Shown here: positions 1 through 64,000 of the stretch, one piece after another
Position numbering within the stretch: the first letter of the stretch is position 1
How the letters are laid out: each line of letters starts with the position of its first letter
Assembly: GCA_003215535.1 (NCBI GenBank)
Contig: QCKG01000003.1
Span: 1-64,000 of the forward strand
DNA: 64,000 nucleotides
Reading direction: 5' to 3'
Source of the DNA: Prochlorococcus sp. AG-409-L18
GTDB lineage: Bacteria; Cyanobacteriota; Cyanobacteriia; PCC-6307; Cyanobiaceae
Notes under the pieces: generated by a model
Told to the model about the DNA's origin: nothing
The model's database searches: none
Seen by the model: the letters and a program-made list of their open reading frames with translations, nothing else
Position numbers and translations under genes: made by a program

Positions 1-239
1 GGTGTGAGTTGTAAGGGGTTAAACCGAGTCGCCGGGGTTTCATCATTTGCAGCAAATAGAGAAGATTGTTTGGGCAATGTATCTATCCCTTGGAATAGGT
101 CGGCTTGATAATTGCCAAGATTCGCTTGCCATCCTTTGAGGAGATCCTTGCTAAGAATCATCTCTTGAGAAATTAGATCAAGATTAGGGGTAAGAGAATT
201 GTCAGGAAATAAATTTCCTTGCTTGGGTAGTGCGTTCAT
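1..239 (-). CDS. Partial conserved protein, possibly GIY-YIG-type (cut by window edge)
   Basis: An open frame starts with ATG at 237-239 and runs off the left edge without a stop, giving about 79 N-terminal residues (MNALPKQGNLFPDNSL...). It lies 4 bases downstream of the HhH gene on the same strand, so the two are probably co-transcribed. The visible part is polar and ends around FNPLQLT. From memory this resembles the N-terminus of a cyanobacterial family whose later part carries a GIY-YIG nuclease-like domain, but that domain is outside the window. The existence of the gene is fairly sure; the function is only a guess. Confidence 0.5.
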   Translation of the reverse strand, partial: MNALPKQGNLFPDNSLTPNLDLISQEMILSKDLLKGWQANLGNYQADLFQGIDTLPKQSSLFAANDETPATRFNPLQLT

Positions 240-243
240 TCAC

Positions 244-870
244 TTAGCAACCAGGTGGAAGCTTAGGGCCTGCAGGTCTTGATCCAAAGCGAACATTCCC
301 GATTAGGTTTTCGATAGTTGATGGGGGTAAAGTAAGTCTCTCTTGCAAGTCGGCAAGATTTTTGAATGGACGTTTCTGACGTTCATGGTTTAAGCGATTA
401 AGTTTTTCTTTGGGCCATTTGAGTGTAATTTTGAGAGTTGAGAGCGAGGAGCAATTAATATCGACTAAAGGGGAGTGATCAATTACTGGGGAATTACCAT
501 ACCAGTGGAAAACAAGGTGTGGGCTCCATTTCTCGGCTAGAGATTTTGGCAGCTCAAGAAGTTGAAAGAGGTCATTGCAGCCACTCAGTTGAACCCCTCC
601 TCGCTGGAGTTTGAGTAAAAGATCCACCATGACTTCTGAGCAACCTGGAAGTTGTCGCCAATCAGAAGCAGTTGCACGATTAACGTCGACCAAAAAAAAG
701 TCACTGATGTTTTGTTCTGACCTCTTCTCTTTAAGGGCTTTGAGCTCAAGTTCTATAGATTTGTTTTGATGAAGTTGTCTCAGATGTGTCTTTACTTTGT
801 GAGACGGCAAATGACCTGTAACCCTCAGCAACTGCCGGGCAAAGGGATCTAACCATTGGCGCTTGGCCAT
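244..870 (-). CDS. Helix-hairpin-helix protein (ComEA-like)
   Basis: This 208-residue protein has two stretches that read like helix-hairpin-helix repeats: around residues 60-110 (LVDVNRATASDWRQLPGC..., the typical DxNxA..L..LPG pattern) and a weaker one around 135-195 (DINCSSLSTLKI..., FKNLADLQERL). HhH repeats of this kind bind DNA non-specifically and occur in ComEA-type DNA-uptake proteins. There is no obvious signal peptide or membrane anchor, so a role inside the cell is as likely as DNA uptake. It sits just upstream of the partial gene at the window edge. Family call moderate, precise role unknown. Confidence 0.6.
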   Translation of the reverse strand: MAKRQWLDPFARQLLRVTGHLPSHKVKTHLRQLHQNKSIELELKALKEKRSEQNISDFFLVDVNRATASDWRQLPGCSEVMVDLLLKLQRGGVQLSGCNDLFQLLELPKSLAEKWSPHLVFHWYGNSPVIDHSPLVDINCSSLSTLKITLKWPKEKLNRLNHERQKRPFKNLADLQERLTLPPSTIENLIGNVRFGSRPAGPKLPPGC

Positions 871-1219
871 GCCAAGACCCTTAACTAATGCAGACCATAA
901 CGGGCCTTTCCATTAAGCGAAAGATTGATTTTGGAAATTATTGGATTGATTTGTTTCTCGGAGCAAGAAAAAGAGCATTTTATTTGCTTCTTTTTTGATA
1001 AACCTGCTTAGAGTCGGTACTAGTGGATTTTTTGTGGGGTTCTCACCCCTTCCTGAATCAGGAGGTTTCTATGAGAATAGACATCAATTGATTCTTTCTT
1101 CCCTCTCCACGATGTTGTGATTTGGGTTTTCAAGAAATCAAAGACAAATGTTGATTTCTTGAATTGTCCTCATTTTGCATAATTTTGTTCTTATAGGGAA
1201 CACAACTTAGTTAGGCACC
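871..1219. other. Divergent intergenic region with inverted repeats
   Basis: This 349-base gap separates the minus-strand HhH gene from the plus-strand DUF1825 gene, so it should hold promoters for both. No convincing ORF is seen. It carries a 13-base palindrome-like site at 1051-1063 (TCCTGA-A-TCAGGA) and a strong inverted repeat at 1129-1163. A CATAAT at 1178-1183 resembles a -10 box for the plus strand. Confidence 0.5.
1129..1163. repeat. Perfect 13-bp inverted repeat upstream of DUF1825
   Basis: TTCAAGAAATCAA at 1129-1141 is the exact reverse complement of TTGATTTCTTGAA at 1151-1163, with a 9-base spacer. It ends 56 bases before the DUF1825 start and just upstream of a possible -10 box (1178-1183). 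It could be an operator for a dimeric regulator or an RNA hairpin in a leader. No U-tract follows, so a simple terminator is less likely. Confidence 0.6.
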
Positions 1220-1543
1220 ATGGCATTTTTTGAATCCGAAATAGTTCAGGAGGAAGCGAAGAGACTATTTACTGATTACCAAGAGCTCATGCAGCTAGGC
1301 TCTGATTATGGGAAATTTGATAGAGAGGGGAAGAAAATGTTTATTGACACAATGGAGGCTCTTATGGGGCGTTACAAAGTGTTTATGAAGCGCTTTGAAC
1401 TCTCTGAGGATTTCCAGGCAAAGATGACAGTTGAGCAATTGAAAACTCAGTTAGGGCAATTTGGGATGACACCTGAACAGATGTTTGAGCAAATGAATAT
1501 GACTTTAGAAAGGATGAAGGCTCAGTTAGAAAAGACTGCTTGA
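1220..1543 (+). CDS. DUF1825 family protein
   Basis: A 107-residue all-helical acidic protein beginning MAFFESEIVQEEAKRLF, which is the characteristic start of the cyanobacterial DUF1825 family. The length is normal for the family. No catalytic motif or membrane segment is visible, and the C-terminal half is Met/Gln-rich helix (QMFEQMNMTLERMK). Its molecular role is not established. It is followed 51 bases later by tyrS on the same strand and is preceded by a long regulatory-looking intergenic region. Confidence 0.85.
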   Translation: MAFFESEIVQEEAKRLFTDYQELMQLGSDYGKFDREGKKMFIDTMEALMGRYKVFMKRFELSEDFQAKMTVEQLKTQLGQFGMTPEQMFEQMNMTLERMKAQLEKTA

Positions 1544-1594
1544 TTTATAAAGGACTTAGCCCTCTACGATCTTGTTATAGGGAGAATATTTTTC

Positions 1595-2845
1595 ATGCAT
1601 GAGATTGAACAACTCTCATTACCTCATGGATTAGGAAGGGGTATTGTTGATCTTTTCCCTTCAGGGAGAGAAGAAGGACATGAGCAGAACCTTGTATTTC
1701 GCTTGCAGGAGTCTGCAAGAAAGAAAATTCCATTGCGCATTAAATTAGGGATTGACCCAACAGGAAGTGATATCCACCTTGGACACAGCATCCTTTTTCG
1801 AAAACTTAGAGCTTTTCAGAATGCTGGCCATACAGCAGTTTTAATTATCGGAGATTTTACTGCCTGTATCGGAGACCCCACAGGTAAAAGCAATACAAGA
1901 GTACAACTCACTTCTGAAGAGGTTGAGGAAAATGCCAAGACGTATCTTGAGCAATTAGGTCTTGGTCAGCCTGAAGAAAATGCTCTGTTGGACTTCACTA
2001 CACCAGGCCGTATGGAAGTCTGTCGTAATAGTGAATGGTTGGCTGAACTTGATTTGAATCAAGTTATTGATCTCTTGAGTCAAGCGACTGTTGGACAAAT
2101 GCTCGCAAAAGAAGATTTTGGGAAAAGGTATAACTCTGGGACGCCTATTTCCTTGCATGAATTTCTTTATCCTTTACTGCAGGCTTATGACTCTGTAGCT
2201 GTTAAAGCTGATGTTGAACTTGGGGGGATAGATCAAAAATTTAATGTTGCCATGGGGAGAGATCTCCAACGCTATTTAGGACAAACTCCTCAATTTGGGT
2301 TGTTATTGCCAATTTTGGTAGGTCTAGATGGAGTTCAAAAGATGAGTAAGAGTCTTGGAAATACTGTTGGGATAAATGAAGATCCTTTATCGATGTATTC
2401 CAAGTTAGAAAAAGTCCCAGATGAACTTGTTAGGACTTACTTAACTTTGTTGACGGATTTGGATCCAGAGGACCTTCCTTCAAATCGAAGAGACAGTCAA
2501 AAGATGATGGCACTTGCTGTTACCGCTAGCCATCATGGCTTAAGCGCAGCCACATCGGCTCAGCTTGATGCTGCGAAATTAGTTTTAGGTTCTAAAGGAA
2601 GTACAGAAGATGTACGAGAGATCTCTTTGTCGGGAGTTAATTTCCCTGCCAAAGCATTTTATTTATTAAGTGCGGTGGGTTTATGCCCTAGTAGTAGTGA
2701 GGCAAGACGTCAGATTCAGGGTGGAGGCGTTCGCTTAGATGGAGAAAAGCTCTCTGATCCAACTTTGGAGTTTCTTGATAAGAAAGTCTTGATCGGGAAG
2801 GTTGTGCAGATAGGGAAGAAGACGTTTCGTCGTTTTATTTTTTGA
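1595..2845 (+). CDS. tyrS: Tyrosyl-tRNA synthetase
   Basis: This class I synthetase charges tRNA-Tyr with tyrosine using ATP. The 416-residue protein has the Rossmann-fold signature HLGHS at 61-65, the tyrosine-pocket region around [22 protein letters not shown] (179-200), and a KMSKS loop at 249-253. An S4-type RNA-binding domain covers roughly the last 65 residues. The KMSKS form, rather than KFGKT, marks the TyrZ-like branch of bacterial TyrRS. Length is as expected. pyrF follows 18 bases after the stop, so the two may share a transcript. Confidence 0.97.
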
Positions 2846-2863
2846 ATGAAGGATGATTCTTAG

Positions 2864-3604
2864 ATGTCTTTAATTACAAACCCTAGGGATAAATTAATTC
2901 TTGCCCTTGATGGCATGGATTCGAGGGAGGTTTTTGCGCTTCTTGAGAAATTACCAGATTTGCGATGGGTAAAGGTTGGCCTAGAACTCTTTGTAAGTGC
3001 TGGTCCTCAAATAATTTCCGATTTAAGAGAACATGGATTAAGTGTATTTCTTGATTTGAAGTTTCATGATATTCCTATTACCATGGCAGGGGCTTGCCGA
3101 AAAGCTGCCAGAACTGGCGCATCTTTGATAAGTGTGCATGCATCAGCAGGGCGAGATGCATTGTTGGAGGCAAAGGCAGCTGCTAGTGAGGGTGCTGCGG
3201 AAGTGGGTTTAACTGCTCCTTCTCTTTTGGCTGTGACTGTTCTTACTAGTTGGAATGCTAAGAAATTTTCAGACCAACTTTTTATTGACCAACCATTGCA
3301 GAAAAGGGTTGAATTTTTATCGGTTTTAGCCTCAGAGTCAGATATGGACGGATGTATTTGTTCACCACTGGAAGTTTCAGCATTGCGCAGAATTCATCCG
3401 GCTTCATTTGAACTAGTCACTCCTGGAATAAGAATGAAAGATTCAGATTTGAATGATGATCAGGTACGGGTTTTAAGTCCTTCAGAAGCGATTTCTCAAG
3501 GGGCATCTCGTTTGGTTGTTGGGAGACCTATTACTTATGCACTTCAACCAGCAGTTGCATTTGAGAGATTTGTTAAGGAGTTAGAATGTAATTATTTTGA
3601 TTGA
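2864..3604 (+). CDS. pyrF: Orotidine 5'-phosphate decarboxylase
   Basis: Catalyses the last step of UMP synthesis, OMP decarboxylation. The 246-residue TIM-barrel protein shows LALDGMD at 13-19 and the family signature DLKFHDIP at 64-71, which holds the catalytic Asp-Lys-Asp cluster; VTPGIR and the phosphate-binding VVGRPIT motif are near the C-terminus. It lies 18 bases after tyrS. Its 3' end overlaps the 3' end of plsY on the other strand by 13 bases, so no separate terminator fits between the two genes. Confidence 0.97.
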
Positions 3605-4212
3605 CCGATTTTAGGCTCAGTTCCATTTAATAGTCTTTTGAAGTTGGTTCTGTGTCTCCATAGAACAATGGCCATGGCAAATAAACTGATGTAAAAGTAG
3701 GCAGGTCGGAATATGCTTTCTTGAAAGCTAAAAATCATAATTAATGGAAGAGAAATAGCTGCAATCATGCTTGCTAGTGAAACTATTTTGCTAATGCTTA
3801 ACACCGTTATAAATACAGCTAAAGAAGCTATTCCTACAGGCCAAGACAGGCCAAGAATCATTCCTAATCCAGTCGCGACTGCTTTCCCTCCTTTCCATTT
3901 GAGCCATATAGGCCATATGTGCCCCAATAATGCTGCGAGGCCAGCTGCAACTTGCCATTCATCACTTAAAGGTATGTCTTTGGCTAAAATTACTGGGCTC
4001 ATCCCCTTTATGACATCTATCAAGAAAACTCCTAATGCAGGCACCTTCCCAACGTGTCGGAGGACGTTCGTCGCACCTGTAGATCCTGACCCAGTTTCTC
4101 TTAGGTCGATTCCAGCGAACCATTTTCCTGCGAGATATCCACTTGGGATTGAGCCCAGGAGGTAACCAGTCAAAAGGACAAAGATCCCGGTGATTTGGTA
4201 GTCAAAAGTCAT
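3592..4212 (-). CDS. plsY: Acyl-phosphate:glycerol-3-phosphate acyltransferase
   Basis: Integral membrane enzyme that transfers an acyl group from acyl-phosphate to glycerol-3-phosphate, the first step of phospholipid synthesis. The hydrophobic protein (about 206 residues from this start) shows the PlsY signatures [23 protein letters not shown] and the [21 protein letters not shown] loop region. A longer frame opens at 4272, but ATG at 4210-4212 overlaps the upstream DUF3086 stop as ATGA and matches normal PlsY N-termini ([11 protein letters not shown]), so that start is chosen. It ends the minus-strand run from 7829 and overlaps pyrF at its 3' end. Confidence 0.95.
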
Positions 4213-5231
4213 TGAAAGAGCTCTTCTTGTTCTGCGTAGATTTCTGCTGGGCTTGCAGCAAAAGCTAGCCACAAGGGGAACTGAAGTATGGGAATTTCGA
4301 TGCTTATTTCAGCGGCATCAATAAGAATAAGCGGGACTTCTCCTCTCTCTTCAAGTCGATCTGCTCGCTCTATGACTCCATCTGCACGTTCGAAGAGAAC
4401 AATTCCGCTATTTGGGCCAAAGTCTTCTCGGCCCAGTCCCAATGCATCTTGAAGGCCTCTTCGCCATTCTCCAAGCCTTTCTGGCTGACTGGCCAATACA
4501 AGTGTTTGGAAGCGGTCTCCGTAGAGCTCCCCAAGGATTGAGATCACACCTGCCCCCATAAGAATATTTCTTGATCTGCTTCCCCGACTTGGTTGAGCCC
4601 CCCTTCCTCCCATGCTGAAGAACCAGTCTTCCAGAATTTCTATATCGCTTGGATCAAGACTGCGCCGCAATTTCCAAGGTTCAGCATAGAAATCAGGCTG
4701 TCCAAGGAACTGTTCTAAACATTCACGAATTAAGTTTTCATCAGGTTTAAAGGTATCTGCGATGGCAGGGATCTTTTCTGATTCTTCTGAGGAAGTAGCT
4801 TCTTGGATTTCATCTAATGGAGAAGGTTTTACTATTACTGGTTCAACCACCAATTCCAATTGTTCTGCGGATTGAGCAAGATCTTGAAGAGCACCCTTGA
4901 GATATTCTTGAAATCCTTTTACTCGTCTAGCAATTGAATCTGATTGACCGGTGAAAGAGGAATTGAGTTCTTCCTCAAGCTGTGTTTTACGTTTGGAAAG
5001 ATCATTTAGCTCTTGCTTCAATAACGCACGACGGTCTGTTAAGTCTGTTAATGCAATTTGCAGGAAATCATCTAGTTCAGCTTTAGGAGAGGATTCTTTT
5101 GAGATCTTTCCTAGGGGTGGAATTAATTCATTAGTAAGAGAACTCTCCTCGGGATTCTCAGCCTGAGGTTGAATTGATGCAGGTTTTGATTCTGCAGATT
5201 CTTTTTCGATTGGGGGGTCAGCTTCAGCCAT
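4209..5231 (-). CDS. DUF3086 domain protein
   Basis: A 340-residue protein with three parts: a polar Ser/Glu/Pro-rich N-terminus (1-50), a coiled coil around 55-135 (LKQELNDLSKRKTQLEEEL...), and a well-conserved globular C-terminal half from about 165 (FLGQPDFYAEPWKLRRSL..., GGRGAQPSRGSRSRN) that matches the cyanobacterial DUF3086 family as I remember it. No membrane segment is seen. The stop overlaps the plsY start (ATGA) and the DUF3119 gene ends 20 bases upstream, so translation is probably coupled to plsY. Function unknown; context suggests a role near membrane lipid synthesis. Confidence 0.72.
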   Translation of the reverse strand: MAEADPPIEKESAESKPASIQPQAENPEESSLTNELIPPLGKISKESSPKAELDDFLQIALTDLTDRRALLKQELNDLSKRKTQLEEELNSSFTGQSDSIARRVKGFQEYLKGALQDLAQSAEQLELVVEPVIVKPSPLDEIQEATSSEESEKIPAIADTFKPDENLIRECLEQFLGQPDFYAEPWKLRRSLDPSDIEILEDWFFSMGGRGAQPSRGSRSRNILMGAGVISILGELYGDRFQTLVLASQPERLGEWRRGLQDALGLGREDFGPNSGIVLFERADGVIERADRLEERGEVPLILIDAAEISIEIPILQFPLWLAFAASPAEIYAEQEELFQ

Positions 5232-5251
5232 TAAGAATAGGTTTTCGTTTT

Positions 5252-5686
5252 TTAGGTCTTAGGAGTTTGATCTAGAGGTTTAGAAATCTCTAGTGAACCA
5301 ACTCTCAATCGCAATTGATCTGCGAGTTCGTTTGGATCAAAAAGTATTGGCAATAGGTGTGGGCTTGCTTCTTCACGGAAATAAAGTATCCCTGGCAATT
5401 TCGGCAAGAAAAGGCGCCATGAGATCCATTCTTTGAATGGGAAACGACGTAACTCTTTCCCTAATTGCCATACCACTAGATCTTGGGACGTGATCTCTAG
5501 ACGCAGGATTAAGGTTTGAATTAGAAGGAATATTCCAAAAGTACTCACCAAAATGGAAGGCCAATAGGGAATAGGAAGTAGTAGAAGCACAAGTCCGAGA
5601 GCCGTTATGAGAGCAGGCAATCTCATGAATGGCTTTAAGATTATGCCTTGGTTCTGATTGGATTTAGGTGAAGATTGGTTTGACAT
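5252..5686 (-). CDS. DUF3119 family membrane protein
   Basis: A 144-residue protein with two closely spaced membrane segments (about residues 24-65: LPALITALGLVLLLLPIPYW... and VSTFGIFLLIQTLIL) followed by a soluble domain containing DLVVWQLGKELRRFPFKEW and a YFREEASPHLLPILFDP stretch. This layout resembles a membrane-anchored PH-like domain and matches the cyanobacterial DUF3119 family. Its start overlaps the MlaE-type permease stop by one base (TGATG). The biochemical role is not known; placement beside an MlaE permease suggests a partner in lipid transport. Confidence 0.7.
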   Translation of the reverse strand: MSNQSSPKSNQNQGIILKPFMRLPALITALGLVLLLLPIPYWPSILVSTFGIFLLIQTLILRLEITSQDLVVWQLGKELRRFPFKEWISWRLFLPKLPGILYFREEASPHLLPILFDPNELADQLRLRVGSLEISKPLDQTPKT

Positions 5687-6432
5687 CAGCCGAAAAGAAT
5701 TTGGGTCAGCAAAACATCCATTAAAGAAACTGTTACCAGAGTCATAACTACGGCACCTGTGGTGCTTGTCCCAACTTCTTTGGGGCCACCACGGGTGCTA
5801 AGTCCCCAACCACACGCAAGTGTGGCAATAAGAAGGCCAAAGACTAAAGCCTTTATAAGCATGAATGGTATATCGCTGAGTATGAGCCATTCCCTCACTG
5901 ATTCCCAGAAAATTCTTGGAGGAATTTGGTAAAGAGCAGTGCTACTGATTTGGCCACTCCATAAAGCAACAATAAAGAAAAGCATGCATTGGATTGGCGC
6001 CATTACAATCATTGCTATTAACCTTGGAACGACTAGGTACTCAACTGGGTCTGTCCTGAGCATTGTTATGGCATCAATTTGCTCTGTGACTTTCATCGTC
6101 CCAAGCTGTGCTGCATAAGCTGTAGCAACTTTTCCTGTTAGGAGAGTTGCAGTAAGTAAAGGGGCTATTTCTCTTGCCATCCCAATTGCAAGAAGGCCTC
6201 CAACTTGAGATCCAACACCTTGTCTGCTTAGTTCTGCCGCGACTTGAATATTAAAGACAGTTCCTGCAGCAATTCCGGTGATTAGAACAATTAGGAAGCT
6301 CCCAGGGCCTGCTTCCATTAATTGTTCAAAGAGGTCTGCTGAATTTATTTTGCCTTTTGTTGCGGCATTAATTGCTTGGCCCCCAATTATCAAACTACTA
6401 CCGAGCCTTCTAAGCCAACGTGGTGGAGTCAT
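5686..6432 (-). CDS. MlaE-type lipid ABC transporter permease
   Basis: A 248-residue integral membrane protein of the MlaE/TGD1 permease family, which with an ATPase and an MCE substrate-binding protein moves lipids between inner and outer membranes. Typical features are FLIVLITGIAAGTVFNIQVA, the loop GLLAIGMAREIAPLLTATLLTGKVA, the MKVTEQIDAI motif, and a C-terminal GGPKEVGTSTTGAVV segment. The ATPase and MCE partners are not in this window. The start overlaps the preceding GPH transporter stop (ATGA) and the stop overlaps the DUF3119 start. Confidence 0.9.
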   Translation of the reverse strand: MTPPRWLRRLGSSLIIGGQAINAATKGKINSADLFEQLMEAGPGSFLIVLITGIAAGTVFNIQVAAELSRQGVGSQVGGLLAIGMAREIAPLLTATLLTGKVATAYAAQLGTMKVTEQIDAITMLRTDPVEYLVVPRLIAMIVMAPIQCMLFFIVALWSGQISSTALYQIPPRIFWESVREWLILSDIPFMLIKALVFGLLIATLACGWGLSTRGGPKEVGTSTTGAVVMTLVTVSLMDVLLTQILFG

Positions 6433-7829
6433 GAATTTATGGCTTGGAGATCATCTTCTCTATTAGGCCAACTTCGCATGCTTAATAGACCAGAAGTTAC
6501 TAAGAATGCTGGGATAAGACCCATACATATTCGAATTGTGATCTGGGCAGTTGTCGGTTGCTCTAAAAATGTAAGAGCTCCAGTGCATTCGTTAGGAGAT
6601 TGATATCCGCTAATGGATAAAAGGAATGTCACTAGCCAGATGCTTAGAGCAACAAGGAATTTTTGAATTAAAACCATCCAAGCTGTATAGAAGCCAGCAG
6701 GTTTATCTGGGTCGCTATCTATTGCATCTGGTAGTAGAGACCAAGGAATTAGATAAGCAGTAGATGCGCCAAATCCAGATATCAAAATGCTTACTAATAA
6801 GAGTAATGTTTTGACTCCATCAACTCCTGAAAGCTGGAGGTAAGTGCTATTAGCTGCTTCGGCTGAAAGAGGAGGGATGAACATTGCTATAAGACAGCCC
6901 GCTATCCAAAGTATTCCACCCAAATAGAGGCTTTTGATTCGACCAAATCGATTTGAATAAAAGCTCCAGATTTGGAGACCGACAAGAGAGCTAACCATAA
7001 AAGGAAGCAGGATCCAGGTTGCGATAAAAGCTGGTAAACGGATCACCTGAACTAAATAGAAAAGAGCAACAGATTGCATTATTTGAAGGCCACACCAAAG
7101 AAGTAAGTAAAGGCAAAGTACTTTTAAAAAACGGGCATTTTTCATTATTCGAGCAAGTTGCTTTATCACTGGCTCCTTATTATTCGTTGGCTTTTGAGCT
7201 TTTTTTGCGAAGGGGGCTATCCCCCAGCAACAAATTAGAGTTGTAAGTGCTGCAATGGCGCCTGTAATGCGGCCCATAGAGATATAACCTTCAACCCCTT
7301 TGCTCGTAAGTATTGAGGCAATTACAAGACCGCTAAGGCTTGCCATAATGGAACCTGTAAATCGCGCTGCATTTAGTCTCGTCCTAATTGATGTGTCTTT
7401 AGTTAGCTCGGTTGAGAGTGCCGCATAAGGGAGGTTGACACTTGTATAAGCAGTCATTAGTAGAACTACCATGACTATGTAATAGGTGGTTTTTGAGACA
7501 ATCCCTCCAGGTGGAACCCACCAGATTGCAGCGAGAGTTATGCCCAAGGGTAAGGCCGCTCCAATCATCCATGGCAGTCGAGGCCCCCAACGGCTTTGAG
7601 TGTGATCACTGAGCCAGCCTATTAGTGGATCATTGAAGGCATCCCATAATTTTGTAACCATCAATAAGAATCCGCCTATCCAGACGGGTAGACCAGCAGC
7701 GCAGGTGAAGAAAGGGAGAAGATAAAAGCCAAGTTGAGATGCGGCAAGGCCTGTCCCGGCATCTCCAAGTCCGAAGGAGATCATCAATCTTCTGCGGGAT
7801 CCCTCCTTGAGCAACGAAGATATCGTCAA
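6429..7829 (-). CDS. GPH/MelB-type MFS transporter
   Basis: A 466-residue protein with about 12 hydrophobic segments. The N-terminal pattern FGLGDAGTGLAASQLGFYLLPFF and the loop LWDAFNDPLIGWLSDHTQSRWGPRLPW are typical of the glycoside-pentoside-hexuronide:cation symporter family (MelB-like), where the Asp residues of the early helices bind the coupling ion. The substrate cannot be read from sequence. It is the first gene of the overlapping minus-strand run leading into the MlaE permease, DUF3119, DUF3086 and plsY. A lipid or lysolipid substrate is conceivable from context, since MFSD2-type lipid carriers belong to this superfamily branch, but this is inference. Confidence 0.85.
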   Translation of the reverse strand: MTISSLLKEGSRRRLMISFGLGDAGTGLAASQLGFYLLPFFTCAAGLPVWIGGFLLMVTKLWDAFNDPLIGWLSDHTQSRWGPRLPWMIGAALPLGITLAAIWWVPPGGIVSKTTYYIVMVVLLMTAYTSVNLPYAALSTELTKDTSIRTRLNAARFTGSIMASLSGLVIASILTSKGVEGYISMGRITGAIAALTTLICCWGIAPFAKKAQKPTNNKEPVIKQLARIMKNARFLKVLCLYLLLWCGLQIMQSVALFYLVQVIRLPAFIATWILLPFMVSSLVGLQIWSFYSNRFGRIKSLYLGGILWIAGCLIAMFIPPLSAEAANSTYLQLSGVDGVKTLLLLVSILISGFGASTAYLIPWSLLPDAIDSDPDKPAGFYTAWMVLIQKFLVALSIWLVTFLLSISGYQSPNECTGALTFLEQPTTAQITIRICMGLIPAFLVTSGLLSMRSWPNREDDLQAINS

Positions 7830-7917
7830 ACTTTTTGTAGGGGGAGGTGAAACGTCATAATGATGAAGTGCTTGTTCATAGGTCCAGCCATTTTTGGAAT
7901 GGTCCCTATTGATTAGC

Positions 7918-7988
<71 letters not shown>

Positions 7989-8003
7989 TTTTTGATTCAT
8001 GAG

Positions 8004-10106
8004 TTATAGCTTTAGGGTTGAAGTGTGTTCTTCAGTAATCATCAACACTAGACTTCTGCTTTCTAGTTCAACTTTATTTTGACTAGTTGCATTATTAATT
8101 TGGAGATCATTTGGGCTTGAAAGTGAGGTATCAATAACTTTCTTCCACTGGGAGGTAGCTAAGGGCAATTCGAACAGCATTTCTTTGCTATATGCGTTTA
8201 AGCCCATCCAAAGAACCGCCCCTTCGTCTCCTCTATTGATGCTGTAGCTGATCGTATGGGACCAGTGGCCCCAGTCTGGTTTCTTTAACTCTATTCCGTG
8301 CCATTGAAGCCAAAGCTTGTTTGAGTCAATTTTGTGAGGAGGGGAACTTTCAAATGTGGGAATCTTGTTGTTGAAAAAACATGATAATTGGCTCCTAATG
8401 GCTATTAGTTTTCTGACAAATTCTTTTTGAATCAGATCACAATGAGCTGGATTCCAAATCATCCAGCTAAGTTGATTATTTTGACACCAAGTATTGTTAT
8501 TGCCACCTTGACTTCTGTTGAGCTCATCACCCATAAGAATCATTGGGACTCCTGGGGAAAGAAGTAAGCTCGCCAGAAAATTTTTCTTTTGTCGAGTTCT
8601 AAGCATAGTTAATTCGGGTTGATTGCTTGGCCCTTCTACCCCATGATTCCAGGCATTATTGTGATTTTCTCCGTCTCTATTATCCTCACTATTTGCAAGG
8701 TTATGTTTGCTATTGAAACTAACTAAGTCATTTAAAGTGAATCCATCATGTGAAGTTATAAAATTAATAGACATCCTTGTTGAATCTTCAGCAGATTGGT
8801 ATAAATCTTCACTGCCTCTGAGCCTTTCTTTTAAAGGCCATATTGTGTTTTTATCTCCTTTCCAGAATCTACGAATATCATCTCTGAAATGTCCGTTCCA
8901 AGTGCGAAATCTCCTTGCAGGGAAATCAGAAAGTTGGTAGAGACCGCCACAATCCCAAGGCTCACTAATTAATTTTAACTCACTTAAAATTGGATCGGCT
9001 TCAATTTCTTCAAATAATGGTGGATTTTTTAGGGGGAGTAGCTCTTCTCCTCTACTTAAGGCAATTCCCAAGTCAAATCGGAAGCCATCTACGCCAAGTT
9101 CGTTGGCCCAACAACGCATTGATTCAAGAATTAACTGTCTTACCAGGGGCCTATTTGCGGCGACACTATTCCCGCATCCGCTGACATCTAAATAAGCCCC
9201 TTTTTGATTTTGATGATAGTAAAGGTTGGGATCAAAACCTCTCCAGCTGATATTGGGGCCATTGATATCTCCCTCAGTTGTGTGGTTGTAAACAACATCT
9301 AAAAGAACTTCTATTCCTTCGTCATGACATGCAGAAACCAACTCTTTGAATTGTTTGCGACCAGCCAACTGATCCTTGCCGGAAATATATTTATTATGGG
9401 GAGTGAACCAATTAAGAGGGCTATAGCCCCAGTAATTTTCTAAGCCATATGGAGCATCAGTAGTATCGAATAAAAAGACAGGTAGAAGTTCAATTGTTGT
9501 TATCCCGAGTTCACTTAGATAGGGTATTTTCTCTATTAGGCCAAGGAAGGTTCCTTTTTTTGCGGATTCAATATTTGCCTCATCTTGATTAGTGAACCCG
9601 CCAACATGTAGTTCGTAGATCACTGTATTTTGCCAAGGGTGTTTAGGTCTGGGATGTGCATCGAAGTTAAATTGCTCTCTGTCACAAACCATTCCCTTTA
9701 AGCAAGCATGGAGATTATCTGAAGCACCAACCGTTAATTCTCTTTGGTATACATCCCATCCACCGACGGCTCGAGCACAAGGATCTAGCAAGACTTTCTC
9801 TGGCCAAAATTTGCTTTCTTTTGAATCATTCAAGCCAAAAACTTTATAGGCATAACAGGCCCCTAAACCTAATCCCTCAACTTCTACATGCCAGTAATAA
9901 CCAGATTTATGCTCTTTATTTAGCTCGATAATTTGTTCTGGCTGAGTGTCATTTGCTTGGTTAAATAGCACTAGTTGCAAATGGGTAGCATTTGGCGCTG
10001 CTACTGAAAAGTTCACTCCCCTTTCAGTAAGAGAGCTTCCTAAAGGCCAGGATCTACCTAAACCAGTCTTTTTGATTGGTGTTTTGCTCTGCGAAGCATT
10101 AAGCAT
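8004..10106 (-). CDS. glgX: Glycogen debranching enzyme (isoamylase type)
   Basis: Hydrolyses alpha-1,6 branches of glycogen. The 700-residue protein has an N-terminal CBM48-like beta domain (about 15-110) and a GH13 catalytic barrel. Region I DVVYNHT is near 268-274, region II GFRFDLG near 340 (nucleophile Asp), region III ISEPWD near 380 (acid Glu), and region IV ITSHDG near 450. A C-terminal beta domain follows (about 610-690). Length is normal for GlgX/TreX. It stands alone on the minus strand, convergent with tRNA-Gly and divergent from the MBL-like gene. Confidence 0.95.
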   Translation of the reverse strand: MLNASQSKTPIKKTGLGRSWPLGSSLTERGVNFSVAAPNATHLQLVLFNQANDTQPEQIIELNKEHKSGYYWHVEVEGLGLGACYAYKVFGLNDSKESKFWPEKVLLDPCARAVGGWDVYQRELTVGASDNLHACLKGMVCDREQFNFDAHPRPKHPWQNTVIYELHVGGFTNQDEANIESAKKGTFLGLIEKIPYLSELGITTIELLPVFLFDTTDAPYGLENYWGYSPLNWFTPHNKYISGKDQLAGRKQFKELVSACHDEGIEVLLDVVYNHTTEGDINGPNISWRGFDPNLYYHQNQKGAYLDVSGCGNSVAANRPLVRQLILESMRCWANELGVDGFRFDLGIALSRGEELLPLKNPPLFEEIEADPILSELKLISEPWDCGGLYQLSDFPARRFRTWNGHFRDDIRRFWKGDKNTIWPLKERLRGSEDLYQSAEDSTRMSINFITSHDGFTLNDLVSFNSKHNLANSEDNRDGENHNNAWNHGVEGPSNQPELTMLRTRQKKNFLASLLLSPGVPMILMGDELNRSQGGNNNTWCQNNQLSWMIWNPAHCDLIQKEFVRKLIAIRSQLSCFFNNKIPTFESSPPHKIDSNKLWLQWHGIELKKPDWGHWSHTISYSINRGDEGAVLWMGLNAYSKEMLFELPLATSQWKKVIDTSLSSPNDLQINNATSQNKVELESRSLVLMITEEHTSTLKL

Positions 10107-10164
10107 TAGGAAAGAATATTTGCTTCGGTACCGTTAAGAATGTCATGTCAGCAACCTTGGTCGT

Positions 10165-10791
10165 TTGGTGGGCAATATTCCACAAGAATTGCGCAATGAG
10201 CTTTGGGTCTTCCCCCCAAATAAGGCTTGTAATGGAGGCACTTCATGGTGGTTAGGGTGTGATCCCGAACCTTTGTTGATTGATTGTCCACCCTTAGAAC
10301 CCTCCTCAAAGAAGGTTCTTAAAAAACTTGCGGCTGGACGCACTGCCCGGATAGTTCTTACTAATAGGGAAGCCCATGGGCGGGTGCGTGAATTGCAAGA
10401 AGAGCTTGGTTGGCCTTTGCTTTTGCAAGAGCAGGAGGCTTATTTATTGCCTGGTGTGGCTTCAATTGAAACTTTTGTGAATGAGCACACAACTCGCTCT
10501 GGAATGGAGTTGCTTTGGACTCCAGGCCCTACTCCTGGAAGCTGTGTTTTGTATGCGCCACACCCTTGGAATGTTCTGTTCTGTGGACGTTTGCTAATTC
10601 CTGTAGCGATTGATTGTCTTGCTTCACCACCTAATAGAAGGACTTTTCACCAGACTCTACAGAAAAATAGTTTGGAAAAATTGAAAAACTGGCCCCCGTC
10701 AAAGTCAAGGCCAGCACTGGCATCTGGGGCAGGATTGAGGATGCTTGCAGGAAAAAAATTGCTAGATTGGGAAGCCTGGAATGGGCTGTAA
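10165..10791 (+). CDS. Degenerate metallo-beta-lactamase-fold protein
   Basis: A protein of about 208 residues arranged like an MBL-fold hydrolase: WWLG..PEPLLIDCPP early strand pair, a central segment RIVLTNREAHGRV where the family normally has the metal motif HxHxDH, and a later WTPGPTPGSCVLY (normally TPGHTPGS) followed by LFCGRLLIP (normally LFTGD). Most metal-binding His/Asp residues are therefore replaced, so hydrolase activity is doubtful. The start is uncertain: TTG at 10165 or GTG at 10168, with an in-frame stop at 10135 and no ATG between. It is divergent from glgX. Confidence 0.65.
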   Translation: MVGNIPQELRNELWVFPPNKACNGGTSWWLGCDPEPLLIDCPPLEPSSKKVLKKLAAGRTARIVLTNREAHGRVRELQEELGWPLLLQEQEAYLLPGVASIETFVNEHTTRSGMELLWTPGPTPGSCVLYAPHPWNVLFCGRLLIPVAIDCLASPPNRRTFHQTLQKNSLEKLKNWPPSKSRPALASGAGLRMLAGKKLLDWEAWNGL

Positions 10792-10796
10792 AGCCC
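10783..10796 (+). terminator. Small hairpin at the MBL-like gene stop
   Basis: GGGCT (10783-10787) and AGCCC (10792-10796) form a 5-bp stem with a 4-base loop that includes the stop codon, followed by the pyrimidine-rich CCTCTTGCCTCTT. This is a weak terminator candidate without a U-run. Confidence 0.3.
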
Positions 10797-10799
10797 CTC

Positions 10800-10827
10800 T
10801 TGCCTCTTCGTAAAGGACAGGTATAAA
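10800..10827 (+). promoter_or_regulatory. Candidate sigma70-type promoter for hupB
   Basis: TTGCCT at 10800-10805 and TATAAA at 10822-10827 are separated by 16 bases. Transcription from here would give a leader of roughly 120-125 bases before hupB. The leader holds two perfect palindromes, TTGCCGGCAA (10852-10861) and AGCGCGCT (10882-10889). Predicted from sequence only. Confidence 0.4.
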
Positions 10828-10958
10828 GCTTTGCGCCACGGGGTCTTTCGGTTGCCGGCAAGGCATTAGGTCCATACGATTAGCGCGCTTAGGAAAAAAG
10901 TGGCGTATTCCTCTGATGGTTTCGTCACCTATTCACTCCGCTACATCACCCCCTTCCA

Positions 10959-11237
10959 ATGAACAAAGCAGATCTGGTCAACCTGGTTGCAGCACGTACA
11001 GAGCTCACAAAGACTGATGTCTCTCTTGTAGTGGATGCTGCCATAGACACAATCATTGATTCTGTAGTGGAGGGCAAGAAAGTCTCCATTCTTGGTTTTG
11101 GCTCTTTTGAACCTCGTGAGCGTTCTGCTCGTCAAGGTTTGAACCCTAAGACAGGCGAAAAGATCAAAATCCCTGCAAAGCGTGTCCCAGCTTTTACTGC
11201 AGGGAAAATGTTTAAAGATCGTGTCCAGGCTGGTTGA
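10959..11237 (+). CDS. hupB: HU-family DNA-binding protein
   Basis: A 92-residue nucleoid protein of the HU/IHF family that bends and compacts DNA as a dimer. It shows MNKADLVNLVAARTELTK, the dimer core KKVSILGFGSFEPRERSAR and the beta-arm region GLNPKTGEKIKIPAKRVPAFTAGK with the intercalating RVP tip. Length is standard. It has its own promoter-like region upstream and tandem hairpins downstream, so it is probably transcribed alone, as expected for an abundant protein. Confidence 0.96.
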   Translation: MNKADLVNLVAARTELTKTDVSLVVDAAIDTIIDSVVEGKKVSILGFGSFEPRERSARQGLNPKTGEKIKIPAKRVPAFTAGKMFKDRVQAG

Positions 11238-11260
11238 CTTAACTATTGAAAATCCAGTAG

Positions 11261-11313
11261 AGCGAATTTTGATTCGCTGATTTGCAGAGGGTTTGTTCTT
11301 GCAGACCCTCTTT
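11261..11313 (+). terminator. Tandem hairpins after hupB
   Basis: AGCGAAT (11261-11267) pairs with ATTCGCT (11272-11278) around a 4-base loop, then AGAGGGT (11286-11292) pairs with ACCCTCT (11305-11311), followed by TT and an AT-rich stretch. The second hairpin is a plausible Rho-independent terminator between hupB and gluQ. Confidence 0.5.
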
Positions 11314-11323
11314 GATTTAATTA

Positions 11324-12244
11324 ATGATTTCTTTTTCCTGCTTTCCAGATCATGTTCGAGGTCTTATAGAAGCAGGACAGAGAATCAGTAATAGGTCTTA
11401 TAGAGGCCGATATGCACCCTCCCCAACTGGAGACTTGCATCTAGGGAACCTTCGAACTGCCTTGGTTTCCTGGCTCAGGGCAAGATCGCATGGAGGTGAG
11501 TGGTTATTAAGGATTGATGATATCGACACCCCAAGGAATCGATCAGGGGCCGTGGAAAGCCTTCAGCGGGATTTGCTTTGGCTTGGTCTGAAATGGGATG
11601 GGCCGGTAGTTTTTCAGAGCGAACGCAGGGGGATTTATGCCTCTGCGTTGTCTGCTCTTAGAAGAATGGGGAAGATTTATCCGTGTCGTTGTAGCCGACG
11701 CGTATTGGCTAAAACATCTGGACAAGATGGCCAGCATTCTGTTTACCAAGGAACCTGTAGAGATCTGGGCCTGTTTTGGGGGTGGGAATATGGACGATTG
11801 CCTAGTTGGCGGTTGAGAGTTGGCAACGCTTTTTCTGAGAAATGTGGGGATGTCATTTTGAGACGGTCTGATGGGTTTATTGCTTATCACTTCGCGACGG
11901 TTATAGATGAGTTGACGCTTGGGATTACTGAGGTGGTGCGCGGGGAGGATTTAGCTATCGGGTTGATGCCTCAACTAGCTGTTATGGATGCATTCTTCCA
12001 GCAACCATTGAGGTATCGACATGTCCCTTTACTACTTGATTCTCAAGGAAGAAAACTTGCTAAACGTGAGGGTAGTCAAGGCCTTGAATATTTGAGGGCT
12101 CAAGGCATGACCCCCCCCCAAGTAGTTGGATTGTTAGCAGCAAGTCTTGGCTTGACTACTCGTGGATCTGAACTCACGACTTTGGATTTGTTAAGTGATT
12201 TAATTAATAGGCGCTCTGCCCTTGATGATTTACTCAATCCATAA
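11324..12244 (+). CDS. gluQ: Glutamyl-Q tRNA(Asp) synthetase
   Basis: A 306-residue truncated paralogue of glutamyl-tRNA synthetase, lacking the anticodon-binding C-terminal half. Members attach glutamate to queuosine at the wobble base of tRNA-Asp. Visible features are RYAPSPTGDLHLGN (29-42, HIGH-type motif), a zinc site made by C121, C123, Y141 and C145, and KLAKR at 244-248 in the KMSKS position. The N-terminus carries about 25 extra residues before the usual start region, but no internal ATG replaces it. It follows the hupB terminator. Confidence 0.92.
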   Translation: MISFSCFPDHVRGLIEAGQRISNRSYRGRYAPSPTGDLHLGNLRTALVSWLRARSHGGEWLLRIDDIDTPRNRSGAVESLQRDLLWLGLKWDGPVVFQSERRGIYASALSALRRMGKIYPCRCSRRVLAKTSGQDGQHSVYQGTCRDLGLFWGWEYGRLPSWRLRVGNAFSEKCGDVILRRSDGFIAYHFATVIDELTLGITEVVRGEDLAIGLMPQLAVMDAFFQQPLRYRHVPLLLDSQGRKLAKREGSQGLEYLRAQGMTPPQVVGLLAASLGLTTRGSELTTLDLLSDLINRRSALDDLLNP

Positions 12245-12388
12245 GGTCTGAAGTAATCTTTAAAAAAATGGAAGCGATCAGTTGTGAGCTTATATGTCTT
12301 TTGCAAGCTAATAGATGTGTTAGAAGAAGTTGTTTTTTTTAAGCTTAAAGAATGTAGGCTTTGCTTGAGTTTGAGGAGAAATGATAAC

Positions 12389-12697
12389 TTGAAGACAACT
12401 CTATTAATTATATGTACTTTAATTGTAGATTCTACCAGTGTGAGAGCTGAATATTTCGGAGAGCTAAATACTTTAACACTGCAATGTTTGCAGTTTGTAG
12501 ATGATAGAACTTGTAGAAAAGCTTTGATTGAAATTGAATCTCTTCAACGTAAAGCAATTGCAGCAAAGAATTATTCCTGCCAAACTAATGCTTTAGGGCT
12601 GGGGGCAGATTTGATAATGCATAGCTTGAGACTGAATAGAGAAGACTCTGCCTTATCTATGCTTAATGGGGTGAATAATATTTGCGATGGGATCTAA
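12389..12697 (+). CDS. Small hypothetical exported protein
   Basis: The open frame extends back to 12284, but TTG at 12389-12391 is a better start: it follows a GAGGAGA Shine-Dalgarno-like sequence (12373-12379) and gives a clean signal peptide (LKTTLLIICTLIVDSTSVRA, likely cut before EYFG). The mature part is about 83 residues, helical, with four Cys (LTLQCLQ, RTCRKAL, YSCQTNAL, NNICDG) that could form disulfides. I do not recognise a family. It opens an AT-rich stretch of small unknown genes that reaches tRNA-Arg. Confidence 0.55.
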   Translation: MKTTLLIICTLIVDSTSVRAEYFGELNTLTLQCLQFVDDRTCRKALIEIESLQRKAIAAKNYSCQTNALGLGADLIMHSLRLNREDSALSMLNGVNNICDGI

Positions 12698-12889
12698 CTT
12701 GATAAAGGCTTAAACTTTTTGTTGAGATTTTAACTACTAGCGATGCTAACCCTCTTGAACTGCTCTGGGGGGCTTTAGAGTCCTGCTAACGCTAAGAATA
12801 GTTAGGGTTCAAGTCAATTTCATTAAACTTGAAGTGTAAATGTGCTTATTGCTGGATGCTGTCCTCGCTGTTTAATGTTTGTAGAAGTA

Positions 12890-13186
12890 ATGGATGAGCA
12901 CAAAGGAATGGCAGGAAAAGGCATGTCAGCTGACAAGGAGAAAGAGAAGGCTTCATCTATGAAGTCAGGAAAATCCAAGAAATTTAGGGTGGACACTAAT
13001 GTCCAAGATCAAGAAGTGCTCCTAAGTCTCCCTGGAGGCTTTAAGTACAAATTACCTGGCAAGCGTCAAAGGGTTATCGTAGGTTCATTGGTATTAGGAC
13101 TAAACCTTCTTTTAGTGGCAGCAGTGGCTCTCTATTTCTATAGTCCTGCATTTCAGGAATTTATCTACAATGTTGGGCGAGACTAA
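12890..13186 (+). CDS. Hypothetical single-pass membrane protein
   Basis: The frame opens with GTG at 12842, but ATG at 12890 (MDEHKGMAGKGM...) or at 12923 are likely starts; the first 16 residues contain three Cys and look non-coding. The protein has a lysine-rich N-terminus (about 45 residues), a short conserved-looking segment VLLSLPGGFKYKLPGKRQR, one C-terminal transmembrane helix (VIVGSLVLGLNLLLVAAVALYFY) and a short tail. Positively charged residues before the helix predict a cytoplasmic N-terminus. No family recognised; neighbours are also small unknown genes. Confidence 0.6.
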   Translation: MDEHKGMAGKGMSADKEKEKASSMKSGKSKKFRVDTNVQDQEVLLSLPGGFKYKLPGKRQRVIVGSLVLGLNLLLVAAVALYFYSPAFQEFIYNVGRD

Positions 13187-13226
13187 CTCTTTAAGGCTAT
13201 TAATAAGGAAGAGTTAGGAAATAAGT

Positions 13227-13511
13227 ATGGCTTATAGAACTTTGCTGGGAGTGCTTCATTTAAAAAAAAGAGCTAAGCCTTTGATGGCGGAGACCTGGCT
13301 CCAGCATCCCAGTAGTTCCTGGACGATTCGATTTCATCGAGATCCTGATAGCTGGAGGCAATATCCTTGGTACTTTATTGATAGGGGAAGAGCAATACAT
13401 GGGGAGCCCCCTTCTACGAAGACTCGTGATCATTTATCTAGGCCTGCTGCGGTTAATCTTTGGAAAGATTTACGTAAAGAAGGATGGAAGAAGGTAGAGC
13501 CTCAATGGTAA
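13227..13511 (+). CDS. DUF1651 domain protein
   Basis: A 94-residue basic protein whose core, WTIRFHRDPDSWRQYPWYFIDRGR followed by PPSTKTRDHLSRPAAVNLWKDLRKEGW, fits the DUF1651 family of marine picocyanobacteria: Trp-rich, ending in a WK.L...GW.......W pattern. ATG at 13227 is preceded by TTAGGAAAT, a weak Shine-Dalgarno; a second ATG at 13284 (MAETWLQ) would give a protein closer to the usual family length. No enzymatic motif is visible and the function is unknown. Members are often multicopy and lineage-specific. Confidence 0.78.
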   Translation: MAYRTLLGVLHLKKRAKPLMAETWLQHPSSSWTIRFHRDPDSWRQYPWYFIDRGRAIHGEPPSTKTRDHLSRPAAVNLWKDLRKEGWKKVEPQW

Positions 13512-13616
13512 GAAACAAATAAAGGCTTGCTTTTTTGTTTATCAGTTAATTCTTATACATGAATATAAATAATTTCATGCTGCGGGACTGAATAGAAGTA
13601 AACTTTAAAGGAGAAC

Positions 13617-14207
13617 CTACTTGATTAATACCTCTTCATTTGATTCAAATGAGTCTTGCCTTAAATCAATAGTATTTTCTTTAGCTCCTTGTGAAATAAA
13701 TACAGCTGTTCCACCTATTGCAAGAAAGACTATAACCCCTACCCCCCACTTGTTAAAGCGATTAAATTTTCTCATTTCCTTTTCTTTTTTTTCTACCTTC
13801 TCTTTATTATTTTTCTTCTTATCTAAGAAGGCTTCCATCTCAAGCCTATTTGCTTCCTCTCTCAATCTTTCTTCAAACAACATCTTTGCTTTTTCATCCT
13901 CTTCTGATTCACCCTCTTCTGAGCTTGATAATGAATCAGCTTGATTTCGTGAACTTTCTATATCATCAATTGGACTTTGTTTGAGATTAGCTTCTAATGA
14001 CTTAGGTAAATCATTTTCTTCAGATAGGTTTTGTGATGGAGGTTCACTTGGTAAACTAGTGCCACTAGTTGAAGTTGAATTTAATTGGCTAAGAGCTAAA
14101 ATTAAGCCTATACAAACTAAAGGGAAGATTGCTAGAGCAATTAAATTAGGGGTAGGGATTGATGATAATTCACTTGAGGGAAAATCAAGAAATAGTGCTG
14201 GGTTCAT
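13617..14207 (-). CDS. Hypothetical two-TM protein with charged coiled coil
   Basis: A 196-residue protein with an N-terminal membrane helix (about 22-42, LIALAIFPLVCIGLILALS), a long Ser/Glu-rich acidic linker (45-105), a strongly charged coiled coil (about 105-150, Lys/Glu-rich) and a second membrane helix (about 153-172, WGVGVIVFLAIGGTAVFI) before a short tail. No enzyme signature is seen. Composition is AT-driven (many Lys, Asn, Ser). Convergent with the DUF1651 gene. The gene is probably real because the frame is long in an AT-rich area and its hydrophobic segments are well formed; role unknown. Confidence 0.6.
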   Translation of the reverse strand: MNPALFLDFPSSELSSIPTPNLIALAIFPLVCIGLILALSQLNSTSTSGTSLPSEPPSQNLSEENDLPKSLEANLKQSPIDDIESSRNQADSLSSSEEGESEEDEKAKMLFEERLREEANRLEMEAFLDKKKNNKEKVEKKEKEMRKFNRFNKWGVGVIVFLAIGGTAVFISQGAKENTIDLRQDSFESNEEVLIK

Positions 14208-14324
14208 TCTCCTTTATAGATTTAGCTCCAGTTAACCGTATTATTTCCCTTAAATCCATATGTCAAATTGGCAATGAAGCTTGTGGGGTATTTGGGTTAG
14301 AGGAATGCGATTGGTAGATTGCGT

Positions 14325-14990
14325 TTAATGCCAATAGTTCAGGCTTCTAAATTTCTCCATGACCTCTTCCATTTGATTAACACTTAGATGAATGGGTTCT
14401 CCTAATTGACAGGCCTCTAAATACATATGAGCCAACGTCTCCACTTCTAAGGAAATGTCAAAAGCATTCTTAAGTGTTTTTGCTATAGCTATTTGCCCAT
14501 GTTGAGCAAGTAAGCAGGCGAACCTTCCTTTAAGAGCTATTAATGCATTCTTGGAAAGTTCCTTTGTCCCAAAAGTTGCATATTTTGCACATTTAATGTC
14601 ATGTCCTCCAGCGATCGCGGTCATGTAATGAAAACTTGGGATACTTCGCCCATGACATGCAATCGCAGTCGCATGAATGGAATGACAATGCAAAATGGCA
14701 TTGATTTCAGGACGATGCTTAAGAATGTCGGCATGGAGTCTCCACTCGCTTGATGGCCTAAGGCGCTTTTCGGGAGAATTTTCTAATTTACCGTCAATCA
14801 GCTTGCCAGTGAAATCAAGAGGAATAAGGTCATCTGATTTTATTTCCTCATAGGCTATTGAACTTGGTGTTATTAGCATTCCACCAGGTATGCGAACTGA
14901 TATATTTCCTGAACTACCTTGATTTATTCCGCTTTCATTGACTTCTTTTGCTAGATAAATAACGTTTTCTCTTAGGGGTAGATGATTCAT
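14325..14990 (-). CDS. Class II aldolase/adducin family protein
   Basis: A 221-residue zinc-dependent aldolase-fold protein of the L-fuculose-phosphate aldolase / methylthioribulose-phosphate dehydratase type. The expected metal and catalytic residues are present: E82 (SSEWRLH), H101 and H103 (LHCHS) and H164 (AQHGQIA). The N-terminal phosphate-binding motif GSSGNISVR is at 25-33. The sugar-phosphate substrate cannot be told from sequence; fuculose-1-phosphate or a related ketose phosphate is plausible. It stands alone between unknown genes, with a 120-base gap to the next predicted ORF. Confidence 0.88.
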   Translation of the reverse strand: MNHLPLRENVIYLAKEVNESGINQGSSGNISVRIPGGMLITPSSIAYEEIKSDDLIPLDFTGKLIDGKLENSPEKRLRPSSEWRLHADILKHRPEINAILHCHSIHATAIACHGRSIPSFHYMTAIAGGHDIKCAKYATFGTKELSKNALIALKGRFACLLAQHGQIAIAKTLKNAFDISLEVETLAHMYLEACQLGEPIHLSVNQMEEVMEKFRSLNYWH

Positions 14991-15110
14991 TTATATCATC
15001 AATTTATGTGGATAACTTCTATATTAACTATGCATATTTTTCGGAATTTTCTGCCAAATTTTGAATCGTTTCTAGAAGGCATAGAGGTATATCTATGTGC
15101 TGGAAAGAGC

Positions 15111-15245
15111 TCACCTTTGAACATCATGGGCGCATCCATCCCCTTCATATTTATCACTATCGTAGTAGCCATTTCTAGTTCCAAAGTAGGCAGTGAATAG
15201 GACAAAAGGAACTGAGACCCAGAGAAGTAAAGTGGCTAAGCTCAT
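15111..15245 (-). CDS. Short conserved-looking membrane protein (44 aa)
   Basis: ATG at 15243-15245 opens a 44-codon frame ending TGA at 15111-15113. The product has one hydrophobic helix (LATLLLWVSVPFVLFTAYFG) and a polar tail rich in Tyr, Gly and Asp (TRNGYYDSDKYEGDGCAHD). This composition is clearly protein-like, unlike the AT-rich surroundings, and resembles small single-helix proteins of photosynthetic membranes. No Shine-Dalgarno is obvious. Function unknown; I am moderately confident it is a real gene. Confidence 0.6.
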   Translation of the reverse strand: MSLATLLLWVSVPFVLFTAYFGTRNGYYDSDKYEGDGCAHDVQR

Positions 15246-15488
15246 GGTAGTATCATTTATAAAGTTAATATAGCTAAAATTTTGGCAAAGAAGCTATTGG
15301 ATTCTTCCTTTGGGATCTTTTCTTTGTTTTTTTGTTTGGACCATGCAGTTTTATGATTAATTGTTAACTTTTTAATTTTCTTATTATTTTCTTGGAATCT
15401 GCATCAGCTCCAATATTTCTTTGGAAGTACTTTTGGTCCACTTTTGAGAACATTTATCATCATGTTTAATTGTTGAGGACTTAGAGCT

Positions 15489-15605
15489 TTAGCTATGGGA
15501 ATGTTTTGGTGTAATGGGTTGGTGAGCTTGGTCCCAAACAAAAATGAATGTATAGGGGCTCAGGACTACTCCGATTACTGGAATAATCAAGTAATGCCAG
15601 CTCAT
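15489..15605 (-). CDS. Predicted short membrane protein (38 aa)
   Basis: ATG at 15603-15605 opens a 38-codon frame ending TAA at 15489-15491. The product starts MSWHYLIIPVIGVVLSPYTF and continues IFVWDQAHQPITPKHSHS: one hydrophobic helix and a His/Pro-rich tail. It is too short to be certain and has no good ribosome binding site, but the hydrophobic block followed by a polar tail is not expected from random AT-rich DNA. It is read on the same strand as the 44-residue ORF 243 bases downstream. Confidence 0.42.
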   Translation of the reverse strand: MSWHYLIIPVIGVVLSPYTFIFVWDQAHQPITPKHSHS

Positions 15606-15692
15606 TGGAATTATTGACTACTCTTTTTTCTAGCTATACAAATTACCTAATGGGAGCCCTTTGTTGGGTTTAGGAGGTTTTGTTTTGCGAAG

Positions 15693-15766
15693 CGCCCCCT
15701 GTTGGATTCGAACCAACGACCGGCTGCTTAGAAGGCAGCTGCTCTATCCAGCTGAGCTAAGGGAGC
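15693..15766 (-). tRNA. tRNA-Arg (anticodon TCT)
   Basis: A 74-base cloverleaf on the minus strand without encoded CCA. The acceptor stem GCTCCCT pairs with AGGGGGC (with one G-T pair); the D arm is AGCTCAGCTGGATAGAGC; the anticodon loop CTTCTAA carries TCT at 15730-15732; the T arm contains GGTTCGAATCC. It borders the AT-rich patch of small unknown genes on its 3' side. Confidence 0.97.
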
Positions 15767-15829
15767 ACTATTGCATTTTGACTGTAATTTATTGCTTGGC
15801 CGTTTATGGTTGGATGCCAATAAACCTAT

Positions 15830-16678
15830 TTGATGGTGGCTAGCCGGCTTACAGAAATCAAGAAGAGGGCTTTGGTTGATGGTTATCGGTCAGGTGGATC
15901 TACTGCAAGCCTTGCGGTGGAGTTTGGCTGTAGTCCTAATACGGTCATTAGGACTGTTAAAACTTTGTTGTCCGCTGATGAATATATCGCGTTAAAAGCA
16001 GCGCGTACTAGAGGAGATATGTCTAGAAGTGCCCAAATCAATTCAACCTCAGCAGCAGGCAATCAAAAGGGAGGCCAAGATGCCAAAAAGGTTTTTGATC
16101 AAAGTGAAGTTGATGATTGTGAGAAGAAAGAATCAAATTCAAGTTCAGTTGAAGAAAAAGTTTTTGTCGATATTGATTTACCTGAGGAGACATCTCGGTC
16201 AGGCCCTCTTGCGCTTGATGATGCTGATGACTTTGGTGAAGACCAAGTTGATGACCAGGATGAGGAAGTGGTTGTCGATCGAGATTCCTTTGAATTTTCA
16301 TCGGCGGATATCTTTCAAGAAATAGCACCTCTCGCTAGTGACTTTGTAATCAATGAGCAAAAAGAAGTCGCTTCTGAGCTGCTTGAGCAAGGTGTTTTGC
16401 CTAGCAGTGTTTATATGCTTGTAGATAAAACAGTTGAGCTTGATGTGCGTTTTTTAAAAGATTTTCCTGAGCTAGGCGTTCTTTCTGAAAATGATAGAGA
16501 TCGCCAGGCTCTTTGCCTTTTTAATAACCAGCGCTCAGCTAAACGACAATGTGGCCGCAGTCAGAGGGTTATCAAAGTTCCAGATACATCTGTCTTTGAG
16601 ACGACAACCCCTTTTTTATTGGCTCGTGGGATTACTCACTTGGTCTTAGAGAGTAAATTAATAGCTTTAAAGACTTAA
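15830..16678 (+). CDS. HTH-domain protein with acidic linker
   Basis: A 282-residue protein. Residues about 6-48 form a helix-turn-helix of the Hin/homeodomain-like type (KKRALVDGYRSGGSTASLA, then EFGCSPNTVIRTVKTLL). A long Asp/Glu/Ser-rich linker (about 65-160) follows, then a conserved-looking C-terminal domain (about 160-282) with QEVASELL-like helix, SVYMLVDKTVELD and CLFNNQRSAKRQCGRSQRVIKVPD. The start could be at 15830 or one codon later. I believe it is a cyanobacterial conserved family, but its target and role are unknown; a regulator or DNA-bound scaffold is possible. Confidence 0.65.
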   Translation: MMVASRLTEIKKRALVDGYRSGGSTASLAVEFGCSPNTVIRTVKTLLSADEYIALKAARTRGDMSRSAQINSTSAAGNQKGGQDAKKVFDQSEVDDCEKKESNSSSVEEKVFVDIDLPEETSRSGPLALDDADDFGEDQVDDQDEEVVVDRDSFEFSSADIFQEIAPLASDFVINEQKEVASELLEQGVLPSSVYMLVDKTVELDVRFLKDFPELGVLSENDRDRQALCLFNNQRSAKRQCGRSQRVIKVPDTSVFETTTPFLLARGITHLVLESKLIALKT

Positions 16679-16687
16679 AAATAACTA

Positions 16688-16930
16688 TTAATTATTCAAT
16701 TGTTCAGAGTCTCGATTAGGGACCATTATTGCTACTGTTGTACCTCCACTGATGACCCCTACAATGATTGATATTCCTAAGATAAACCCTGTTGGGAGAG
16801 GAGCTGTCGAGGTTAGGCCTAGCCTGAGACTATGGCGATCCTTGAGGTTCTGAGCTCCAAGACATAAGACCAGAAGTAGCAAGAATCCACTGGTAAAACT
16901 TATTGCTGCAATTCGGATTCGCGAAAACAT
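16688..16930 (-). CDS. Small two-TM membrane protein (LapA/DUF1049-like)
   Basis: An 80-residue protein with two membrane helices (about 7-27, IAAISFTSGFLLLLVLCLGA; and about 46-70, PTGFILGISIIVGVISGGTTVAI) joined by a polar loop ending in an N/L..L..TSTAPLP segment. This layout, with L.L....PLP.GFILG before the second helix, resembles LapA-domain proteins linked to envelope assembly. The family call is tentative. It is convergent with the HTH gene (9 bases apart) and 49 bases from rsmI on the same strand. Confidence 0.6.
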   Translation of the reverse strand: MFSRIRIAAISFTSGFLLLLVLCLGAQNLKDRHSLRLGLTSTAPLPTGFILGISIIVGVISGGTTVAIMVPNRDSEQLNN

Positions 16931-16979
16931 TGGGGGTTTTTACAAAGATGTTGATCAGGTTTTTGCAGACAATCTAATC

Positions 16980-17843
16980 TTATTCGGGAATGAATGATTT
17001 ATGAAGAAGCTCGTAAAGAAATCTTTTTGAATGTTGAGAGCTTTGGGCCACTTTCTTTGCAGCCTCACTAGCACTTAACCCTTCTTCGATGAGAATTTTC
17101 ATCTTGGCCAGTAATTCTGAATTGCTTAACTCCTCTAAGACCTTTGGTTTTGCCCCTCCTAGTACCAAGGTGCATTCACCTAAAGGCTTGTTTATCAAAA
17201 AATGCTTCAGGGCGGCCCCAATGGTCGGTCCAATTTGTTCTTCATGGAGTTTAGTTAACTCTCTAGCTACTTGTAAGGGACGTTCGGATCCACACAGGTC
17301 GGCAAGTTCTGAAAGTAGCTTTAATAACCTGTGTGGTGCTTCATAAATAACAGTTGTGCGGGGTTCATTTGAGATATTGTTTAGGCGATCTTTTCTGGCA
17401 GTGCCTTTAGAGGGTAAAAACCCTTCAAAACAGAATCTGTCACAGGGAAGACCACTACTTACTAAGGCTGTTGTTGCAGCGCATGGGCCTGGAATGCAGA
17501 TTACTTCATGATTAGATTTTCTAGCTTCTGCAATGAGTTCTTCCCCTGGGTCGCTAATTCCAGGAAGACCTGCATCAGAAATGAGAGCAATACTCTCCCC
17601 TTTTTTCAGTAAAGAGATCAATTTGGGTATACGGCTTTTGGCGTTATGTCTATGAAAGCTAAAAAGGGGTGCCCTGACTTCCAAACTGCTTAACAGCTGG
17701 CCACTATGGCGCGTATCCTCACAAGCAATTGCAGAAACATTTTTCAGGACATACCTCGCTCGAGGAGACAAGTCCCCTAAGTTTCCGATTGGTGTCCCAA
17801 TCACATAAAGAACGCAAGCTTCTGGCTCAAGACGTTTGTTCAA
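16980..17843 (-). CDS. rsmI: 16S rRNA 2'-O-ribose C1402 methyltransferase
   Basis: A 287-residue SAM-dependent tetrapyrrole-methylase-fold enzyme that methylates the ribose of C1402 in 16S rRNA. Seen motifs are VIGTPIGNLGDLSPRA (about 14-29), CEDTRHSG (36-43), ALISDAGLPGISDPG (about 81-95) and CIPGPCAATTALVSSGLP (about 116-133); CEGFLP and EAPHRLLKLL follow. Length matches the family. It is divergent from cysQ, whose start lies only 21 bases away, so both promoters must overlap the coding regions or each other. Confidence 0.96.
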   Translation of the reverse strand: MNKRLEPEACVLYVIGTPIGNLGDLSPRARYVLKNVSAIACEDTRHSGQLLSSLEVRAPLFSFHRHNAKSRIPKLISLLKKGESIALISDAGLPGISDPGEELIAEARKSNHEVICIPGPCAATTALVSSGLPCDRFCFEGFLPSKGTARKDRLNNISNEPRTTVIYEAPHRLLKLLSELADLCGSERPLQVARELTKLHEEQIGPTIGAALKHFLINKPLGECTLVLGGAKPKVLEELSNSELLAKMKILIEEGLSASEAAKKVAQSSQHSKRFLYELLHKSFIPE

Positions 17844-17864
17844 AATTTCCCATTTCAGAAATCC

Positions 17865-18782
17865 ATGATGCCAATTGAATCGGTTGTTCCTGATGGCGTG
17901 AAGCTAGAGGGCCTGTTAGAAAATGTTGGATCACTTTGTTGGGGCGCCGCAGATATCTTGCGTGCCTATGCAAGAGGAGAGAAGCCTCCATATGGATTCC
18001 CCGCTGTACTTAATGTTAACGATGGCGTGGATGGTCCGGTCTCTGCAGCCGACCTTGCAGTTAATCAGTGGCTTTTGGATGGACTGAACTCTTATTACCC
18101 AACAACCGATTGGACACTGTTGAGTGAAGAAACGGCTAAGGAGCAGTTGATAGAAGGCGCCTCGGTTGATACTGAGTGGCTATGGATTCTCGACCCGCTT
18201 GATGGGACAAAGGATTTCCTTCAGGGCACTGGAGACTACGCAGTCCATCTGGCTCTTGTAAAAGGATCAAAAACTGTTTTAGGTGTGGTTTTGATCCCTG
18301 AGGCGGATGAGCTTTGGTTTGGGGTTAGGGGATTAGGTGCCTGGCTTGAGAACCGAAGTGGAGAGAAAAAATCGGTGTCTTTTAGTGATCGGAAATCTTT
18401 TAGTGAATTAATTCTTGTTGCCAGCAGAAACCATCGAGACGACAGATTGGAAAAGTTGTTGGGTAGCCTGAATTTGGCGGGGACAAAATCTATAGGGAGC
18501 GTGGGTTGTAAGGTTGCAACTATCTTGCGTGGAGAAACTGATTTTTATATTTCTCTTTCTGGTCGAAGTGCACCAAAAGATTGGGACATGGCTGCTCCAG
18601 AGGCAGTACTTTCAGCTGCAGGAGGAATGTTTACTCATGCAGATGGAATACCTCTTAAATACAACACTGGGGACATTCGCCAGGCAGGCTGTTTAGTGGC
18701 TAGTCATGGGTTCTTACACCCTGAAATTTGCCAGAAGGTACTTAAAGAAATTAATTTTATCGATCCAACCTTTTTAGTTTGA
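17865..18782 (+). CDS. cysQ: 3'(2'),5'-bisphosphate nucleotidase (CysQ-like)
   Basis: Member of the Mg-dependent inositol-monophosphatase fold that hydrolyses PAP/PAPS, relieving inhibition of sulfate assimilation enzymes. The 305-residue protein shows LLSEET (85-90), the metal motif WILDPLDGTKDF (107-118), and the late motif PKDWDMAAPEAVLSAAGG (near 243-260). The N-terminal helix (EGLLENVGSLCWGAADILRAY) is typical. Two adjacent ATG codons make the start ambiguous by one residue. It is convergent with pnp, whose 3' end is 19 bases away. Confidence 0.88.
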   Translation: MMPIESVVPDGVKLEGLLENVGSLCWGAADILRAYARGEKPPYGFPAVLNVNDGVDGPVSAADLAVNQWLLDGLNSYYPTTDWTLLSEETAKEQLIEGASVDTEWLWILDPLDGTKDFLQGTGDYAVHLALVKGSKTVLGVVLIPEADELWFGVRGLGAWLENRSGEKKSVSFSDRKSFSELILVASRNHRDDRLEKLLGSLNLAGTKSIGSVGCKVATILRGETDFYISLSGRSAPKDWDMAAPEAVLSAAGGMFTHADGIPLKYNTGDIRQAGCLVASHGFLHPEICQKVLKEINFIDPTFLV

Positions 18783-18801
18783 TTAGATAATTAGTTCTTC
18801 T

Positions 18802-20967
18802 TTATGTGAGTGGAGCTACAGGGGTAGGAGCTTGCTCATGATGAGTATCTTCACCATTTTGAGGAACTCCTCTTAAGGTCAAATTGATTCGACCACGATT
18901 GTCGATTTCTCGTACACGGACAGTTACCTGATCTCCAACCTTGACTACGTCGTCGACTTTCTCAACTCGAGCTTCTGAAAGTTGGGAAATATGAATCATG
19001 CCTTCTTTCCCAGGGAGTATCTCTACGAAAGCTCCTATTGGAATAATCCTGGTAATAGAACCCGTGAAGACTTCTCCTTCATTAACTTTGCGTGTCAGAC
19101 CTTCGATGATTCTTTGAGCTTCTTCTGCTGCAGCACCATCATGGGAAGCAATCGTGACGATCCCTCCATCTTCGATGTCTATCTTGGTATTTGTGCGCTC
19201 TGTAATCCCTTTAATTGTTCGTCCTCCAGGACCAATTACGGTGCCAATGAGTTCTGGATCGATACGGAAGCTTAGTAATCGAGGTGCATGCGGAGAGAGA
19301 CTTTCTCTGGGTGAATCAATTGCTTCCATCATCTTTTCAAGAATATGAATTCTTGCGGGCTTGGCTTGGTTTATGGCATCAGCAATTGTTTCAACTGAAA
19401 GACCACTTATTTTCATGTCCATTTGCAATGCAGTTATACCTTTTTCCGTACCTGCGACTTTGAAGTCCATATCGCCTAGGAAATCTTCTATTCCTTGAAT
19501 ATCTGTAAGGATCTTGACTTCTTTGCCCTCTTTAATAAGCCCCATGGCTGCTCCACTCACAGGGGCCTTAAGGGGAACTCCAGCATCCATTAAGGCAAGG
19601 GTACTTCCACAAACAGAACCCATAGATGTTGAACCATTTGAGCTAAGTACTTCGCTTACTACTCTGAGAACATAAGGGAAGGTATCTTTCGCTGGAAGGA
19701 CTGGGACAATTGCTCTCTCTGCAAGAGCTCCATGACCGATTTCTCTTCGGCCTGGTGTACGCATGGGACGAGTCTCGCCCACTGAATATGGAGGAAAATT
19801 GTAATGGTGAAGGTATGTTTTTTCGGTGTTTGGGTTTAAATCATCCATTTCTTGGGCATCACTTGGAGTTCCCAAAGTTGCCGTTGAAAGTACCTGGGTT
19901 AGGCCTCTTTGGAAAAGCCCTGAGCCATGTACTCTTTTAGGGAGGACACCAGCTGCTGCATTTATTTCTCGTACTTCGTCAAGGTTCCTTCCGTCTACGC
20001 GCTTACCTTCTTTGATTATTTGTTCGCGCATTAACTTTTTGGTTAAGCTTTTGAAGCTATTAGCCAATAATTTATTGTTAGCTGAGACAGATTTCCTGAC
20101 AGCATTGTCTTCTTTTAAAGCTTCTATTGATTCTGTAATCTCTGCTTTAATTGAATCAAGCTTGTTGTCTCGCTCATCTTTTGTTTGTTCAAACTTTTTC
20201 AATACTTCTCCAATTTGCTTAGTGCAATTTTTCTCTAAATAATTTGGCAAGGTACTATCTATATCTGGTTCTTGAGGTTTTACTTGTTTAATGCCTAGCT
20301 CTTTTAAAATCCCTTCTTGAGCTTTAATTAACTCAGTGACTGCTTCATAACCAAAATCGATGGCTTCTATGACATCTTGTTCAGTGAGTTGATTTGCCCC
20401 TGCCTCAACCATAACTACTCCATCTGGTGTTCCAGAGACAATGAGATCAAGGTCGCCACGTTCAATCTCTCGGTAACTAGGATTGAGTACAAAGTCATCT
20501 CCTAGGAGCCCCACCCTTACCGCCGCCATTGGCCCTTGAAAAGGGATACTTGCCAGGAGAGTCGACATTGATGCTCCAGTTACCGCAAGAACATCGGCTG
20601 GGACTCTTTCGTCTAGTGATAAACAGGTCGCAACAATTTGAATGTCATCCCTCATCCAAGAAGGGAATAAGGGCCTCATTGGCCTATCTATCAATCTAGA
20701 AATAAGAGTTGCTCTTTCTGGCGGGCGCCCTTCTCTGCGCATGAAGCTCCCAGGAATACGCCCAGCTGCATAGAGCCTCTCTTCGTAATCACAAACGAGT
20801 GGCAGGAAATCGATGCCTTCTCTACCGGAAGATTGGGTGGCTGTGACCAGGACTGCGGTATCTCCGCATTCCACCATCACTGAACCACCGGCTTGGGGCG
20901 CATAACGCCCAGTAGTCAGTCGTATCTCCCGTCCATCAAAGGAGATCGACTTTGTCTGACCTTGCAC
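18802..20967 (-). CDS. pnp: Polyribonucleotide nucleotidyltransferase (PNPase)
   Basis: Phosphorolytic 3'-5' exoribonuclease, main mRNA decay and RNA-tailing enzyme in cyanobacteria. The 721-residue protein has two RNase PH domains (about 1-140 and 315-545), a helical linker between them (about 230-310), a KH domain (about 555-615, containing [14 protein letters not shown]) and an S1 domain (about 625-695, [29 protein letters not shown]). The phosphate-binding [19 protein letters not shown] region (near 440-458) is intact. The tail is Pro/Ala/His-rich. A terminator separates it from rpsN upstream. Confidence 0.98.
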
Positions 20968-21066
20968 GTGCTCTTATGTCTTTTTGTCTTCAGATATTCT
21001 TGCACTTGATTGGCACCTATAACGCAGAAAATGCGATTTAGTTCCTTTTGATAATGTTGATCAAAC

Positions 21067-21094
21067 AAAAAAAGGGGGGTAACCCCCCTTTTTT
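21067..21094 (-). terminator. Bidirectional Rho-independent terminator
   Basis: A7, then GGGGGG (21074-21079), TAA loop, CCCCCC (21083-21088), then T6. On the minus strand it terminates rpsN before pnp; on the plus strand it has an equally good U-run, but no plus-strand gene reads into it. It is the clearest intrinsic terminator in the window. Confidence 0.9.
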
Positions 21095-21147
21095 ATTGAG
21101 ATTATGGATTGCTTGCCAAATATTAATCACTAGGGAGTTTTTGCCGC

Positions 21148-21450
21148 CTACCAGCTCGATTTGACCACTCCGGGTAGCTCGCCTTTATGGGCACGCTCAC
21201 GAAGTTGATTGCGGCATAAGCCAAAATCACGATAAACACCTCGTGGTTTCCCAGTAGCCCAGCATCGGTTCCTCATTCTGCTTGGAGCACTGTTACGTGG
21301 AAGAGCTTGGATTTTTCTATGAATCTCAAGTCTTTCCATTGGATCTTTTGCGGAGTTGAACGCATTGAGGAGTGTTGTCCGCTTGGCTGCGAATCTCTCG
21401 ACTAGTTTCTTGCGCTTGACATCGCGCGCGATCATTGACTTTTTGGCCAT
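21148..21450 (-). CDS. rpsN: 30S ribosomal protein S14
   Basis: A 100-residue protein of the small-subunit head near the A and P sites. It is the long form without the zinc-binding CxxC pairs, with [21 protein letters not shown] at the start and the C-terminal RNA-binding signature [26 protein letters not shown]. It is encoded outside the main ribosomal operon, as commonly seen for S14 in cyanobacteria. A strong hairpin terminator follows, so it is probably a single-gene unit. Confidence 0.97.
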
Positions 21451-21550
21451 GCGGGGGCTTGATTCCCTAGGAGTCCATGGGAAATATTAACTCTTCGCGA
21501 AATTCTTGGTTCAGGGTTCAGGTTTAATTGCGGGAAGCAATATCTTCCTT

Positions 21551-22633
21551 TTAATGGCTTATCAGTTGCTGAAACATATTTAGTTGAGTTGTATCTCGAA
21601 TTATCAGTACAACGCTTAGCCCCACGATCAGAAGAAATCCTGACTGGACTATTGCTTGTTGAATGGGCTCAGGGACAGGCCTGCCACGAACGCCTTCAAA
21701 AAGAAGTAGCGCCAGTTGACCACCATCAAGCAGTGGAAGTGGTAAAGAGTTCAGAACAGCAAGATTGATAGAGATTAAGGCTGCAAAAAGTATCAATCCT
21801 GATCCCCCCTGCTCGGAAAGGTGAGCGCCTATTTCGACAATCTTTACTGGGCCACTTAATTGTTGAGAAGTAGCTCCAAAATCTGTTACCAAACCTTTGT
21901 AGCCATTAATAGTACGAGTAAGAAAATCTATGAATTGAGTATCAGCATGAGTAATTATTTCTGATATATTTTTAGCGGGATGAATCTCGTTAGTGAAATT
22001 TGGTTGTAATTGGGCTCCTATCTTTCCATTCCCAAGGTTATTTGAAGGTTTAATGCTAATGGTTTCTTGTTTATCCTCTCTAATTCGCTCGATCAGAATC
22101 TTTTCTTCAGGCGCGTTTTGGACTTTGTTTATAAACAATTTAACTGCTTCTTGATCAGTCCCTAGGCTCTTGCCAGAGATGCTCACAATTCGATCGCCAG
22201 GGCTTAATCCTGCAATATCAGCAGCTTCTCCTTGTTGAACTGACATTATCAATACCCCTGGATCAGGTTGATTGGGAATGCCAATAAGTGATGCTTGCCC
22301 AGCCAGAAGTATCCATGCAAGTAGAAGATTTGCGATAACGCCTGCAGAAATGACAAGCGCTCTTTGAGCAATTGGTCGATTTTGTAGTAGGTCGGGATCA
22401 TCTGCGGGGATATTGCTTCCTTTCCCTACATCTGGAAATGAAACGAAACCTCCTAGAGGTAAGGCTCTGATCGCAAAGGTCACGCCATTGATTTGTTTTT
22501 GTATTAGCGCAGGTCCAAATCCAATAGAGAATCCGTTTACTCGAATTCGTTGTGATATTGCGGCAAGAAAGTGACCTGATTCATGAAAAAGGATCAGAAA
22601 ACCTAGAACAGCAATAGAGGCCAGGACGTTCAT
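21551..22633 (-). CDS. rseP: RIP site-2 metalloprotease (RseP/S2P-like)
   Basis: Membrane-embedded zinc protease of family M50 that cleaves transmembrane substrates such as anti-sigma factors. The zinc motif HESGH is at 17-21 in the first membrane helix, a PDZ domain spans about 120-205 (VQQGEAADIAGLSPGDRIVSISG), and the third zinc ligand lies in LNSLPLPLLDGGQ near 300. Four membrane helices are visible. The 360-residue length is normal. It begins 9 bases after serS, so the two are probably co-transcribed. Confidence 0.94.
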   Translation of the reverse strand: MNVLASIAVLGFLILFHESGHFLAAISQRIRVNGFSIGFGPALIQKQINGVTFAIRALPLGGFVSFPDVGKGSNIPADDPDLLQNRPIAQRALVISAGVIANLLLAWILLAGQASLIGIPNQPDPGVLIMSVQQGEAADIAGLSPGDRIVSISGKSLGTDQEAVKLFINKVQNAPEEKILIERIREDKQETISIKPSNNLGNGKIGAQLQPNFTNEIHPAKNISEIITHADTQFIDFLTRTINGYKGLVTDFGATSQQLSGPVKIVEIGAHLSEQGGSGLILFAALISINLAVLNSLPLPLLDGGQLALLLFEGVRGRPVPEPIQQAIVQSGFLLIVGLSVVLIIRDTTQLNMFQQLISH

Positions 22634-22642
22634 TTATACCTT

Positions 22643-23932
22643 TTAATTAGGGACTTCGTTTGGCTGCAGATGATTTGAGCCAAAGTAAGGAACTATTGCT
22701 GACGGTAGCTTTATGCTGCCATCTGCTTGTTGGCCATTTTCCAAAAGGGCTGCCATTGTGCGCCCTACTGCCAAACCACTTCCATTAAGGGTATGAAGTA
22801 AAAGAGTTGATTTGCCTTTTTTTGTGCGGATCGAAGAACGTCTGGCTTGGAAATCACCACAAATGCTGCAACTGGAGATCTCTCTGAAAGTACCTGCTCC
22901 AGGGAGCCATACTTCTAAGTCATAAGTTCTAGAGGCGGAGAAGCCAAGGTCGCCAGTACAGATTTCTACAACTCGGTAAGGCAGCTCAAGTGCTTGCAGG
23001 ACCGCTTCTGCATCAGCGGTAATTTGTGTATGAGCTTCTTCTGAGTCCTCTGGATGTACAAACCAATAAAGCTCTACTTTGTTGAACTGGTGAAGTCTGA
23101 TTAGGCCCCTAGTGTCTTTCCCATAACTTCCGGCTTCTCTCCTGAAGCAAGGGCTATATGCGACGTAACGAAGTGGTAATTGATTGAAAGGAATTATCTC
23201 ATCACGATGAAATGAAGTAATTGGCACTTCAGCTGTGGGAGTAAGCCAGAGTTCATCTTCATTGCAACGAAAACTCTCTTCGGCAAATTTTGGCAGCTGC
23301 CCGGAGCCTGTGAGACTTGCAGTATTAACTAATACCGGAGGCAATAATTCCTTATAACCTTTTGATATATGCAGATCAAGCATGAAATTGATTAATGCGC
23401 GCTCTAATCGAGCGCCTTGATTGATCAATGTCACGAACCGACTTTGAGAGATCCTTGCCGACCGTTCAGTATCGAAAAGTCCTATTTTTTCTGCTATTTC
23501 CCAGTGCGTTTTTAGGTTCTTTTCATTTCGTGGATTTCCCCAGCGTCTTTTTTCCTGATTGTCTTTTTCACTGCGGCCATTGGGGCATCTTGGTGAGGGA
23601 AGATTTGGAAGCCTCAGGAGTTGTTCCTTCAGAGTGGCTACAACTCCCTTCTCCTTCTCCTCCAGGGCTGCAACCTTTTTTTTGATTGCATTGCCTTCAT
23701 GACGAAGGTCTTTTATCTCTGCCGAATTTGGATCAATGCCGTTCTTAATTAGTTGTCCAACCTGCTTCCCAATGCGATTGCTCTCTGCTTGAAGACGGCT
23801 TCTTATTTCTTCTAGATCTCTTTGCTGTTGGGCGATCTCTTGAAGGTGTTTTAGGTCCACCTTCATGCCTCTTCGCTCAAGTTCATGAGCAATAAAAGAT
23901 GGGTTTTCACGCACTAGGCGCTGGTCAAGCAC
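22643..23932 (-). CDS. serS: Seryl-tRNA synthetase
   Basis: Class II synthetase that charges tRNA-Ser. The 429-residue protein has an N-terminal antiparallel coiled coil (about 25-110) that contacts the long variable arm, then the catalytic core with motif 2 [29 protein letters not shown] (about 258-286) and motif 3 [16 protein letters not shown] (about 388-403). ATG at 23930-23932 gives the usual [11 protein letters not shown] start. It is followed at 9 bases by rseP and lies 150 bases from the end of ycf46. Confidence 0.97.
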
Positions 23933-24082
23933 GAGGGTCCTTCATTGAGCAATTAAGCCTAAGTGCTTTTGAGTCAATAAAACGAGATCTTTTAAAGGCC
24001 AGTATTAAATAATTAGTATTTGTTGCTCTCTGTCAATTTTCAATAATCTTACTAGAAGACTAATAAAACTTGATTTGGCTAT

Positions 24083-25576
24083 TTACGGCTCAAGAAATGA
24101 ATCAAGCATTAGTGAAGCAGGTCTAGCTCTACCAGTGGAAGCCCATTCCTTGAGCGAATTTAATTGCTCTTTAGCTGTTCTTGATAGTGGGACTAGTTGA
24201 TTGGCAGCAAGAATTAGATCGCTTTCTTCTAGTTCTCGCTTTTCTGCGAATGCAAGGTGCATTGCTTCAATGACAGTTTGCTCTAGTTCAGCACCAGAGA
24301 ATCCTTTTGTCCTATCCACTACTGCAATTAAAGGAACCTGGAGGTTCTCTCTTCTTTGATGAATATGTAGTTGAAGAATGCTAAACCTTTCTTCTTTGGT
24401 TGGTAGGTCAAGGAGGAAGATTTCATCAAATCGTCCTTTTCGTAAAAGTTCTCCTGGGAGTCGCTCAACACCATTGGCCGTTGCAACAACAAATACAGCT
24501 GAGTCTTTTTCTGCCATCCAGGTCAGAACGTTTGCTAGTACTCGTTGGCTTGTTCCGCCATCACTTCTTGCATCGCCTCCAAACCCTTTGTCTATTTCAT
24601 CAATCCAGAGGACGCAAGGAGCCATTGCTTCTGCACGTTGAATAGTCTCCCTTGTCCTTGCTTCACTTGCTCCTACTAGTCCGGCGAAAAGACGACCTAC
24701 ATCAAGTCTAAGAAGTGGCATAGACCAGCTATGAGCAATCGCTTTTGCTGTAAGGGATTTTCCTGTTCCTTGTGGGCCTACTAGTAAAACTCCACGAGGA
24801 AGGGGTAAGCCAAACTCTCGTGCTTCATCAGAAAAGGCTTGATGCCGTTGATCTAACCACTTTTTCAGTGCATCAAGTCCACCAATATCAGCTGGTGTGG
24901 CTTTGGTCTCGCAATATTCAAGGACCTCACTTCTCGCAACACTTTGACGTTTCTCTTCAAGTACTTCGGTTAAATCTTCTCTGCTTAATTTTCCTCTTTG
25001 AGCAAGAGCTCTGGCAGCGACTTGACGAACTCTTGCTTCGCTAAGTCCGCTACATGCATGGGTTAACTCCTCTAGAACATCCTTCTCTAAGGAGTTCCCA
25101 CTTGCTTGGGCAATATTGTTCAGGAGACTTTTGAGTTCTGGCTCTTGAGGTAATGGTAGGTCGAGAATTGTCAATGCATCGTCAAGATCGTGCGATGGAT
25201 TCCAATGGCCGGTGCAGAGAACAACTGTATGGGGGTTTTGGCGAAGATCTACATAGATATTTTTGAGCATTCTTGCTATTCCAGGATCTTCACAAAAGCG
25301 GTGGAAATCTTTAACTAAAAGAATCGTTGGAACTTGGGTGTCGAGATTTTGAAGCCATTGAAGTACCGCTATAGGTTGTTTTGCACCTAGTCCTTCCGAA
25401 TTCAAAACGCCTTTTAGGCCTTTGATGTAATCCCATGTGGCGAGACGTCTTGGTTTAAGCCTCAAAGAGGCTTGCTCCAGTAAAACTTCAACCCGCTCCT
25501 CTTCCCCACTGCGAATCCATATAAGAGGAGTCCTTGCTCGAATTAGTAGGTCTAGATGATCATCCCAGTCCTTCAT
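24083..25576 (-). CDS. ycf46: Ycf46-type AAA ATPase
   Basis: A 497-residue AAA protein of the Ycf46 family, found in cyanobacteria and red-lineage plastids and linked by others to photosynthetic or CO2-uptake control. The N-terminal half (about 1-225) is the family-specific domain with a degenerate ATPase-like fold (TPLIWIRSGEEERVE, TILLVKDFHRF). The C-terminal AAA module has Walker A GPQGTGKS (267-274), Walker B VLWIDEIDKGFGG (about 324-336) and an arginine-finger/sensor region LLRKGRFDEIF. It starts 2 bases after the DUF177 stop. Confidence 0.92.
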   Translation of the reverse strand: MKDWDDHLDLLIRARTPLIWIRSGEEERVEVLLEQASLRLKPRRLATWDYIKGLKGVLNSEGLGAKQPIAVLQWLQNLDTQVPTILLVKDFHRFCEDPGIARMLKNIYVDLRQNPHTVVLCTGHWNPSHDLDDALTILDLPLPQEPELKSLLNNIAQASGNSLEKDVLEELTHACSGLSEARVRQVAARALAQRGKLSREDLTEVLEEKRQSVARSEVLEYCETKATPADIGGLDALKKWLDQRHQAFSDEAREFGLPLPRGVLLVGPQGTGKSLTAKAIAHSWSMPLLRLDVGRLFAGLVGASEARTRETIQRAEAMAPCVLWIDEIDKGFGGDARSDGGTSQRVLANVLTWMAEKDSAVFVVATANGVERLPGELLRKGRFDEIFLLDLPTKEERFSILQLHIHQRRENLQVPLIAVVDRTKGFSGAELEQTVIEAMHLAFAEKRELEESDLILAANQLVPLSRTAKEQLNSLKEWASTGRARPASLMLDSFLEP

Positions 25577-25578
25577 TG

Positions 25579-26106
25579 TTAAAGCAGTTTCTTGAGTTGA
25601 GCCCAGCGAGGATCATATGAAACATTTAAATCCGAGGAGCTTTGAGAGTATTTAGAATTTGTGTTGGAAACTAATGATGCAGGAATTTTGCAGGTTTCAG
25701 AGCAAACTTTTAGTAAAGGAATCTGGAGACTGAGTTGTTCAAAAATCCACCGTTCTGGATCAAAGCTTTCTTGTGGAGTTAATGAATCCATGAAATCTTC
25801 AGGAGGAATTCTGTTTTTGACTTCATTGCTAGGGGAGATGGAGGAATCCTTTATGAGGATCAATTCCTCACAGTTACATTCAAGTTTTTGCTTGTATTCC
25901 TTTAAGCATCTATCACATTCAAGAAAAATAATAGTGCTAAGTGTTCCTTTTAATAGGAGGATGCCTCCTTGGTGTTCGGCGATAACTTTTCCTGTTACTG
26001 GAGTAAAGCAAGAAAAACTATCAAGTCCACCTTTGATTTGCCATACCTTAGGACTGGATAGAACTTTTAATTCAGTTAATGGAATTGGTTGCAGCCCAGG
26101 TATCAT
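25579..26106 (-). CDS. DUF177/YceD family protein
   Basis: A 175-residue protein matching the YceD (DUF177) family, which in other bacteria sits before rpmF and in plants helps 23S rRNA processing. The typical core [23 protein letters not shown] is present (about 61-83). Cys pairs at 64/67 and at 135/139 (VCSETCK) suggest a zinc-bound or structural site. In this genome it is placed between yidC (4-base ATGA overlap) and ycf46 (2-base gap), so translation is probably coupled. A role in rRNA or ribosome maturation is inferred from family knowledge. Confidence 0.8.
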
Positions 26107-27242
26107 TTCCCACTTTTTGGTTCGAATGGCAATCGATCTGATGAGCCTGCCGTTGTCGCAACGGCAGGCTTTGAGCCCTGAGCAATTTGATCATCAAGAA
26201 TTTTTTGAAGGTTGTCTGGGAGTGCTTCTTGGCTGAGTAAGAAGGTTTGCAGAGCTTGAAAAATATTTGCGATCACCATATAAAGCAGCACTCCTGCTGG
26301 AAGAGGGAAGAATAAAAACATCCCTGTAATCATGATCGGTGTGATTTTGTTTGCAGTGGATTGCTGAGGGTTTGCAGGCATTCCTCGACTTGAAAGGGCT
26401 TGAGAAAGAAGCAGCGTTAGTCCGAATCCACCTACAAGGGTTGCGATGTCCCAGTTGATATTTCCATCAACATAAAAACCAACTTGCCCAAGGGCTTTTA
26501 TGAAAAGGAAGCCGCTTTTCGCTGCGAGTCCAGGGATCTTTGCTTCAACAGTGGCATCTCCAGGGGCTAAAGCTGTGACTGCACCATCTGAAGAGACTTT
26601 GACAACATCTTCACCTTTAGAAACTTTCCAGCTTGGAGTGAAATTTTTTCCGTTTTCAAATTTTGTAAGGATATTGCTGAAGTTTTCTCCATTGGATGTT
26701 TGAAGATTTATTTGGACCTTATCTCCAGTTCCTATTTTTGTTCCACCTGGAAGGGAGGCAATAATTGGGACATGGTCAGAGTCAGTTACGAAAATCGAAT
26801 GTCTTGGGCTTGTAAAAGGTTTTGGTTCAACGGTAGCTATTTGATCTGAAGGCAAAACCTTCATATTCACTAGATAAGGGACGTCAGCAAATGGTGACCC
26901 CCTTAAGGTTGCAAAAAGCGCAAAGAGAATAGGCATTTGAACTAAAAGGGGAAGGCACCCTGCTAGTGGGCTGCCAAACTCCTTCATCAAATTCCCAAGC
27001 TCTTCTTGTTGTTTTTGAGGGTTGTCTGCATATCGGCGTTTGATTTCGGCCTGGCGCTTTTGCATGATTGGTTGGGCTATTCGCATTCTTCTTGCGCTTC
27101 TTATGGACCCTGCGCTTAATGGGAATAAGGCAAGCCTTATGACTATTGTTAAAGCGACGATCGCTAGGCCATAGCTGGGGATTAATCCGTAGAAAAAATC
27201 CAGGATAGGGATCAGGAGGTTGTCGGAGATGTACCCGATCAC
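26103..27242 (-). CDS. yidC: Membrane protein insertase YidC/Alb3
   Basis: Inserts and folds membrane proteins, in cyanobacteria including thylakoid proteins. The 379-residue protein has a first core helix with the key Arg36 ([10 protein letters not shown]), a cytoplasmic hairpin (about 50-88), a second helix ([15 protein letters not shown], 99-113), and C-terminal helices (about 265-345). Between the second and third helices, about residues 125-255 form a large beta-rich insertion with a pattern [23 protein letters not shown] that resembles a Big_2/Ig-like repeat. It overlaps DUF177 by 4 bases and follows rnpA and the PH-domain gene. Confidence 0.95.
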
Positions 27243-27326
27243 AATTCTGCCCTCAGGTTTGATGAAGTTATTGAGCCAGTTTGCAACAGCATCTGATCAG
27301 TGGGTCGAAAAGTTTTGATGCCTGAA

Positions 27327-27734
27327 TCAGGAGGCAAATCCTTGCACATTCTCTGATGAGGGTTTTGAACTTGCATTATTAATTCTGGCAAGTATGAATT
27401 TTTCTGTTTCACGGAAGCTAGGTAAGGATCTCATTTCTAGTCGAGCCCCGTCTTTTAGTACTAGCACCATGTCTCCCCAAGCCCCTAAACCTCTAGGTAT
27501 TGAACGCACCTCGGAGATTTGGTTGTAAACCACTTGTGTTTTATCTCTCCCTAACCAGCCGCCAGTAATTGAAACTCTTCGATTAGTGATTTTGAATCGA
27601 AGCCACAAGGCCCTTACCACTGCCCCTACCATGAAAGGGAGACCAATTAAGGTGATGCCCGCAAAGAGATTTACGATTAGGTCCCCTTTTGCAGGCCCTC
27701 CTTCGTAGAAAATCTCTTCAGATTTCATTGTCAT
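27327..27734 (-). CDS. Bacterial PH-domain membrane protein
   Basis: A 135-residue protein with a hydrophobic segment at about 22-45 (VNLFAGITLIGLPFMVGAVVRAL) and a PH-like (bPH_2) domain after it (RFKITNRRVSITGGWLGRDKTQVVYNQISEVRSIPRGLGAWGDMVLVLKDG). This is the usual small YdbS/bPH architecture. In cyanobacteria it is often found between rnpA and yidC, as here: its start overlaps the rnpA stop (ATGA). The role is unknown; a link to membrane protein insertion or envelope lipid binding is plausible. Confidence 0.85.
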   Translation of the reverse strand: MTMKSEEIFYEGGPAKGDLIVNLFAGITLIGLPFMVGAVVRALWLRFKITNRRVSITGGWLGRDKTQVVYNQISEVRSIPRGLGAWGDMVLVLKDGARLEMRSLPSFRETEKFILARINNASSKPSSENVQGFAS

Positions 27735-28117
27735 AACAACAATCCTGCTTCATTAAGTAATCTGTCGCATTCTTGGAGTAAAGGTGGAAGATCTGTCTTG
27801 GAACATATGGGTTTTAGGGTAAGAAGAGCCCATTTGTTCTGATAGCTCTTAGGCGAAGAAAGACGACTTTTTAAATGATCATGAATTAGACGGCGCAACC
27901 GATTTCTAATTACTGCCCGCTTACTAACCTTGCTACTTATTGTCACAGCGACTCGAATGGTTTTCTTCTCACAATTTCGAGAGGAAGGCTTTAGGAGCTC
28001 TGGTCTGGCTTTTACAACCCTTAATAACATTGAGGGGCTTTGGTGGCGAATCCCAGCTCGGTGAAGGTAATTAAAACACCGGTATCCCTTCAAGCGCATT
28101 GATTCAGGTAAAACCAT
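27731..28117 (-). CDS. rnpA: Ribonuclease P protein component
   Basis: Protein cofactor of RNase P, which removes 5' leaders from tRNA precursors. The 128-residue basic protein shows the family signature VSKRAVIRNRLRRLIHDHL (the RNR motif, about 73-91) and the RVAVTISSKVSKR strand before it. Length is normal. It follows rpmH by 59 bases on the same strand and overlaps the PH-domain gene by 4 bases, the standard rpmH-rnpA-yidC order. The rnpB RNA was not found in the window. Confidence 0.96.
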   Translation of the reverse strand: MVLPESMRLKGYRCFNYLHRAGIRHQSPSMLLRVVKARPELLKPSSRNCEKKTIRVAVTISSKVSKRAVIRNRLRRLIHDHLKSRLSSPKSYQNKWALLTLKPICSKTDLPPLLQECDRLLNEAGLLL

Positions 28118-28176
28118 TTGAAATCAATTAAGGGAAGGTCTTTAAGAAAGTAAATCGGTTTGTTTTTTTAGTTGCA

Positions 28177-28314
28177 TCAAACAGCAAGTCTTGACCGGCC
28201 CCTCTTCCGCCTAGTTCGTATGACTCTTCTACCTGTATGTGTTCGCATACGCACACGGAAGCCCGAGACACGTTTCCTTTTACGGCTGGTACCCCCAAGA
28301 GGTCTTTTTGTCAT
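28177..28314 (-). CDS. rpmH: 50S ribosomal protein L34
   Basis: A 45-residue, very basic protein starting [20 protein letters not shown] and continuing [20 protein letters not shown], the standard L34 sequence with the invariant GFRxRMxTxxGRxVIxxRRxKGR pattern. ATG is at 28312-28314 and the stop at 28177-28179. It opens the rpmH-rnpA-PH-yidC-DUF177-ycf46 run. In many bacteria this block lies near the replication origin, but no dnaA or DnaA-box cluster is visible here. Confidence 0.97.
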
Positions 28315-28362
28315 TGATTTTCTTCGCTAACTGGACTTGGTTTGATGAGTTAATTTATCAGC

Positions 28363-28947
28363 TCATTGGATATCTATGTTCCAGCTTCCGAGATAACTAG
28401 ATATAGGTATATCACCTGGAGACTGCCCTATAGCATTTAATTGGAACATGCCTGTTTGACTGGGGTTGAAGATTTTCATAACCACTGCATAAGAATCTTC
28501 CACTGGAATAGGTTGATCAGGGAACACCTCAATAAAGGCTTGGTCGTTGGCCACTTCAAAAATGGCTGGAATTTTTTCTATGCATTTTGTGCGACTAAGC
28601 ATGCCCCCTAGTTCTATTCGACAAAGGCTTAGCTTCTTAGGCTTAATCTTTGCATCAAAATAGTCTGGAAAGTTGATTTTTAACTTCAGGATTGCTGTCT
28701 TGCGATCTCTGGGCCTTAAAGCGAGGTAATAAGTGGAACGATCCCTTTTCTCAGATGAGCTTTGTGTGTAATAGAGCTTTTTGTATGGAGTTGAATCATC
28801 CCAGCGGAATTCCAGAAGAGATGGACTTGCTAAAACTTGCGGTGAGTGGGTAATTCCGTCGAAAACCAAGGATGAGCTAAGGACCCCAGCTGTTAGACCA
28901 AATGCGGTGAACTTGCCAAGAAAAAATCTAGAGTTTTGTTGAACCAT
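28363..28947 (-). CDS. DUF2808 family exported protein
   Basis: A 194-residue protein with an N-terminal signal sequence (about 1-41; basic N-terminus, hydrophobic LGKFTAFGLTAGVLSSSLVF and a cut after VLA). The mature part is beta-rich and includes YYLALRPRDRKTAILKLKINFPDYF and VMKIFNPSQTGMFQLNAIGQSPGD, typical for DUF2808, a cyanobacterial family of periplasmic or extracellular proteins of unknown role. It lies between rpmH and aroH on the minus strand and probably has its own transcript. Confidence 0.8.
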   Translation of the reverse strand: MVQQNSRFFLGKFTAFGLTAGVLSSSLVFDGITHSPQVLASPSLLEFRWDDSTPYKKLYYTQSSSEKRDRSTYYLALRPRDRKTAILKLKINFPDYFDAKIKPKKLSLCRIELGGMLSRTKCIEKIPAIFEVANDQAFIEVFPDQPIPVEDSYAVVMKIFNPSQTGMFQLNAIGQSPGDIPISSYLGSWNIDIQ

Positions 28948-29054
28948 TTAAGAAACTTAGCGAGTTGATGATTGATTGAGCCTCTTAAAGGGATTCTCCT
29001 CCTCTATTTTTAATGAAGGATCAATCTTGGGCCGGCCTCCAAGCTGTCAGCTTT

Positions 29055-29435
29055 TTACGACCTGTCTGGCCTAAGAAGACTGGCTTCTCCAAGGTATGGA
29101 TGATTAGGGCTTTGATTGCTAGGCAGCCAAACATGGGCAAGTATTCGTATGCAGTGACTGAGATCACTCTCCACAAACATTTGTTGACAGTCAATAAGTG
29201 CAATGTCCTCCCAACCAGACTGGCGCCTTGCTATAGATGCAGGAAAACAAGCATTTAGGTCTGAGGTAACTGAAAAGGTGACTGAAACAATTTGTTCAGG
29301 ACTTAGTTGATTTCGTTTTACTAACTCAGATACAAGCTCGCTAACGGCTTTTTCAATTGCCATGATCGAGTTGTGTTTACTTGTAGTTGCTCCTCTCAAT
29401 GCATGCAACTTTAGGGTTTTGTTACTTAAATCCAT
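29055..29435 (-). CDS. aroH: Chorismate mutase, AroH class
   Basis: Converts chorismate to prephenate on the way to phenylalanine and tyrosine. The 126-residue protein is the monofunctional trimeric AroH type, as in Bacillus: LHALRGATTSKHNS with the active-site Arg near residue 14, VTFSVTSDLNACFPASIARR (about 68-87) and the CIRILAHVWL strand with the conserved Arg. It lies 3 bases after the sppA stop on the same strand, so both are likely in one transcript. The C-terminal tail beyond PYLGEA is short. Confidence 0.93.
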   Translation of the reverse strand: MDLSNKTLKLHALRGATTSKHNSIMAIEKAVSELVSELVKRNQLSPEQIVSVTFSVTSDLNACFPASIARRQSGWEDIALIDCQQMFVESDLSHCIRILAHVWLPSNQSPNHPYLGEASLLRPDRS

Positions 29436-29438
29436 TAC

Positions 29439-30251
29439 TTAAGGCCTAAAAAGCCAAAGAATCTGACCGTTATTCTCAATTTCAACACTCAGATTTTCTA
29501 TGAATTTAAAAAGGCTATGACTCCCTGGGAGTAATCCCATGAGCTTTTTCTTTGGACGTCCAAAAGTTATTGGTTGAGTATTTTCCTCGTCTAGATCGGC
29601 TAATTTTGCTGCCAAACGTCTTGCATCTTCTTCATCACCAAGCTCATCAACAAGTCCTAGATCTTTAGCTTGAGCCCCAGTGAAAACTCTTCCATCGGCA
29701 AAATCTCGAACTGATTCTTCAGTTAATTGCCGCCCCTCTGCTACGGCAGAAACAAATTGAGAATAACTGCTATCAATAAGTGATTGCAGTAATTCTCGCT
29801 CTTTATCGGTAAGAGCTCTGTCTGGGGAAAGGATGTCTTTAAAAAGACCACTTTTGATGGTTTCAAAACGTATCCCAATACGTTCCAATAGCTTTGAAAG
29901 ATTGTTTCCTCTGAGAATGACTCCTATTGAACCTGTAATGGTTCCTGGGTTGGCGACTATCTTTTCTGCGGCAACCCCTACGTAAACTCCTCCAGAAGCA
30001 GAAATGTTGCCAAAGCTAGCCACTATGTGGCATCCCTTTTCTCGCAGCCTCAGAAGGGCTGAATGGATTTCTTGACTATCTCCAACGGTGCCTCCAGGAC
30101 TGTCTATGCGAAGCAATAGTGCTGGGAATTCTCTTTCCTCAACTTGCCTAATGGCTTTGAGGACGTTCTTGCGGGTGGCACCGCTTATTGGACCATCAAT
30201 GATGATCCTTGCCATCCGTCTTCGAGATTTGCGGCGAAAGGGCCAGACCAT
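29439..30251 (-). CDS. sppA: Signal peptide peptidase SppA (short form)
   Basis: A 270-residue S49 serine protease that degrades cleaved signal peptides and, in cyanobacteria, may act in thylakoid protein turnover. The single-domain short form resembles Bacillus SppA. The nucleophile is Ser86 in SASGGVY and the general base is probably Lys138 in SGLFKD; LLRIDSPGGTV (about 47-57) and GSIGVI (108-113) are family motifs. The N-terminus (MVWPFRRKSRRR) is basic without a clear membrane helix. Divergent from the EamA transporter with a gap of about 50 bases. Confidence 0.93.
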   Translation of the reverse strand: MVWPFRRKSRRRMARIIIDGPISGATRKNVLKAIRQVEEREFPALLLRIDSPGGTVGDSQEIHSALLRLREKGCHIVASFGNISASGGVYVGVAAEKIVANPGTITGSIGVILRGNNLSKLLERIGIRFETIKSGLFKDILSPDRALTDKERELLQSLIDSSYSQFVSAVAEGRQLTEESVRDFADGRVFTGAQAKDLGLVDELGDEEDARRLAAKLADLDEENTQPITFGRPKKKLMGLLPGSHSLFKFIENLSVEIENNGQILWLFRP

Positions 30252-30304
30252 TCTGCTTTTGCGTATTTCACCGGATCTTAAAAAGGAGAAAGCGTTCTGA
30301 CTTT

Positions 30305-31264
30305 ATGTTTGTAATTCGGCACTGGTTGCTGATGGTTCTGCCATTTGCTCTTTGGGGCACAGCCATGGCAGCAATGGCACCTTTGGTGACTTCTGGCGGC
30401 CCTTTGATAGTGGCTTCTTTGAGGCTTCTGCCTGCAGGGATTGCGATCTTGTTGTCACTCCCTTTCTTGGGAAGGTCTTGGAATATTTCTCAAGGAGATT
30501 GGGGATGGTTTTTGGTTTTTACTTTTATTGATGCAAGCCTTTTTCAGATGTGTTTGGCTAGAGGCCTTGCTGAAACTGGGGCAGTTCTTGGTTCAGTCCT
30601 CATTGATTGTCAACCCTTGATGGTTGCTTTGTTGGCGAGATCAATATTTGGCGATGCAATTAATCCGATTGGTTGGGTTGGATTGATTGTTGGACTAGTT
30701 GGAATTATTTGCATAGGAGCTCCCCCAGAATTTCTAAGACATTGGTTGTTATTGGGGCAACCTGTTTCAGTTGCAACTCTTTGGAACATTGGCGAGGTTT
30801 GGATGTTGGCTGCTGCTATTTCAATGGCGTTAGGTACTGTCCTTATTCGTTTTGCATGTAGAGAAAGTGACCCAGTAGCGGTTACTGGTTGGCATATGGT
30901 TTTGGGCAGTATCCCTTTGCTTGCTTGGCATTCCTTTGATAATCATTGGCCGCTGTTTCCAAGCTGGTCAACTTTTGAATGGGGTTTAATGACTTATGCC
31001 AGTCTTTTAGGCAGTGCTTTGGCTTATGGGTTGTTTTTTTGGTTCGCCAACAGAGAGGAATTAACCAGTTTTAGTACTCTTGCCTTCTTGACTCCTGTGT
31101 TTGCCCTGGCTACTGGCGGATTATGGCTAGGAGAAAGACTGCAACCATTGCAATGGATTGGAGTGATCTTGGTTCTTGTATCCGTTTTATTGGTAAGTCA
31201 AAGGAAACGGTTTTGGGAGCCTCGTTCAGTTGAGTCCAGTGTTTCCCCACGAGGGACCCAGTGA
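30305..31264 (+). CDS. EamA/DMT-family transporter
   Basis: A protein of about 319 residues with ten hydrophobic helices in two EamA repeats (AMAAMAPLVTSGGPLIVASLRLLPAG... and SMALGTVLIRFACRESDPVAVTGWHMVLGSIP), typical of drug/metabolite transporters. An upstream extension from 30209 is open but overlaps the sppA promoter area and is Cys/Arg-rich, so ATG at 30305 (MFVIRHWLLMVLPFALWG) is preferred. The substrate is unknown. Its stop overlaps the GT4 start (TGATG), so it is probably translated with the two glycosyltransferase genes. Confidence 0.88.
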   Translation: MFVIRHWLLMVLPFALWGTAMAAMAPLVTSGGPLIVASLRLLPAGIAILLSLPFLGRSWNISQGDWGWFLVFTFIDASLFQMCLARGLAETGAVLGSVLIDCQPLMVALLARSIFGDAINPIGWVGLIVGLVGIICIGAPPEFLRHWLLLGQPVSVATLWNIGEVWMLAAAISMALGTVLIRFACRESDPVAVTGWHMVLGSIPLLAWHSFDNHWPLFPSWSTFEWGLMTYASLLGSALAYGLFFWFANREELTSFSTLAFLTPVFALATGGLWLGERLQPLQWIGVILVLVSVLLVSQRKRFWEPRSVESSVSPRGTQ

Positions 31265-32376
31265 TGCAAACTTTCGCTTTGCGGTTGGTTTTGGTTAGTA
31301 CGCCAATTGGATATGTAGGTAGTGGTAAGGGTGGTGGAGTGGAACTCACTATTTCATCCCTAATAAAAGGGTTGCTTGAATTGGGACATGAGGTGGTTCT
31401 TGTTGCGCCAGAAGGCTCAGTTCTACCTTCTGGCTGTTCTAGAGCTGAAATTGTCTATGTTTCGGGGAGAGATCAGCCAAGTTGGCAGCACCTACCAGAT
31501 GATGCTCCTGTGACGATTGCTCAAGATGCGGTTATCTCAAGACTCTGGGAAAAAGCACTTGAATTAGGTAAACGAGCAGATGCTGTTATCAATTTTGGCT
31601 ATGACTGGCTACCTATCTGGTTAACTCCAAGAGTGGAAGTAGATCTGTTTCATTTAATCAGCATGGGAGGGGTCTCAAGGGTTATGCGTACCCTTATCGG
31701 AGAATTGTCTCAAGCCAATCATTCTCGATTAGCTTTTCATACTCATAGCCAGGCATCTGATTTTCAGTTATCAAAAGCTCCTTTCGTGGTGGGAAATGGA
31801 TTTGATTTGGATGATTATCAATTTCAGATTAGCCCAGGCGGCCCTCTTGGTTGGGCTGGGCGAGTGGCACCTGAAAAAGGATTGGAAGATGCCGTCGCAG
31901 TGGCGTCTGCTCTTGGTGATCAATTATTGGTGTGGGGTTTAAAGGAAGATCTTGAGTACGCAAAAAAAGTCGAAGCTTCTTACCCCTCTGGGACAATTGA
32001 ATGGCGTGGATTCCTTCCTACTGATGAGTTCCAGCGAGAGTTGGGTCTTTGTAGGGCCTTATTAAATACTCCAAAATGGAATGAGGCTTATGGGAATGTT
32101 GTTGTAGAAGCTATGGCATGTGGTGTGCCTGTTGTGACTTATGACCGGGGGGGGCCAGGCGAAAACATAATCTCAGGTTCAACAGGTTGGTTAGTCCCAC
32201 CGGACGATATCCATGGAATGAAAGAGGCAACTTCTCGAATAGGTGAGATTGATCGAAGAAAATGTAGAAACTGGGTTGAGCAATATGCGTCCCAGAAAGG
32301 GTTCGCAATTCGTGTGGAGGAATGGATTAAAGCTGGGGGAAAGTCCCAAAAGATAATTAATGATTCAAGAAAGTGA
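31264..32376 (+). CDS. Family 4 glycosyltransferase
   Basis: A 370-residue GT-B enzyme. The N-terminal domain starts LVSTPIGYVGSGKGGGVELTI with the usual glycine-rich acceptor loop; the C-terminal donor site has WAGRVAPEKGLEDAV (about 197-211) and the E-x7-E motif with E274 and E282 in NEAYGNVVVEAMACGVPVV. ATG at 31264 overlaps the EamA stop. Its own stop overlaps the start of the GT39 gene. Sugar donor and acceptor cannot be assigned; a cell-surface glycan or glycolipid is likely from the neighbours. Confidence 0.88.
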   Translation: MQTFALRLVLVSTPIGYVGSGKGGGVELTISSLIKGLLELGHEVVLVAPEGSVLPSGCSRAEIVYVSGRDQPSWQHLPDDAPVTIAQDAVISRLWEKALELGKRADAVINFGYDWLPIWLTPRVEVDLFHLISMGGVSRVMRTLIGELSQANHSRLAFHTHSQASDFQLSKAPFVVGNGFDLDDYQFQISPGGPLGWAGRVAPEKGLEDAVAVASALGDQLLVWGLKEDLEYAKKVEASYPSGTIEWRGFLPTDEFQRELGLCRALLNTPKWNEAYGNVVVEAMACGVPVVTYDRGGPGENIISGSTGWLVPPDDIHGMKEATSRIGEIDRRKCRNWVEQYASQKGFAIRVEEWIKAGGKSQKIINDSRK

Positions 32377-34211
32377 AAACAGTTGCAAGTAAGGCTGTGC
32401 TGTCTCGGAAAGAATATCTTCGGGGCATTTTCTTTTTATTGAGCATCGGCCTAGTTCTTTTTTGTTGGCAGTTAGGGAGTACTGGGTTGGTTGATGAGAC
32501 GCCTCCGCTTTTTGCCGCCGCTGGTAGAGCAATGCATCTGTCTGGAGATTGGTTGACGCCAAGAGCGAATGGTCTGCCGCGTTTTGATAAGCCCCCTTTG
32601 GTCTATTGGTTGATGGGTCTTTTTTATTCTTTACCTGGCCAGATTATTTGGGATCCACTTGGGACTTGGGCTGCGCGACTACCTTCGGCACTTTCTTCTC
32701 TAGTGATGATGTTGATGTTAGGGGACACAGTAATGAGGTATCCCCAGAAGGAAGATATTTTCCCAAGGCGAACAGCTGTTGCGACAGCCCTTTCATTTGC
32801 TCTTTCTCCTTTAGTGATGATTTGGAGTCGCATTGCTGTTAGCGATGCATTGCTTTGCAGTACTTTTGGAGTGAGCATGCTCCTGCAATGGAGACGTCTA
32901 GTAAATCCAACTAATGAAAGTTGGTGGGCGCCTTGGATTGTTTTAGGTTTTGCTGTTCTTGCAAAAGGTCCGGTTGCCATTGTCTTGATGGTTATTGCTC
33001 TTTTTTTATTTGGTTTACAGCAAGGAAACTTTTCACTTTTATTCCAAAGATTAAATCCAATCCCTGGACTTCTGATTACACTATTGATTAGTTTGCCCTG
33101 GTATTTAATCGAATTATTAGTTGAGGGTAAGCCCTTTTGGGATAGTTTTTTTGGTTATCATAATTTTCAGAGATTTACCTCTGTAGTTAATAGCCACCTT
33201 GAGCCATGGTGGTTTTTTGGTGTTGTACTTGTTGTTGCATCTTTGCCATTTACTCCATTCTTAATCCTTTCGCTTTCAAGGGCTTCATTCCCTTCATTTA
33301 AACGGTTTAAAAATCCTGAAAATCAGCCTTATGAATCCTTGATAGATTTTTCTTCTTGCTGGTTAGTTTCAGTCTTATTGTTATTTACTTGTGCTGCAAC
33401 TAAGCTGCCTAGTTATTGGATACCTGCGACACCTGCTGCAGCATTATTGATTGGTATTAGCGCAAATAGTCAGAAAGATAAGGGGTTGGGATATCTTTTT
33501 GCATCTGGATCATCAATTCTTCTTGCCTTTACCCTTTCATTGGGTTTTTGGATGTCTCCTTTATGGCTTACGAAGCTCAATGATCCTGAGATGCCTTCCT
33601 TGGGGGTTGATCTATTGGCAAGCGGTCTTGGCTTACGAGCTGCAGCTTTCTTGACTATTTCAGGGGTTTTGGGGATTGTTTTTTTCTCTTTTGCAAAACG
33701 AGAGAAGTTGCTTGCAATGCAAGCTCCATTAGTGTTTTTTTATTTATTGGTTACAGTTCCTTTGTTTGGATTGGGAGACAGGTTAAGGCAATTACCTTTG
33801 CGAAAGGCGGCTGATTTGCTTCTTGTCTTGCAGAAACCTCTTGAGCCTCTTGTGATGGTTGGTGCGGCCAAGCCCTCTATGCACTTTTATACAAAGCAAG
33901 TGATTGTTTATGAAGGTCGTTCTTCAAGGGCATTGGTGAATCTCGCGGAACGTTTGAGTGAGGAACAAAGAGATGGCTGGCGGGGTAGACCTCTTTATGG
34001 GGCAAAAGGGTCGCCAACTGCTTTGGTTGTAATAGATACGATCACTGCTCAGCGACCTCATTGGATAGGTCTTGGCCCAGAAGAATTGGGGCGTTTCGGT
34101 ATATATATGGTTTGGCGATTGGATAGGCAAAAACTTGACACTAGAGCCCAAAAAATAATTGATAAGGGGATAGAAAGTGATTGGCGAAGGCCCAGGCCTG
34201 AACGGTTCTAG
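32373..34211 (+). CDS. ArnT/PMT-type (GT39/GT83) membrane glycosyltransferase
   Basis: A 612-residue GT-C membrane enzyme with about ten to twelve helices. The first periplasmic loop has the catalytic-type motif DETPPLF (41-47) followed by WLTPRANGLPRFDKPPLVYWL (60-80), as in ArnT-like transferases that use polyprenyl-phosphate-linked sugars. A soluble C-terminal domain follows from about 480. GTG at 32373 overlaps the GT4 stop (GTGA), so translational coupling is likely. It probably adds a sugar to lipid or protein on the outer face of the inner membrane; the sugar is unknown. Confidence 0.88.
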   Translation: MKTVASKAVLSRKEYLRGIFFLLSIGLVLFCWQLGSTGLVDETPPLFAAAGRAMHLSGDWLTPRANGLPRFDKPPLVYWLMGLFYSLPGQIIWDPLGTWAARLPSALSSLVMMLMLGDTVMRYPQKEDIFPRRTAVATALSFALSPLVMIWSRIAVSDALLCSTFGVSMLLQWRRLVNPTNESWWAPWIVLGFAVLAKGPVAIVLMVIALFLFGLQQGNFSLLFQRLNPIPGLLITLLISLPWYLIELLVEGKPFWDSFFGYHNFQRFTSVVNSHLEPWWFFGVVLVVASLPFTPFLILSLSRASFPSFKRFKNPENQPYESLIDFSSCWLVSVLLLFTCAATKLPSYWIPATPAAALLIGISANSQKDKGLGYLFASGSSILLAFTLSLGFWMSPLWLTKLNDPEMPSLGVDLLASGLGLRAAAFLTISGVLGIVFFSFAKREKLLAMQAPLVFFYLLVTVPLFGLGDRLRQLPLRKAADLLLVLQKPLEPLVMVGAAKPSMHFYTKQVIVYEGRSSRALVNLAERLSEEQRDGWRGRPLYGAKGSPTALVVIDTITAQRPHWIGLGPEELGRFGIYMVWRLDRQKLDTRAQKIIDKGIESDWRRPRPERF

Positions 34212-34276
34212 ATTTACTTAATTTATCAATTCTAATTCAATAATTTCTTAAGTAGGAATATTGCAATTAATAGAAT

Positions 34277-34792
34277 TCAATAAAGTTGTTTTCGTCTGCA
34301 AAAACTACATCTACCCCATAAAGCCATTTCTCCCGTTGGAGCTGGGCAACCGCAAGATTGGCAGTTGGTGATGCCGTGCACATCAATTCTGCTTGGATGT
34401 CGTGCCCAGATGCTTTTTTCATCCTCTTGATCTGGATTTGCAGAAGGATGGTATTGCTGAATTTTAAGGTCTTTTATGTCATGGCCTGCAGCTTTAAGCG
34501 CGGCTAAAAGTTGTGGTCGGCTGTAAATCAAGGCTTGTCTCCATTGCGGGTGACTTGCTCCAATAATCAAAACCCCTCTTCGAAGGCTTAATGGTCTGCA
34601 ATTACTTGCAAGCTTTTCGCCTGCTAATCGATTCCAGTCATTCCATAGCCCTGCGAGGCTCCCTTTCTTTTTCCATGCTCTTTTGAGAGTATCTAAGCAA
34701 CCAGAAATATTGGAAATTGGTTCTGGAGTGGGTTCTATGAGTAATTCTCCTAGACCGAATTTCTTTCTCTGTTGTTTTGGTGCTAGTGCCAT
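34277..34792 (-). CDS. DUF721 (DciA-like) protein with C-terminal zinc ribbon
   Basis: A 171-residue protein. Residues about 30-115 form the DUF721/DciA core (LKRAWKKKGSLAGLWNDWNRLAG, LRRGVLIIGASHPQWRQALIYSRPQLLAAL), a KH-like fold known in DciA, the ancestral bacterial replicative-helicase loader. A flexible linker (116-138) leads to a C-terminal Cys cluster: C144, C147, C149, C162 and C165, a zinc-ribbon pattern. The N-terminus is basic. Cyanobacteria lack DnaC/DnaI, so a DnaB-loading role is plausible but inferred. Divergent from pspA. Confidence 0.75.
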   Translation of the reverse strand: MALAPKQQRKKFGLGELLIEPTPEPISNISGCLDTLKRAWKKKGSLAGLWNDWNRLAGEKLASNCRPLSLRRGVLIIGASHPQWRQALIYSRPQLLAALKAAGHDIKDLKIQQYHPSANPDQEDEKSIWARHPSRIDVHGITNCQSCGCPAPTGEMALWGRCSFCRRKQLY

Positions 34793-34858
34793 ATGAACAA
34801 TTTAGGTGGAGTATTTGCGATTGCTAGCTACCCTCCGTAAGGCTTTCTAAATGCCTCT

Positions 34859-35665
34859 ATGGGCTTCTTTGACCGGCTAAGTCGATTGCTACGTGCAAAT
34901 CTCAACGACCTTGTTAGTAAAGCAGAGGATCCGGTGAAGATTTTGGATCAGTCAGTAGCTGATATGCAGGCTGATCTTGTGAAATTGAGACAGGCTGTGG
35001 CGATGGCAATTTCAAGTCAGAAAAGACTTCGCCGTCAAGCTGACCAGTCAGAACATCAAGTTAAAACTTGGTATGAAAGGGCCGAGCTCGCTCTGAAAAA
35101 TGGCGAGGAAGATCTTGCCAGAGAAGCGTTGACTCGTCGCAAAACTTTCCAAGAGTCTTCGTTAGCTCTTGAAACTCAGTTAAAAGGTCAGGAAGGTCAA
35201 GTGGAGATGCTCAAGCGCAGTCTTGTAGCCCTTGAAGGAAAGATTGCTGAAGCAAAAACCAAGAAGGACATGCTTAAAGCGAGGGCTCAGGCCGCCCAAG
35301 CTCAGCAACAATTGCAGGATGCAGTAGGGAACATGGGTGCCAATTCCGCAATGGCTGCATTTGATCGAATGGAAGATAAGGTTCAAGCACTTGAAGCATC
35401 TAGTCAAGCTGCAGCAGAGCTTGCAGGAGCTGACTTGGAAAGTAAGTTCGCAGCTCTAGAGGGCGGTGATGACCTGGATGATGAGCTGGATGTTTTAAGA
35501 AAGAAACTCCAATCTGGAGTTCAAGCAGTAGCTTTGCCAGCGGCAGATGTGAACGATTCTTCCAAGCTAAAGGAGCAAAAATCTGATATTCAGTTTGAGG
35601 CAGTCAAAGTTGAGGAAGTTGATGCTGATCTTGAAGAACTTAAGCGCTCTATTGATAAACTTTAA
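34859..35665 (+). CDS. PspA/Vipp1 (IM30) family membrane-remodelling protein
   Basis: A 268-residue ESCRT-III-like protein: an amphipathic N-terminal helix (MGFFDRLSRLLRANLNDLVSK) followed by long coiled coils (about 25-215) with the family pattern AEDPVKILDQSVADMQADLVKLRQAVA and EAKTKKDMLKARAQAAQA. It binds and remodels inner or thylakoid membranes. The C-terminal extension (about 215-268) reaches past PspA length, as in Vipp1, but is acidic. Divergent from the DUF721 gene; a hairpin follows the stop codon. Confidence 0.93.
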   Translation: MGFFDRLSRLLRANLNDLVSKAEDPVKILDQSVADMQADLVKLRQAVAMAISSQKRLRRQADQSEHQVKTWYERAELALKNGEEDLAREALTRRKTFQESSLALETQLKGQEGQVEMLKRSLVALEGKIAEAKTKKDMLKARAQAAQAQQQLQDAVGNMGANSAMAAFDRMEDKVQALEASSQAAAELAGADLESKFAALEGGDDLDDELDVLRKKLQSGVQAVALPAADVNDSSKLKEQKSDIQFEAVKVEEVDADLEELKRSIDKL

Positions 35666-35686
35666 CTTGCTTAATGCAAGTTGAAG
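35660..35686 (+). terminator. Hairpin at the pspA/vipp1 stop codon
   Basis: CTTTAACTTGC (35660-35670) and GCAAGTTGAAG (35676-35686) can form an 11-bp stem with one U-G pair and a 5-base loop, overlapping the stop codon. A T6 run occurs only at 35703-35708, so it is not a classical terminator; it could stop transcription weakly or protect the 3' end. Confidence 0.4.
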
Positions 35687-35777
35687 TAAACGCTTAATCA
35701 CTTTTTTAAAGATTTTGCTTGTTGTTTAACTAATTAACTTTTTTTCAGTTTTAGGTTTTCTTAGCTAATGATTTCCC

Positions 35778-36974
35778 ATGAAGAATTCTAGGCGTCTTGA
35801 TCGATTAGGCAGAGGTATTTTCGCTAGGAATGATCTCAGGAAAGAAACATATAGGTGCTTGAGTTTAAGAAATAGTTCTGCTTCTCTTTTAGACCTTTCT
35901 TTGGGGTCTACAGATTTATTGCCTCCCCCATTGGTTATAGAGGCTATAACCAATGGTTTTTTATCTTCTGGAAGCTCTGCCTATTGTTTGCAGGCTGGCA
36001 CAAGACCTTTTCGAGAAGCTGCTTCGGCTTGGGTGCAGAGGCGTTTTGGGGTAAATGTCGATCCTGATCAGGAGGTTTTGCTATTGGTTGGGTCGCAGGA
36101 GGGTACTGCTCATTTGCCTCTTGCCATATTGAACTCAGGAGAGACTGGGTTGATATTGGACCCCTCTTACCCTTCACATAGAGGAGGATTAGTTCTTGCG
36201 GATGCCCGTATTGAGAAATTGATGCTTAGACCAGAAAAGAATTGGGAGCCTGATATTAAATCGCTTTCTAAATCAAAGTGGGATCAGTTGAGGTTAATTA
36301 TCTTTGGATACCCCCATAATCCAACAGCACAAGTTGGAGGGCAGAACTTATTAGACGAAATGATGCAATGCGCTTTGAAACATCAAGTAGTCGTTGCTCA
36401 TGACAACCCTTATGTAGACCTTGCTCTGGAAGGTGAAGCTCCTTGCCTTTTGAAATGTAAAGGATGGAGGGAATTAGGGATTGAATTTTTTTCCTTTTCA
36501 AAAGCTTGGAGCATGGGAGGGTTCAGGATGGGATTTGCTATAGGAGCCGCACCAGTATTGGAGGCTCTTCGTGGGGTCAAGTCAGTTGTTGATTTCAATC
36601 AATCCTTAGCGCTGCAAGCGGGAGGTATTGCGGCCTTGGAAAAGGCTTCTGATTGGCCATTGACGATTTTAGAAATTTATCGAGAAAGGCGCGATCGGGT
36701 TGTTGAGTCGTTGATCAATTTGGGATGGAGGATGCCGACTCCTTCAATGGCTATGTATATATGGCTGCCACTGCCAACTTGGGCGAAAGTAAAGGGTTGG
36801 ACTGATGAGGATTTTGCGGCAGCATTACTTAATCAGACAGGCGTTGCGCTGACTCCTGGGTCGGGTTTTGGACGTGGAGGGAAAAACTGGTTGAGACTTG
36901 CTTTAGTAAGGCCAGTTGATGATTTAGAAGCTGCAGTTGCTCGAATTGTTCCTTGGTGGCATGAACATAGTTGA
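35778..36974 (+). CDS. Class I/II PLP-dependent aminotransferase
   Basis: A 398-residue fold-type I aminotransferase. The Schiff-base lysine is K242 in FFSFSKAWSMGGFRMG; D209 and Y212 (AHDNPYVDL) bind the cofactor pyridine and ring hydroxyl; FGYPHNPTA at 176-184 and R250 are further conserved points; the last Arg in NWLRLALVRP binds the carboxylate. It belongs to the branch including LL-DAP and succinyl-DAP aminotransferases, but the amino donor is not clear. Its stop overlaps the birA start by 14 bases. Confidence 0.88.
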   Translation: MKNSRRLDRLGRGIFARNDLRKETYRCLSLRNSSASLLDLSLGSTDLLPPPLVIEAITNGFLSSGSSAYCLQAGTRPFREAASAWVQRRFGVNVDPDQEVLLLVGSQEGTAHLPLAILNSGETGLILDPSYPSHRGGLVLADARIEKLMLRPEKNWEPDIKSLSKSKWDQLRLIIFGYPHNPTAQVGGQNLLDEMMQCALKHQVVVAHDNPYVDLALEGEAPCLLKCKGWRELGIEFFSFSKAWSMGGFRMGFAIGAAPVLEALRGVKSVVDFNQSLALQAGGIAALEKASDWPLTILEIYRERRDRVVESLINLGWRMPTPSMAMYIWLPLPTWAKVKGWTDEDFAAALLNQTGVALTPGSGFGRGGKNWLRLALVRPVDDLEAAVARIVPWWHEHS

Positions 36975-37722
36975 GCCATATAAGGGAGCATCAGCTGTCG
37001 CAAGACGGTTGCGAGTTCATCATTCTGATTTAAGGCCTTGGGCTTTGAGGTGGAAGCCTGTTTGTTCAAGTACCGAGGTAGTCCTTTCACATTGGCTTCA
37101 GGTAAATCCTCTTTTGGGAAATCAACCCAGAGCAATTTTGGCTGATCGACAAATCTTCGGGATTGGTCAGAGAGGTAAAAGGTGGTCTGCCCCTTTGGGA
37201 GGCGTTTGGATAAGTGCTGCCATTCCTATTTTGGATACAAATCAAACGACAGGGCTACTGGGTTTGGCTGTTGCAGTTGCATTATCTGATCGGCTTGATA
37301 AGAAAGGGGTCACAACGCAAATTAAATGGCCTAATGACTTATTAGTTGGAGAAAGAAAACTTGCAGGAATTTTGACTAGGTTGGTGCACCGAGGTGGCCT
37401 TGTTCGTTATGCACGTATTGGTTTAGGTTTGAATGTTTTTAATAGAGTCCCAAAGGAAGGAATTGCTCTTGTGGAAACTCTTAATTCAAGTAATTGTCAT
37501 GTTGACTTTTGGGCGGCAGAAGTTTTGCATGCATTTGAAAAGGCAATAAAATTATTAGGAAATCCACAAGCTTTATGTGCTCAAGCTGAAAGTCGCTTTT
37601 GGGCTAAAGAGGTTTTAGATTCTAGGAATGGGGAGATTTGGGAAATTAATGGTCTAGAAATTAATGGTGAATTAATACTTACGAAAGGTTCTATATCAAA
37701 AACTTTAAGCTGTTGGGAATGA
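36961..37722 (+). CDS. birA: Biotin--[acetyl-CoA carboxylase] ligase
   Basis: Attaches biotin to the AccB subunit of acetyl-CoA carboxylase. The protein (about 253 residues) has the biotinoyl-AMP loop IGQRGKRWSAPLGGVW and the IKWPNDLLVGERKLAGILT core, with a short C-terminal SH3-like domain. There is no N-terminal DNA-binding domain, so it is not a BirA repressor. ATG at 36961 is chosen over the earlier in-frame start at 36937 because it is preceded by the usual spacing and gives MNIVEPYKGAS. It overlaps the aminotransferase by 14 bases. Confidence 0.92.
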   Translation: MNIVEPYKGASAVARRLRVHHSDLRPWALRWKPVCSSTEVVLSHWLQVNPLLGNQPRAILADRQIFGIGQRGKRWSAPLGGVWISAAIPILDTNQTTGLLGLAVAVALSDRLDKKGVTTQIKWPNDLLVGERKLAGILTRLVHRGGLVRYARIGLGLNVFNRVPKEGIALVETLNSSNCHVDFWAAEVLHAFEKAIKLLGNPQALCAQAESRFWAKEVLDSRNGEIWEINGLEINGELILTKGSISKTLSCWE

Positions 37723-37727
37723 TTTTT

Positions 37728-38462
37728 CTAGCTAGGCATTTTAGTTATTTCTATTACCTTGCCATCGTTAAACTTTGCAATCCTTTTTGCTCTAATTGCG
37801 ACATCATCTTCATGAGTGACAAGAACTATTGTGATTCCTTGATAATGAAGCTCATCAAAGAGATTTAAAACATCTTTTGTTGTCCTTGAGTCTAAAGCTC
37901 CTGTGGGTTCATCCGCTAATAATAGGGTTGGCTGATTAATAATAGCCCTAGCAATTGCGACTCTTTGCTGTTGTCCTCCAGATAGTTGATTGGGCCTGTT
38001 TTTCATTCTTTCTGCTAGGCCTACTTTTACAAGGGCTTCTTCAGCTCTTATTGACCTTTCGGCAGAAGGGATACCTGCATAAATCATTGGAAGCATTACA
38101 TTTTCGATAGCAGTTGCTTCTTGCAATAAATGAAACTGTTGGAAGACAAATCCAAGCTCTTGATTGCGGAGATCAGCGAGAGAGTCATTGTCAAGATCTT
38201 CAACGGCTAGACCGTTAAGTGAATAACTTCCATGTGTAGGTCGATCAAGACAACCCAGGATATTCATTGCTGTACTTTTCCCAGATCCACTAGCCCCCAT
38301 TACGGCAAGATAGTCTCCTTTATGTATTTCTAGATTAATTACATCTAGGGCCTTAACTAATAATGATCCATGGCCATATAGCTTGCTTACATTTGTTAGT
38401 TTTGCAACTGTATTGACTGAATCTTTTTTCTTATCCAAGAGCTCTTTCTCCTGTAAGAGCAA
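37728..38462 (-). CDS. LolD/MacB-type ABC transporter ATPase
   Basis: A 244-residue ATP-binding protein of the MacB/LolD/FtsE branch: Walker A GASGSGKS (near 55-62), [10 protein letters not shown]-loop, signature [15 protein letters not shown] (about 160-174), Walker [13 protein letters not shown] and the H-loop LVTHE. No permease gene is adjacent, so its partner is elsewhere. Its proposed ATG lies 32 bases inside the 3' end of ndhB; a TTG eight codons later would reduce the overlap. Substrates of this branch are lipoproteins, peptides or macrolides; none can be assigned. Confidence 0.88.
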
Positions 38463-40002
38463 TTGCTTCTTGAAGAAGTGGTGTCCCTGCTACGGCACTA
38501 TTAGCCCATTGAAAGAGTGGGCTTGAAAGTATTCCCCCAACGGCTGTGACAAGTACGCAAGTCACTAAGGCAGCTCTTAGCGGTTGCATTCCTATAGTTT
38601 TCCATTGGATAGAGGGATACGCCTTTACAACTTCAGAAGCTTCATGAGGTTCCTTTACAACCATCATTTTTATCACAGAGATGTAGTAGTAAATCGAAAT
38701 AACAGAAGTCACTAGTCCAACTACAACCAATAGATATTGTTGATCTGCCCATCCTGCAAAGAAAAGATAGATCTTCCCAAAAAAACCAAGCATTGGAGGA
38801 ATCCCCCCAAGTGACAAAAGGCAGAGACTTAAGCCAAGAGTGATTAAAGGATCCTTCTGATAAAGGCCTGCATAGTCAGAAATTCGATCACTACCTGTAC
38901 GAATAGTAAAGAGAATTATGCATGCAAATGCACCTAAGTTCATAAACAAATAGGCGGCCATATAAAGAACCATTGCCGCATAGCCGTCTTCAGTTCCACA
39001 AACAAGTCCAATCATTACAAAACCTGCTTGACCAATGGAGCTATAGGCCAGCATTCGTTTCATTGATGTTTGCGCTAATGCAACTACATTCCCAAGAGTC
39101 ATACTTAGGACTGCTAGCACAGTGAAAAGTAATTTCCACTGATTATCGAAAGCTCCGAAGCATCCAACTAGCAGTCTTACTGCTAGGGCAAAACCTGCAG
39201 CTTTGGAACCCACGGAAAGAAACGCCACAACAGGAGTTGGGGAGCCTTCATATACATCAGGTGTCCATTGATGAAATGGTACGGCAGCAATTTTGAATGC
39301 AACGGTTGATAGGACAAAAACGAGTGCTAATGCGGCTAGTGGAGTTGGACTGGTTAGAAGAGCTACTCCTATTTCTTGGAGATTTGTGGAACCGCTTATT
39401 CCATAAAGAAGGGATGCTCCATATAGAAATACTGCGGCAGCAGCTGAACCGACTAGTAAATATTTGAGAGCGGCTTCTGAACTTCGTGCATCCCTTTTCA
39501 TGTAGCCAGCAAGGAGGTAGCTGGCTACAGAAAGGGTTTCTAAAGAGACGAAAACGCTAATCAGATCGGTAGATCCACATAGCAGCATCGCTCCAAGAGT
39601 GGCGGCAAGCAAAATGGCTGCATATTCACCTACTGGACTGCCACTTTGTTCTGCGTATCGCCAGCTAATTAGAAGAGATATAAGGGTTGATAAGGCTATA
39701 ACTGCTCTGAAAGCGACTGCAAGATTATCGGCAAGAAATGCTCCCAGGAAAGAAGGTTCTAAGGGGCCATTCCATTGCAAGGCTAGGAGGCATAAAGATG
39801 TTCCTAGCCCGATATAACAAATTGGCGGAGCCCATTTGGCAGCAGCTTTTTGGCCAGCAAGATCAACCAAAAGGGTCCCTAGCATGGCTAGAAGAATGAT
39901 GCCTTCTGGAAGGATTGCCCCTGCGTTAAGGGCAAGGCCTAGCAATTCTCCAGGAGCTGTCATGCTCTGATTTGTGAGAAATAATGCACCCGTCTCGGGC
40001 AT
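38431..40002 (-). CDS. ndhB: NAD(P)H-quinone oxidoreductase subunit 2
   Basis: Proton-pumping membrane subunit of the cyanobacterial NDH-1 complex, which serves respiration, cyclic electron flow and CO2 uptake. The 523-residue protein has about fourteen helices with family motifs [33 protein letters not shown] and the conserved Lys/Glu of [31 protein letters not shown] at 40000-40002 gives MPETGALFL, normal for marine picocyanobacteria. It is divergent from topA; a shared promoter region lies at 40003-40129. The ABC ATPase overlaps its 3' end. Confidence 0.97.
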
Positions 40003-40129
40003 GATTAGATCAGATCAGGGCAGGCTTTCTAACTTTAGCGACGTATGGAACGAGGTTCTTATTATTGTTTTGATCTATGCAGTTTGTGCGATGGTGCGAT
40101 AGATAGGAATAAAGGTTTGCTGATCGCCT

Positions 40130-42847
40130 GTGGTGGAAACTCTAGTCATTGTTGAGAGCCCTACAAAGGCAAGAACCATTCGAGGGTTCCTGCCCAAGGA
40201 TTTTCATGTTGCAGCCTCAATGGGGCATGTGCGAGATCTTCCTAATAATGCTAGTGAGATTCCTGCTGCTCAAAAAGGTCAGAAATGGTCGAACTTAGGT
40301 GTTAACACCACATCAGATTTTGAACCGTTGTACGTGGTCCCTAAGGACAAAAAGAAGATTGTCAAGGAATTAAAGGCAGCTTTAAAAGAGGCTGATCAAC
40401 TCCTTTTAGCAACTGATGAGGATCGAGAAGGTGAAAGTATTAGTTGGCATTTATTGCAGTTATTAAACCCAAAGGTGCCTGTGAAGCGAATGGTCTTTCA
40501 CGAGATCACCAAGGAAGCAATAGCGAAGGCTTTAGAGCAAACTAGAGATCTAGATATGGAATTGGTCCATGCCCAGGAAACCAGAAGGATTCTAGACAGA
40601 CTTGTTGGATATACACTTTCACCACTTCTTTGGAAGAAGGTCGCCTGGGGACTTTCAGCTGGTCGTGTTCAATCAGTGGCTGTTCGATTGCTTGTAAAGC
40701 GTGAAAGATCTCGTAGGGCTTTTTGTAGCGGCAGTTATTGGGACCTAAAGGCAAATCTAGAGAAGAGTGGGTGCAGATTTGAAGCCAAGCTCACTCATGT
40801 TGAGGGGATCAAGGTTGCTAATGGTAGTGATTTTGATGAGTCAACAGGGGAATTGAAAAGTGGAAGTTCGGTTCGCTTAATACAACAAAAAGAGGCTCAG
40901 TTACTAGCAGATAAGTTGCGTTCTGCAGTTTGGAATGTTGATACGGTTGAAGAGAAGCCAACTATTAGGAAGCCAGTACCCCCTTTCACTACAAGCACTT
41001 TGCAGCAGGAGTCCAACCGCAAGCTGCGGTTGTCTGCGCGAGAAACAATGCGATGTGCTCAAGGGCTTTATGAGCGAGGGTTTATTACTTATATGAGGAC
41101 GGATTCGGTTCACTTGTCTCAACAAGCAATTAAAGCTGCCCGAGATTGTGTCACTTCTAAGTATGGATCAGATTATTTAAGCAATTCAGCTCGCCAGTTC
41201 ACGACAAAGTCTCGTAATGCTCAGGAGGCCCATGAAGCTATTCGTCCCGCTGGAGAGAGCTTTCGTGTACCTAATGAGACCGATCTGGAAGGTCGTGACT
41301 TAGCTCTGTATGAATTGATTTGGAAAAGAACAGTTGCCAGTCAAATGGCAGATGCGCGCCTAACAATGCTTGCTATCGAATTCAGTGTTGAAGAAGCTAC
41401 TTTCCGTTCTACTGGGAAGAGAATCGACTTTCCTGGGTTCTTTCGTGCTTATGTTGAAGGTAGCGATGATCCCGAAGCAGCCTTAGAAGGACAGGAACTT
41501 CTTTTGCCATCTCTTTCTATTGGAGATGCGCCAATTCCTAAAGAGATTGAAGCGTTAGGACACCAAACGCAGCCTCCAGCTCGTTACAGCGAGGCTTCAC
41601 TTGTAAAGATGCTCGAAAAGGAAGGTATTGGAAGACCTTCTACTTATGCGAGCATTATCGGAACGATTGTTGATCGAGGATATGCAACTCTTCAGAACAA
41701 TTCACTAACTCCAAGCTTTACAGCATTTGCAGTGACAGCTCTTTTGGAGGAGCATTTTCCTGATTTGGTTGATACCAGTTTCACTGCGAGGATGGAGTTG
41801 ACCTTGGATGAAATCTCCACGGGGAAAGTTAAGTGGCTGCCTTATTTGGAGAGTTTTTATAAGGGTGAAAAAGGTTTAGAGAATCAGGTCCAGCAAAGAG
41901 AAGGGGATATTGATCCTGGTGCATCACGAACGATTGATTTGGAAGGGTTGCCATGTGTAGTAAGGATTGGTCGTTTTGGCGCTTATCTCGAGTCAAAACG
42001 TATTGGGGAGGACGGGGAAGAAGAGTTAATTAAGGCCACTCTCCCTCAGGAAATTACCCCTGCAGATTTGGATGAGGAGAAAGCAGAATTAATCTTGAAA
42101 CAGAAAGCTGATGGGCCTGAGTCTTTAGGAGTAGATCCTGAAACTGGAGAGGAGGTTTATCTTCTTTTTGGTCAATACGGGCCTTATGTGCAAAGGGGGC
42201 AGGTTAGTGAGGAAATACCAAAACCAAAACGTGCTTCCTTGCCAAAGGGTCTTAAGCCAGAGGATTTGAGCCTAGAGGAAGCTATTGGATTGTTGCATCT
42301 CCCTCGCCTTTTAGGAGAGCACCCTGATGGTGGGAAAGTGCAGGCTGGGTTGGGGCGTTTTGGACCTTATGTTGTTTGGGACAAGGGCAAAGGTGAGAAG
42401 GATTATCGATCACTAAAGGCTGAAGACGATGTTCTCGAAGTTGCTCTGAGCCGGGCCATGGAATTGCTTGCTATGCCTAAGCGGGGTAGAGGAGGGAGAA
42501 CTGCTTTGAAGGACCTTGGGGCCCCTGATGGCAGTACAGAAAAGGTTCAGCTTTATGACGGGCCTTATGGTCTTTATGTCAAGCAAGGCAAGGTGAATGC
42601 TTCTTTGCCAGAAGGGAAAGGCCCTGACGAGATCACGCTTGAGTTGGCACTTGAATTGCTTGCGGCGAAATTAGCCAGCAAGAAATCAGGGAGAAGGACT
42701 ACTAAGGCTAAGAAGCCTGCTAAAAAGACGACTAAGAAAACTGAGAAGAAATCAACAACCTCTTCTGCCCGCAAGCCCCCTTCAACTACAAAGTCAGGGC
42801 GTTTAAGGGCCAGTGCTGTTCGGGTAATAAAACCTGGAGACAGTTAA
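40130..42847 (+). CDS. topA: DNA topoisomerase I
   Basis: Type IA topoisomerase that relaxes negative supercoils. The 905-residue protein starts with a Toprim domain ([12 protein letters not shown] at about 6-17, [10 protein letters not shown] near 102), has the active-site Tyr in [14 protein letters not shown] (about residue 320), and ends with three repeat domains ([29 protein letters not shown]) in place of zinc fingers, then a Lys/Thr/Ser-rich basic tail of about 50 residues. The start is GTG at 40130. The stop shares one base with the lipoprotein start (TAATG). Confidence 0.97.
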
Positions 42848-43314
42848 TGCTTAACTTAAAGTTAAAGCGAGAAATCTATTCTCGAAGGGCTGCCTTACTC
42901 CCAATGCTTTTGTTTGCATTGCAGGCTTGTAGTAGAGAACCTATAGGTCAGGAACTTTCACAAAGTTTTGATTCTCCTGTTGAGATTTCTAGGTCGGAAG
43001 ATATCTCGACAGAAAACGATTCTAAAACACAAACTCTTATTAAAACAGATCCCCCTGTAAAGACAAAGGAGAGGACTGGTTTAACTATAGGAGTAGATAA
43101 AAAGACAAATAATAATGACAATTATCTTGCTCCATTTACTCCACGGCCTTATAGAATTACTATTAAATTGTCAGCAGCAAATCCCTCTGCACCAGCTGAA
43201 ACTGTCACAAAAGCCTTGAGAAAAGCAGGTGTTAGCTTTGAAGTTGAGAAGATTGAGCGGGTTAAGGAAAAACAATTAACCAAAGTGTCGCGTGAAAGGG
43301 GAATAGGTCTTTGA
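42847..43314 (+). CDS. Hypothetical lipoprotein
   Basis: A 155-residue predicted lipoprotein: basic N-terminus, hydrophobic stretch and lipobox LQAC with Cys28. The mature part has a polar Ser/Thr/Asp-rich linker (about 35-95) and a small conserved-looking C-terminal segment (about 98-150, RPYRITIKLSAANPSAPAETVT followed by ALRKAGVSFEVEKIERV) that could fold as an alpha-beta domain. The start overlaps the topA stop by one base, and the next gene follows directly, so it is in a topA operon. No function known. Confidence 0.72.
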   Translation: MLNLKLKREIYSRRAALLPMLLFALQACSREPIGQELSQSFDSPVEISRSEDISTENDSKTQTLIKTDPPVKTKERTGLTIGVDKKTNNNDNYLAPFTPRPYRITIKLSAANPSAPAETVTKALRKAGVSFEVEKIERVKEKQLTKVSRERGIGL

Positions 43315-43364
43315 TTAAGTTAATTAGTCGGTTAAAAGCAAGGCAATCAAAGCATTTTGCTCCT

Positions 43365-43997
43365 ATGAATAGGAAAGAGGCTGTCAAAATGATGGAGACT
43401 TCATATCTGGCGGCAGCAACTGGTTTGATATGGGTAGCCCTTTATTATTTGCCAATTGGAGGCGCTCTTTTTCGTCTTGCTTTGCCTTTACCTTTGGCCT
43501 TATTGCAGGTAAGAAGAGGAGCTTCCTCTGGGCTTGAGGGATTAATTTTGACAGTCTTATTACTCTTCGCTCTTATGGGACCAGTAAGAGGTCCTTTGGT
43601 GATTTTCCCGTATGGCCTTCTTTCTATATGGCTTGGGTTTTGTTGGCAAAGGGGATTTAGTTGGTGGTTGAGTTGGGGCTTTGGCGTTTTCTTGGGTGCC
43701 TTTGGATTTTTGATAAGGGTTTTTGTTCTTTCCCTTTTAGTTGGTGAAAACCTTTGGGTCGTAATAACTCGAGCAGGTGCAAGCCTTCTTGAAAGGGGTT
43801 TTGATTTGTTGAACCTCCCTTTAGTGCCAGATTTATCTCAGGTTCAATTTATGGCTATTGCACTTGTAGTTACTCAGGAGCTGATCTATGTCTTTGTACT
43901 ACATGCCGTTGCTTTTTGGATTTTCCCTCGTTTGAAGGCGTATATCCCTGAACCACCCCGCTTCTTAAATAGTCTCGTATCCTTGGATCCCCTTTAA
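43365..43997 (+). CDS. DUF2232 membrane protein
   Basis: An integral membrane protein (about 210 residues from this ATG) with six to seven helices, matching the DUF2232 family: VETSYLAAATGL-like start (here MMETSYLAAATGLIWVALYYLP), then LPLPLALLQVRRG and an FGVFLGAFGFLIRVFVLS helix. The frame extends upstream to TTG at 43311, which overlaps the lipoprotein stop, but the added residues are basic and unlike family N-termini, so 43365 is preferred with some doubt. Related proteins include S-component-like membrane proteins; the role here is unknown. Confidence 0.78.
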   Translation: MNRKEAVKMMETSYLAAATGLIWVALYYLPIGGALFRLALPLPLALLQVRRGASSGLEGLILTVLLLFALMGPVRGPLVIFPYGLLSIWLGFCWQRGFSWWLSWGFGVFLGAFGFLIRVFVLSLLVGENLWVVITRAGASLLERGFDLLNLPLVPDLSQVQFMAIALVVTQELIYVFVLHAVAFWIFPRLKAYIPEPPRFLNSLVSLDPL

Positions 43998-44016
43998 TTG
44001 TGATGTAGGTTTTGGT

Positions 44017-45183
44017 GTGTCTTCTTTTGAATTGCCTCCAGGTTGTAAAGCTTTTGGTGCAGGAGCAACTCCAAAGAGGATAAAAAGATGGGTCCAAACA
44101 TGGAAGGAAGGTATCAATGATTTAACTTTTTTTCTTGTTTTAGCAGGCTCCCAAACTGCAGAAGTAGAAGGCATATCTGCAGCAGGGGCTACTCCGTTAG
44201 CTAGGCGTTATACAGCTGTTGCAGATGCTGAGCTTTTACTCTTTGGACCTTTGGGTTCGAGAAAGTGGCCTTTGCCAGCTCTCAAAGCAGGAATTTCACC
44301 TGCCTTAATTAGCTTTGTTTCTGCTCGTTGGATTGGTACAGAACCTTTGGTTGTTGTTGCTGGCCTTTCGCAAGAGCCTCCTTTCCCTCACTTGCTGGTG
44401 GAACATCCTTCAATTGGCCCTGCGGCTTGTTTGAGTAACGGCAATGCGATGGAGGAGAAGAGAGTCCAGGCTCTATTTAGTAGAGGGTTGTTAATTGGGA
44501 GGAAAGCTCGTCAACCACTCCTGATTGCAGAGTGTGTTCCTGGTGGAACCACAACGGCTCAGGCTGTACTTACAGGATTAGGGCTTTCGGTGGAGGAACT
44601 TATTAGCGGTAGTGCTCGCAACCCGCCAAAGGCGCTAAAGAAGAAATTGGTGCAGAAAGGTTTGCGGGCTGCGGATTTAGGAGAGAATCCTGAGCCGCAA
44701 AGATTGCTGGCAGCAATTGGTGATCCATTTCAACCATTTGCACTTGGGCTTTTATTAGGTGCAAGGGAGGCTCGTCAACCGGTGATGTTGGGGGGTGGTT
44801 CTCAAATGTTGGCTATTTTGGCTTTGGCACTTGCAAGTGTTAAACCCTCTTTACGCTCAGAGTTATTTGAAGAAGTCTCTCTGGGAACTACTGCATGGTT
44901 ATTGGATGAAGATGAAGGTCTTACTAAAGCTTCTAGTGGTTTAGAAAGGCTGATGAATCTAATTGGGGAATTTTTTGAGATTAATTTATTGGGCATAGCG
45001 AGTGGCCTTCGGTTTTCTTCTAGCTCTCATCAAGTTTTAAGAGATTATGAACTTGGGTATGTCAAGGAAGGGGTTGGGGCAGGAGCATTATCGTTATTGG
45101 CACAAATTAAAGGAGTTAGCCGAAAAGAGCTTGTAGAGACTTGTGAAAGGAGCATTGTTGAGCTGAAAAAAACACCTTCTTGA
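44017..45183 (+). CDS. cobT: CobT-like phosphoribosyltransferase (TIGR00303 type)
   Basis: A 388-residue protein of the branch of nicotinate-nucleotide:base phosphoribosyltransferases that activates the lower ligand for cobamides in cyanobacteria and archaea. Visible motifs are LVLAGSQTAEVEGISAAGATP (about 44-64), LIAECVPGGTTTAQAVLTGLG (about 169-189) and MLGGGSQMLAILALAL (about 254-269). The start is GTG at 44017, 19 bases after DUF2232. Its presence fits the B12 (pseudocobalamin) synthesis of marine picocyanobacteria. Confidence 0.82.
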   Translation: MSSFELPPGCKAFGAGATPKRIKRWVQTWKEGINDLTFFLVLAGSQTAEVEGISAAGATPLARRYTAVADAELLLFGPLGSRKWPLPALKAGISPALISFVSARWIGTEPLVVVAGLSQEPPFPHLLVEHPSIGPAACLSNGNAMEEKRVQALFSRGLLIGRKARQPLLIAECVPGGTTTAQAVLTGLGLSVEELISGSARNPPKALKKKLVQKGLRAADLGENPEPQRLLAAIGDPFQPFALGLLLGAREARQPVMLGGGSQMLAILALALASVKPSLRSELFEEVSLGTTAWLLDEDEGLTKASSGLERLMNLIGEFFEINLLGIASGLRFSSSSHQVLRDYELGYVKEGVGAGALSLLAQIKGVSRKELVETCERSIVELKKTPS

Positions 45184-45214
45184 TTGAATTCTTTCCTCTA
45201 ACATCGTTAAACTC

Positions 45215-46222
45215 ATGCAAGAGTCCACAAAATTAGGAAGAAGAAAGTTTCTTCAACTGGGGCTTATTGCAGGTCTTGCAGGCTTGGCAAGTTGTGGAAG
45301 ATCAGTTGGATCATCTGTATTAACAGCTTCTAAAGAAACTTTGCCAAGAGAGTGGCTTCAGAAATTGCCTTCAAATTGGCGATTTAAACCATTTAAATCA
45401 ACTATTGAGTTAGAAAAATCTGATGATACTTTTGGCCAAGGGATAGATTGTCTAGCAATTAATGATGGCTGGCTGGAAGTATTGCCACAAAAAAGGTTGC
45501 AAGTCATTGATGCAGGCCCGCTTTCGTCTGAATTAAATAAGAATGCACGTGCCTTTCTCGAGAGCTTGGACCCAGGTTTGGCCAATTGTGTTTTTCCTAT
45601 AAGCGTGAGTCCTTGGGTAATGCTTTTTCGAAAAGGGGATAGTTGGTTAGCTTCTGCTCGAAAAGATTGGCAAGTTTTGTTAGACCCTGAATTAAAGGGG
45701 AGAATTGTTTTTCCAGATAGTCCAAGACTTGTAATGTCTTTGGCTAATCAGATGTCAGGCTCTGATAATTTGCGAAGATTGCGTGCGCAAGCATTGACTT
45801 TTGATGATCGTAATGGGTTGAACTGGTTACGTTCTAAGGAAGCAAGGGTCGCAATCTTGCCTTTGCAAAGGTCGTTAAAGGCTTTAAGTAGTGATCCTCG
45901 ATTGAGTATTGCTCTTCCTGTAAATGGAGCCCCTTTGAATTGGGTTGTATTGGTGAGTACCAGTTCAGGTAGAGAGTCTTTCCCGATGACTTGGGTGAAT
46001 GAAGGTTGGAGCTCAACTTTGAGGTTGAAGTTACTTTTAAGGGGATGGATTCCTCCAATATCTATAACAAAGCTAGAGAAAAATCTTCGATTCTTGCAAG
46101 AACCTCATTTAATAAATGTGCTTTCTGATGAAGAATTTTGGGCTAAATCTTGGTCTCTTCCTCCTTTAGAAGATTCTTTCAGAGAGAATCTTGAAAAGAT
46201 TTGGGAAGAATCAACTCCATAG
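45215..46222 (+). CDS. Extracellular solute-binding-like lipoprotein
   Basis: A 335-residue predicted lipoprotein. The N-terminus has a twin-arginine-like motif (RRKFLQ at 9-14), a hydrophobic core and a lipobox LASC with Cys27. The rest resembles a periplasmic binding protein of the polyamine/iron type: CLAINDGWLEVLP, FPISVSPWVMLFRKGD, WQVLLDPELKGRIVFPDSPR and a C-terminal WVNEGWS. No permease or ATPase is next to it, so it works with distant partners or has another role. Convergent with the aldo/keto reductase gene, overlapping it by 12 bases. Confidence 0.62.
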   Translation: MQESTKLGRRKFLQLGLIAGLAGLASCGRSVGSSVLTASKETLPREWLQKLPSNWRFKPFKSTIELEKSDDTFGQGIDCLAINDGWLEVLPQKRLQVIDAGPLSSELNKNARAFLESLDPGLANCVFPISVSPWVMLFRKGDSWLASARKDWQVLLDPELKGRIVFPDSPRLVMSLANQMSGSDNLRRLRAQALTFDDRNGLNWLRSKEARVAILPLQRSLKALSSDPRLSIALPVNGAPLNWVVLVSTSSGRESFPMTWVNEGWSSTLRLKLLLRGWIPPISITKLEKNLRFLQEPHLINVLSDEEFWAKSWSLPPLEDSFRENLEKIWEESTP

Positions 46223-47353
46223 CCTTCTCCTCGGAGCAGCTGCTAGTAGCTGATGAGTTTCTTCTAAGAGATTTGGGATAGGCAGATTGTTTGGACAGCG
46301 AGGCATGCAATCACCACAGTGATTGCATGCAGTTGCATTTACGGTTTCCCACCAATGCCCTGCCTTCCCAATAAGGTTGTAGCGCTCTTTTGCAAATACA
46401 GTTAGGTCATGTCCAAGACTTAAATTTCTTAGTCGAAGAATTTCATTGATTGGAACAGCTTGAGGACAAGGCAGGCATTGCTTGCATTGTCCACATAATG
46501 TTTCTCCTAGTCGAAGTTCGCGTTGCTTTTGCAGGTGATTGATTGCGTTGATTTCTTTTTGGTCAAGATTCTCACTTGCATTTAAAAGTTGCTTTGCAAT
46601 GTTTAAATCCTTTGGTTGAAAAGCCCCAATAGTTAGAGTACTAATTCCTTTTGCTAAAAGGAATCTATATGCGAGCTTTATTGGTTCATATGGGCTGCAA
46701 TCCTTAATCAAAGTTGGACTTGGATCGAATAACCTTCCGCCTTTATCAGCTGGAGATATGGCCATGACCCCCATCCCATTATCTAATGCATAAAGTGCTA
46801 ATGGAATTCTTTCTGGGTCTAGAAGATGTAGGTGAAGGCTGCAAAAATCAAAACGTTTGCTTTTGATGCCTTCTTTGATGAGACTTAGCTCTCCATGAGA
46901 GCTAAAGCCAACTTGGCTAATTAGTCCTTCTTCTTGAGCCCAGCGCAATAACTTTGCTCCATCACCATCAAGTGTCCAATGGAGGTGCTCATAAAGGTTA
47001 AGTCCATGTACGGCAAGGTTGTCAATCCTTTCTTTCTTTAATCTGGATAATAAATTTTTTAGTTGTTTTTTCCCTTCGCAGAACGAAGAGCCAGGGAGAA
47101 TTTTGCTTGTAATTATCCATCCTCCATCGGGCTCGATCTCTTCTTGTTTAAGACGTCTAAGGGCTTTGCCAAGAAAGATTTCCGCAGGTCCATACGCAGG
47201 CGCGGTCTCTAGATGATTAATACCTGCATGGAAGGCAGCCTTGACGACCCTATACATTTGCTCCTCAGACTCCAGGGCTCTCATGGTCCCCAACGTGAAG
47301 AGGCTTACTGACTTTTTTTGACCAAAAGGCCTTCTTAGCCCCTTTGTTTTCAT
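46211..47353 (-). CDS. Aldo/keto reductase with 4Fe-4S ferredoxin-like domain
   Basis: A 380-residue oxidoreductase. The N-terminal TIM barrel (about 15-265) has the AKR pattern LETAPAYGPAEIFLGKALR with catalytic Tyr, and VHGLNLYEHL as the usual LHxxD region variant. The C-terminal part has two Cys clusters, CGQCKQCLPCP and CNHCGDCMPRCP, expected to bind iron-sulfur clusters. The physiological substrate is unknown; electrons may come from ferredoxin rather than NADPH. The start overlaps the BFN gene stop (ATGA), so the two are coupled. Confidence 0.88.
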   Translation of the reverse strand: MKTKGLRRPFGQKKSVSLFTLGTMRALESEEQMYRVVKAAFHAGINHLETAPAYGPAEIFLGKALRRLKQEEIEPDGGWIITSKILPGSSFCEGKKQLKNLLSRLKKERIDNLAVHGLNLYEHLHWTLDGDGAKLLRWAQEEGLISQVGFSSHGELSLIKEGIKSKRFDFCSLHLHLLDPERIPLALYALDNGMGVMAISPADKGGRLFDPSPTLIKDCSPYEPIKLAYRFLLAKGISTLTIGAFQPKDLNIAKQLLNASENLDQKEINAINHLQKQRELRLGETLCGQCKQCLPCPQAVPINEILRLRNLSLGHDLTVFAKERYNLIGKAGHWWETVNATACNHCGDCMPRCPNNLPIPNLLEETHQLLAAAPRRRLWS

Positions 47354-47928
47354 TGGTTGGGATTTTGATCAGAGCTCAGATCATTAGTTTGGCCTTCATT
47401 TCCTTGCTCTCGACTGTGCAGATGGCGTACCAAATCCGCTGGAGTGGTTTCTTCTAAGAAACGCCTGAATTGATCTTGATCTTCTTCATCAGCAAAAGCA
47501 TCTACTGGGATAGAGGCCTCTGCTACCACTTCCTCAAGCATCCAGATGCCACATTTACTCCTTACGGCCAAAGCTATTGCATCACTTGGTCTCGCTTCTA
47601 ATTCAATGAGGGAAGCTTCCTTTTGATCATTGTTTTCTTGTTTGGGTTTAGCTCGAAGCTTTAGTACGGCTTGGAATTTGCTTGCTTGTATGGAATGAAT
47701 TATTACTTTCTCCAAAACTAGATTCCCGGCGTGAAGGAGGGAAAACATCAAGTCATGACTTAAGGGAGGGCGTTGATTAGATCGTTTCATCCCAGCCATA
47801 ATGTTATGTGCTTGGACATGATCTATCCAAACTGGTACTTGTCTACGACCGGAGGGATCTCGTAGTAAAACTATTGGGGCACGGGTTGACCCATCGAGAG
47901 CAAGACCGGCTATCTTCATCTCGACCAA
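47350..47928 (-). CDS. Bifunctional nuclease (BFN/DUF151) domain protein
   Basis: A protein of about 192 residues whose N-terminal two-thirds matches the DUF151/BFN fold: EMKIAGLALDGSTRAPIVLLRD, RRQVPVWIDHVQAHNI, HDLMFSLLHAGNLVLEKVIIHSI and the strongly conserved ARPSDAIALAVRSKC. Plant members degrade RNA and DNA; bacterial roles are not settled. The open frame reaches TTG at 47967, but family members begin about (M)VEM.IAG, so TTG at 47926-47928 with an upstream GGAG is preferred; ATG at 47919 is another option. It is coupled to the AKR gene by an ATGA overlap. Confidence 0.85.
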   Translation of the reverse strand: MVEMKIAGLALDGSTRAPIVLLRDPSGRRQVPVWIDHVQAHNIMAGMKRSNQRPPLSHDLMFSLLHAGNLVLEKVIIHSIQASKFQAVLKLRAKPKQENNDQKEASLIELEARPSDAIALAVRSKCGIWMLEEVVAEASIPVDAFADEEDQDQFRRFLEETTPADLVRHLHSREQGNEGQTNDLSSDQNPNQ

Positions 47929-47991
47929 TTTCCCCAACTCCAAGGAATACTGTTTGATTATGGCCAACGATTTCTAAACCGACCTGTTTTC

Positions 47992-48657
47992 ATGTTTACT
48001 GGGTTGATTAAGACCATAGGGACTTTGCGCCGTAGAGGGGAAGCCTTGGTTGTAGAAGGTTGTGTACCTTTCCCCTCTTTAATCCTTGGAGATAGTGTTT
48101 CAGTAGATGGGGTATGCCTCACGGTTACAGGGCTGGTCCCTGATGGCTTTCTTGCTGATGCCAGCGAAGAGACTTTGAAGAGGACAACACTTGGAGCAAA
48201 GTCAAAAAAAGGAGGGTTTGTGAATCTTGAGCCAGCGCTTGCGCTCTCAGATCGTTTGGGAGGACATCTTGTTAGTGGTCATGTTGATGGGCTAGGGGAG
48301 GTGGTAGCCCTAGAGGCTTTAAAAAATTCTTGGGAAATAACTATCCGTTGGCAGAATCCTGGATTTGGTCGATATATCTGTGAAAAAGCAAGTATTTCTT
48401 TGAATGGTATAAGTCTTACAATTGCCAATTGCGAAGGTAGCGGAGAGCTGTTTTCGATTTCAGTAATTCCCCATACCTGGGGAAGCACTTCTTTGAAATA
48501 TTTGGCTATTGGTGAATTAGTTAATCTTGAGGCTGACTTGATGGCTAAGTATGTAGAAAGCCTTTTATGTGGTGTGTCTCAAAGCCCTAAAACTTTTCTA
48601 AGAGAACCTTCTTTTGAACTCTCAAAGGATTGGCTTGAAAGTCAGGGATGGAAATAA
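47992..48657 (+). CDS. ribE: Riboflavin synthase alpha chain
   Basis: Dismutates two 6,7-dimethyl-8-ribityllumazine molecules into riboflavin. The 221-residue protein has the two tandem lumazine-binding barrels: the first starts MFTGLIKTIG and includes GDSVSVDGVCLTV; the second contains HLVSGHVDGLG and ASISLNGISLTI. The C-terminal helix follows ANLEADLMAKYVESLL. Length is normal. It is divergent from the BFN gene and convergent with the cyAbrB gene, with about 120 bases between stops. Confidence 0.95.
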   Translation: MFTGLIKTIGTLRRRGEALVVEGCVPFPSLILGDSVSVDGVCLTVTGLVPDGFLADASEETLKRTTLGAKSKKGGFVNLEPALALSDRLGGHLVSGHVDGLGEVVALEALKNSWEITIRWQNPGFGRYICEKASISLNGISLTIANCEGSGELFSISVIPHTWGSTSLKYLAIGELVNLEADLMAKYVESLLCGVSQSPKTFLREPSFELSKDWLESQGWK

Positions 48658-48777
48658 TGTTGATGGAGATTTGGTAAATAATTCAATTGATTTAATTATC
48701 TCGGAATAGATAAATCTTTTCCCTTCATTTTCATAAAGAGACGTGAGAAGTATTTTTTTGAGTTTGATGGACCTTCG

Positions 48778-49140
48778 CTAGGACTTCTTCTCTTCTAGAG
48801 GAATCAGCCAAATAGCCTTTGAGTCTTTACGGATCTCTATACGAAATTCCTGGCCTGGTTCTAACCCAAGCTTTCGGGTATAGGCATGACCAATTAATAG
48901 ATTGCCGTTGCCATGTACACGAGTTCGAAATTCGGCTTGTCGGCCTCGAGATGACCTACCTCCTGCCCTGCCTGAACTTGAACGGAGCTTGTAGCCTTTG
49001 GCTTCTACGAGAGCCTTATAAAAGCTCTTGCGAAGGACCCTTCCACTAGGGCCTACATAACCACAGCCTCTAGCAATTTCATCCTCAGGACGATTGCTTA
49101 GGGATCTGGCTTTGTCCAGTAGTTCTTTTCCGACCAGCAT
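48778..49140 (-). CDS. cyAbrB-type transcriptional regulator
   Basis: A 120-residue DNA-binding protein of the cyanobacterial AbrB family. The N-terminal part has the conserved EEIARGCGYV-like stretch (here DEIARGCGYVGPSGRVL, about 20-36); a basic Arg/Ser/Gly linker (about 52-68) precedes the C-terminal swapped-hairpin AbrB domain (FRTRVHGNGNLLIGHAYTRKLGLEPGQEFRIEI). cyAbrBs control nitrogen and carbon metabolism genes. Two identical 12-base repeats lie 58-90 bases upstream of its start. The cytochrome oxidase operon ends just upstream on the same strand. Confidence 0.88.
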   Translation of the reverse strand: MLVGKELLDKARSLSNRPEDEIARGCGYVGPSGRVLRKSFYKALVEAKGYKLRSSSGRAGGRSSRGRQAEFRTRVHGNGNLLIGHAYTRKLGLEPGQEFRIEIRKDSKAIWLIPLEEKKS

Positions 49141-49197
49141 TTGCCAGTTTTAATTAAACTAATTCTGACGAGAAAGTCCTATTGTTGCAAGGAATTG

Positions 49198-49230
49198 TTC
49201 GAACTTTTGGTACTTAGTTTCGAACTTTTG
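49198..49230. promoter_or_regulatory. Two 12-bp direct repeats, 21-bp phase, upstream of cyAbrB
   Basis: TTCGAACTTTTG occurs exactly at 49198-49209 and again at 49219-49230. The 21-base period is two DNA helical turns, so both copies face the same side. They lie between the ctaE stop and the cyAbrB start, where an operator or activator site is expected. Each copy contains the palindrome TTCGAA. Confidence 0.5.
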
Positions 49231-49255
49231 ACACTTTCTAGTGATGCTTAGGGAT

Positions 49256-49858
49256 TTAAAGGAGGTAAAGGATGATAAATAAAATCACCCAAATGCCGTC
49301 CACAAAGTGCCAATAGAGCTCTGCAGCCTCTAATGGAAATTGATTTTCACTTGTAATTCGTCCTCCAGGTGATCGAGCTTGCCACCACACAATCAATATC
49401 ATGAAGGCCCCGAGAGTTACGTGAAGACCGTGAAATCCTGTGAGAGCATAAAAAGTGCTGGCGTATAAATTGTCAGTAAGACCAAAAGGAAGAGTGAAAT
49501 ACTCAAACATTTGGCTTATTAGGAAAGCTAAGCCTAAGCCAGCAGTTATCATCAGCCAACGCTGACACTCTTTCGAATCACTGATTTTTAAGGCCTTACT
49601 GGCTCTATGGAATGTGGCAGAACTAACAAGAAGTAATACGGTGTTAAGTGTTGGTAGTGGTAATTCGAGTTCATAGACTGCATCAGGTAAAAGGGGATTA
49701 ACAGATTTAAAAGTTAAATAAGCTGCAAAAAAGCCAGCAAAGGTCATCCCATCGGCAACTAGAAAAGCTACTAATCCAAATAATCTGTGGTCTTCGTGTT
49801 CTTGATCCTTTGAAACCTGAACCTTATTGGTTTCGTCAAGAGGAGTAATAGTTGTCAT
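49256..49858 (-). CDS. ctaE: Cytochrome c oxidase subunit III
   Basis: Third core subunit of the aa3-type terminal oxidase. The 200-residue membrane protein has five helices, the short form without the first two helices of mitochondrial subunit III. Motifs include FGLVAFLVADGMTFAGFFAAYL, FYALTGFHGLHVTLGAFMI and the C-terminal ELYWHFVDGIWVILF. Its start overlaps the ctaD stop (ATGA). It ends the ctaCDE operon; the cyAbrB gene follows 116 bases downstream. Confidence 0.97.
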   Translation of the reverse strand: MTTITPLDETNKVQVSKDQEHEDHRLFGLVAFLVADGMTFAGFFAAYLTFKSVNPLLPDAVYELELPLPTLNTVLLLVSSATFHRASKALKISDSKECQRWLMITAGLGLAFLISQMFEYFTLPFGLTDNLYASTFYALTGFHGLHVTLGAFMILIVWWQARSPGGRITSENQFPLEAAELYWHFVDGIWVILFIILYLL

Positions 49859-51528
49859 TTGTCTTGGGGAATTTGGATGTCGTCGTTGATGCTCGGCTCT
49901 ACGGCTAACTCCTCATTTGTAATTCCATATCCGTATGGCTCTGTAACTAGTGGGGCTTCTCCTTGCCAGTTCTCTACTGGTGGTGGAGAACTAGTGAGCC
50001 ATTCTGGTGTAAGCCCTTGCCAAGGATTATCGCCAGCAACATCTCCATTGAAAGCGCTTTGAATGACATTCCATAGAAATGGAAGAGTGCTTATTGCCAT
50101 GATTAAAGCCCCTACGCTGCTTAGTTGATTTACGAAGGCGAATTGTGGATCGTATTCGGCAACACGTCTTGGCATTCCATTGAGGCCAAGCCAATGTTGT
50201 GGAGCAAAGCAGAGGTTGAAACCAATAAAAGTTAGAACGAAGTGAAACCTCCCAAGATGTTCATTGAGCATCTTTCCAGTGAATTTTGGATACCAATGGT
50301 AAATTGATGAAAAGATTACGAAGACCGAGCCTCCATAGACGATGTAGTGGAAATGTGCGACTACAAAGTAGGTATCATGAACATGTACGTCGAAGGGTAC
50401 TTGGGCTAGAGCTACTCCTGTTATCCCCCCAAGTACGAAGTTGACAATGAAGCCGCAAGAGAAAAGTACAGCTGAATTTAGTGAAATTCTCCCACCCCAT
50501 AAGGTTGCAACCCAATTAAAGAATTTGATACCTGTGGGTACAGCAATGAAGGAGGTTGCAATGGTAAAAAACAAGCGCATCCAGGGAGGGGTCCCGCTTG
50601 TAAACATGTGATGAGCCCAGACCATAAGGCCTAGGACAACTATCGCCATTATTGAGTAAACCATAGTTGCATAACCAAAAAGTGGCTTTCTGCAATGAAC
50701 AGGAAGTATTTCGCTTACCAAGCCAAAAGCTGGTAGAACCATTATGTAAACAGCAGGGTGGGAATAAAACCAAAAGAGATGCTGATATACGATGACATTC
50801 CCACCAAGTGTTGGATTAAAGAATCCAGTATGGGCAACAATATCGAAGCTTAAAAGAATAAGAGTTCCAGCAAGAACTGGAGTGGATAGAACAACTAGAA
50901 TGCTTGTACCTAGCATTGCCCAGCAATACATAGGCAATTGCATTAGCTTTAAGCCAGGTCTTCGGAGCTTGAGAATAGTTGCTATGAAATTAATACCTCC
51001 AAATATTGAGCTTCCTCCTAAAAGAAGTACACTTAGGATCCAAATAATCTGACCTGCGGCAGGAGTTGTGATGCTTAGGGGTGGGTAAGCTGTCCAGCCA
51101 GATTCTGCAGCCCCAGTTATGAAATAACTGCTAATCAACATTAATCCTGCAGGAGGAATTAGCCAGAAAGCAACTGCATTTAGGCGGGGAAATGCCATAT
51201 CTCTAGCGCCTACATAAAATGGGATCAAATAATTTCCAAAAGCACCATTTACTACGGGTACAATCCATAGGAAAATCATTATTGTTCCGTGAAGTGTCAA
51301 TACTTGGTTGTAGACATCTCTGGCAAGGAAATCAGAAATAGGGCTAGAAAGTTCTATGCGTATTGCACTCGCAAGCGCCCCACCTATTAAATAAAACAAG
51401 AATCCACAAACTAAGTACTGCAGACCTATGACTTTATGGTCAAGACTAAAGCTTAGGTAGCGGAGCCACCCCTTTGGTTGAAGACTTGGAGAGACTTGGT
51501 TGGCTTGTGGTGAATTAGCAAATGTCAT
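49855..51528 (-). CDS. ctaD: Cytochrome c oxidase subunit I
   Basis: Catalytic subunit carrying heme a and the heme a3-CuB centre. The 557-residue protein has twelve helices. Ligand His residues are seen in LHGTIMIFLW, the CuB helix FWFYSHPAVYIMVLPAFG (His-Tyr crosslink), MVWAHHMFTSG (two His) and HDTYFVVAHFHYIVYG. The YSHP motif in place of the xGHPEV glutamate places it in subtype A2 of heme-copper oxidases, which use another residue in the K/D proton route. Overlaps ctaC and ctaE by 4 bases each. Confidence 0.98.
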   Translation of the reverse strand: MTFANSPQANQVSPSLQPKGWLRYLSFSLDHKVIGLQYLVCGFLFYLIGGALASAIRIELSSPISDFLARDVYNQVLTLHGTIMIFLWIVPVVNGAFGNYLIPFYVGARDMAFPRLNAVAFWLIPPAGLMLISSYFITGAAESGWTAYPPLSITTPAAGQIIWILSVLLLGGSSIFGGINFIATILKLRRPGLKLMQLPMYCWAMLGTSILVVLSTPVLAGTLILLSFDIVAHTGFFNPTLGGNVIVYQHLFWFYSHPAVYIMVLPAFGLVSEILPVHCRKPLFGYATMVYSIMAIVVLGLMVWAHHMFTSGTPPWMRLFFTIATSFIAVPTGIKFFNWVATLWGGRISLNSAVLFSCGFIVNFVLGGITGVALAQVPFDVHVHDTYFVVAHFHYIVYGGSVFVIFSSIYHWYPKFTGKMLNEHLGRFHFVLTFIGFNLCFAPQHWLGLNGMPRRVAEYDPQFAFVNQLSSVGALIMAISTLPFLWNVIQSAFNGDVAGDNPWQGLTPEWLTSSPPPVENWQGEAPLVTEPYGYGITNEELAVEPSINDDIQIPQDK

Positions 51529-52349
51529 GCTTCAGATATGATTTCTTTAGAGTTTTTTGAATACCAACTTTCGTATTCTGCTGGTTCTTCAACGACAACA
51601 GCCGAGCGCATCCCTCCATGATATGGACCGCAAAGTTCAGCACATACAATGGGGTATCGACCTGGTTTGGTTGGAGTGAAATTTAAGACTGTTGGTTGCC
51701 CAGGGATGATATCTTGTTTAAGGCGAAACTCTGGTACCCAAAAGGCATGTATCACATCTTTTGATTCCATTTTCATGCTAACTTGTTGTCCAGTAGGTAC
51801 ATGAAGTTCTCCTGAAATAATATTACCTTTTGGGTAATGGAAAAGAAATGCAAATTGCATTGCAGTTACTTCAACTGGTAACGGATTATTTGATTTACTT
51901 TCTGCCTGTGAAACGGTTCCTGATCCAATTCCGCCCCAGATTCTTTGATTTGTGGACATTTTCTGATGACCGTGTTCTCCATGTTGGAGAGGTTGCATTC
52001 CACCCATACGGTCATATATGTCGTAGCTGTAAAGCCCTACAAATAAAATAACTATTGCAGGAACAGCAGTCCAAAAGATTTCAAGTGGAAGGTTTCCTTC
52101 TATGGCTAAGCCATCTCCAGTTTGGCCAGGTCGTCGTCGGAACTTAATCAGGCTATAAATCACGAGGCCAAGCATCCCAACGAAAAGGATGGTCCCGATA
52201 CTCAATAGGACTCTAAATAGTTCGTCATAGACCGGTGCATTTGAGCTGGCACTTATTGGGAGAAGGTTGACGTGTTGACCTACCCAAGTTCCTCCCAAGA
52301 CGAGAGCAATGCACAAAAGAATTGTCAAGATGGCCGATTTAGTCGGCAA
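51525..52349 (-). CDS. ctaC: Cytochrome c oxidase subunit II
   Basis: Carries the binuclear CuA centre that receives electrons from cytochrome c or plastocyanin. The 274-residue protein has an N-terminal helix or signal (about 5-24), two further helices (about 45-70 and 90-110), and a periplasmic cupredoxin domain with the CuA ligands in VIHAFWVPEF and VCAELCGPYHGGM. The region around 120-160 is a Gln/Ser/His-rich loop. The start is TTG at 52347-52349. First gene of the ctaCDE operon, divergent from ctaA. Confidence 0.97.
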   Translation of the reverse strand: MPTKSAILTILLCIALVLGGTWVGQHVNLLPISASSNAPVYDELFRVLLSIGTILFVGMLGLVIYSLIKFRRRPGQTGDGLAIEGNLPLEIFWTAVPAIVILFVGLYSYDIYDRMGGMQPLQHGEHGHQKMSTNQRIWGGIGSGTVSQAESKSNNPLPVEVTAMQFAFLFHYPKGNIISGELHVPTGQQVSMKMESKDVIHAFWVPEFRLKQDIIPGQPTVLNFTPTKPGRYPIVCAELCGPYHGGMRSAVVVEEPAEYESWYSKNSKEIISEA

Positions 52350-52615
52350 TTTATATCTCCAGTTACCTTTTTAGGTTATGGGGGTTAGACCTCTAAGGCA
52401 TCAATGGATTGTTAAGCCGTTGTGAAGTTCATGAACGAACCATTGCAGGGCAAGGGTTTTGACGAATTTCGATATTTCTTGCGAGCTTGTTCTGTCAGGG
52501 ATGGGAGATCAAAAGTCATTTTTCGATGTTGTAGTCGTGCATAGAGGGTGACGTAAAACCTATTATCGCTACTTTTCTGATTGAGAGTTTCTCGACAGGA
52601 GCTTGAACTGAGCAA
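52350..52615. promoter_or_regulatory. Divergent promoter region ctaC / ctaA
   Basis: A 266-base gap between the divergent oxidase subunit operon and the heme A synthesis operon. Control of both from here would match oxidase with its cofactor. I see no strong -10/-35 pair or long inverted repeat. Short overlapping frames on both strands are probably chance. Confidence 0.45.
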
Positions 52616-53542
52616 TTGAATGTTTCCTATCTTCCTTTAATTAGATTGCGGCTTGCTCAACTTGCGGCCCATCTTGTTGTTGCACTAGTTGTTTTGGTCG
52701 TTATTGGGGGAGCGACCAGAGTAATGGAAGCAGGCTTGGCATGCCCTGACTGGCCTTTGTGCTATGGCTCCTTGGTCCCCAAGGCTCAGATGAACATCCA
52801 GGTCTTTTTGGAGTGGTTTCACCGGTTGGATGCATTTGTGATAGGGATTTCTTTTTTGCTCCAGTTTTGCCTGGGTCTGATCTTTTACGCCCAATTACCC
52901 AAATGGCTTGTATGGACTTATGGTTTTCTCACTTTTCTTGTTGGCTTGCAAGGAATTCTTGGGGCTTTGACTGTGACTCAATTATTGCCATCTGGTGTTG
53001 TCACAGCTCATTTGGGGTTGGCCCTTACGCTTGTTGCTTCTCTGAGTGGGATTACTCAGAGATTACTTCTGTTGCAAGCCTCCTCTCCTCCATCTTGGTG
53101 GCCTTTTTTGTCAGGAGCTTCTTTGTTAGGGATGATGGCACAGTGCCTTATTGGTGGCCGTATGGCTACAGGTTGGGCTGTCCAAAAATGCCTAATCAAT
53201 GGTCAGGCTTGCTATTTTCTTGATTGGCACAGAAGTTTTGCAATTCCAGCTTCGGCTCTGGTTTTGTGCTTTGTATTTTCTTCTTTTTTTGCTGGAGGAT
53301 GGCCCCGTCGCCAATGGCCCTTTTTGCTACCTGTTTTGGGACTTTTGATCATTCAGATAAGTCTTGGCATCCTCACTGTGCGTTTTGATTTGACTCAACC
53401 TGCATTAACAGTATGCCATCAGCTGGTGGCAACCCTTTTGGTAGCAGTTTTAGCAGCACTTTGTTTTAGGAGTCCTCAAGCCCTCCCCACTCATTCTCCC
53501 GATTTGGGTCAAGAATCTTCTTTGGAGCCTTGTCATGGTTAG
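52616..53542 (+). CDS. ctaA: Heme A synthase (CtaA/COX15)
   Basis: Converts heme O to heme A for the aa3 oxidase. The 308-residue protein has eight helices in two four-helix halves. Conserved His are seen in [35 protein letters not shown] and [11 protein letters not shown]. The [21 protein letters not shown] motif with its Cys pair is typical, and a second Cys pair occurs in [16 protein letters not shown]. The start is TTG at 52616; no in-frame ATG is near. It overlaps ctaB by 8 bases. Confidence 0.95.
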
Positions 53543-54533
53543 TTCAGCAACTGAGATGCTCTCAGACAATCTGGCTAGGGAGCAGGTTGTTCCTTCTAGG
53601 AGGATTGTGAGACTTCCTCCTTGGCTAGAGGTTGCAAAACCAAGGTTGATCCCTTTGCTTCTAGCTACAACGCTTGGGGGAATGGCCTTGACTGAAGCCT
53701 GGCCTCTTCCTTCCCCGCGCCTAGCTTGCACCCTTGGTGGAGGGGCTCTGGCAGCTGCAGCTGCAGGGGTTCTTAATTGTCTTTGGGAGCAGGATCTTGA
53801 TGGACGCATGAAGCGAACCAGTGGTAGGGCTTTGCCTTCTGGGCGGTTATCTCCTTCATCAGCTTTCTTAGTTGCAATTTCATGCACTCTTGTAGCTTCT
53901 ACCATCCTTGTTAGTGGCGTTAACTGTCTTGCTGCTGGTCTCTCTTTGCTGGGACTATGTAGTTATGTTCTTCTTTACACTGTTCTTTTGAAGCCAAGGA
54001 CTTCTCAGAACATTGTGATAGGTGGGGTCGCGGGAGCAATTCCACCTTTGGTTGGAGCTGCTGCTGCCACCGGACATGTTGGACTTAGTGGATGGTGGCT
54101 ATTCGCTCTAGTAATGGTTTGGACACCAGCCCATTTTTGGGCACTTGCATTGTTACTCAAGGATGACTATCGAGCAGTAGGCATCCCTATGTTGCCTGTA
54201 GTGAAGGGTGCAGAAGCCACAGCAAAAGCTATTGAGCGATATGGATGGGCAACCATTGTTTGGAGTGGTTTTGGGGTTTTAGCTTTGCCTGAAGGTGGAC
54301 TCTTGTATGGATTGCTATTACTCCCATTTAATGGCCGTTTACTTCAGATGATTCATCGTTTGGGCAGAGCTCCTGAAGATCTTGATAGGGCTAAGGGGCT
54401 ATTTCGCTGGTCTATTCTTTATATGTTTGGCATTTGTCTTTTGCTTATTTTAAGTCGCATGCCTCTGGCTGTGCAATTTGATTTACAAGGAATGGCATTG
54501 ATTAGGCAAATGGCCAATGTTCCTTTTCTTTAA
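53535..54533 (+). CDS. ctaB: Protoheme IX farnesyltransferase (heme O synthase)
   Basis: UbiA-family enzyme that adds a farnesyl group to heme b, making heme O, the substrate of ctaA. The 332-residue protein has about nine helices. The prenyl-diphosphate motif is [23 protein letters not shown] (about 84-106, an Asp-poor variant of NDxxDxxxD) and the second motif is [26 protein letters not shown] (about 196-221). ATG at 53535 overlaps the ctaA stop by 8 bases. The N-terminus is about 25 residues longer than in some homologues. Confidence 0.95.
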
Positions 54534-54619
54534 ATAAATAGAAGACAATTTGTTCTCAATCAGCAATTTCATTTTCTGCCTAGATATTCTGAAACTTATC
54601 GAGGAGACCTCTTTATTCG

Positions 54620-55633
54620 ATGTTTGCTATTGAACTTCAGAAACTGATGAAGTCCTATGGGTCGGTAAAGGCCTTAAATGGTCTAACTCTGAATGTGCCT
54701 GAAGGATCGTTATATGGATTACTGGGTCCCAATGGGGCAGGAAAGACATCTACTCTAAGAATTATTTGTACATTGATAGCGCCTGATTCTGGGAAGGTTA
54801 CTGTTGCTGGCATTAATGCACTTGTTAATCCTCGAAAAGTTCGGAGAGAATTAGGCTATGTTGCTCAGGAAGTTGCTATCGATAAGATCCTTACAGGTAG
54901 AGAGTTGCTCAATTTGCAAGGAGATCTATATCACTTGCCCCAAAGAGATAAGGGAAAACGAATAAGTGAATTAATCGGCTTACTAGATATGGGTGATTGG
55001 ATTGATCGGCGTTGTGGATCCTATTCAGGAGGAATGCGTAGAAGAGTTGACCTTGCTTCAGGCTTGTTACATCAACCAAAGATATTGGTTTTAGATGAGC
55101 CAACAGTTGGCCTTGATATTGAAAGTCGCTCAGCAATATGGGAGTTATTACTTCAGCTTAAGGATCAAGGTACAACTTTGCTTCTGAGTAGCCATTATCT
55201 CGAAGAAGTAGAAACACTTGCTGATCAAATGGCTATTATTGATGACGGTAAAGTTATCGCCGAAGGATCTCCAGATGAGCTTAAAAGGGCTCTAGGAGGT
55301 GATCGTGTGACTCTTAAGGTTCGTGAGTTTAGTAATGCAAGAGAGTCAGAGAAAGTTAAGGAGTTGTTGGTAAATGTTGATGGTGTACGTCAGGTTGTTA
55401 TTAATCGAGCTCAGGGTTTTTCTCTTAACCTTGTTGTAGATAATCAAGGCTCTTTACCTCTTTTGAAAGAAAAACTTGCTCAAAATAATCTTCAGATTTT
55501 TGCTATGACACATAGTCTACCTAGCTTGGATGATGTTTATCTTCAGGCCACAGGTAGAACGCTTTTAGATGCTGAATTGGAAATGACTGCCTCAAGAGAT
55601 CTAAGAAAAGAGAGTAAAAAATCGATGAGGTAA
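54620..55633 (+). CDS. ABC-2 exporter ATPase (DrrA-like)
   Basis: A 337-residue ATP-binding protein of the DrrA/CcmA branch: Walker A GPNGAGKTS (about 36-44), signature SGGMRRRVDLASGLL (about 138-152), Walker B ILVLDEPTVGLD and H-loop LLSSHYLEE. The C-terminal domain (about 225-320) is the usual DrrA regulatory extension. It sits directly before its likely permease at 55703. Substrate unknown; members export lipids, drugs or polysaccharides. The operon follows ctaB on the same strand with a gap of 86 bases. Confidence 0.9.
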   Translation: MFAIELQKLMKSYGSVKALNGLTLNVPEGSLYGLLGPNGAGKTSTLRIICTLIAPDSGKVTVAGINALVNPRKVRRELGYVAQEVAIDKILTGRELLNLQGDLYHLPQRDKGKRISELIGLLDMGDWIDRRCGSYSGGMRRRVDLASGLLHQPKILVLDEPTVGLDIESRSAIWELLLQLKDQGTTLLLSSHYLEEVETLADQMAIIDDGKVIAEGSPDELKRALGGDRVTLKVREFSNARESEKVKELLVNVDGVRQVVINRAQGFSLNLVVDNQGSLPLLKEKLAQNNLQIFAMTHSLPSLDDVYLQATGRTLLDAELEMTASRDLRKESKKSMR

Positions 55634-55702
55634 ATTATAAAAATAGATAGAATATTTAGAAAGGACCCTTGTACTTTTGACCTTTGCTTCTTAAATTGAG
55701 TT

Positions 55703-56557
55703 ATGACAAAGTCATTAATAGAAATTGACTCCCTCCCCTCTGAGGGCTGGCCCTTCTCTGAGATCATTCAGGAGACAAATGCCTTGACTAGGCGACTTTT
55801 CTTGCAGTTGATGAGACGTCCCTCCACATTATTGGCAGGGATTTTGCAGCCATTAATATGGTTGGTTCTTTTTGGAGCTTTGTTTTCAAAGGCACCAGAT
55901 GGTTTGTTGCCAGGGGGTACTAGTTATGGGAGGTTTTTAGGCGCAGGAGTGATCGTATTTACGGCTTTTAGTGGAGCCTTAAATGCAGGTCTGCCAGTAA
56001 TGTTTGATCGAGAGTTTGGCTTCTTGAATCGATTATTGGTAGCACCATTGCGTAGTCGAAAATCAATTGTTTTTGCTTCAGTGATATACATCACGACTAT
56101 CAGTCTTCTCCAAAGTCTTGCCATTATGTGGACAGCATCATTGCTTGGATATGGCTGGCCAGGATTGGGAGGACTGTTATTAGTTTCCTTTACACTTTTA
56201 TTATTAGTATTTGCTGTTACTGCTTTAAGTCTTGGATTGGCTTTTGCTTTGCCAGGTCACATTGAGTTAATTGCGGTTATTTTTGTTGCCAATCTTCCTT
56301 TCTTGTTTGCGAGCACAGCTTTAGCTCCGATTTCATTCATGCCTTCTTGGTTGGGGTGGCTTGCAGCCCTTAATCCCCTTACCTTTGCTATTGAACCAAT
56401 ACGTGCAGCTTATGCAGGACCAATTGATCTTGGCATTGTTCTACTGCATGCCCCATATGGAGAAGTAAGTGGTTATGGCTGTTTGTTTGTCTTGTTGATT
56501 CTTACGGTTGGACTTTTCTTTTTAATTAGCCCACTCCTTAATCGCAAACTTGCTTGA
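55703..56557 (+). CDS. ABC-2 type exporter permease
   Basis: A 284-residue integral membrane protein of the DrrB/ABC-2 family. Six helices follow an amphipathic N-terminal part (LTRRLFLQLMRRPSTLLAGILQPLIWLVLFG). The family motif GLPVMFDREFGFLNRLLVAPLRSRKSIV is present at about 98-125, and PFLFASTALAPISFMPSWLGWLAALNPLTFAIEPIRA near 207-243. It pairs with the ATPase gene just upstream. Its last codons overlap the next hypothetical gene. Confidence 0.9.
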   Translation: MTKSLIEIDSLPSEGWPFSEIIQETNALTRRLFLQLMRRPSTLLAGILQPLIWLVLFGALFSKAPDGLLPGGTSYGRFLGAGVIVFTAFSGALNAGLPVMFDREFGFLNRLLVAPLRSRKSIVFASVIYITTISLLQSLAIMWTASLLGYGWPGLGGLLLVSFTLLLLVFAVTALSLGLAFALPGHIELIAVIFVANLPFLFASTALAPISFMPSWLGWLAALNPLTFAIEPIRAAYAGPIDLGIVLLHAPYGEVSGYGCLFVLLILTVGLFFLISPLLNRKLA

Positions 56558-57086
56558 AATTGTGACCCTATCAACTCATTCCCACTTCAAGAGTGTTCGC
56601 CAGAAAGAGCTTCAGGAGAAGATTTTTCTGGCAAAACACCTTAAAGAAGAAAAAAACCTTTCTTTTTTGGAATCTCTTTGGGTTCATCGTTATGGACTCT
56701 CGAACCTTCCTTCTTATGAAAGTCTAGTTTCGCCAAAATACTTGGAGACAATTACCGAACAGTTGGAGGTTAATGGAAGGCAACTTTTATCAGAGGTTGA
56801 AATTCAAAAAACTAAGTCTTTTGAATTAGGCAAGTCGGGTCCGTTATTTTCTCAAGAGGAAGAAGAATCCTCTGAATTATTAGAAATAGAAAGTGACGAC
56901 CCTCAAGAAATTGAAGGAGGTCACTATGATTCTCTTCCTAGGGGGGAGTCAGATGGATCTGTTGACAAATTGATTCCAAAAAATTCAGGTGAAAGATTGC
57001 TTGTTTCACCTCCGCCTCCACCAAATTTGAATCGGCTTAGACGTTGGATCCCTGGGATTGAATCAGAATTGCCAAAAGCATCCTGA
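56550..57086 (+). CDS. Hypothetical protein with acidic linker and Pro tail
   Basis: A 178-residue protein. The N-terminal 85 residues look ordered and helical (FKSVRQKELQEKIFLAKHLKEEKNLSFLESLWVHRYGLS), followed by an acidic Glu/Ser/Asp-rich linker (about 95-130) and a C-terminal Pro-rich then basic segment (PPPPPNLNRLRRWIPGI). TTG at 56550 overlaps the permease stop by 8 bases; GTG four codons later is another possible start. No membrane helix. Unknown function; the position suggests co-expression with the ABC-2 exporter. Confidence 0.6.
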   Translation: MLEIVTLSTHSHFKSVRQKELQEKIFLAKHLKEEKNLSFLESLWVHRYGLSNLPSYESLVSPKYLETITEQLEVNGRQLLSEVEIQKTKSFELGKSGPLFSQEEEESSELLEIESDDPQEIEGGHYDSLPRGESDGSVDKLIPKNSGERLLVSPPPPPNLNRLRRWIPGIESELPKAS

Positions 57087-57120
57087 CGGCCCTCTTTGAT
57101 AAGTGTTTCCGAGGTTTTTA

Positions 57121-58923
<1,803 letters not shown>

Positions 58924-58976
58924 TCAGTTTTGACAAGTCAGTTACTGTTTGAATAAGAGCTTGGCATTTTTCAAAT

Positions 58977-59153
58977 ATGAATGACTCAGGCGCGGTGTTT
59001 TTCGTGCTAATGGCTGGTTTGGCTGGAGTAATGACCTTGGTCTATTTCCCATTGCGTCTTTTCCTTACAGCTACCGCCCGCAGTAGACGTTTGCGGCTTT
59101 TGCAACGGATTAGAAGATTAAGAGATGAGTTGGGCCAACCTCTGGAATCATGA
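58977..59153 (+). CDS. Small single-pass membrane protein (58 aa)
   Basis: ATG at 58977-58979 opens a 58-codon frame ending TGA at 59151-59153. The product has an N-terminal membrane helix (GAVFFVLMAGLAGVMTLVYF) and a strongly basic C-terminus (RSRRLRLLQRIRRLRDEL), which predicts a cytoplasmic tail. It is divergent from groEL2 with a 131-base gap. The composition is clearly protein-like. No family recognised; no good Shine-Dalgarno is visible, which is common in these genomes. Confidence 0.65.
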   Translation: MNDSGAVFFVLMAGLAGVMTLVYFPLRLFLTATARSRRLRLLQRIRRLRDELGQPLES

Positions 59154-59531
59154 GAATAGGGTTGCGTCAGAAATCATGGATGTGGATTTGCAAAATAATG
59201 TTATGACTCTAATTCTATTTATTGATAAAAGATGAAATTTCCAGTGCTCACTTGCTCACTTTTAGGGGTCTCATGTATAGAAAATTTTACGATCTTTTTA
59301 ATCGCTAAATTAAACTTATTCTTTCTCCCTAGATTGATATTGATTTGAATTCTTCCCAAGAATTTCCATTGTTTACATATTTTGCTTGATCAGAAGAACC
59401 TATCTTTAGGCGCTGATATATATCGAAGTAAATATTTAAGCTGTTTGACTGTAATTATTTAATTAAAATATGTGTTCATTAAGGTTTTATTTGATCTCTA
59501 TAACTTATTTTTGAGGACATTAACTCTTGAT
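59154..59531. other. AT-rich convergent intergenic region without recognised feature
   Basis: This 378-base gap lies between the 3' ends of two convergent genes, where promoters are not needed. It is very AT-rich, has only frames under 20-25 codons, and shows no obvious terminator hairpin. It may contain a small RNA or a decayed gene; nothing specific is seen. Confidence 0.4.
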
Positions 59532-60284
59532 TTAACCCATTACCATTCCTCCATCTACTTGTAAAACCTGACCTGTTATGTAGGCTGCAGCTGGATCTAT
59601 AGCTAAGAAGCGAACTGCTCCTGCGATTTGTTCGGGAGTGCCAAAAGATCCCAATGGAATAGCCGAGAGAATTGCTTCTGCATCTAGATCTTTTGTCATA
59701 TCAGTTGATATAAAGCCAGGGGCGACTGCATTGACTGTGATACCTCTAGGCGCCAATTCCTTTGCTGTGCTTTTTGTTAGACCAATTACTCCTGCTTTGG
59801 AAGCTGCATAATTAGCTTGTCCTGCATTCCCAATAATTCCGACAACTGATGTGATATTGATAATCCTTCCACTTTTTTGTTTGAGCATAGGCCTTGTGAC
59901 TGCTCTCGTACACAGAAAAACTCCACTTAGGTTGATATCTATAACGTCTTTCCAGTCTTGGGTTTTCATTCGCATTAAGAGGCCATCACGAGTAATACCT
60001 GCATTGTTGATCAGAATGTCAATGTGGCTGCTTCGCTCTAGTACTTTCTTGATTAAATCTTCAACCTGACTCTCATCGGAGATATTTGCCTGTAAGGGAT
60101 AAGCTTTGCCACCCGTAGCAGTTATTGCTGCTACGACTTCCTCTGCTTTTTCTGGTGAATTGGAGTAATTAACAACTACTTCTGCTCCAGCTTCTCCGAG
60201 GGCAAGTGCTACAGCCTTCCCTATTCCTCTACTGGCACCTGTTATTAAGGCAGTCTTCTCATTAAGGGGTTTAAGAGAGTTCAT
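59532..60284 (-). CDS. fabG: 3-oxoacyl-[acyl-carrier-protein] reductase
   Basis: NADPH-dependent reductase of the fatty-acid elongation cycle. The 250-residue short-chain dehydrogenase has the cofactor motif TGASRGIGKAVA (about 15-26), NNAG (about 91-94), and the catalytic triad Ser (NITSVVG), Tyr and Lys (YAASKAG, about 158-164). The C-terminal ITGQVLQVDGGMVMG is typical of FabG. Length is normal. Monocistronic on the minus strand, divergent from ispD with a 272-base gap. Confidence 0.95.
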   Translation of the reverse strand: MNSLKPLNEKTALITGASRGIGKAVALALGEAGAEVVVNYSNSPEKAEEVVAAITATGGKAYPLQANISDESQVEDLIKKVLERSSHIDILINNAGITRDGLLMRMKTQDWKDVIDINLSGVFLCTRAVTRPMLKQKSGRIINITSVVGIIGNAGQANYAASKAGVIGLTKSTAKELAPRGITVNAVAPGFISTDMTKDLDAEAILSAIPLGSFGTPEQIAGAVRFLAIDPAAAYITGQVLQVDGGMVMG

Positions 60285-60556
60285 CTATGAAAGGTTTAAA
60301 GACTAATTACCCTAGTATTTGATTGGGATAATACTTTCAGTATTTATGGCAGAGCTTCTAATGAATCTTTTCATGCAGGCTCACGAATAATCTCTAGAGA
60401 AGCTCCAAGCTTTGATGTCAATACCTATAGGCCTTGCTTTTTTAGTCGTTTTCCTGAAAATAGGTGATTTAAAATTAGTGCCCTTCCTGGGAAGTTAGAC
60501 AGACAGTTTCAGCTGATGGTATGAAGAATATTAATGGTTTGTTTTAGGAGTTTATT
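60285..60556. promoter_or_regulatory. Divergent promoter region fabG / ispD
   Basis: A 272-base gap that should hold promoters for both genes. TAGGAG at 60545-60550 is a good Shine-Dalgarno for the TTG start of ispD at 60557. No other strong element is recognised. Confidence 0.4.
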
Positions 60557-61237
60557 TTGCACCTTCTTATTGTCGCTGCGGGGAGTGGCCGTCGAATGGG
60601 GGCAAAAGGCAATAAATTATTGTTGCCATTGGTTGGACGCCCTGTTTTGGCATGGACTCTGGATGCAGCTTTGCAAGCAGAGTCGATTGAATGGATAGGG
60701 ATTGTTGGTCAGCCAGTTGACTATTCAGCGATTATTTCTCTAGTCGAAGGAGTAATAAAACCAGTTGAGTGGATTAATGGGGGAAGTACTCGTCAGGAAT
60801 CTGTTCAGAGGGGTCTGGAATCACTACCTTCCTCAGCAAAGCATGTCCTTATTCATGATGGAGCAAGGTGTTTGGCTGAATCTGAGTTATTTAATCGCTG
60901 TGCGCAGGCCGTTTCTTCTGGTAATGCAGTAATAGCAGCAACTCCTGTTACAGATACTATTAAGTGTGTAAATCGAGAGGGGTTTATTACAAATACACCA
61001 GAACGTGCTGGGTTATGGGCGGCTCAAACTCCGCAAGGTTTTTCGGTGGCTCAGTTAAGAGAAGGTCACAGCAAAGCCTTGGAAAAGGGGTGGAGTGTTA
61101 CGGATGACTCTTCTCTGTATGAGCGTTTAGGGTGGCCAGTCCAAATATTGGAATCTAGTCCTTCAAATATAAAAGTTACTACTCCGTTCGATCTCACAAT
61201 CGCTGAAGCTGTTGTTTCAATTAGGCAATCAAGCTGA
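60557..61237 (+). CDS. ispD: 2-C-methyl-D-erythritol 4-phosphate cytidylyltransferase
   Basis: Third step of the MEP isoprenoid pathway, joining CTP and methylerythritol phosphate. The 226-residue protein has the nucleotide-binding start [23 protein letters not shown], the middle motif [31 protein letters not shown] and the late [12 protein letters not shown]. The start is TTG at 60557 with a TAGGAG ribosome binding site 6 bases upstream. Its 3' end overlaps the convergent S66 peptidase gene by 17 bases. Confidence 0.96.
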
Positions 61238-62114
61238 GCCTGCCTGTCTTGCCATTTAACTTGGCTTTTCGGCCTAGTGGTAATGAGGCGTTACCAGATC
61301 CGTGTCCTATTGGAAGATTACCTACGACAGGGATGTTGAGGTCAAAGCATCTTTCCTTGAGAATATCTTCAAGGAGAAAGCTGTTTTCTTGGGGGTTCTC
61401 CGAAAGAGATTCACAGTCAGTGAAACGGCCAAAACCTATACCAGCTATGTCTTTGAGTAACCCTGCTAATCGCCAATGAGTAAGCATTCGATCAATGCGA
61501 TAAGGGGCTTCTCCGATGTCTTCAAAAACGATAATTGAGCCTTTGACATCAGGAAAATGATTGGTTCCAATCAAGTGAGTTCCTACGGTGAGATTTGCAA
61601 TAATTAAAGGACCTATTGCAATTCCGCCAAACCAGCCTTCTCCAATTAGATCAGGTACTTCTTGTCCAAAAAGAATTGCGTGCAATCTTTCTTTGCTCCA
61701 TTCGGGTTCATGTGCAAGAGAATTAAGCATTGGTCCATGAATGCCTCCATCGAACCCTGCTTTTAGCCTTGCTAAAAGCAGGGTAGTTACATCTGAAAAG
61801 CCAAGTAGCCACCCTCTATCCCATGGTTGAGGCCTTTCTAATAAACGAGCTGCTCCCCATCCACCTCGCGCGAATGCAAGCAGTGGCGCTTTTTGGTGGA
61901 GCTCTTGATATCGGACTTCATCTTTTCCCGCAAGGTATCCCCATCTTCTTTCAGAGACATTCTGTTTTTTGCAAATTAAGCCCCATCCTTCGAATACTTT
62001 GAGTCCTTCAAGAAGAGTTTGTTCATCATCAACTACAGAACTGGCTGCGACAGTAATAACTTCGTCTCCTTGTTGAAGTGGCCTGACAATTGTTTCAGGG
62101 CGAATAAGAACCAT
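61221..62114 (-). CDS. S66 LD-carboxypeptidase family protein
   Basis: A 297-residue serine peptidase of family S66, whose members trim tetrapeptide stems of peptidoglycan (LdcA) or process microcin-type peptides (MccF). The nucleophile Ser is in [15 protein letters not shown] (about 106-120), [11 protein letters not shown] precedes it, and the catalytic Glu and His are expected in [16 protein letters not shown] and [16 protein letters not shown]. Length is normal. It begins 3 bases after the UbiA-type gene stop on the same strand and overlaps ispD at the 3' end. Confidence 0.9.
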
Positions 62115-62117
62115 TTT

Positions 62118-63002
62118 TCAGCCTGCACGTCCAATTATTAACCCCAACAGTATTAGTGCTCCTAGTAAGACTTGGTTCTTGAAATGATTCCCATATTGGT
62201 TTTGAGATTTTTTAAGGGAGAAGACTTCACGTTGCATTCCTAGGCTTACTAATATCCAAATAGGCCAGAATTTCCAATTAACACCAGCAGAGAATCCTGC
62301 GATTGCCAGCAAAAAACAAGCAGTACCGTAGCTAATCCGAATTGTGGAGAATACATTTTTGCCAAGGCTAATTGCACTGCTATTGAGGCTTAATTTGATG
62401 TCATCTTCTCTGTCTGACAATGCATAAACAGTGTCAAACCCAAATGTCCATAAAAGCGTCGCTCCCCAACAGCAAAATAGGGGTAGTCCTCCTGAGAGAT
62501 TGCCTTCGCTAGCAGCCCATGGAATAAGCACTGCGAATCCCCAGCAGATTGCGAGAAGGGCTTGAGGGTAAGAAAACCATCTTTTTGCAGATGGATATAT
62601 AAGTACTGGAGGAAGAGTAAATAATGCGAGCTTCAGGCAGAGTTCTCTATTCTCGGTGGGCAGATAGAAAATTACTAAAAGGCTTAGAGACAGCATTATC
62701 AAAAGAAGAATAAAGGCTGTAGAAATATGAACTCTTCCACTACCTAAAGGTCTATGAACTGTTCGAGCGACCTTGATATCAATTTCCTTATCCCATAAAT
62801 CATTCACAATGCATCCTGCACCGCTTACGAATAAACCTCCAGCAGCAATTAAGGCAATTAGCCTTATTTGAGGTGGAGAGGTGGGAGTCAACCAAAGTGA
62901 CCATCCTGCTGGTATGAGCAAAATCAAACGTCCACTTGGCTTGTCCCATCGAAGGAGCTGAGCCCAACCTTTTAAACTCTGCAAGCTAAAAAAACTTTTC
63001 AC
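62118..63002 (-). CDS. ubiA: UbiA-type 4-hydroxybenzoate polyprenyltransferase
   Basis: Membrane prenyltransferase of about nine helices (294 residues). The diphosphate-binding motifs are VNDLWDKEIDIKVARTVHRPL (about 66-86, NDxxDxxxD) and YALSDREDDIKL (about 196-207). In cyanobacteria the 4-hydroxybenzoate enzyme feeds plastoquinone synthesis, since they lack a tocopherol-type route for this step. Assignment to ubiA rather than another UbiA member (chlG, menA) rests on the RxxHRPLGSGRV pattern. It is followed at 3 bases by the S66 peptidase gene and divergent from ppx. Confidence 0.88.
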   Translation of the reverse strand: MKSFFSLQSLKGWAQLLRWDKPSGRLILLIPAGWSLWLTPTSPPQIRLIALIAAGGLFVSGAGCIVNDLWDKEIDIKVARTVHRPLGSGRVHISTAFILLLIMLSLSLLVIFYLPTENRELCLKLALFTLPPVLIYPSAKRWFSYPQALLAICWGFAVLIPWAASEGNLSGGLPLFCCWGATLLWTFGFDTVYALSDREDDIKLSLNSSAISLGKNVFSTIRISYGTACFLLAIAGFSAGVNWKFWPIWILVSLGMQREVFSLKKSQNQYGNHFKNQVLLGALILLGLIIGRAG

Positions 63003-63092
63003 GAAACAACTTTGGTTAGTGAAGTCTTGGTAATTCTCAGCAAATAAGTAGCTCCTAGTGTCAGAGTGTTTCTATTACTGCCAAATAGCTTC

Positions 63093-64000
63093 ATGTCAGT
63101 TGTCGAGTCTTTCTCGTCTTCTGCATTCAGTGTGGGGCGGGATAAGTCCTTTTGGTCAGAGTATGACAAGCCACTTCATGTAGGGGCAATTGATATTGGG
63201 ACAAATTCGATTCACCTTGTCGTGGCTTCTATTGATCCGGAATCACATTCTTTCAGCATTGACCTTGCGGAAAAATCAACTACCCGTCTTGGAGAGAGAG
63301 ACCCTGTATCTGGGGCGCTCACAGAAGTGGCTATTGGCAGATCTATCGAGAGTCTGAAGCATTTTAAAGAGCTTGCAGAAAGTTATAAGGTCGAACAATT
63401 AGTTACTGCTGCTACAAGTGCCGTCCGGGAGGCTCCGAATGGTAAAGAATTTGTCGAGAAGGTAAAAAATCTACTTGAACTAGATATTGAGCTCGTTAGC
63501 GGCTCAGAAGAAGCAAGATTGATTTATTTAGGTGTACTTTCAGGTATGCCTTTTGGTGAAAGCCCCCACTTTCTGCTGGATATAGGAGGTGGTTCTTCTG
63601 AATTAATACTTGCAGATGCTAGTGATGCGAGGGCCCTTACTAGTACAAAACTAGGTGCTGTTCGTTTGAAGAGGGACTTTATTAAGCAAGAGCCAATTAC
63701 TGCCCAAAATAGACTTTTTTTACAGGCATTTATTCAGGGTTCTTTTGAACCAGCTATTGATAAGGTTTGCAGTCGAATCAGGCCTGGAGAAAAACCTGTA
63801 ATGGTTGCAACTAGTGGCACTGCTTTAGCTATTGGCGCTCTATTGGCTAGTGAAGATAGCTCGACACCTGTCAAGCTTCAAGGCTATAGAATCTCAAAAA
63901 ATAATCTTGACAGATTGATTGATAGATTGATATCGCTTAAGCCAGACCAACGTTCTAAATTAACTCAGCTAAGTGAGAGGCGTTCAGAGATAATTGTACC
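63093..64000 (+). CDS. ppx: Exopolyphosphatase / Ppx-GppA family (cut by window edge)
   Basis: ATG at 63093 starts a frame that stays open to the right edge (302 codons visible). It is an ASKHA-fold phosphatase that removes terminal phosphate from polyphosphate or pppGpp. The phosphate-1 motif AIDIGTNSIHLVV is near 32-44 and the phosphate-2 motif LLDIGGGSSELIL near 163-175; TAATSAVREAPNG lies between them. The first 28 residues are an extra polar extension before the fold. The C-terminal half (HD-like helices) is outside the window. Divergent from ubiA. Confidence 0.93.
   Translation, partial: MSVVESFSSSAFSVGRDKSFWSEYDKPLHVGAIDIGTNSIHLVVASIDPESHSFSIDLAEKSTTRLGERDPVSGALTEVAIGRSIESLKHFKELAESYKVEQLVTAATSAVREAPNGKEFVEKVKNLLELDIELVSGSEEARLIYLGVLSGMPFGESPHFLLDIGGGSSELILADASDARALTSTKLGAVRLKRDFIKQEPITAQNRLFLQAFIQGSFEPAIDKVCSRIRPGEKPVMVATSGTALAIGALLASEDSSTPVKLQGYRISKNNLDRLIDRLISLKPDQRSKLTQLSERRSEIIV

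Follow-up and report, generated by a model that had tools for sequence, protein, structure and literature searches.

Membrane lipids are made and moved by several described systems. MlaFEDB and the TGD1-2-3 transporters are comparable lipid ABC transporters, PlsX/PlsY systems synthesize lysophosphatidic acid, and MFSD2A is a sodium-dependent lysophosphatidylcholine symporter. How lipids are supplied to the outer and photosynthetic membranes in cyanobacteria (and plastids) is poorly known. In this respect, a broadly conserved gene order joining a lipid-transport permease to the first acyltransferase singles out two conserved, unstudied proteins, DUF3119 and DUF3086. Such an order is found in the window analyzed here, a stretch of 64,000 nucleotides from Prochlorococcus sp. 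AG-409-L18.

The locus resembles each of these systems in part. Its MlaE permease, the sole PF02405 match in the genome (225.9 bits, cut-off 22.5), passes TIGR00056 (217.3 bits, cut-off 212.2) and matches solved MlaE chains. The genome also contains, on contig C32 and away from the mlaE locus, an MCE (MlaD) gene overlapping the ORF of an ABC-type ATPase, a partner named by inspection of its sequence. Thus, in contrast with MlaFEDB, mlaE stands with plsY and two DUF genes, apart from the MCE/ATPase pair. PlsY passes TIGR00023 (198.8 bits over 137.2) and aligns nearly full-length with the solved PlsY 5xj5 (E 1.1e-32, residues 9-203 of 206); what sets it apart from known PlsX/PlsY systems is that, in most of the cyanobacterial families examined, DUF3119-DUF3086 stands in front of plsY. 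No paper treating plsY and MlaE together in cyanobacteria was found in the open literature searched.

Layout of the locus

Five genes follow one another on the minus strand. The head gene (6429..7829) encodes an MFSD2A-like carrier of the MFS_2 (GPH) type, identified from its ORF and sequence, Pfam, NCBIfam and structure-sequence comparison; its start codon is uncertain, either TTG at 7829 or an in-frame ATG near 7784. Then come mlaE (5686..6432; ORF, Pfam, NCBIfam, solved chains, and tree), the DUF3119 gene (5252..5686) and the DUF3086 gene (4209..5231), both assigned by Pfam and described from structure models, and plsY (3592..4212; Pfam, TIGR00023, and solved PlsY), encoding an acyl-phosphate:glycerol-3-phosphate acyltransferase. 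The latter starts with ATG, with an in-frame GTG further upstream at 4272. In the sequence, the carrier and mlaE overlap by ATGA (6429..6432), mlaE and DUF3119 by TGATG (5684..5688), and DUF3086 and plsY by ATGA (4209..4212), while 20 bases (5232..5251) separate DUF3119 from DUF3086. The positions of the five genes, three stop/start overlaps and single gap given in the initial annotation are borne out by the ORFs and the sequence, and the families by Pfam and NCBIfam.

Two genes on the plus strand lie outside the cluster and bound it. On the lower side, pyrF (2864..3604; ORF and Pfam) is convergent, its 3' end sharing 13 bases with that of plsY. On the upper side, tRNA-Gly(TCC) (7918..7988) is divergent from the carrier. 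Phage records match the DNA in 95 cases, and among the five matches listed the match covers only positions 108-183 of the query, which correspond to the tRNA-Gly stretch. A promoter scan gave 3 sites against a shuffle mean of 8.7, and a terminator scan of both strands gave 7 against 4.8. The 98-residue product of a divergent neighbor of mlaE matched no Pfam family.

Conservation of the gene order

Adjacency was counted in 80 cyanobacterial genomes of 29 families, picked to retain families and genera. They were drawn from a pool of 139 Cyanobacteriia (137 with a match above cut-off plus genomes G051 and G064), of which 59 fall outside the count. Domain coordinates were used, the parallel ORF table, which covers 81 loci and also speaks for a conserved order, missing DUF3119 in G137, G175, and G181 through ORF selection. 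The order DUF3119>DUF3086 is found in 70 of the 77 genomes having both genes (26/29 families) and DUF3086>plsY in 61 of 77 (21/29 families), plsY not coming next in the other 16. The loosest of the three junctions is mlaE>DUF3119, with 41 of the 78 genomes having both (15/29 families); contig ends explain some of the 37 genomes where mlaE is not immediately 5' of DUF3119. The full order mlaE>DUF3119>DUF3086>plsY occurs in 34 of the 80 genomes. For unlinked genes lying less than 3 kb apart in the same strand and order, about 0.06 of 77 genomes would be expected by chance, a rough estimate assuming a 2-Mb genome, vs. 41 to 70 observed. Among 80 named loci, mostly from Nostocales, the three junctions are present in 68 (mlaE>DUF3119), 74 (DUF3119>DUF3086), and 67 (DUF3086>plsY).

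Hence, the core order DUF3119-DUF3086-plsY is kept in most cyanobacterial families examined, and the conservation on which the initial annotation had made its operon depend reaches well past close relatives. A few genomes lack members of the set. G051 and G064 have no match for DUF3119, DUF3086, canonical plsY or mlaE of the linked type, with MCE and PlsX present, an apparent joint absence that speaks for a common module. Against it speak G177, which has DUF3119 with no match for DUF3086, and the loss of DUF3119 in genomes that retain the other genes. When 71 MlaE sequences are placed in a tree, 14 of them form another class of paralogues (support 0.979) that includes 0 of the 43 linked copies, in favor of the module; as an exception in the tree, the linked mlaE of G036 groups with second copies of G014 and G095. 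Also on the opposing side, a single query from the window's own genome found no MCE gene in 81 loci, a search that could miss distant MCE genes because only this query was used.

The two DUF proteins and the head carrier

The structure models of DUF3119 and DUF3086 reach moderate confidence, with a mean pLDDT of 78-79. DUF3119 is modeled as a PH-like beta domain containing a helical, transmembrane hairpin (residues ~22-60). Its modeled fold resembles the PH superfold (FERM F3, PTB, bacterial DUF1696), with Z 6.7 over 80 residues and rmsd 3.2, values in a range that can mean a mere common arrangement, and it differs by the hairpin inserted after the first strand. The 50 best structure matches listed are FERM, PTB, PH or FACT-related by title, except two RNA polymerase II entries whose titles do not give the chain; the best Foldseek match has E 0.08. 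None of the 10 Pfam families matched by 27 DUF3119 members (E up to 1) is a PH family, bacterial ones included, and the DUF3119 profile gave 0 matches to sequences of solved structures at E up to 10.

DUF3086 is modeled as a coiled coil (residues 50-125), a flexible linker and a degenerate lobe (156-338) like the N-lobe of SF2 helicases. The modeled C-domain shares the fold of this lobe in UvsW, XPB, and SNF2, with Z reaching 12.7 for 159 aligned residues at an rmsd of 4.2, and Foldseek also returns Rho and other RecA-like chains. With the pooled profile, hhalign aligns the C-domain in register with SF2 lobes at a probability of 87% (P 4.1e-6), with a score of 42.8 vs. a maximum of 17.2 over 30 column shuffles; profiles of subsets match more weakly (50.9, 1.8, and 28.8%). 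The whole profile has 52 matches among sequences of solved structures, the three listed alignments being with coiled coils. In contrast with SF2 helicases, DUF3086 carries an N-terminal coiled coil, the Walker A motif GK[ST] is found in 0 of 75 sequences, and the second RecA-like lobe is absent from the 340-residue model, which has a single lobe. A working helicase is therefore rejected, and the model looks like half a helicase without its ATP-binding loop. Reuse of a helicase-type lobe without ATP site within a lipid operon would be surprising if true.

No functional study of DUF3119 or DUF3086 was found in the open literature searched. The excerpt of PMC3597751 mentions DUF3119 once in passing as co-occurring with MinC_C, and that of PMC11637426 reports in UCYN-A4 a DUF3086 gene weakly matching UCYN-A2. 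The DUF3119 search also returned, as a text match, a poultry paper whose abstract contains the gene name 'DUF31196'.

With Pfam MFS_2 the carrier scores 239.8 bits, above the cut-off of 27, and with the NCBI GPH subfamily model TIGR00792 it stays below the cut-off (182.6 vs. 231.35). Within the 80 genomes, adjacency of the carrier to mlaE is confined to the window's own family, where it is seen in 17 of 17. There the gap is 24 bp or less in all 17 genomes and the genes overlap in 12; since ORFs were taken from the first start codon, the four overlaps spanning 91-109 bp may stem from the choice of start. MFSD2A is the top solved-structure match of the carrier. Bit scores against MFSD2A and MelB are 101.9/59.4, 94.7/64.9, and 92.5/57.6 for the carriers of three picocyanobacteria and 180.5/109.1 for a Pseudanabaena relative; they are reversed in two sugar-carrier controls (76.2/166.2 and 82.3/162.5), both gammaproteobacterial and with no other phylum among the controls. 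The closeness of these controls to MelB may partly be kinship, because the MelB references too are gammaproteobacterial. The carrier is distant from MFSD2A, its likeness being one of bit-score preference over MelB. A sugar carrier as the default identity of the head gene was rejected on these scores. Where the initial annotation had left a lipid or a sugar as the substrate, the comparison of sequences favors a lipid. No related paper on MFSD2A with cyanobacteria was found among the listed entries of the open literature searched.

Possible functions of the putative operon

The MFSD2A-like character of the head carrier lends strength to the envelope-lipid theme initially proposed. The putative operon is probably a lipid module. 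We lean, a little less firmly, to the fuller reading in which the five genes form an operon making and moving membrane (lyso)lipids around the core DUF3119-DUF3086-plsY, with the following mechanism. PlsY would make lysophosphatidic acid at the membrane, and MlaE, whose gene stands in front of the core in about half of the families examined, would shuttle diacyl lipids between membranes with MlaF and MlaD encoded elsewhere. In picocyanobacteria, the added carrier would move lysolipid for re-acylation. DUF3119 would anchor in the membrane and present a PH-like surface; DUF3086, with its coiled coil and inactive SF2-like lobe, would be a soluble scaffold or sensor coupling PlsY activity to the DUF3119 membrane site. 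The exact roles of the two DUF proteins are much less secure than the lipid module itself. A stronger version, quite improbable, is a dedicated lysolipid assembly line, in which the DUF3086 scaffold and the DUF3119 hairpin would hold PlsY beside the MlaE exporter and the picocyanobacterial carrier would recycle lysolipids into the line.

Another possibility, less likely than the lipid operon, is that DUF3119 acts in photosynthesis or in thylakoid membranes and not in lipid export, with the operon linking lipid supply to the membranes that bear the photosystems. In one family other than that of the window, 44 of 50 genomes have an uninterrupted DUF3119, three have a decayed copy, and three have none. 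These last six genomes measure 1.4-3.1 Mb, and in the three with a decayed gene psbA/psbD are reduced to fragments, most with stops, or to nothing. Outside Cyanobacteriia, just two DUF3119 matches were obtained, both below cut-off and with stops. However, two genomes of 2.8-2.9 Mb in the same family retain DUF3119, and the correlation is weak because genome reduction alone deletes many genes. Moreover, G051 and G064 have psbA/psbD matches without DUF3119. The APEX table of PMC7880944, in the portion covered here, records that the MlaE homologue had earlier been localized to the inner membrane, and includes inner-membrane and periplasmic proteins too.

The initial annotation had seen in DUF3119 and DUF3086 candidate partners of MlaE. 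In its sharpest form, the two would be additional subunits of the ABC transporter, replacing parts such as MlaB; mlaE does often precede DUF3119 immediately, commonly with a stop/start overlap in the window's family. We regard this as unlikely, and neither DUF resembles a straightforward partner of MlaE: the mlaE junction is the loosest one, the three genomes with decayed DUF3119 retain uninterrupted mlaE, MCE gene, DUF3086, and plsY, the MCE/ATPase pair stands at another locus, and DUF3086 has a degenerate SF2-like lobe instead of a transport-like domain.

More doubtful still is a regulatory role of DUF3086 through binding of nucleic acids or nucleotides, in which case the operon would couple lipid synthesis to RNA or DNA and contain no scaffold. 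The in-register alignment with SF2 lobes, a retained stretch resembling motif Ia and the almost invariant PERLGEWRRGLQD would be consistent with such a role; the missing GK[ST] and second lobe and the weaker subset profiles argue against it. Finally, a housekeeping superoperon kept for expression, with no common function, would account for the unrelated neighbors in the window's family (pyrF, tyrS, glgX) and is hardly probable, since the core order spans so many families and these flanks mostly do not persist.

Organization and conservation of the cluster

On the minus strand, positions 3592-7829 carry five genes in the order carrier (6429-7829), mlaE (5686-6432), DUF3119 (5252-5686), DUF3086 (4209-5231) and plsY (3592-4212), with stop/start overlaps at three junctions and 20 bases between DUF3119 and DUF3086. 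Their products belong to the MFS_2, MlaE, DUF3119, DUF3086 and PlsY families (Pfam and NCBIfam models), and all coordinates proposed in the initial annotation agree with the ORF calls and the sequence. The cluster is bounded on its upper side by tRNA-Gly and on its lower side by the convergent pyrF (13-base overlap). The draft genome, probably that of a picocyanobacterium, totals 1.775 Mb over 43 contigs. Elsewhere in the window, 10165-10791 (plus strand) encodes a 208-aa protein with a weak, sub-threshold metallo-beta-lactamase match.

DUF3119 is matched in 139 of 292 genomes sampled from the phylum, 137 of them above the cut-off; the other two matches, outside the class, fall under it and are interrupted by stops. 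Among the non-matching genomes listed, which were sorted by kinship and comprise all but 133, just G051 and G064 belong to that class. Within 80 chosen representatives (29 families), DUF3086 was found in 77, MlaE in 79 and a PlsY-family match in 80, with canonical PlsY in 78. Adjacency required at most 3 kb, one strand and the correct order, and its counts are lower bounds owing to contig ends. By this measure, mlaE precedes DUF3119 in 41 of the 78 genomes carrying both (15/29 families), DUF3119 precedes DUF3086 in 70/77 genomes (26/29 families) and DUF3086 precedes plsY in 61/77 (21/29 families); the four-gene order is complete in 34/80. Because of these counts per junction, DUF3119-DUF3086-plsY is regarded as the core and mlaE as a looser member. 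Gene order is kept well past close relatives, in favour of the envelope-lipid operon suggested in the initial annotation. Two genomes (G141, G264) have mlaE, DUF3086 and plsY left in place and DUF3119 relocated. The genome G177 (locus L104; 3.0 Mb, single contig) keeps DUF3119, and no DUF3086 match was found there.

The head carrier and MlaE

The carrier precedes mlaE in 17/17 genomes of the window's family and in 0/62 loci from other families. It scores 101.9 bits against the lysophospholipid symporter MFSD2A and 59.4 bits against the sugar carrier MelB. Two further picocyanobacterial carriers and a Pseudanabaena relative share this preference, whereas both controls, YagG of E. coli and a GPH symporter from Rahnella, show the reverse. 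The carrier also falls under the cut-off of the NCBI GPH subfamily model. Therefore, of the lipid or sugar initially envisaged as substrate, the sequence scores favour a lipid, probably a lysolipid, and disfavour a sugar.

In a tree of 71 MlaE sequences, 43 come from copies standing in the cluster arrangement: 17 within the clade of the window's family (support 1.0) and 26 within the main class (support just 0.563). A second paralogue class (14 sequences, support 0.979) contains none. As an exception, the cluster copy of G036 groups with second copies of G014 and G095. The sole MCE gene of the window's genome lies on another contig, overlapping an ABC-type ATPase gene, and a single query of limited reach found no MCE gene across 81 loci round the cluster. 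In S. elongatus, MlaD, MlaF and MlaE are named in PMC7464499. At 20/81 loci (L071:7086-7382 and 19 others), a divergent gene of about 100 aa stands upstream of mlaE; the one copy searched had no Pfam match.

The DUF3119 and DUF3086 proteins

No functional study of either protein was found in the open literature searched. The DUF3119 model (41 sequences, pLDDT 78.8, pTM 0.67) has a strand, a helical hairpin (22-60), more strands and a C-terminal helix. Nearly every structural match shown is a chain of the PH superfold, with Z reaching 6.7 at best; Foldseek backs this weakly (best E 0.08).

Of the 50 genomes in one family, 44 carry an uninterrupted DUF3119. The gene is decayed in G147, G183 and G268, which are among the matching genomes, and absent from G293, G294 and G324. 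These six genomes measure 1.4-3.1 Mb; two other members of 2.8-2.9 Mb retain the gene. The three genomes with decayed copies have psbA/psbD as fragments only, or none, and their larger relative G143 has both in full. DUF3119 may therefore be tied to photosynthesis, but reduced genomes commonly lose genes. In the same three genomes DUF3086, MlaE, PlsY and MCE are all retained without stops. Therefore, DUF3119 is not obligatory for MlaE retention there, which goes against its proposed role as an MlaE partner.

In the DUF3086 model (47 sequences, pLDDT 78.0, pTM 0.56), residues 50-125 form a long helix, joined by a disordered linker to an alpha/beta domain (156-338). Among the VIA-align matches shown, mainly SF2-type motor lobes, the predicted domain resembles those of UvsW (Z 12.7 and rmsd 4.2 over 159 residues) and XPB (Z 12.6 over 133 residues). 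Foldseek (best E 1.2e-4) also lists Rho and other RecA-like chains. A profile of 75 DUF3086 domains, compared with 30 SF2 lobes drawn from nine genomes in the phylum, gave 87% probability (P 4.1e-6, score 42.8); the maximum score of 30 column-shuffled controls was 17.2, and subset profiles gave 50.9, 1.8 and 28.8% probability. A motif Ia-like PERLGEWRRGLQD is conserved, and the aspartate at the motif II position is kept in 75/75 sequences. The C-terminal domain models as a single degenerate SF2-like lobe. With one lobe and the Walker A GK[ST] in 0/75 sequences, a working helicase is rejected.

A putative lipid route and co-absence of its genes

The five genes may share one transcript. PlsY would supply lysophosphatidic acid, MlaE with MlaF and MlaD would transfer lipid, and the carrier would transport lysolipid. 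DUF3119 could be a membrane anchor presenting a PH-like face, and DUF3086 a scaffold or sensor for PlsY.

G051 and G064 are devoid of DUF3119, DUF3086 and canonical PlsY and retain MCE and PlsX. G051 has no MlaE at all, and G064 has MlaE solely of the second paralogue class. In G233, the only other searched genome of G051's genus, the cluster genes are split over two sites; if such a split is ancestral, the co-absence in G051 requires at least two losses. The sole PlsY-family match in G051 and G064 is a fusion copy of about 960 aa. Many cyanobacteria have a long protein with a divergent PlsY-like domain, most frames being near 940-1060 aa (e.g., L127:2329-5196); in the one checked, this domain is fused to PPDK_N and PEP-utilizer domains.
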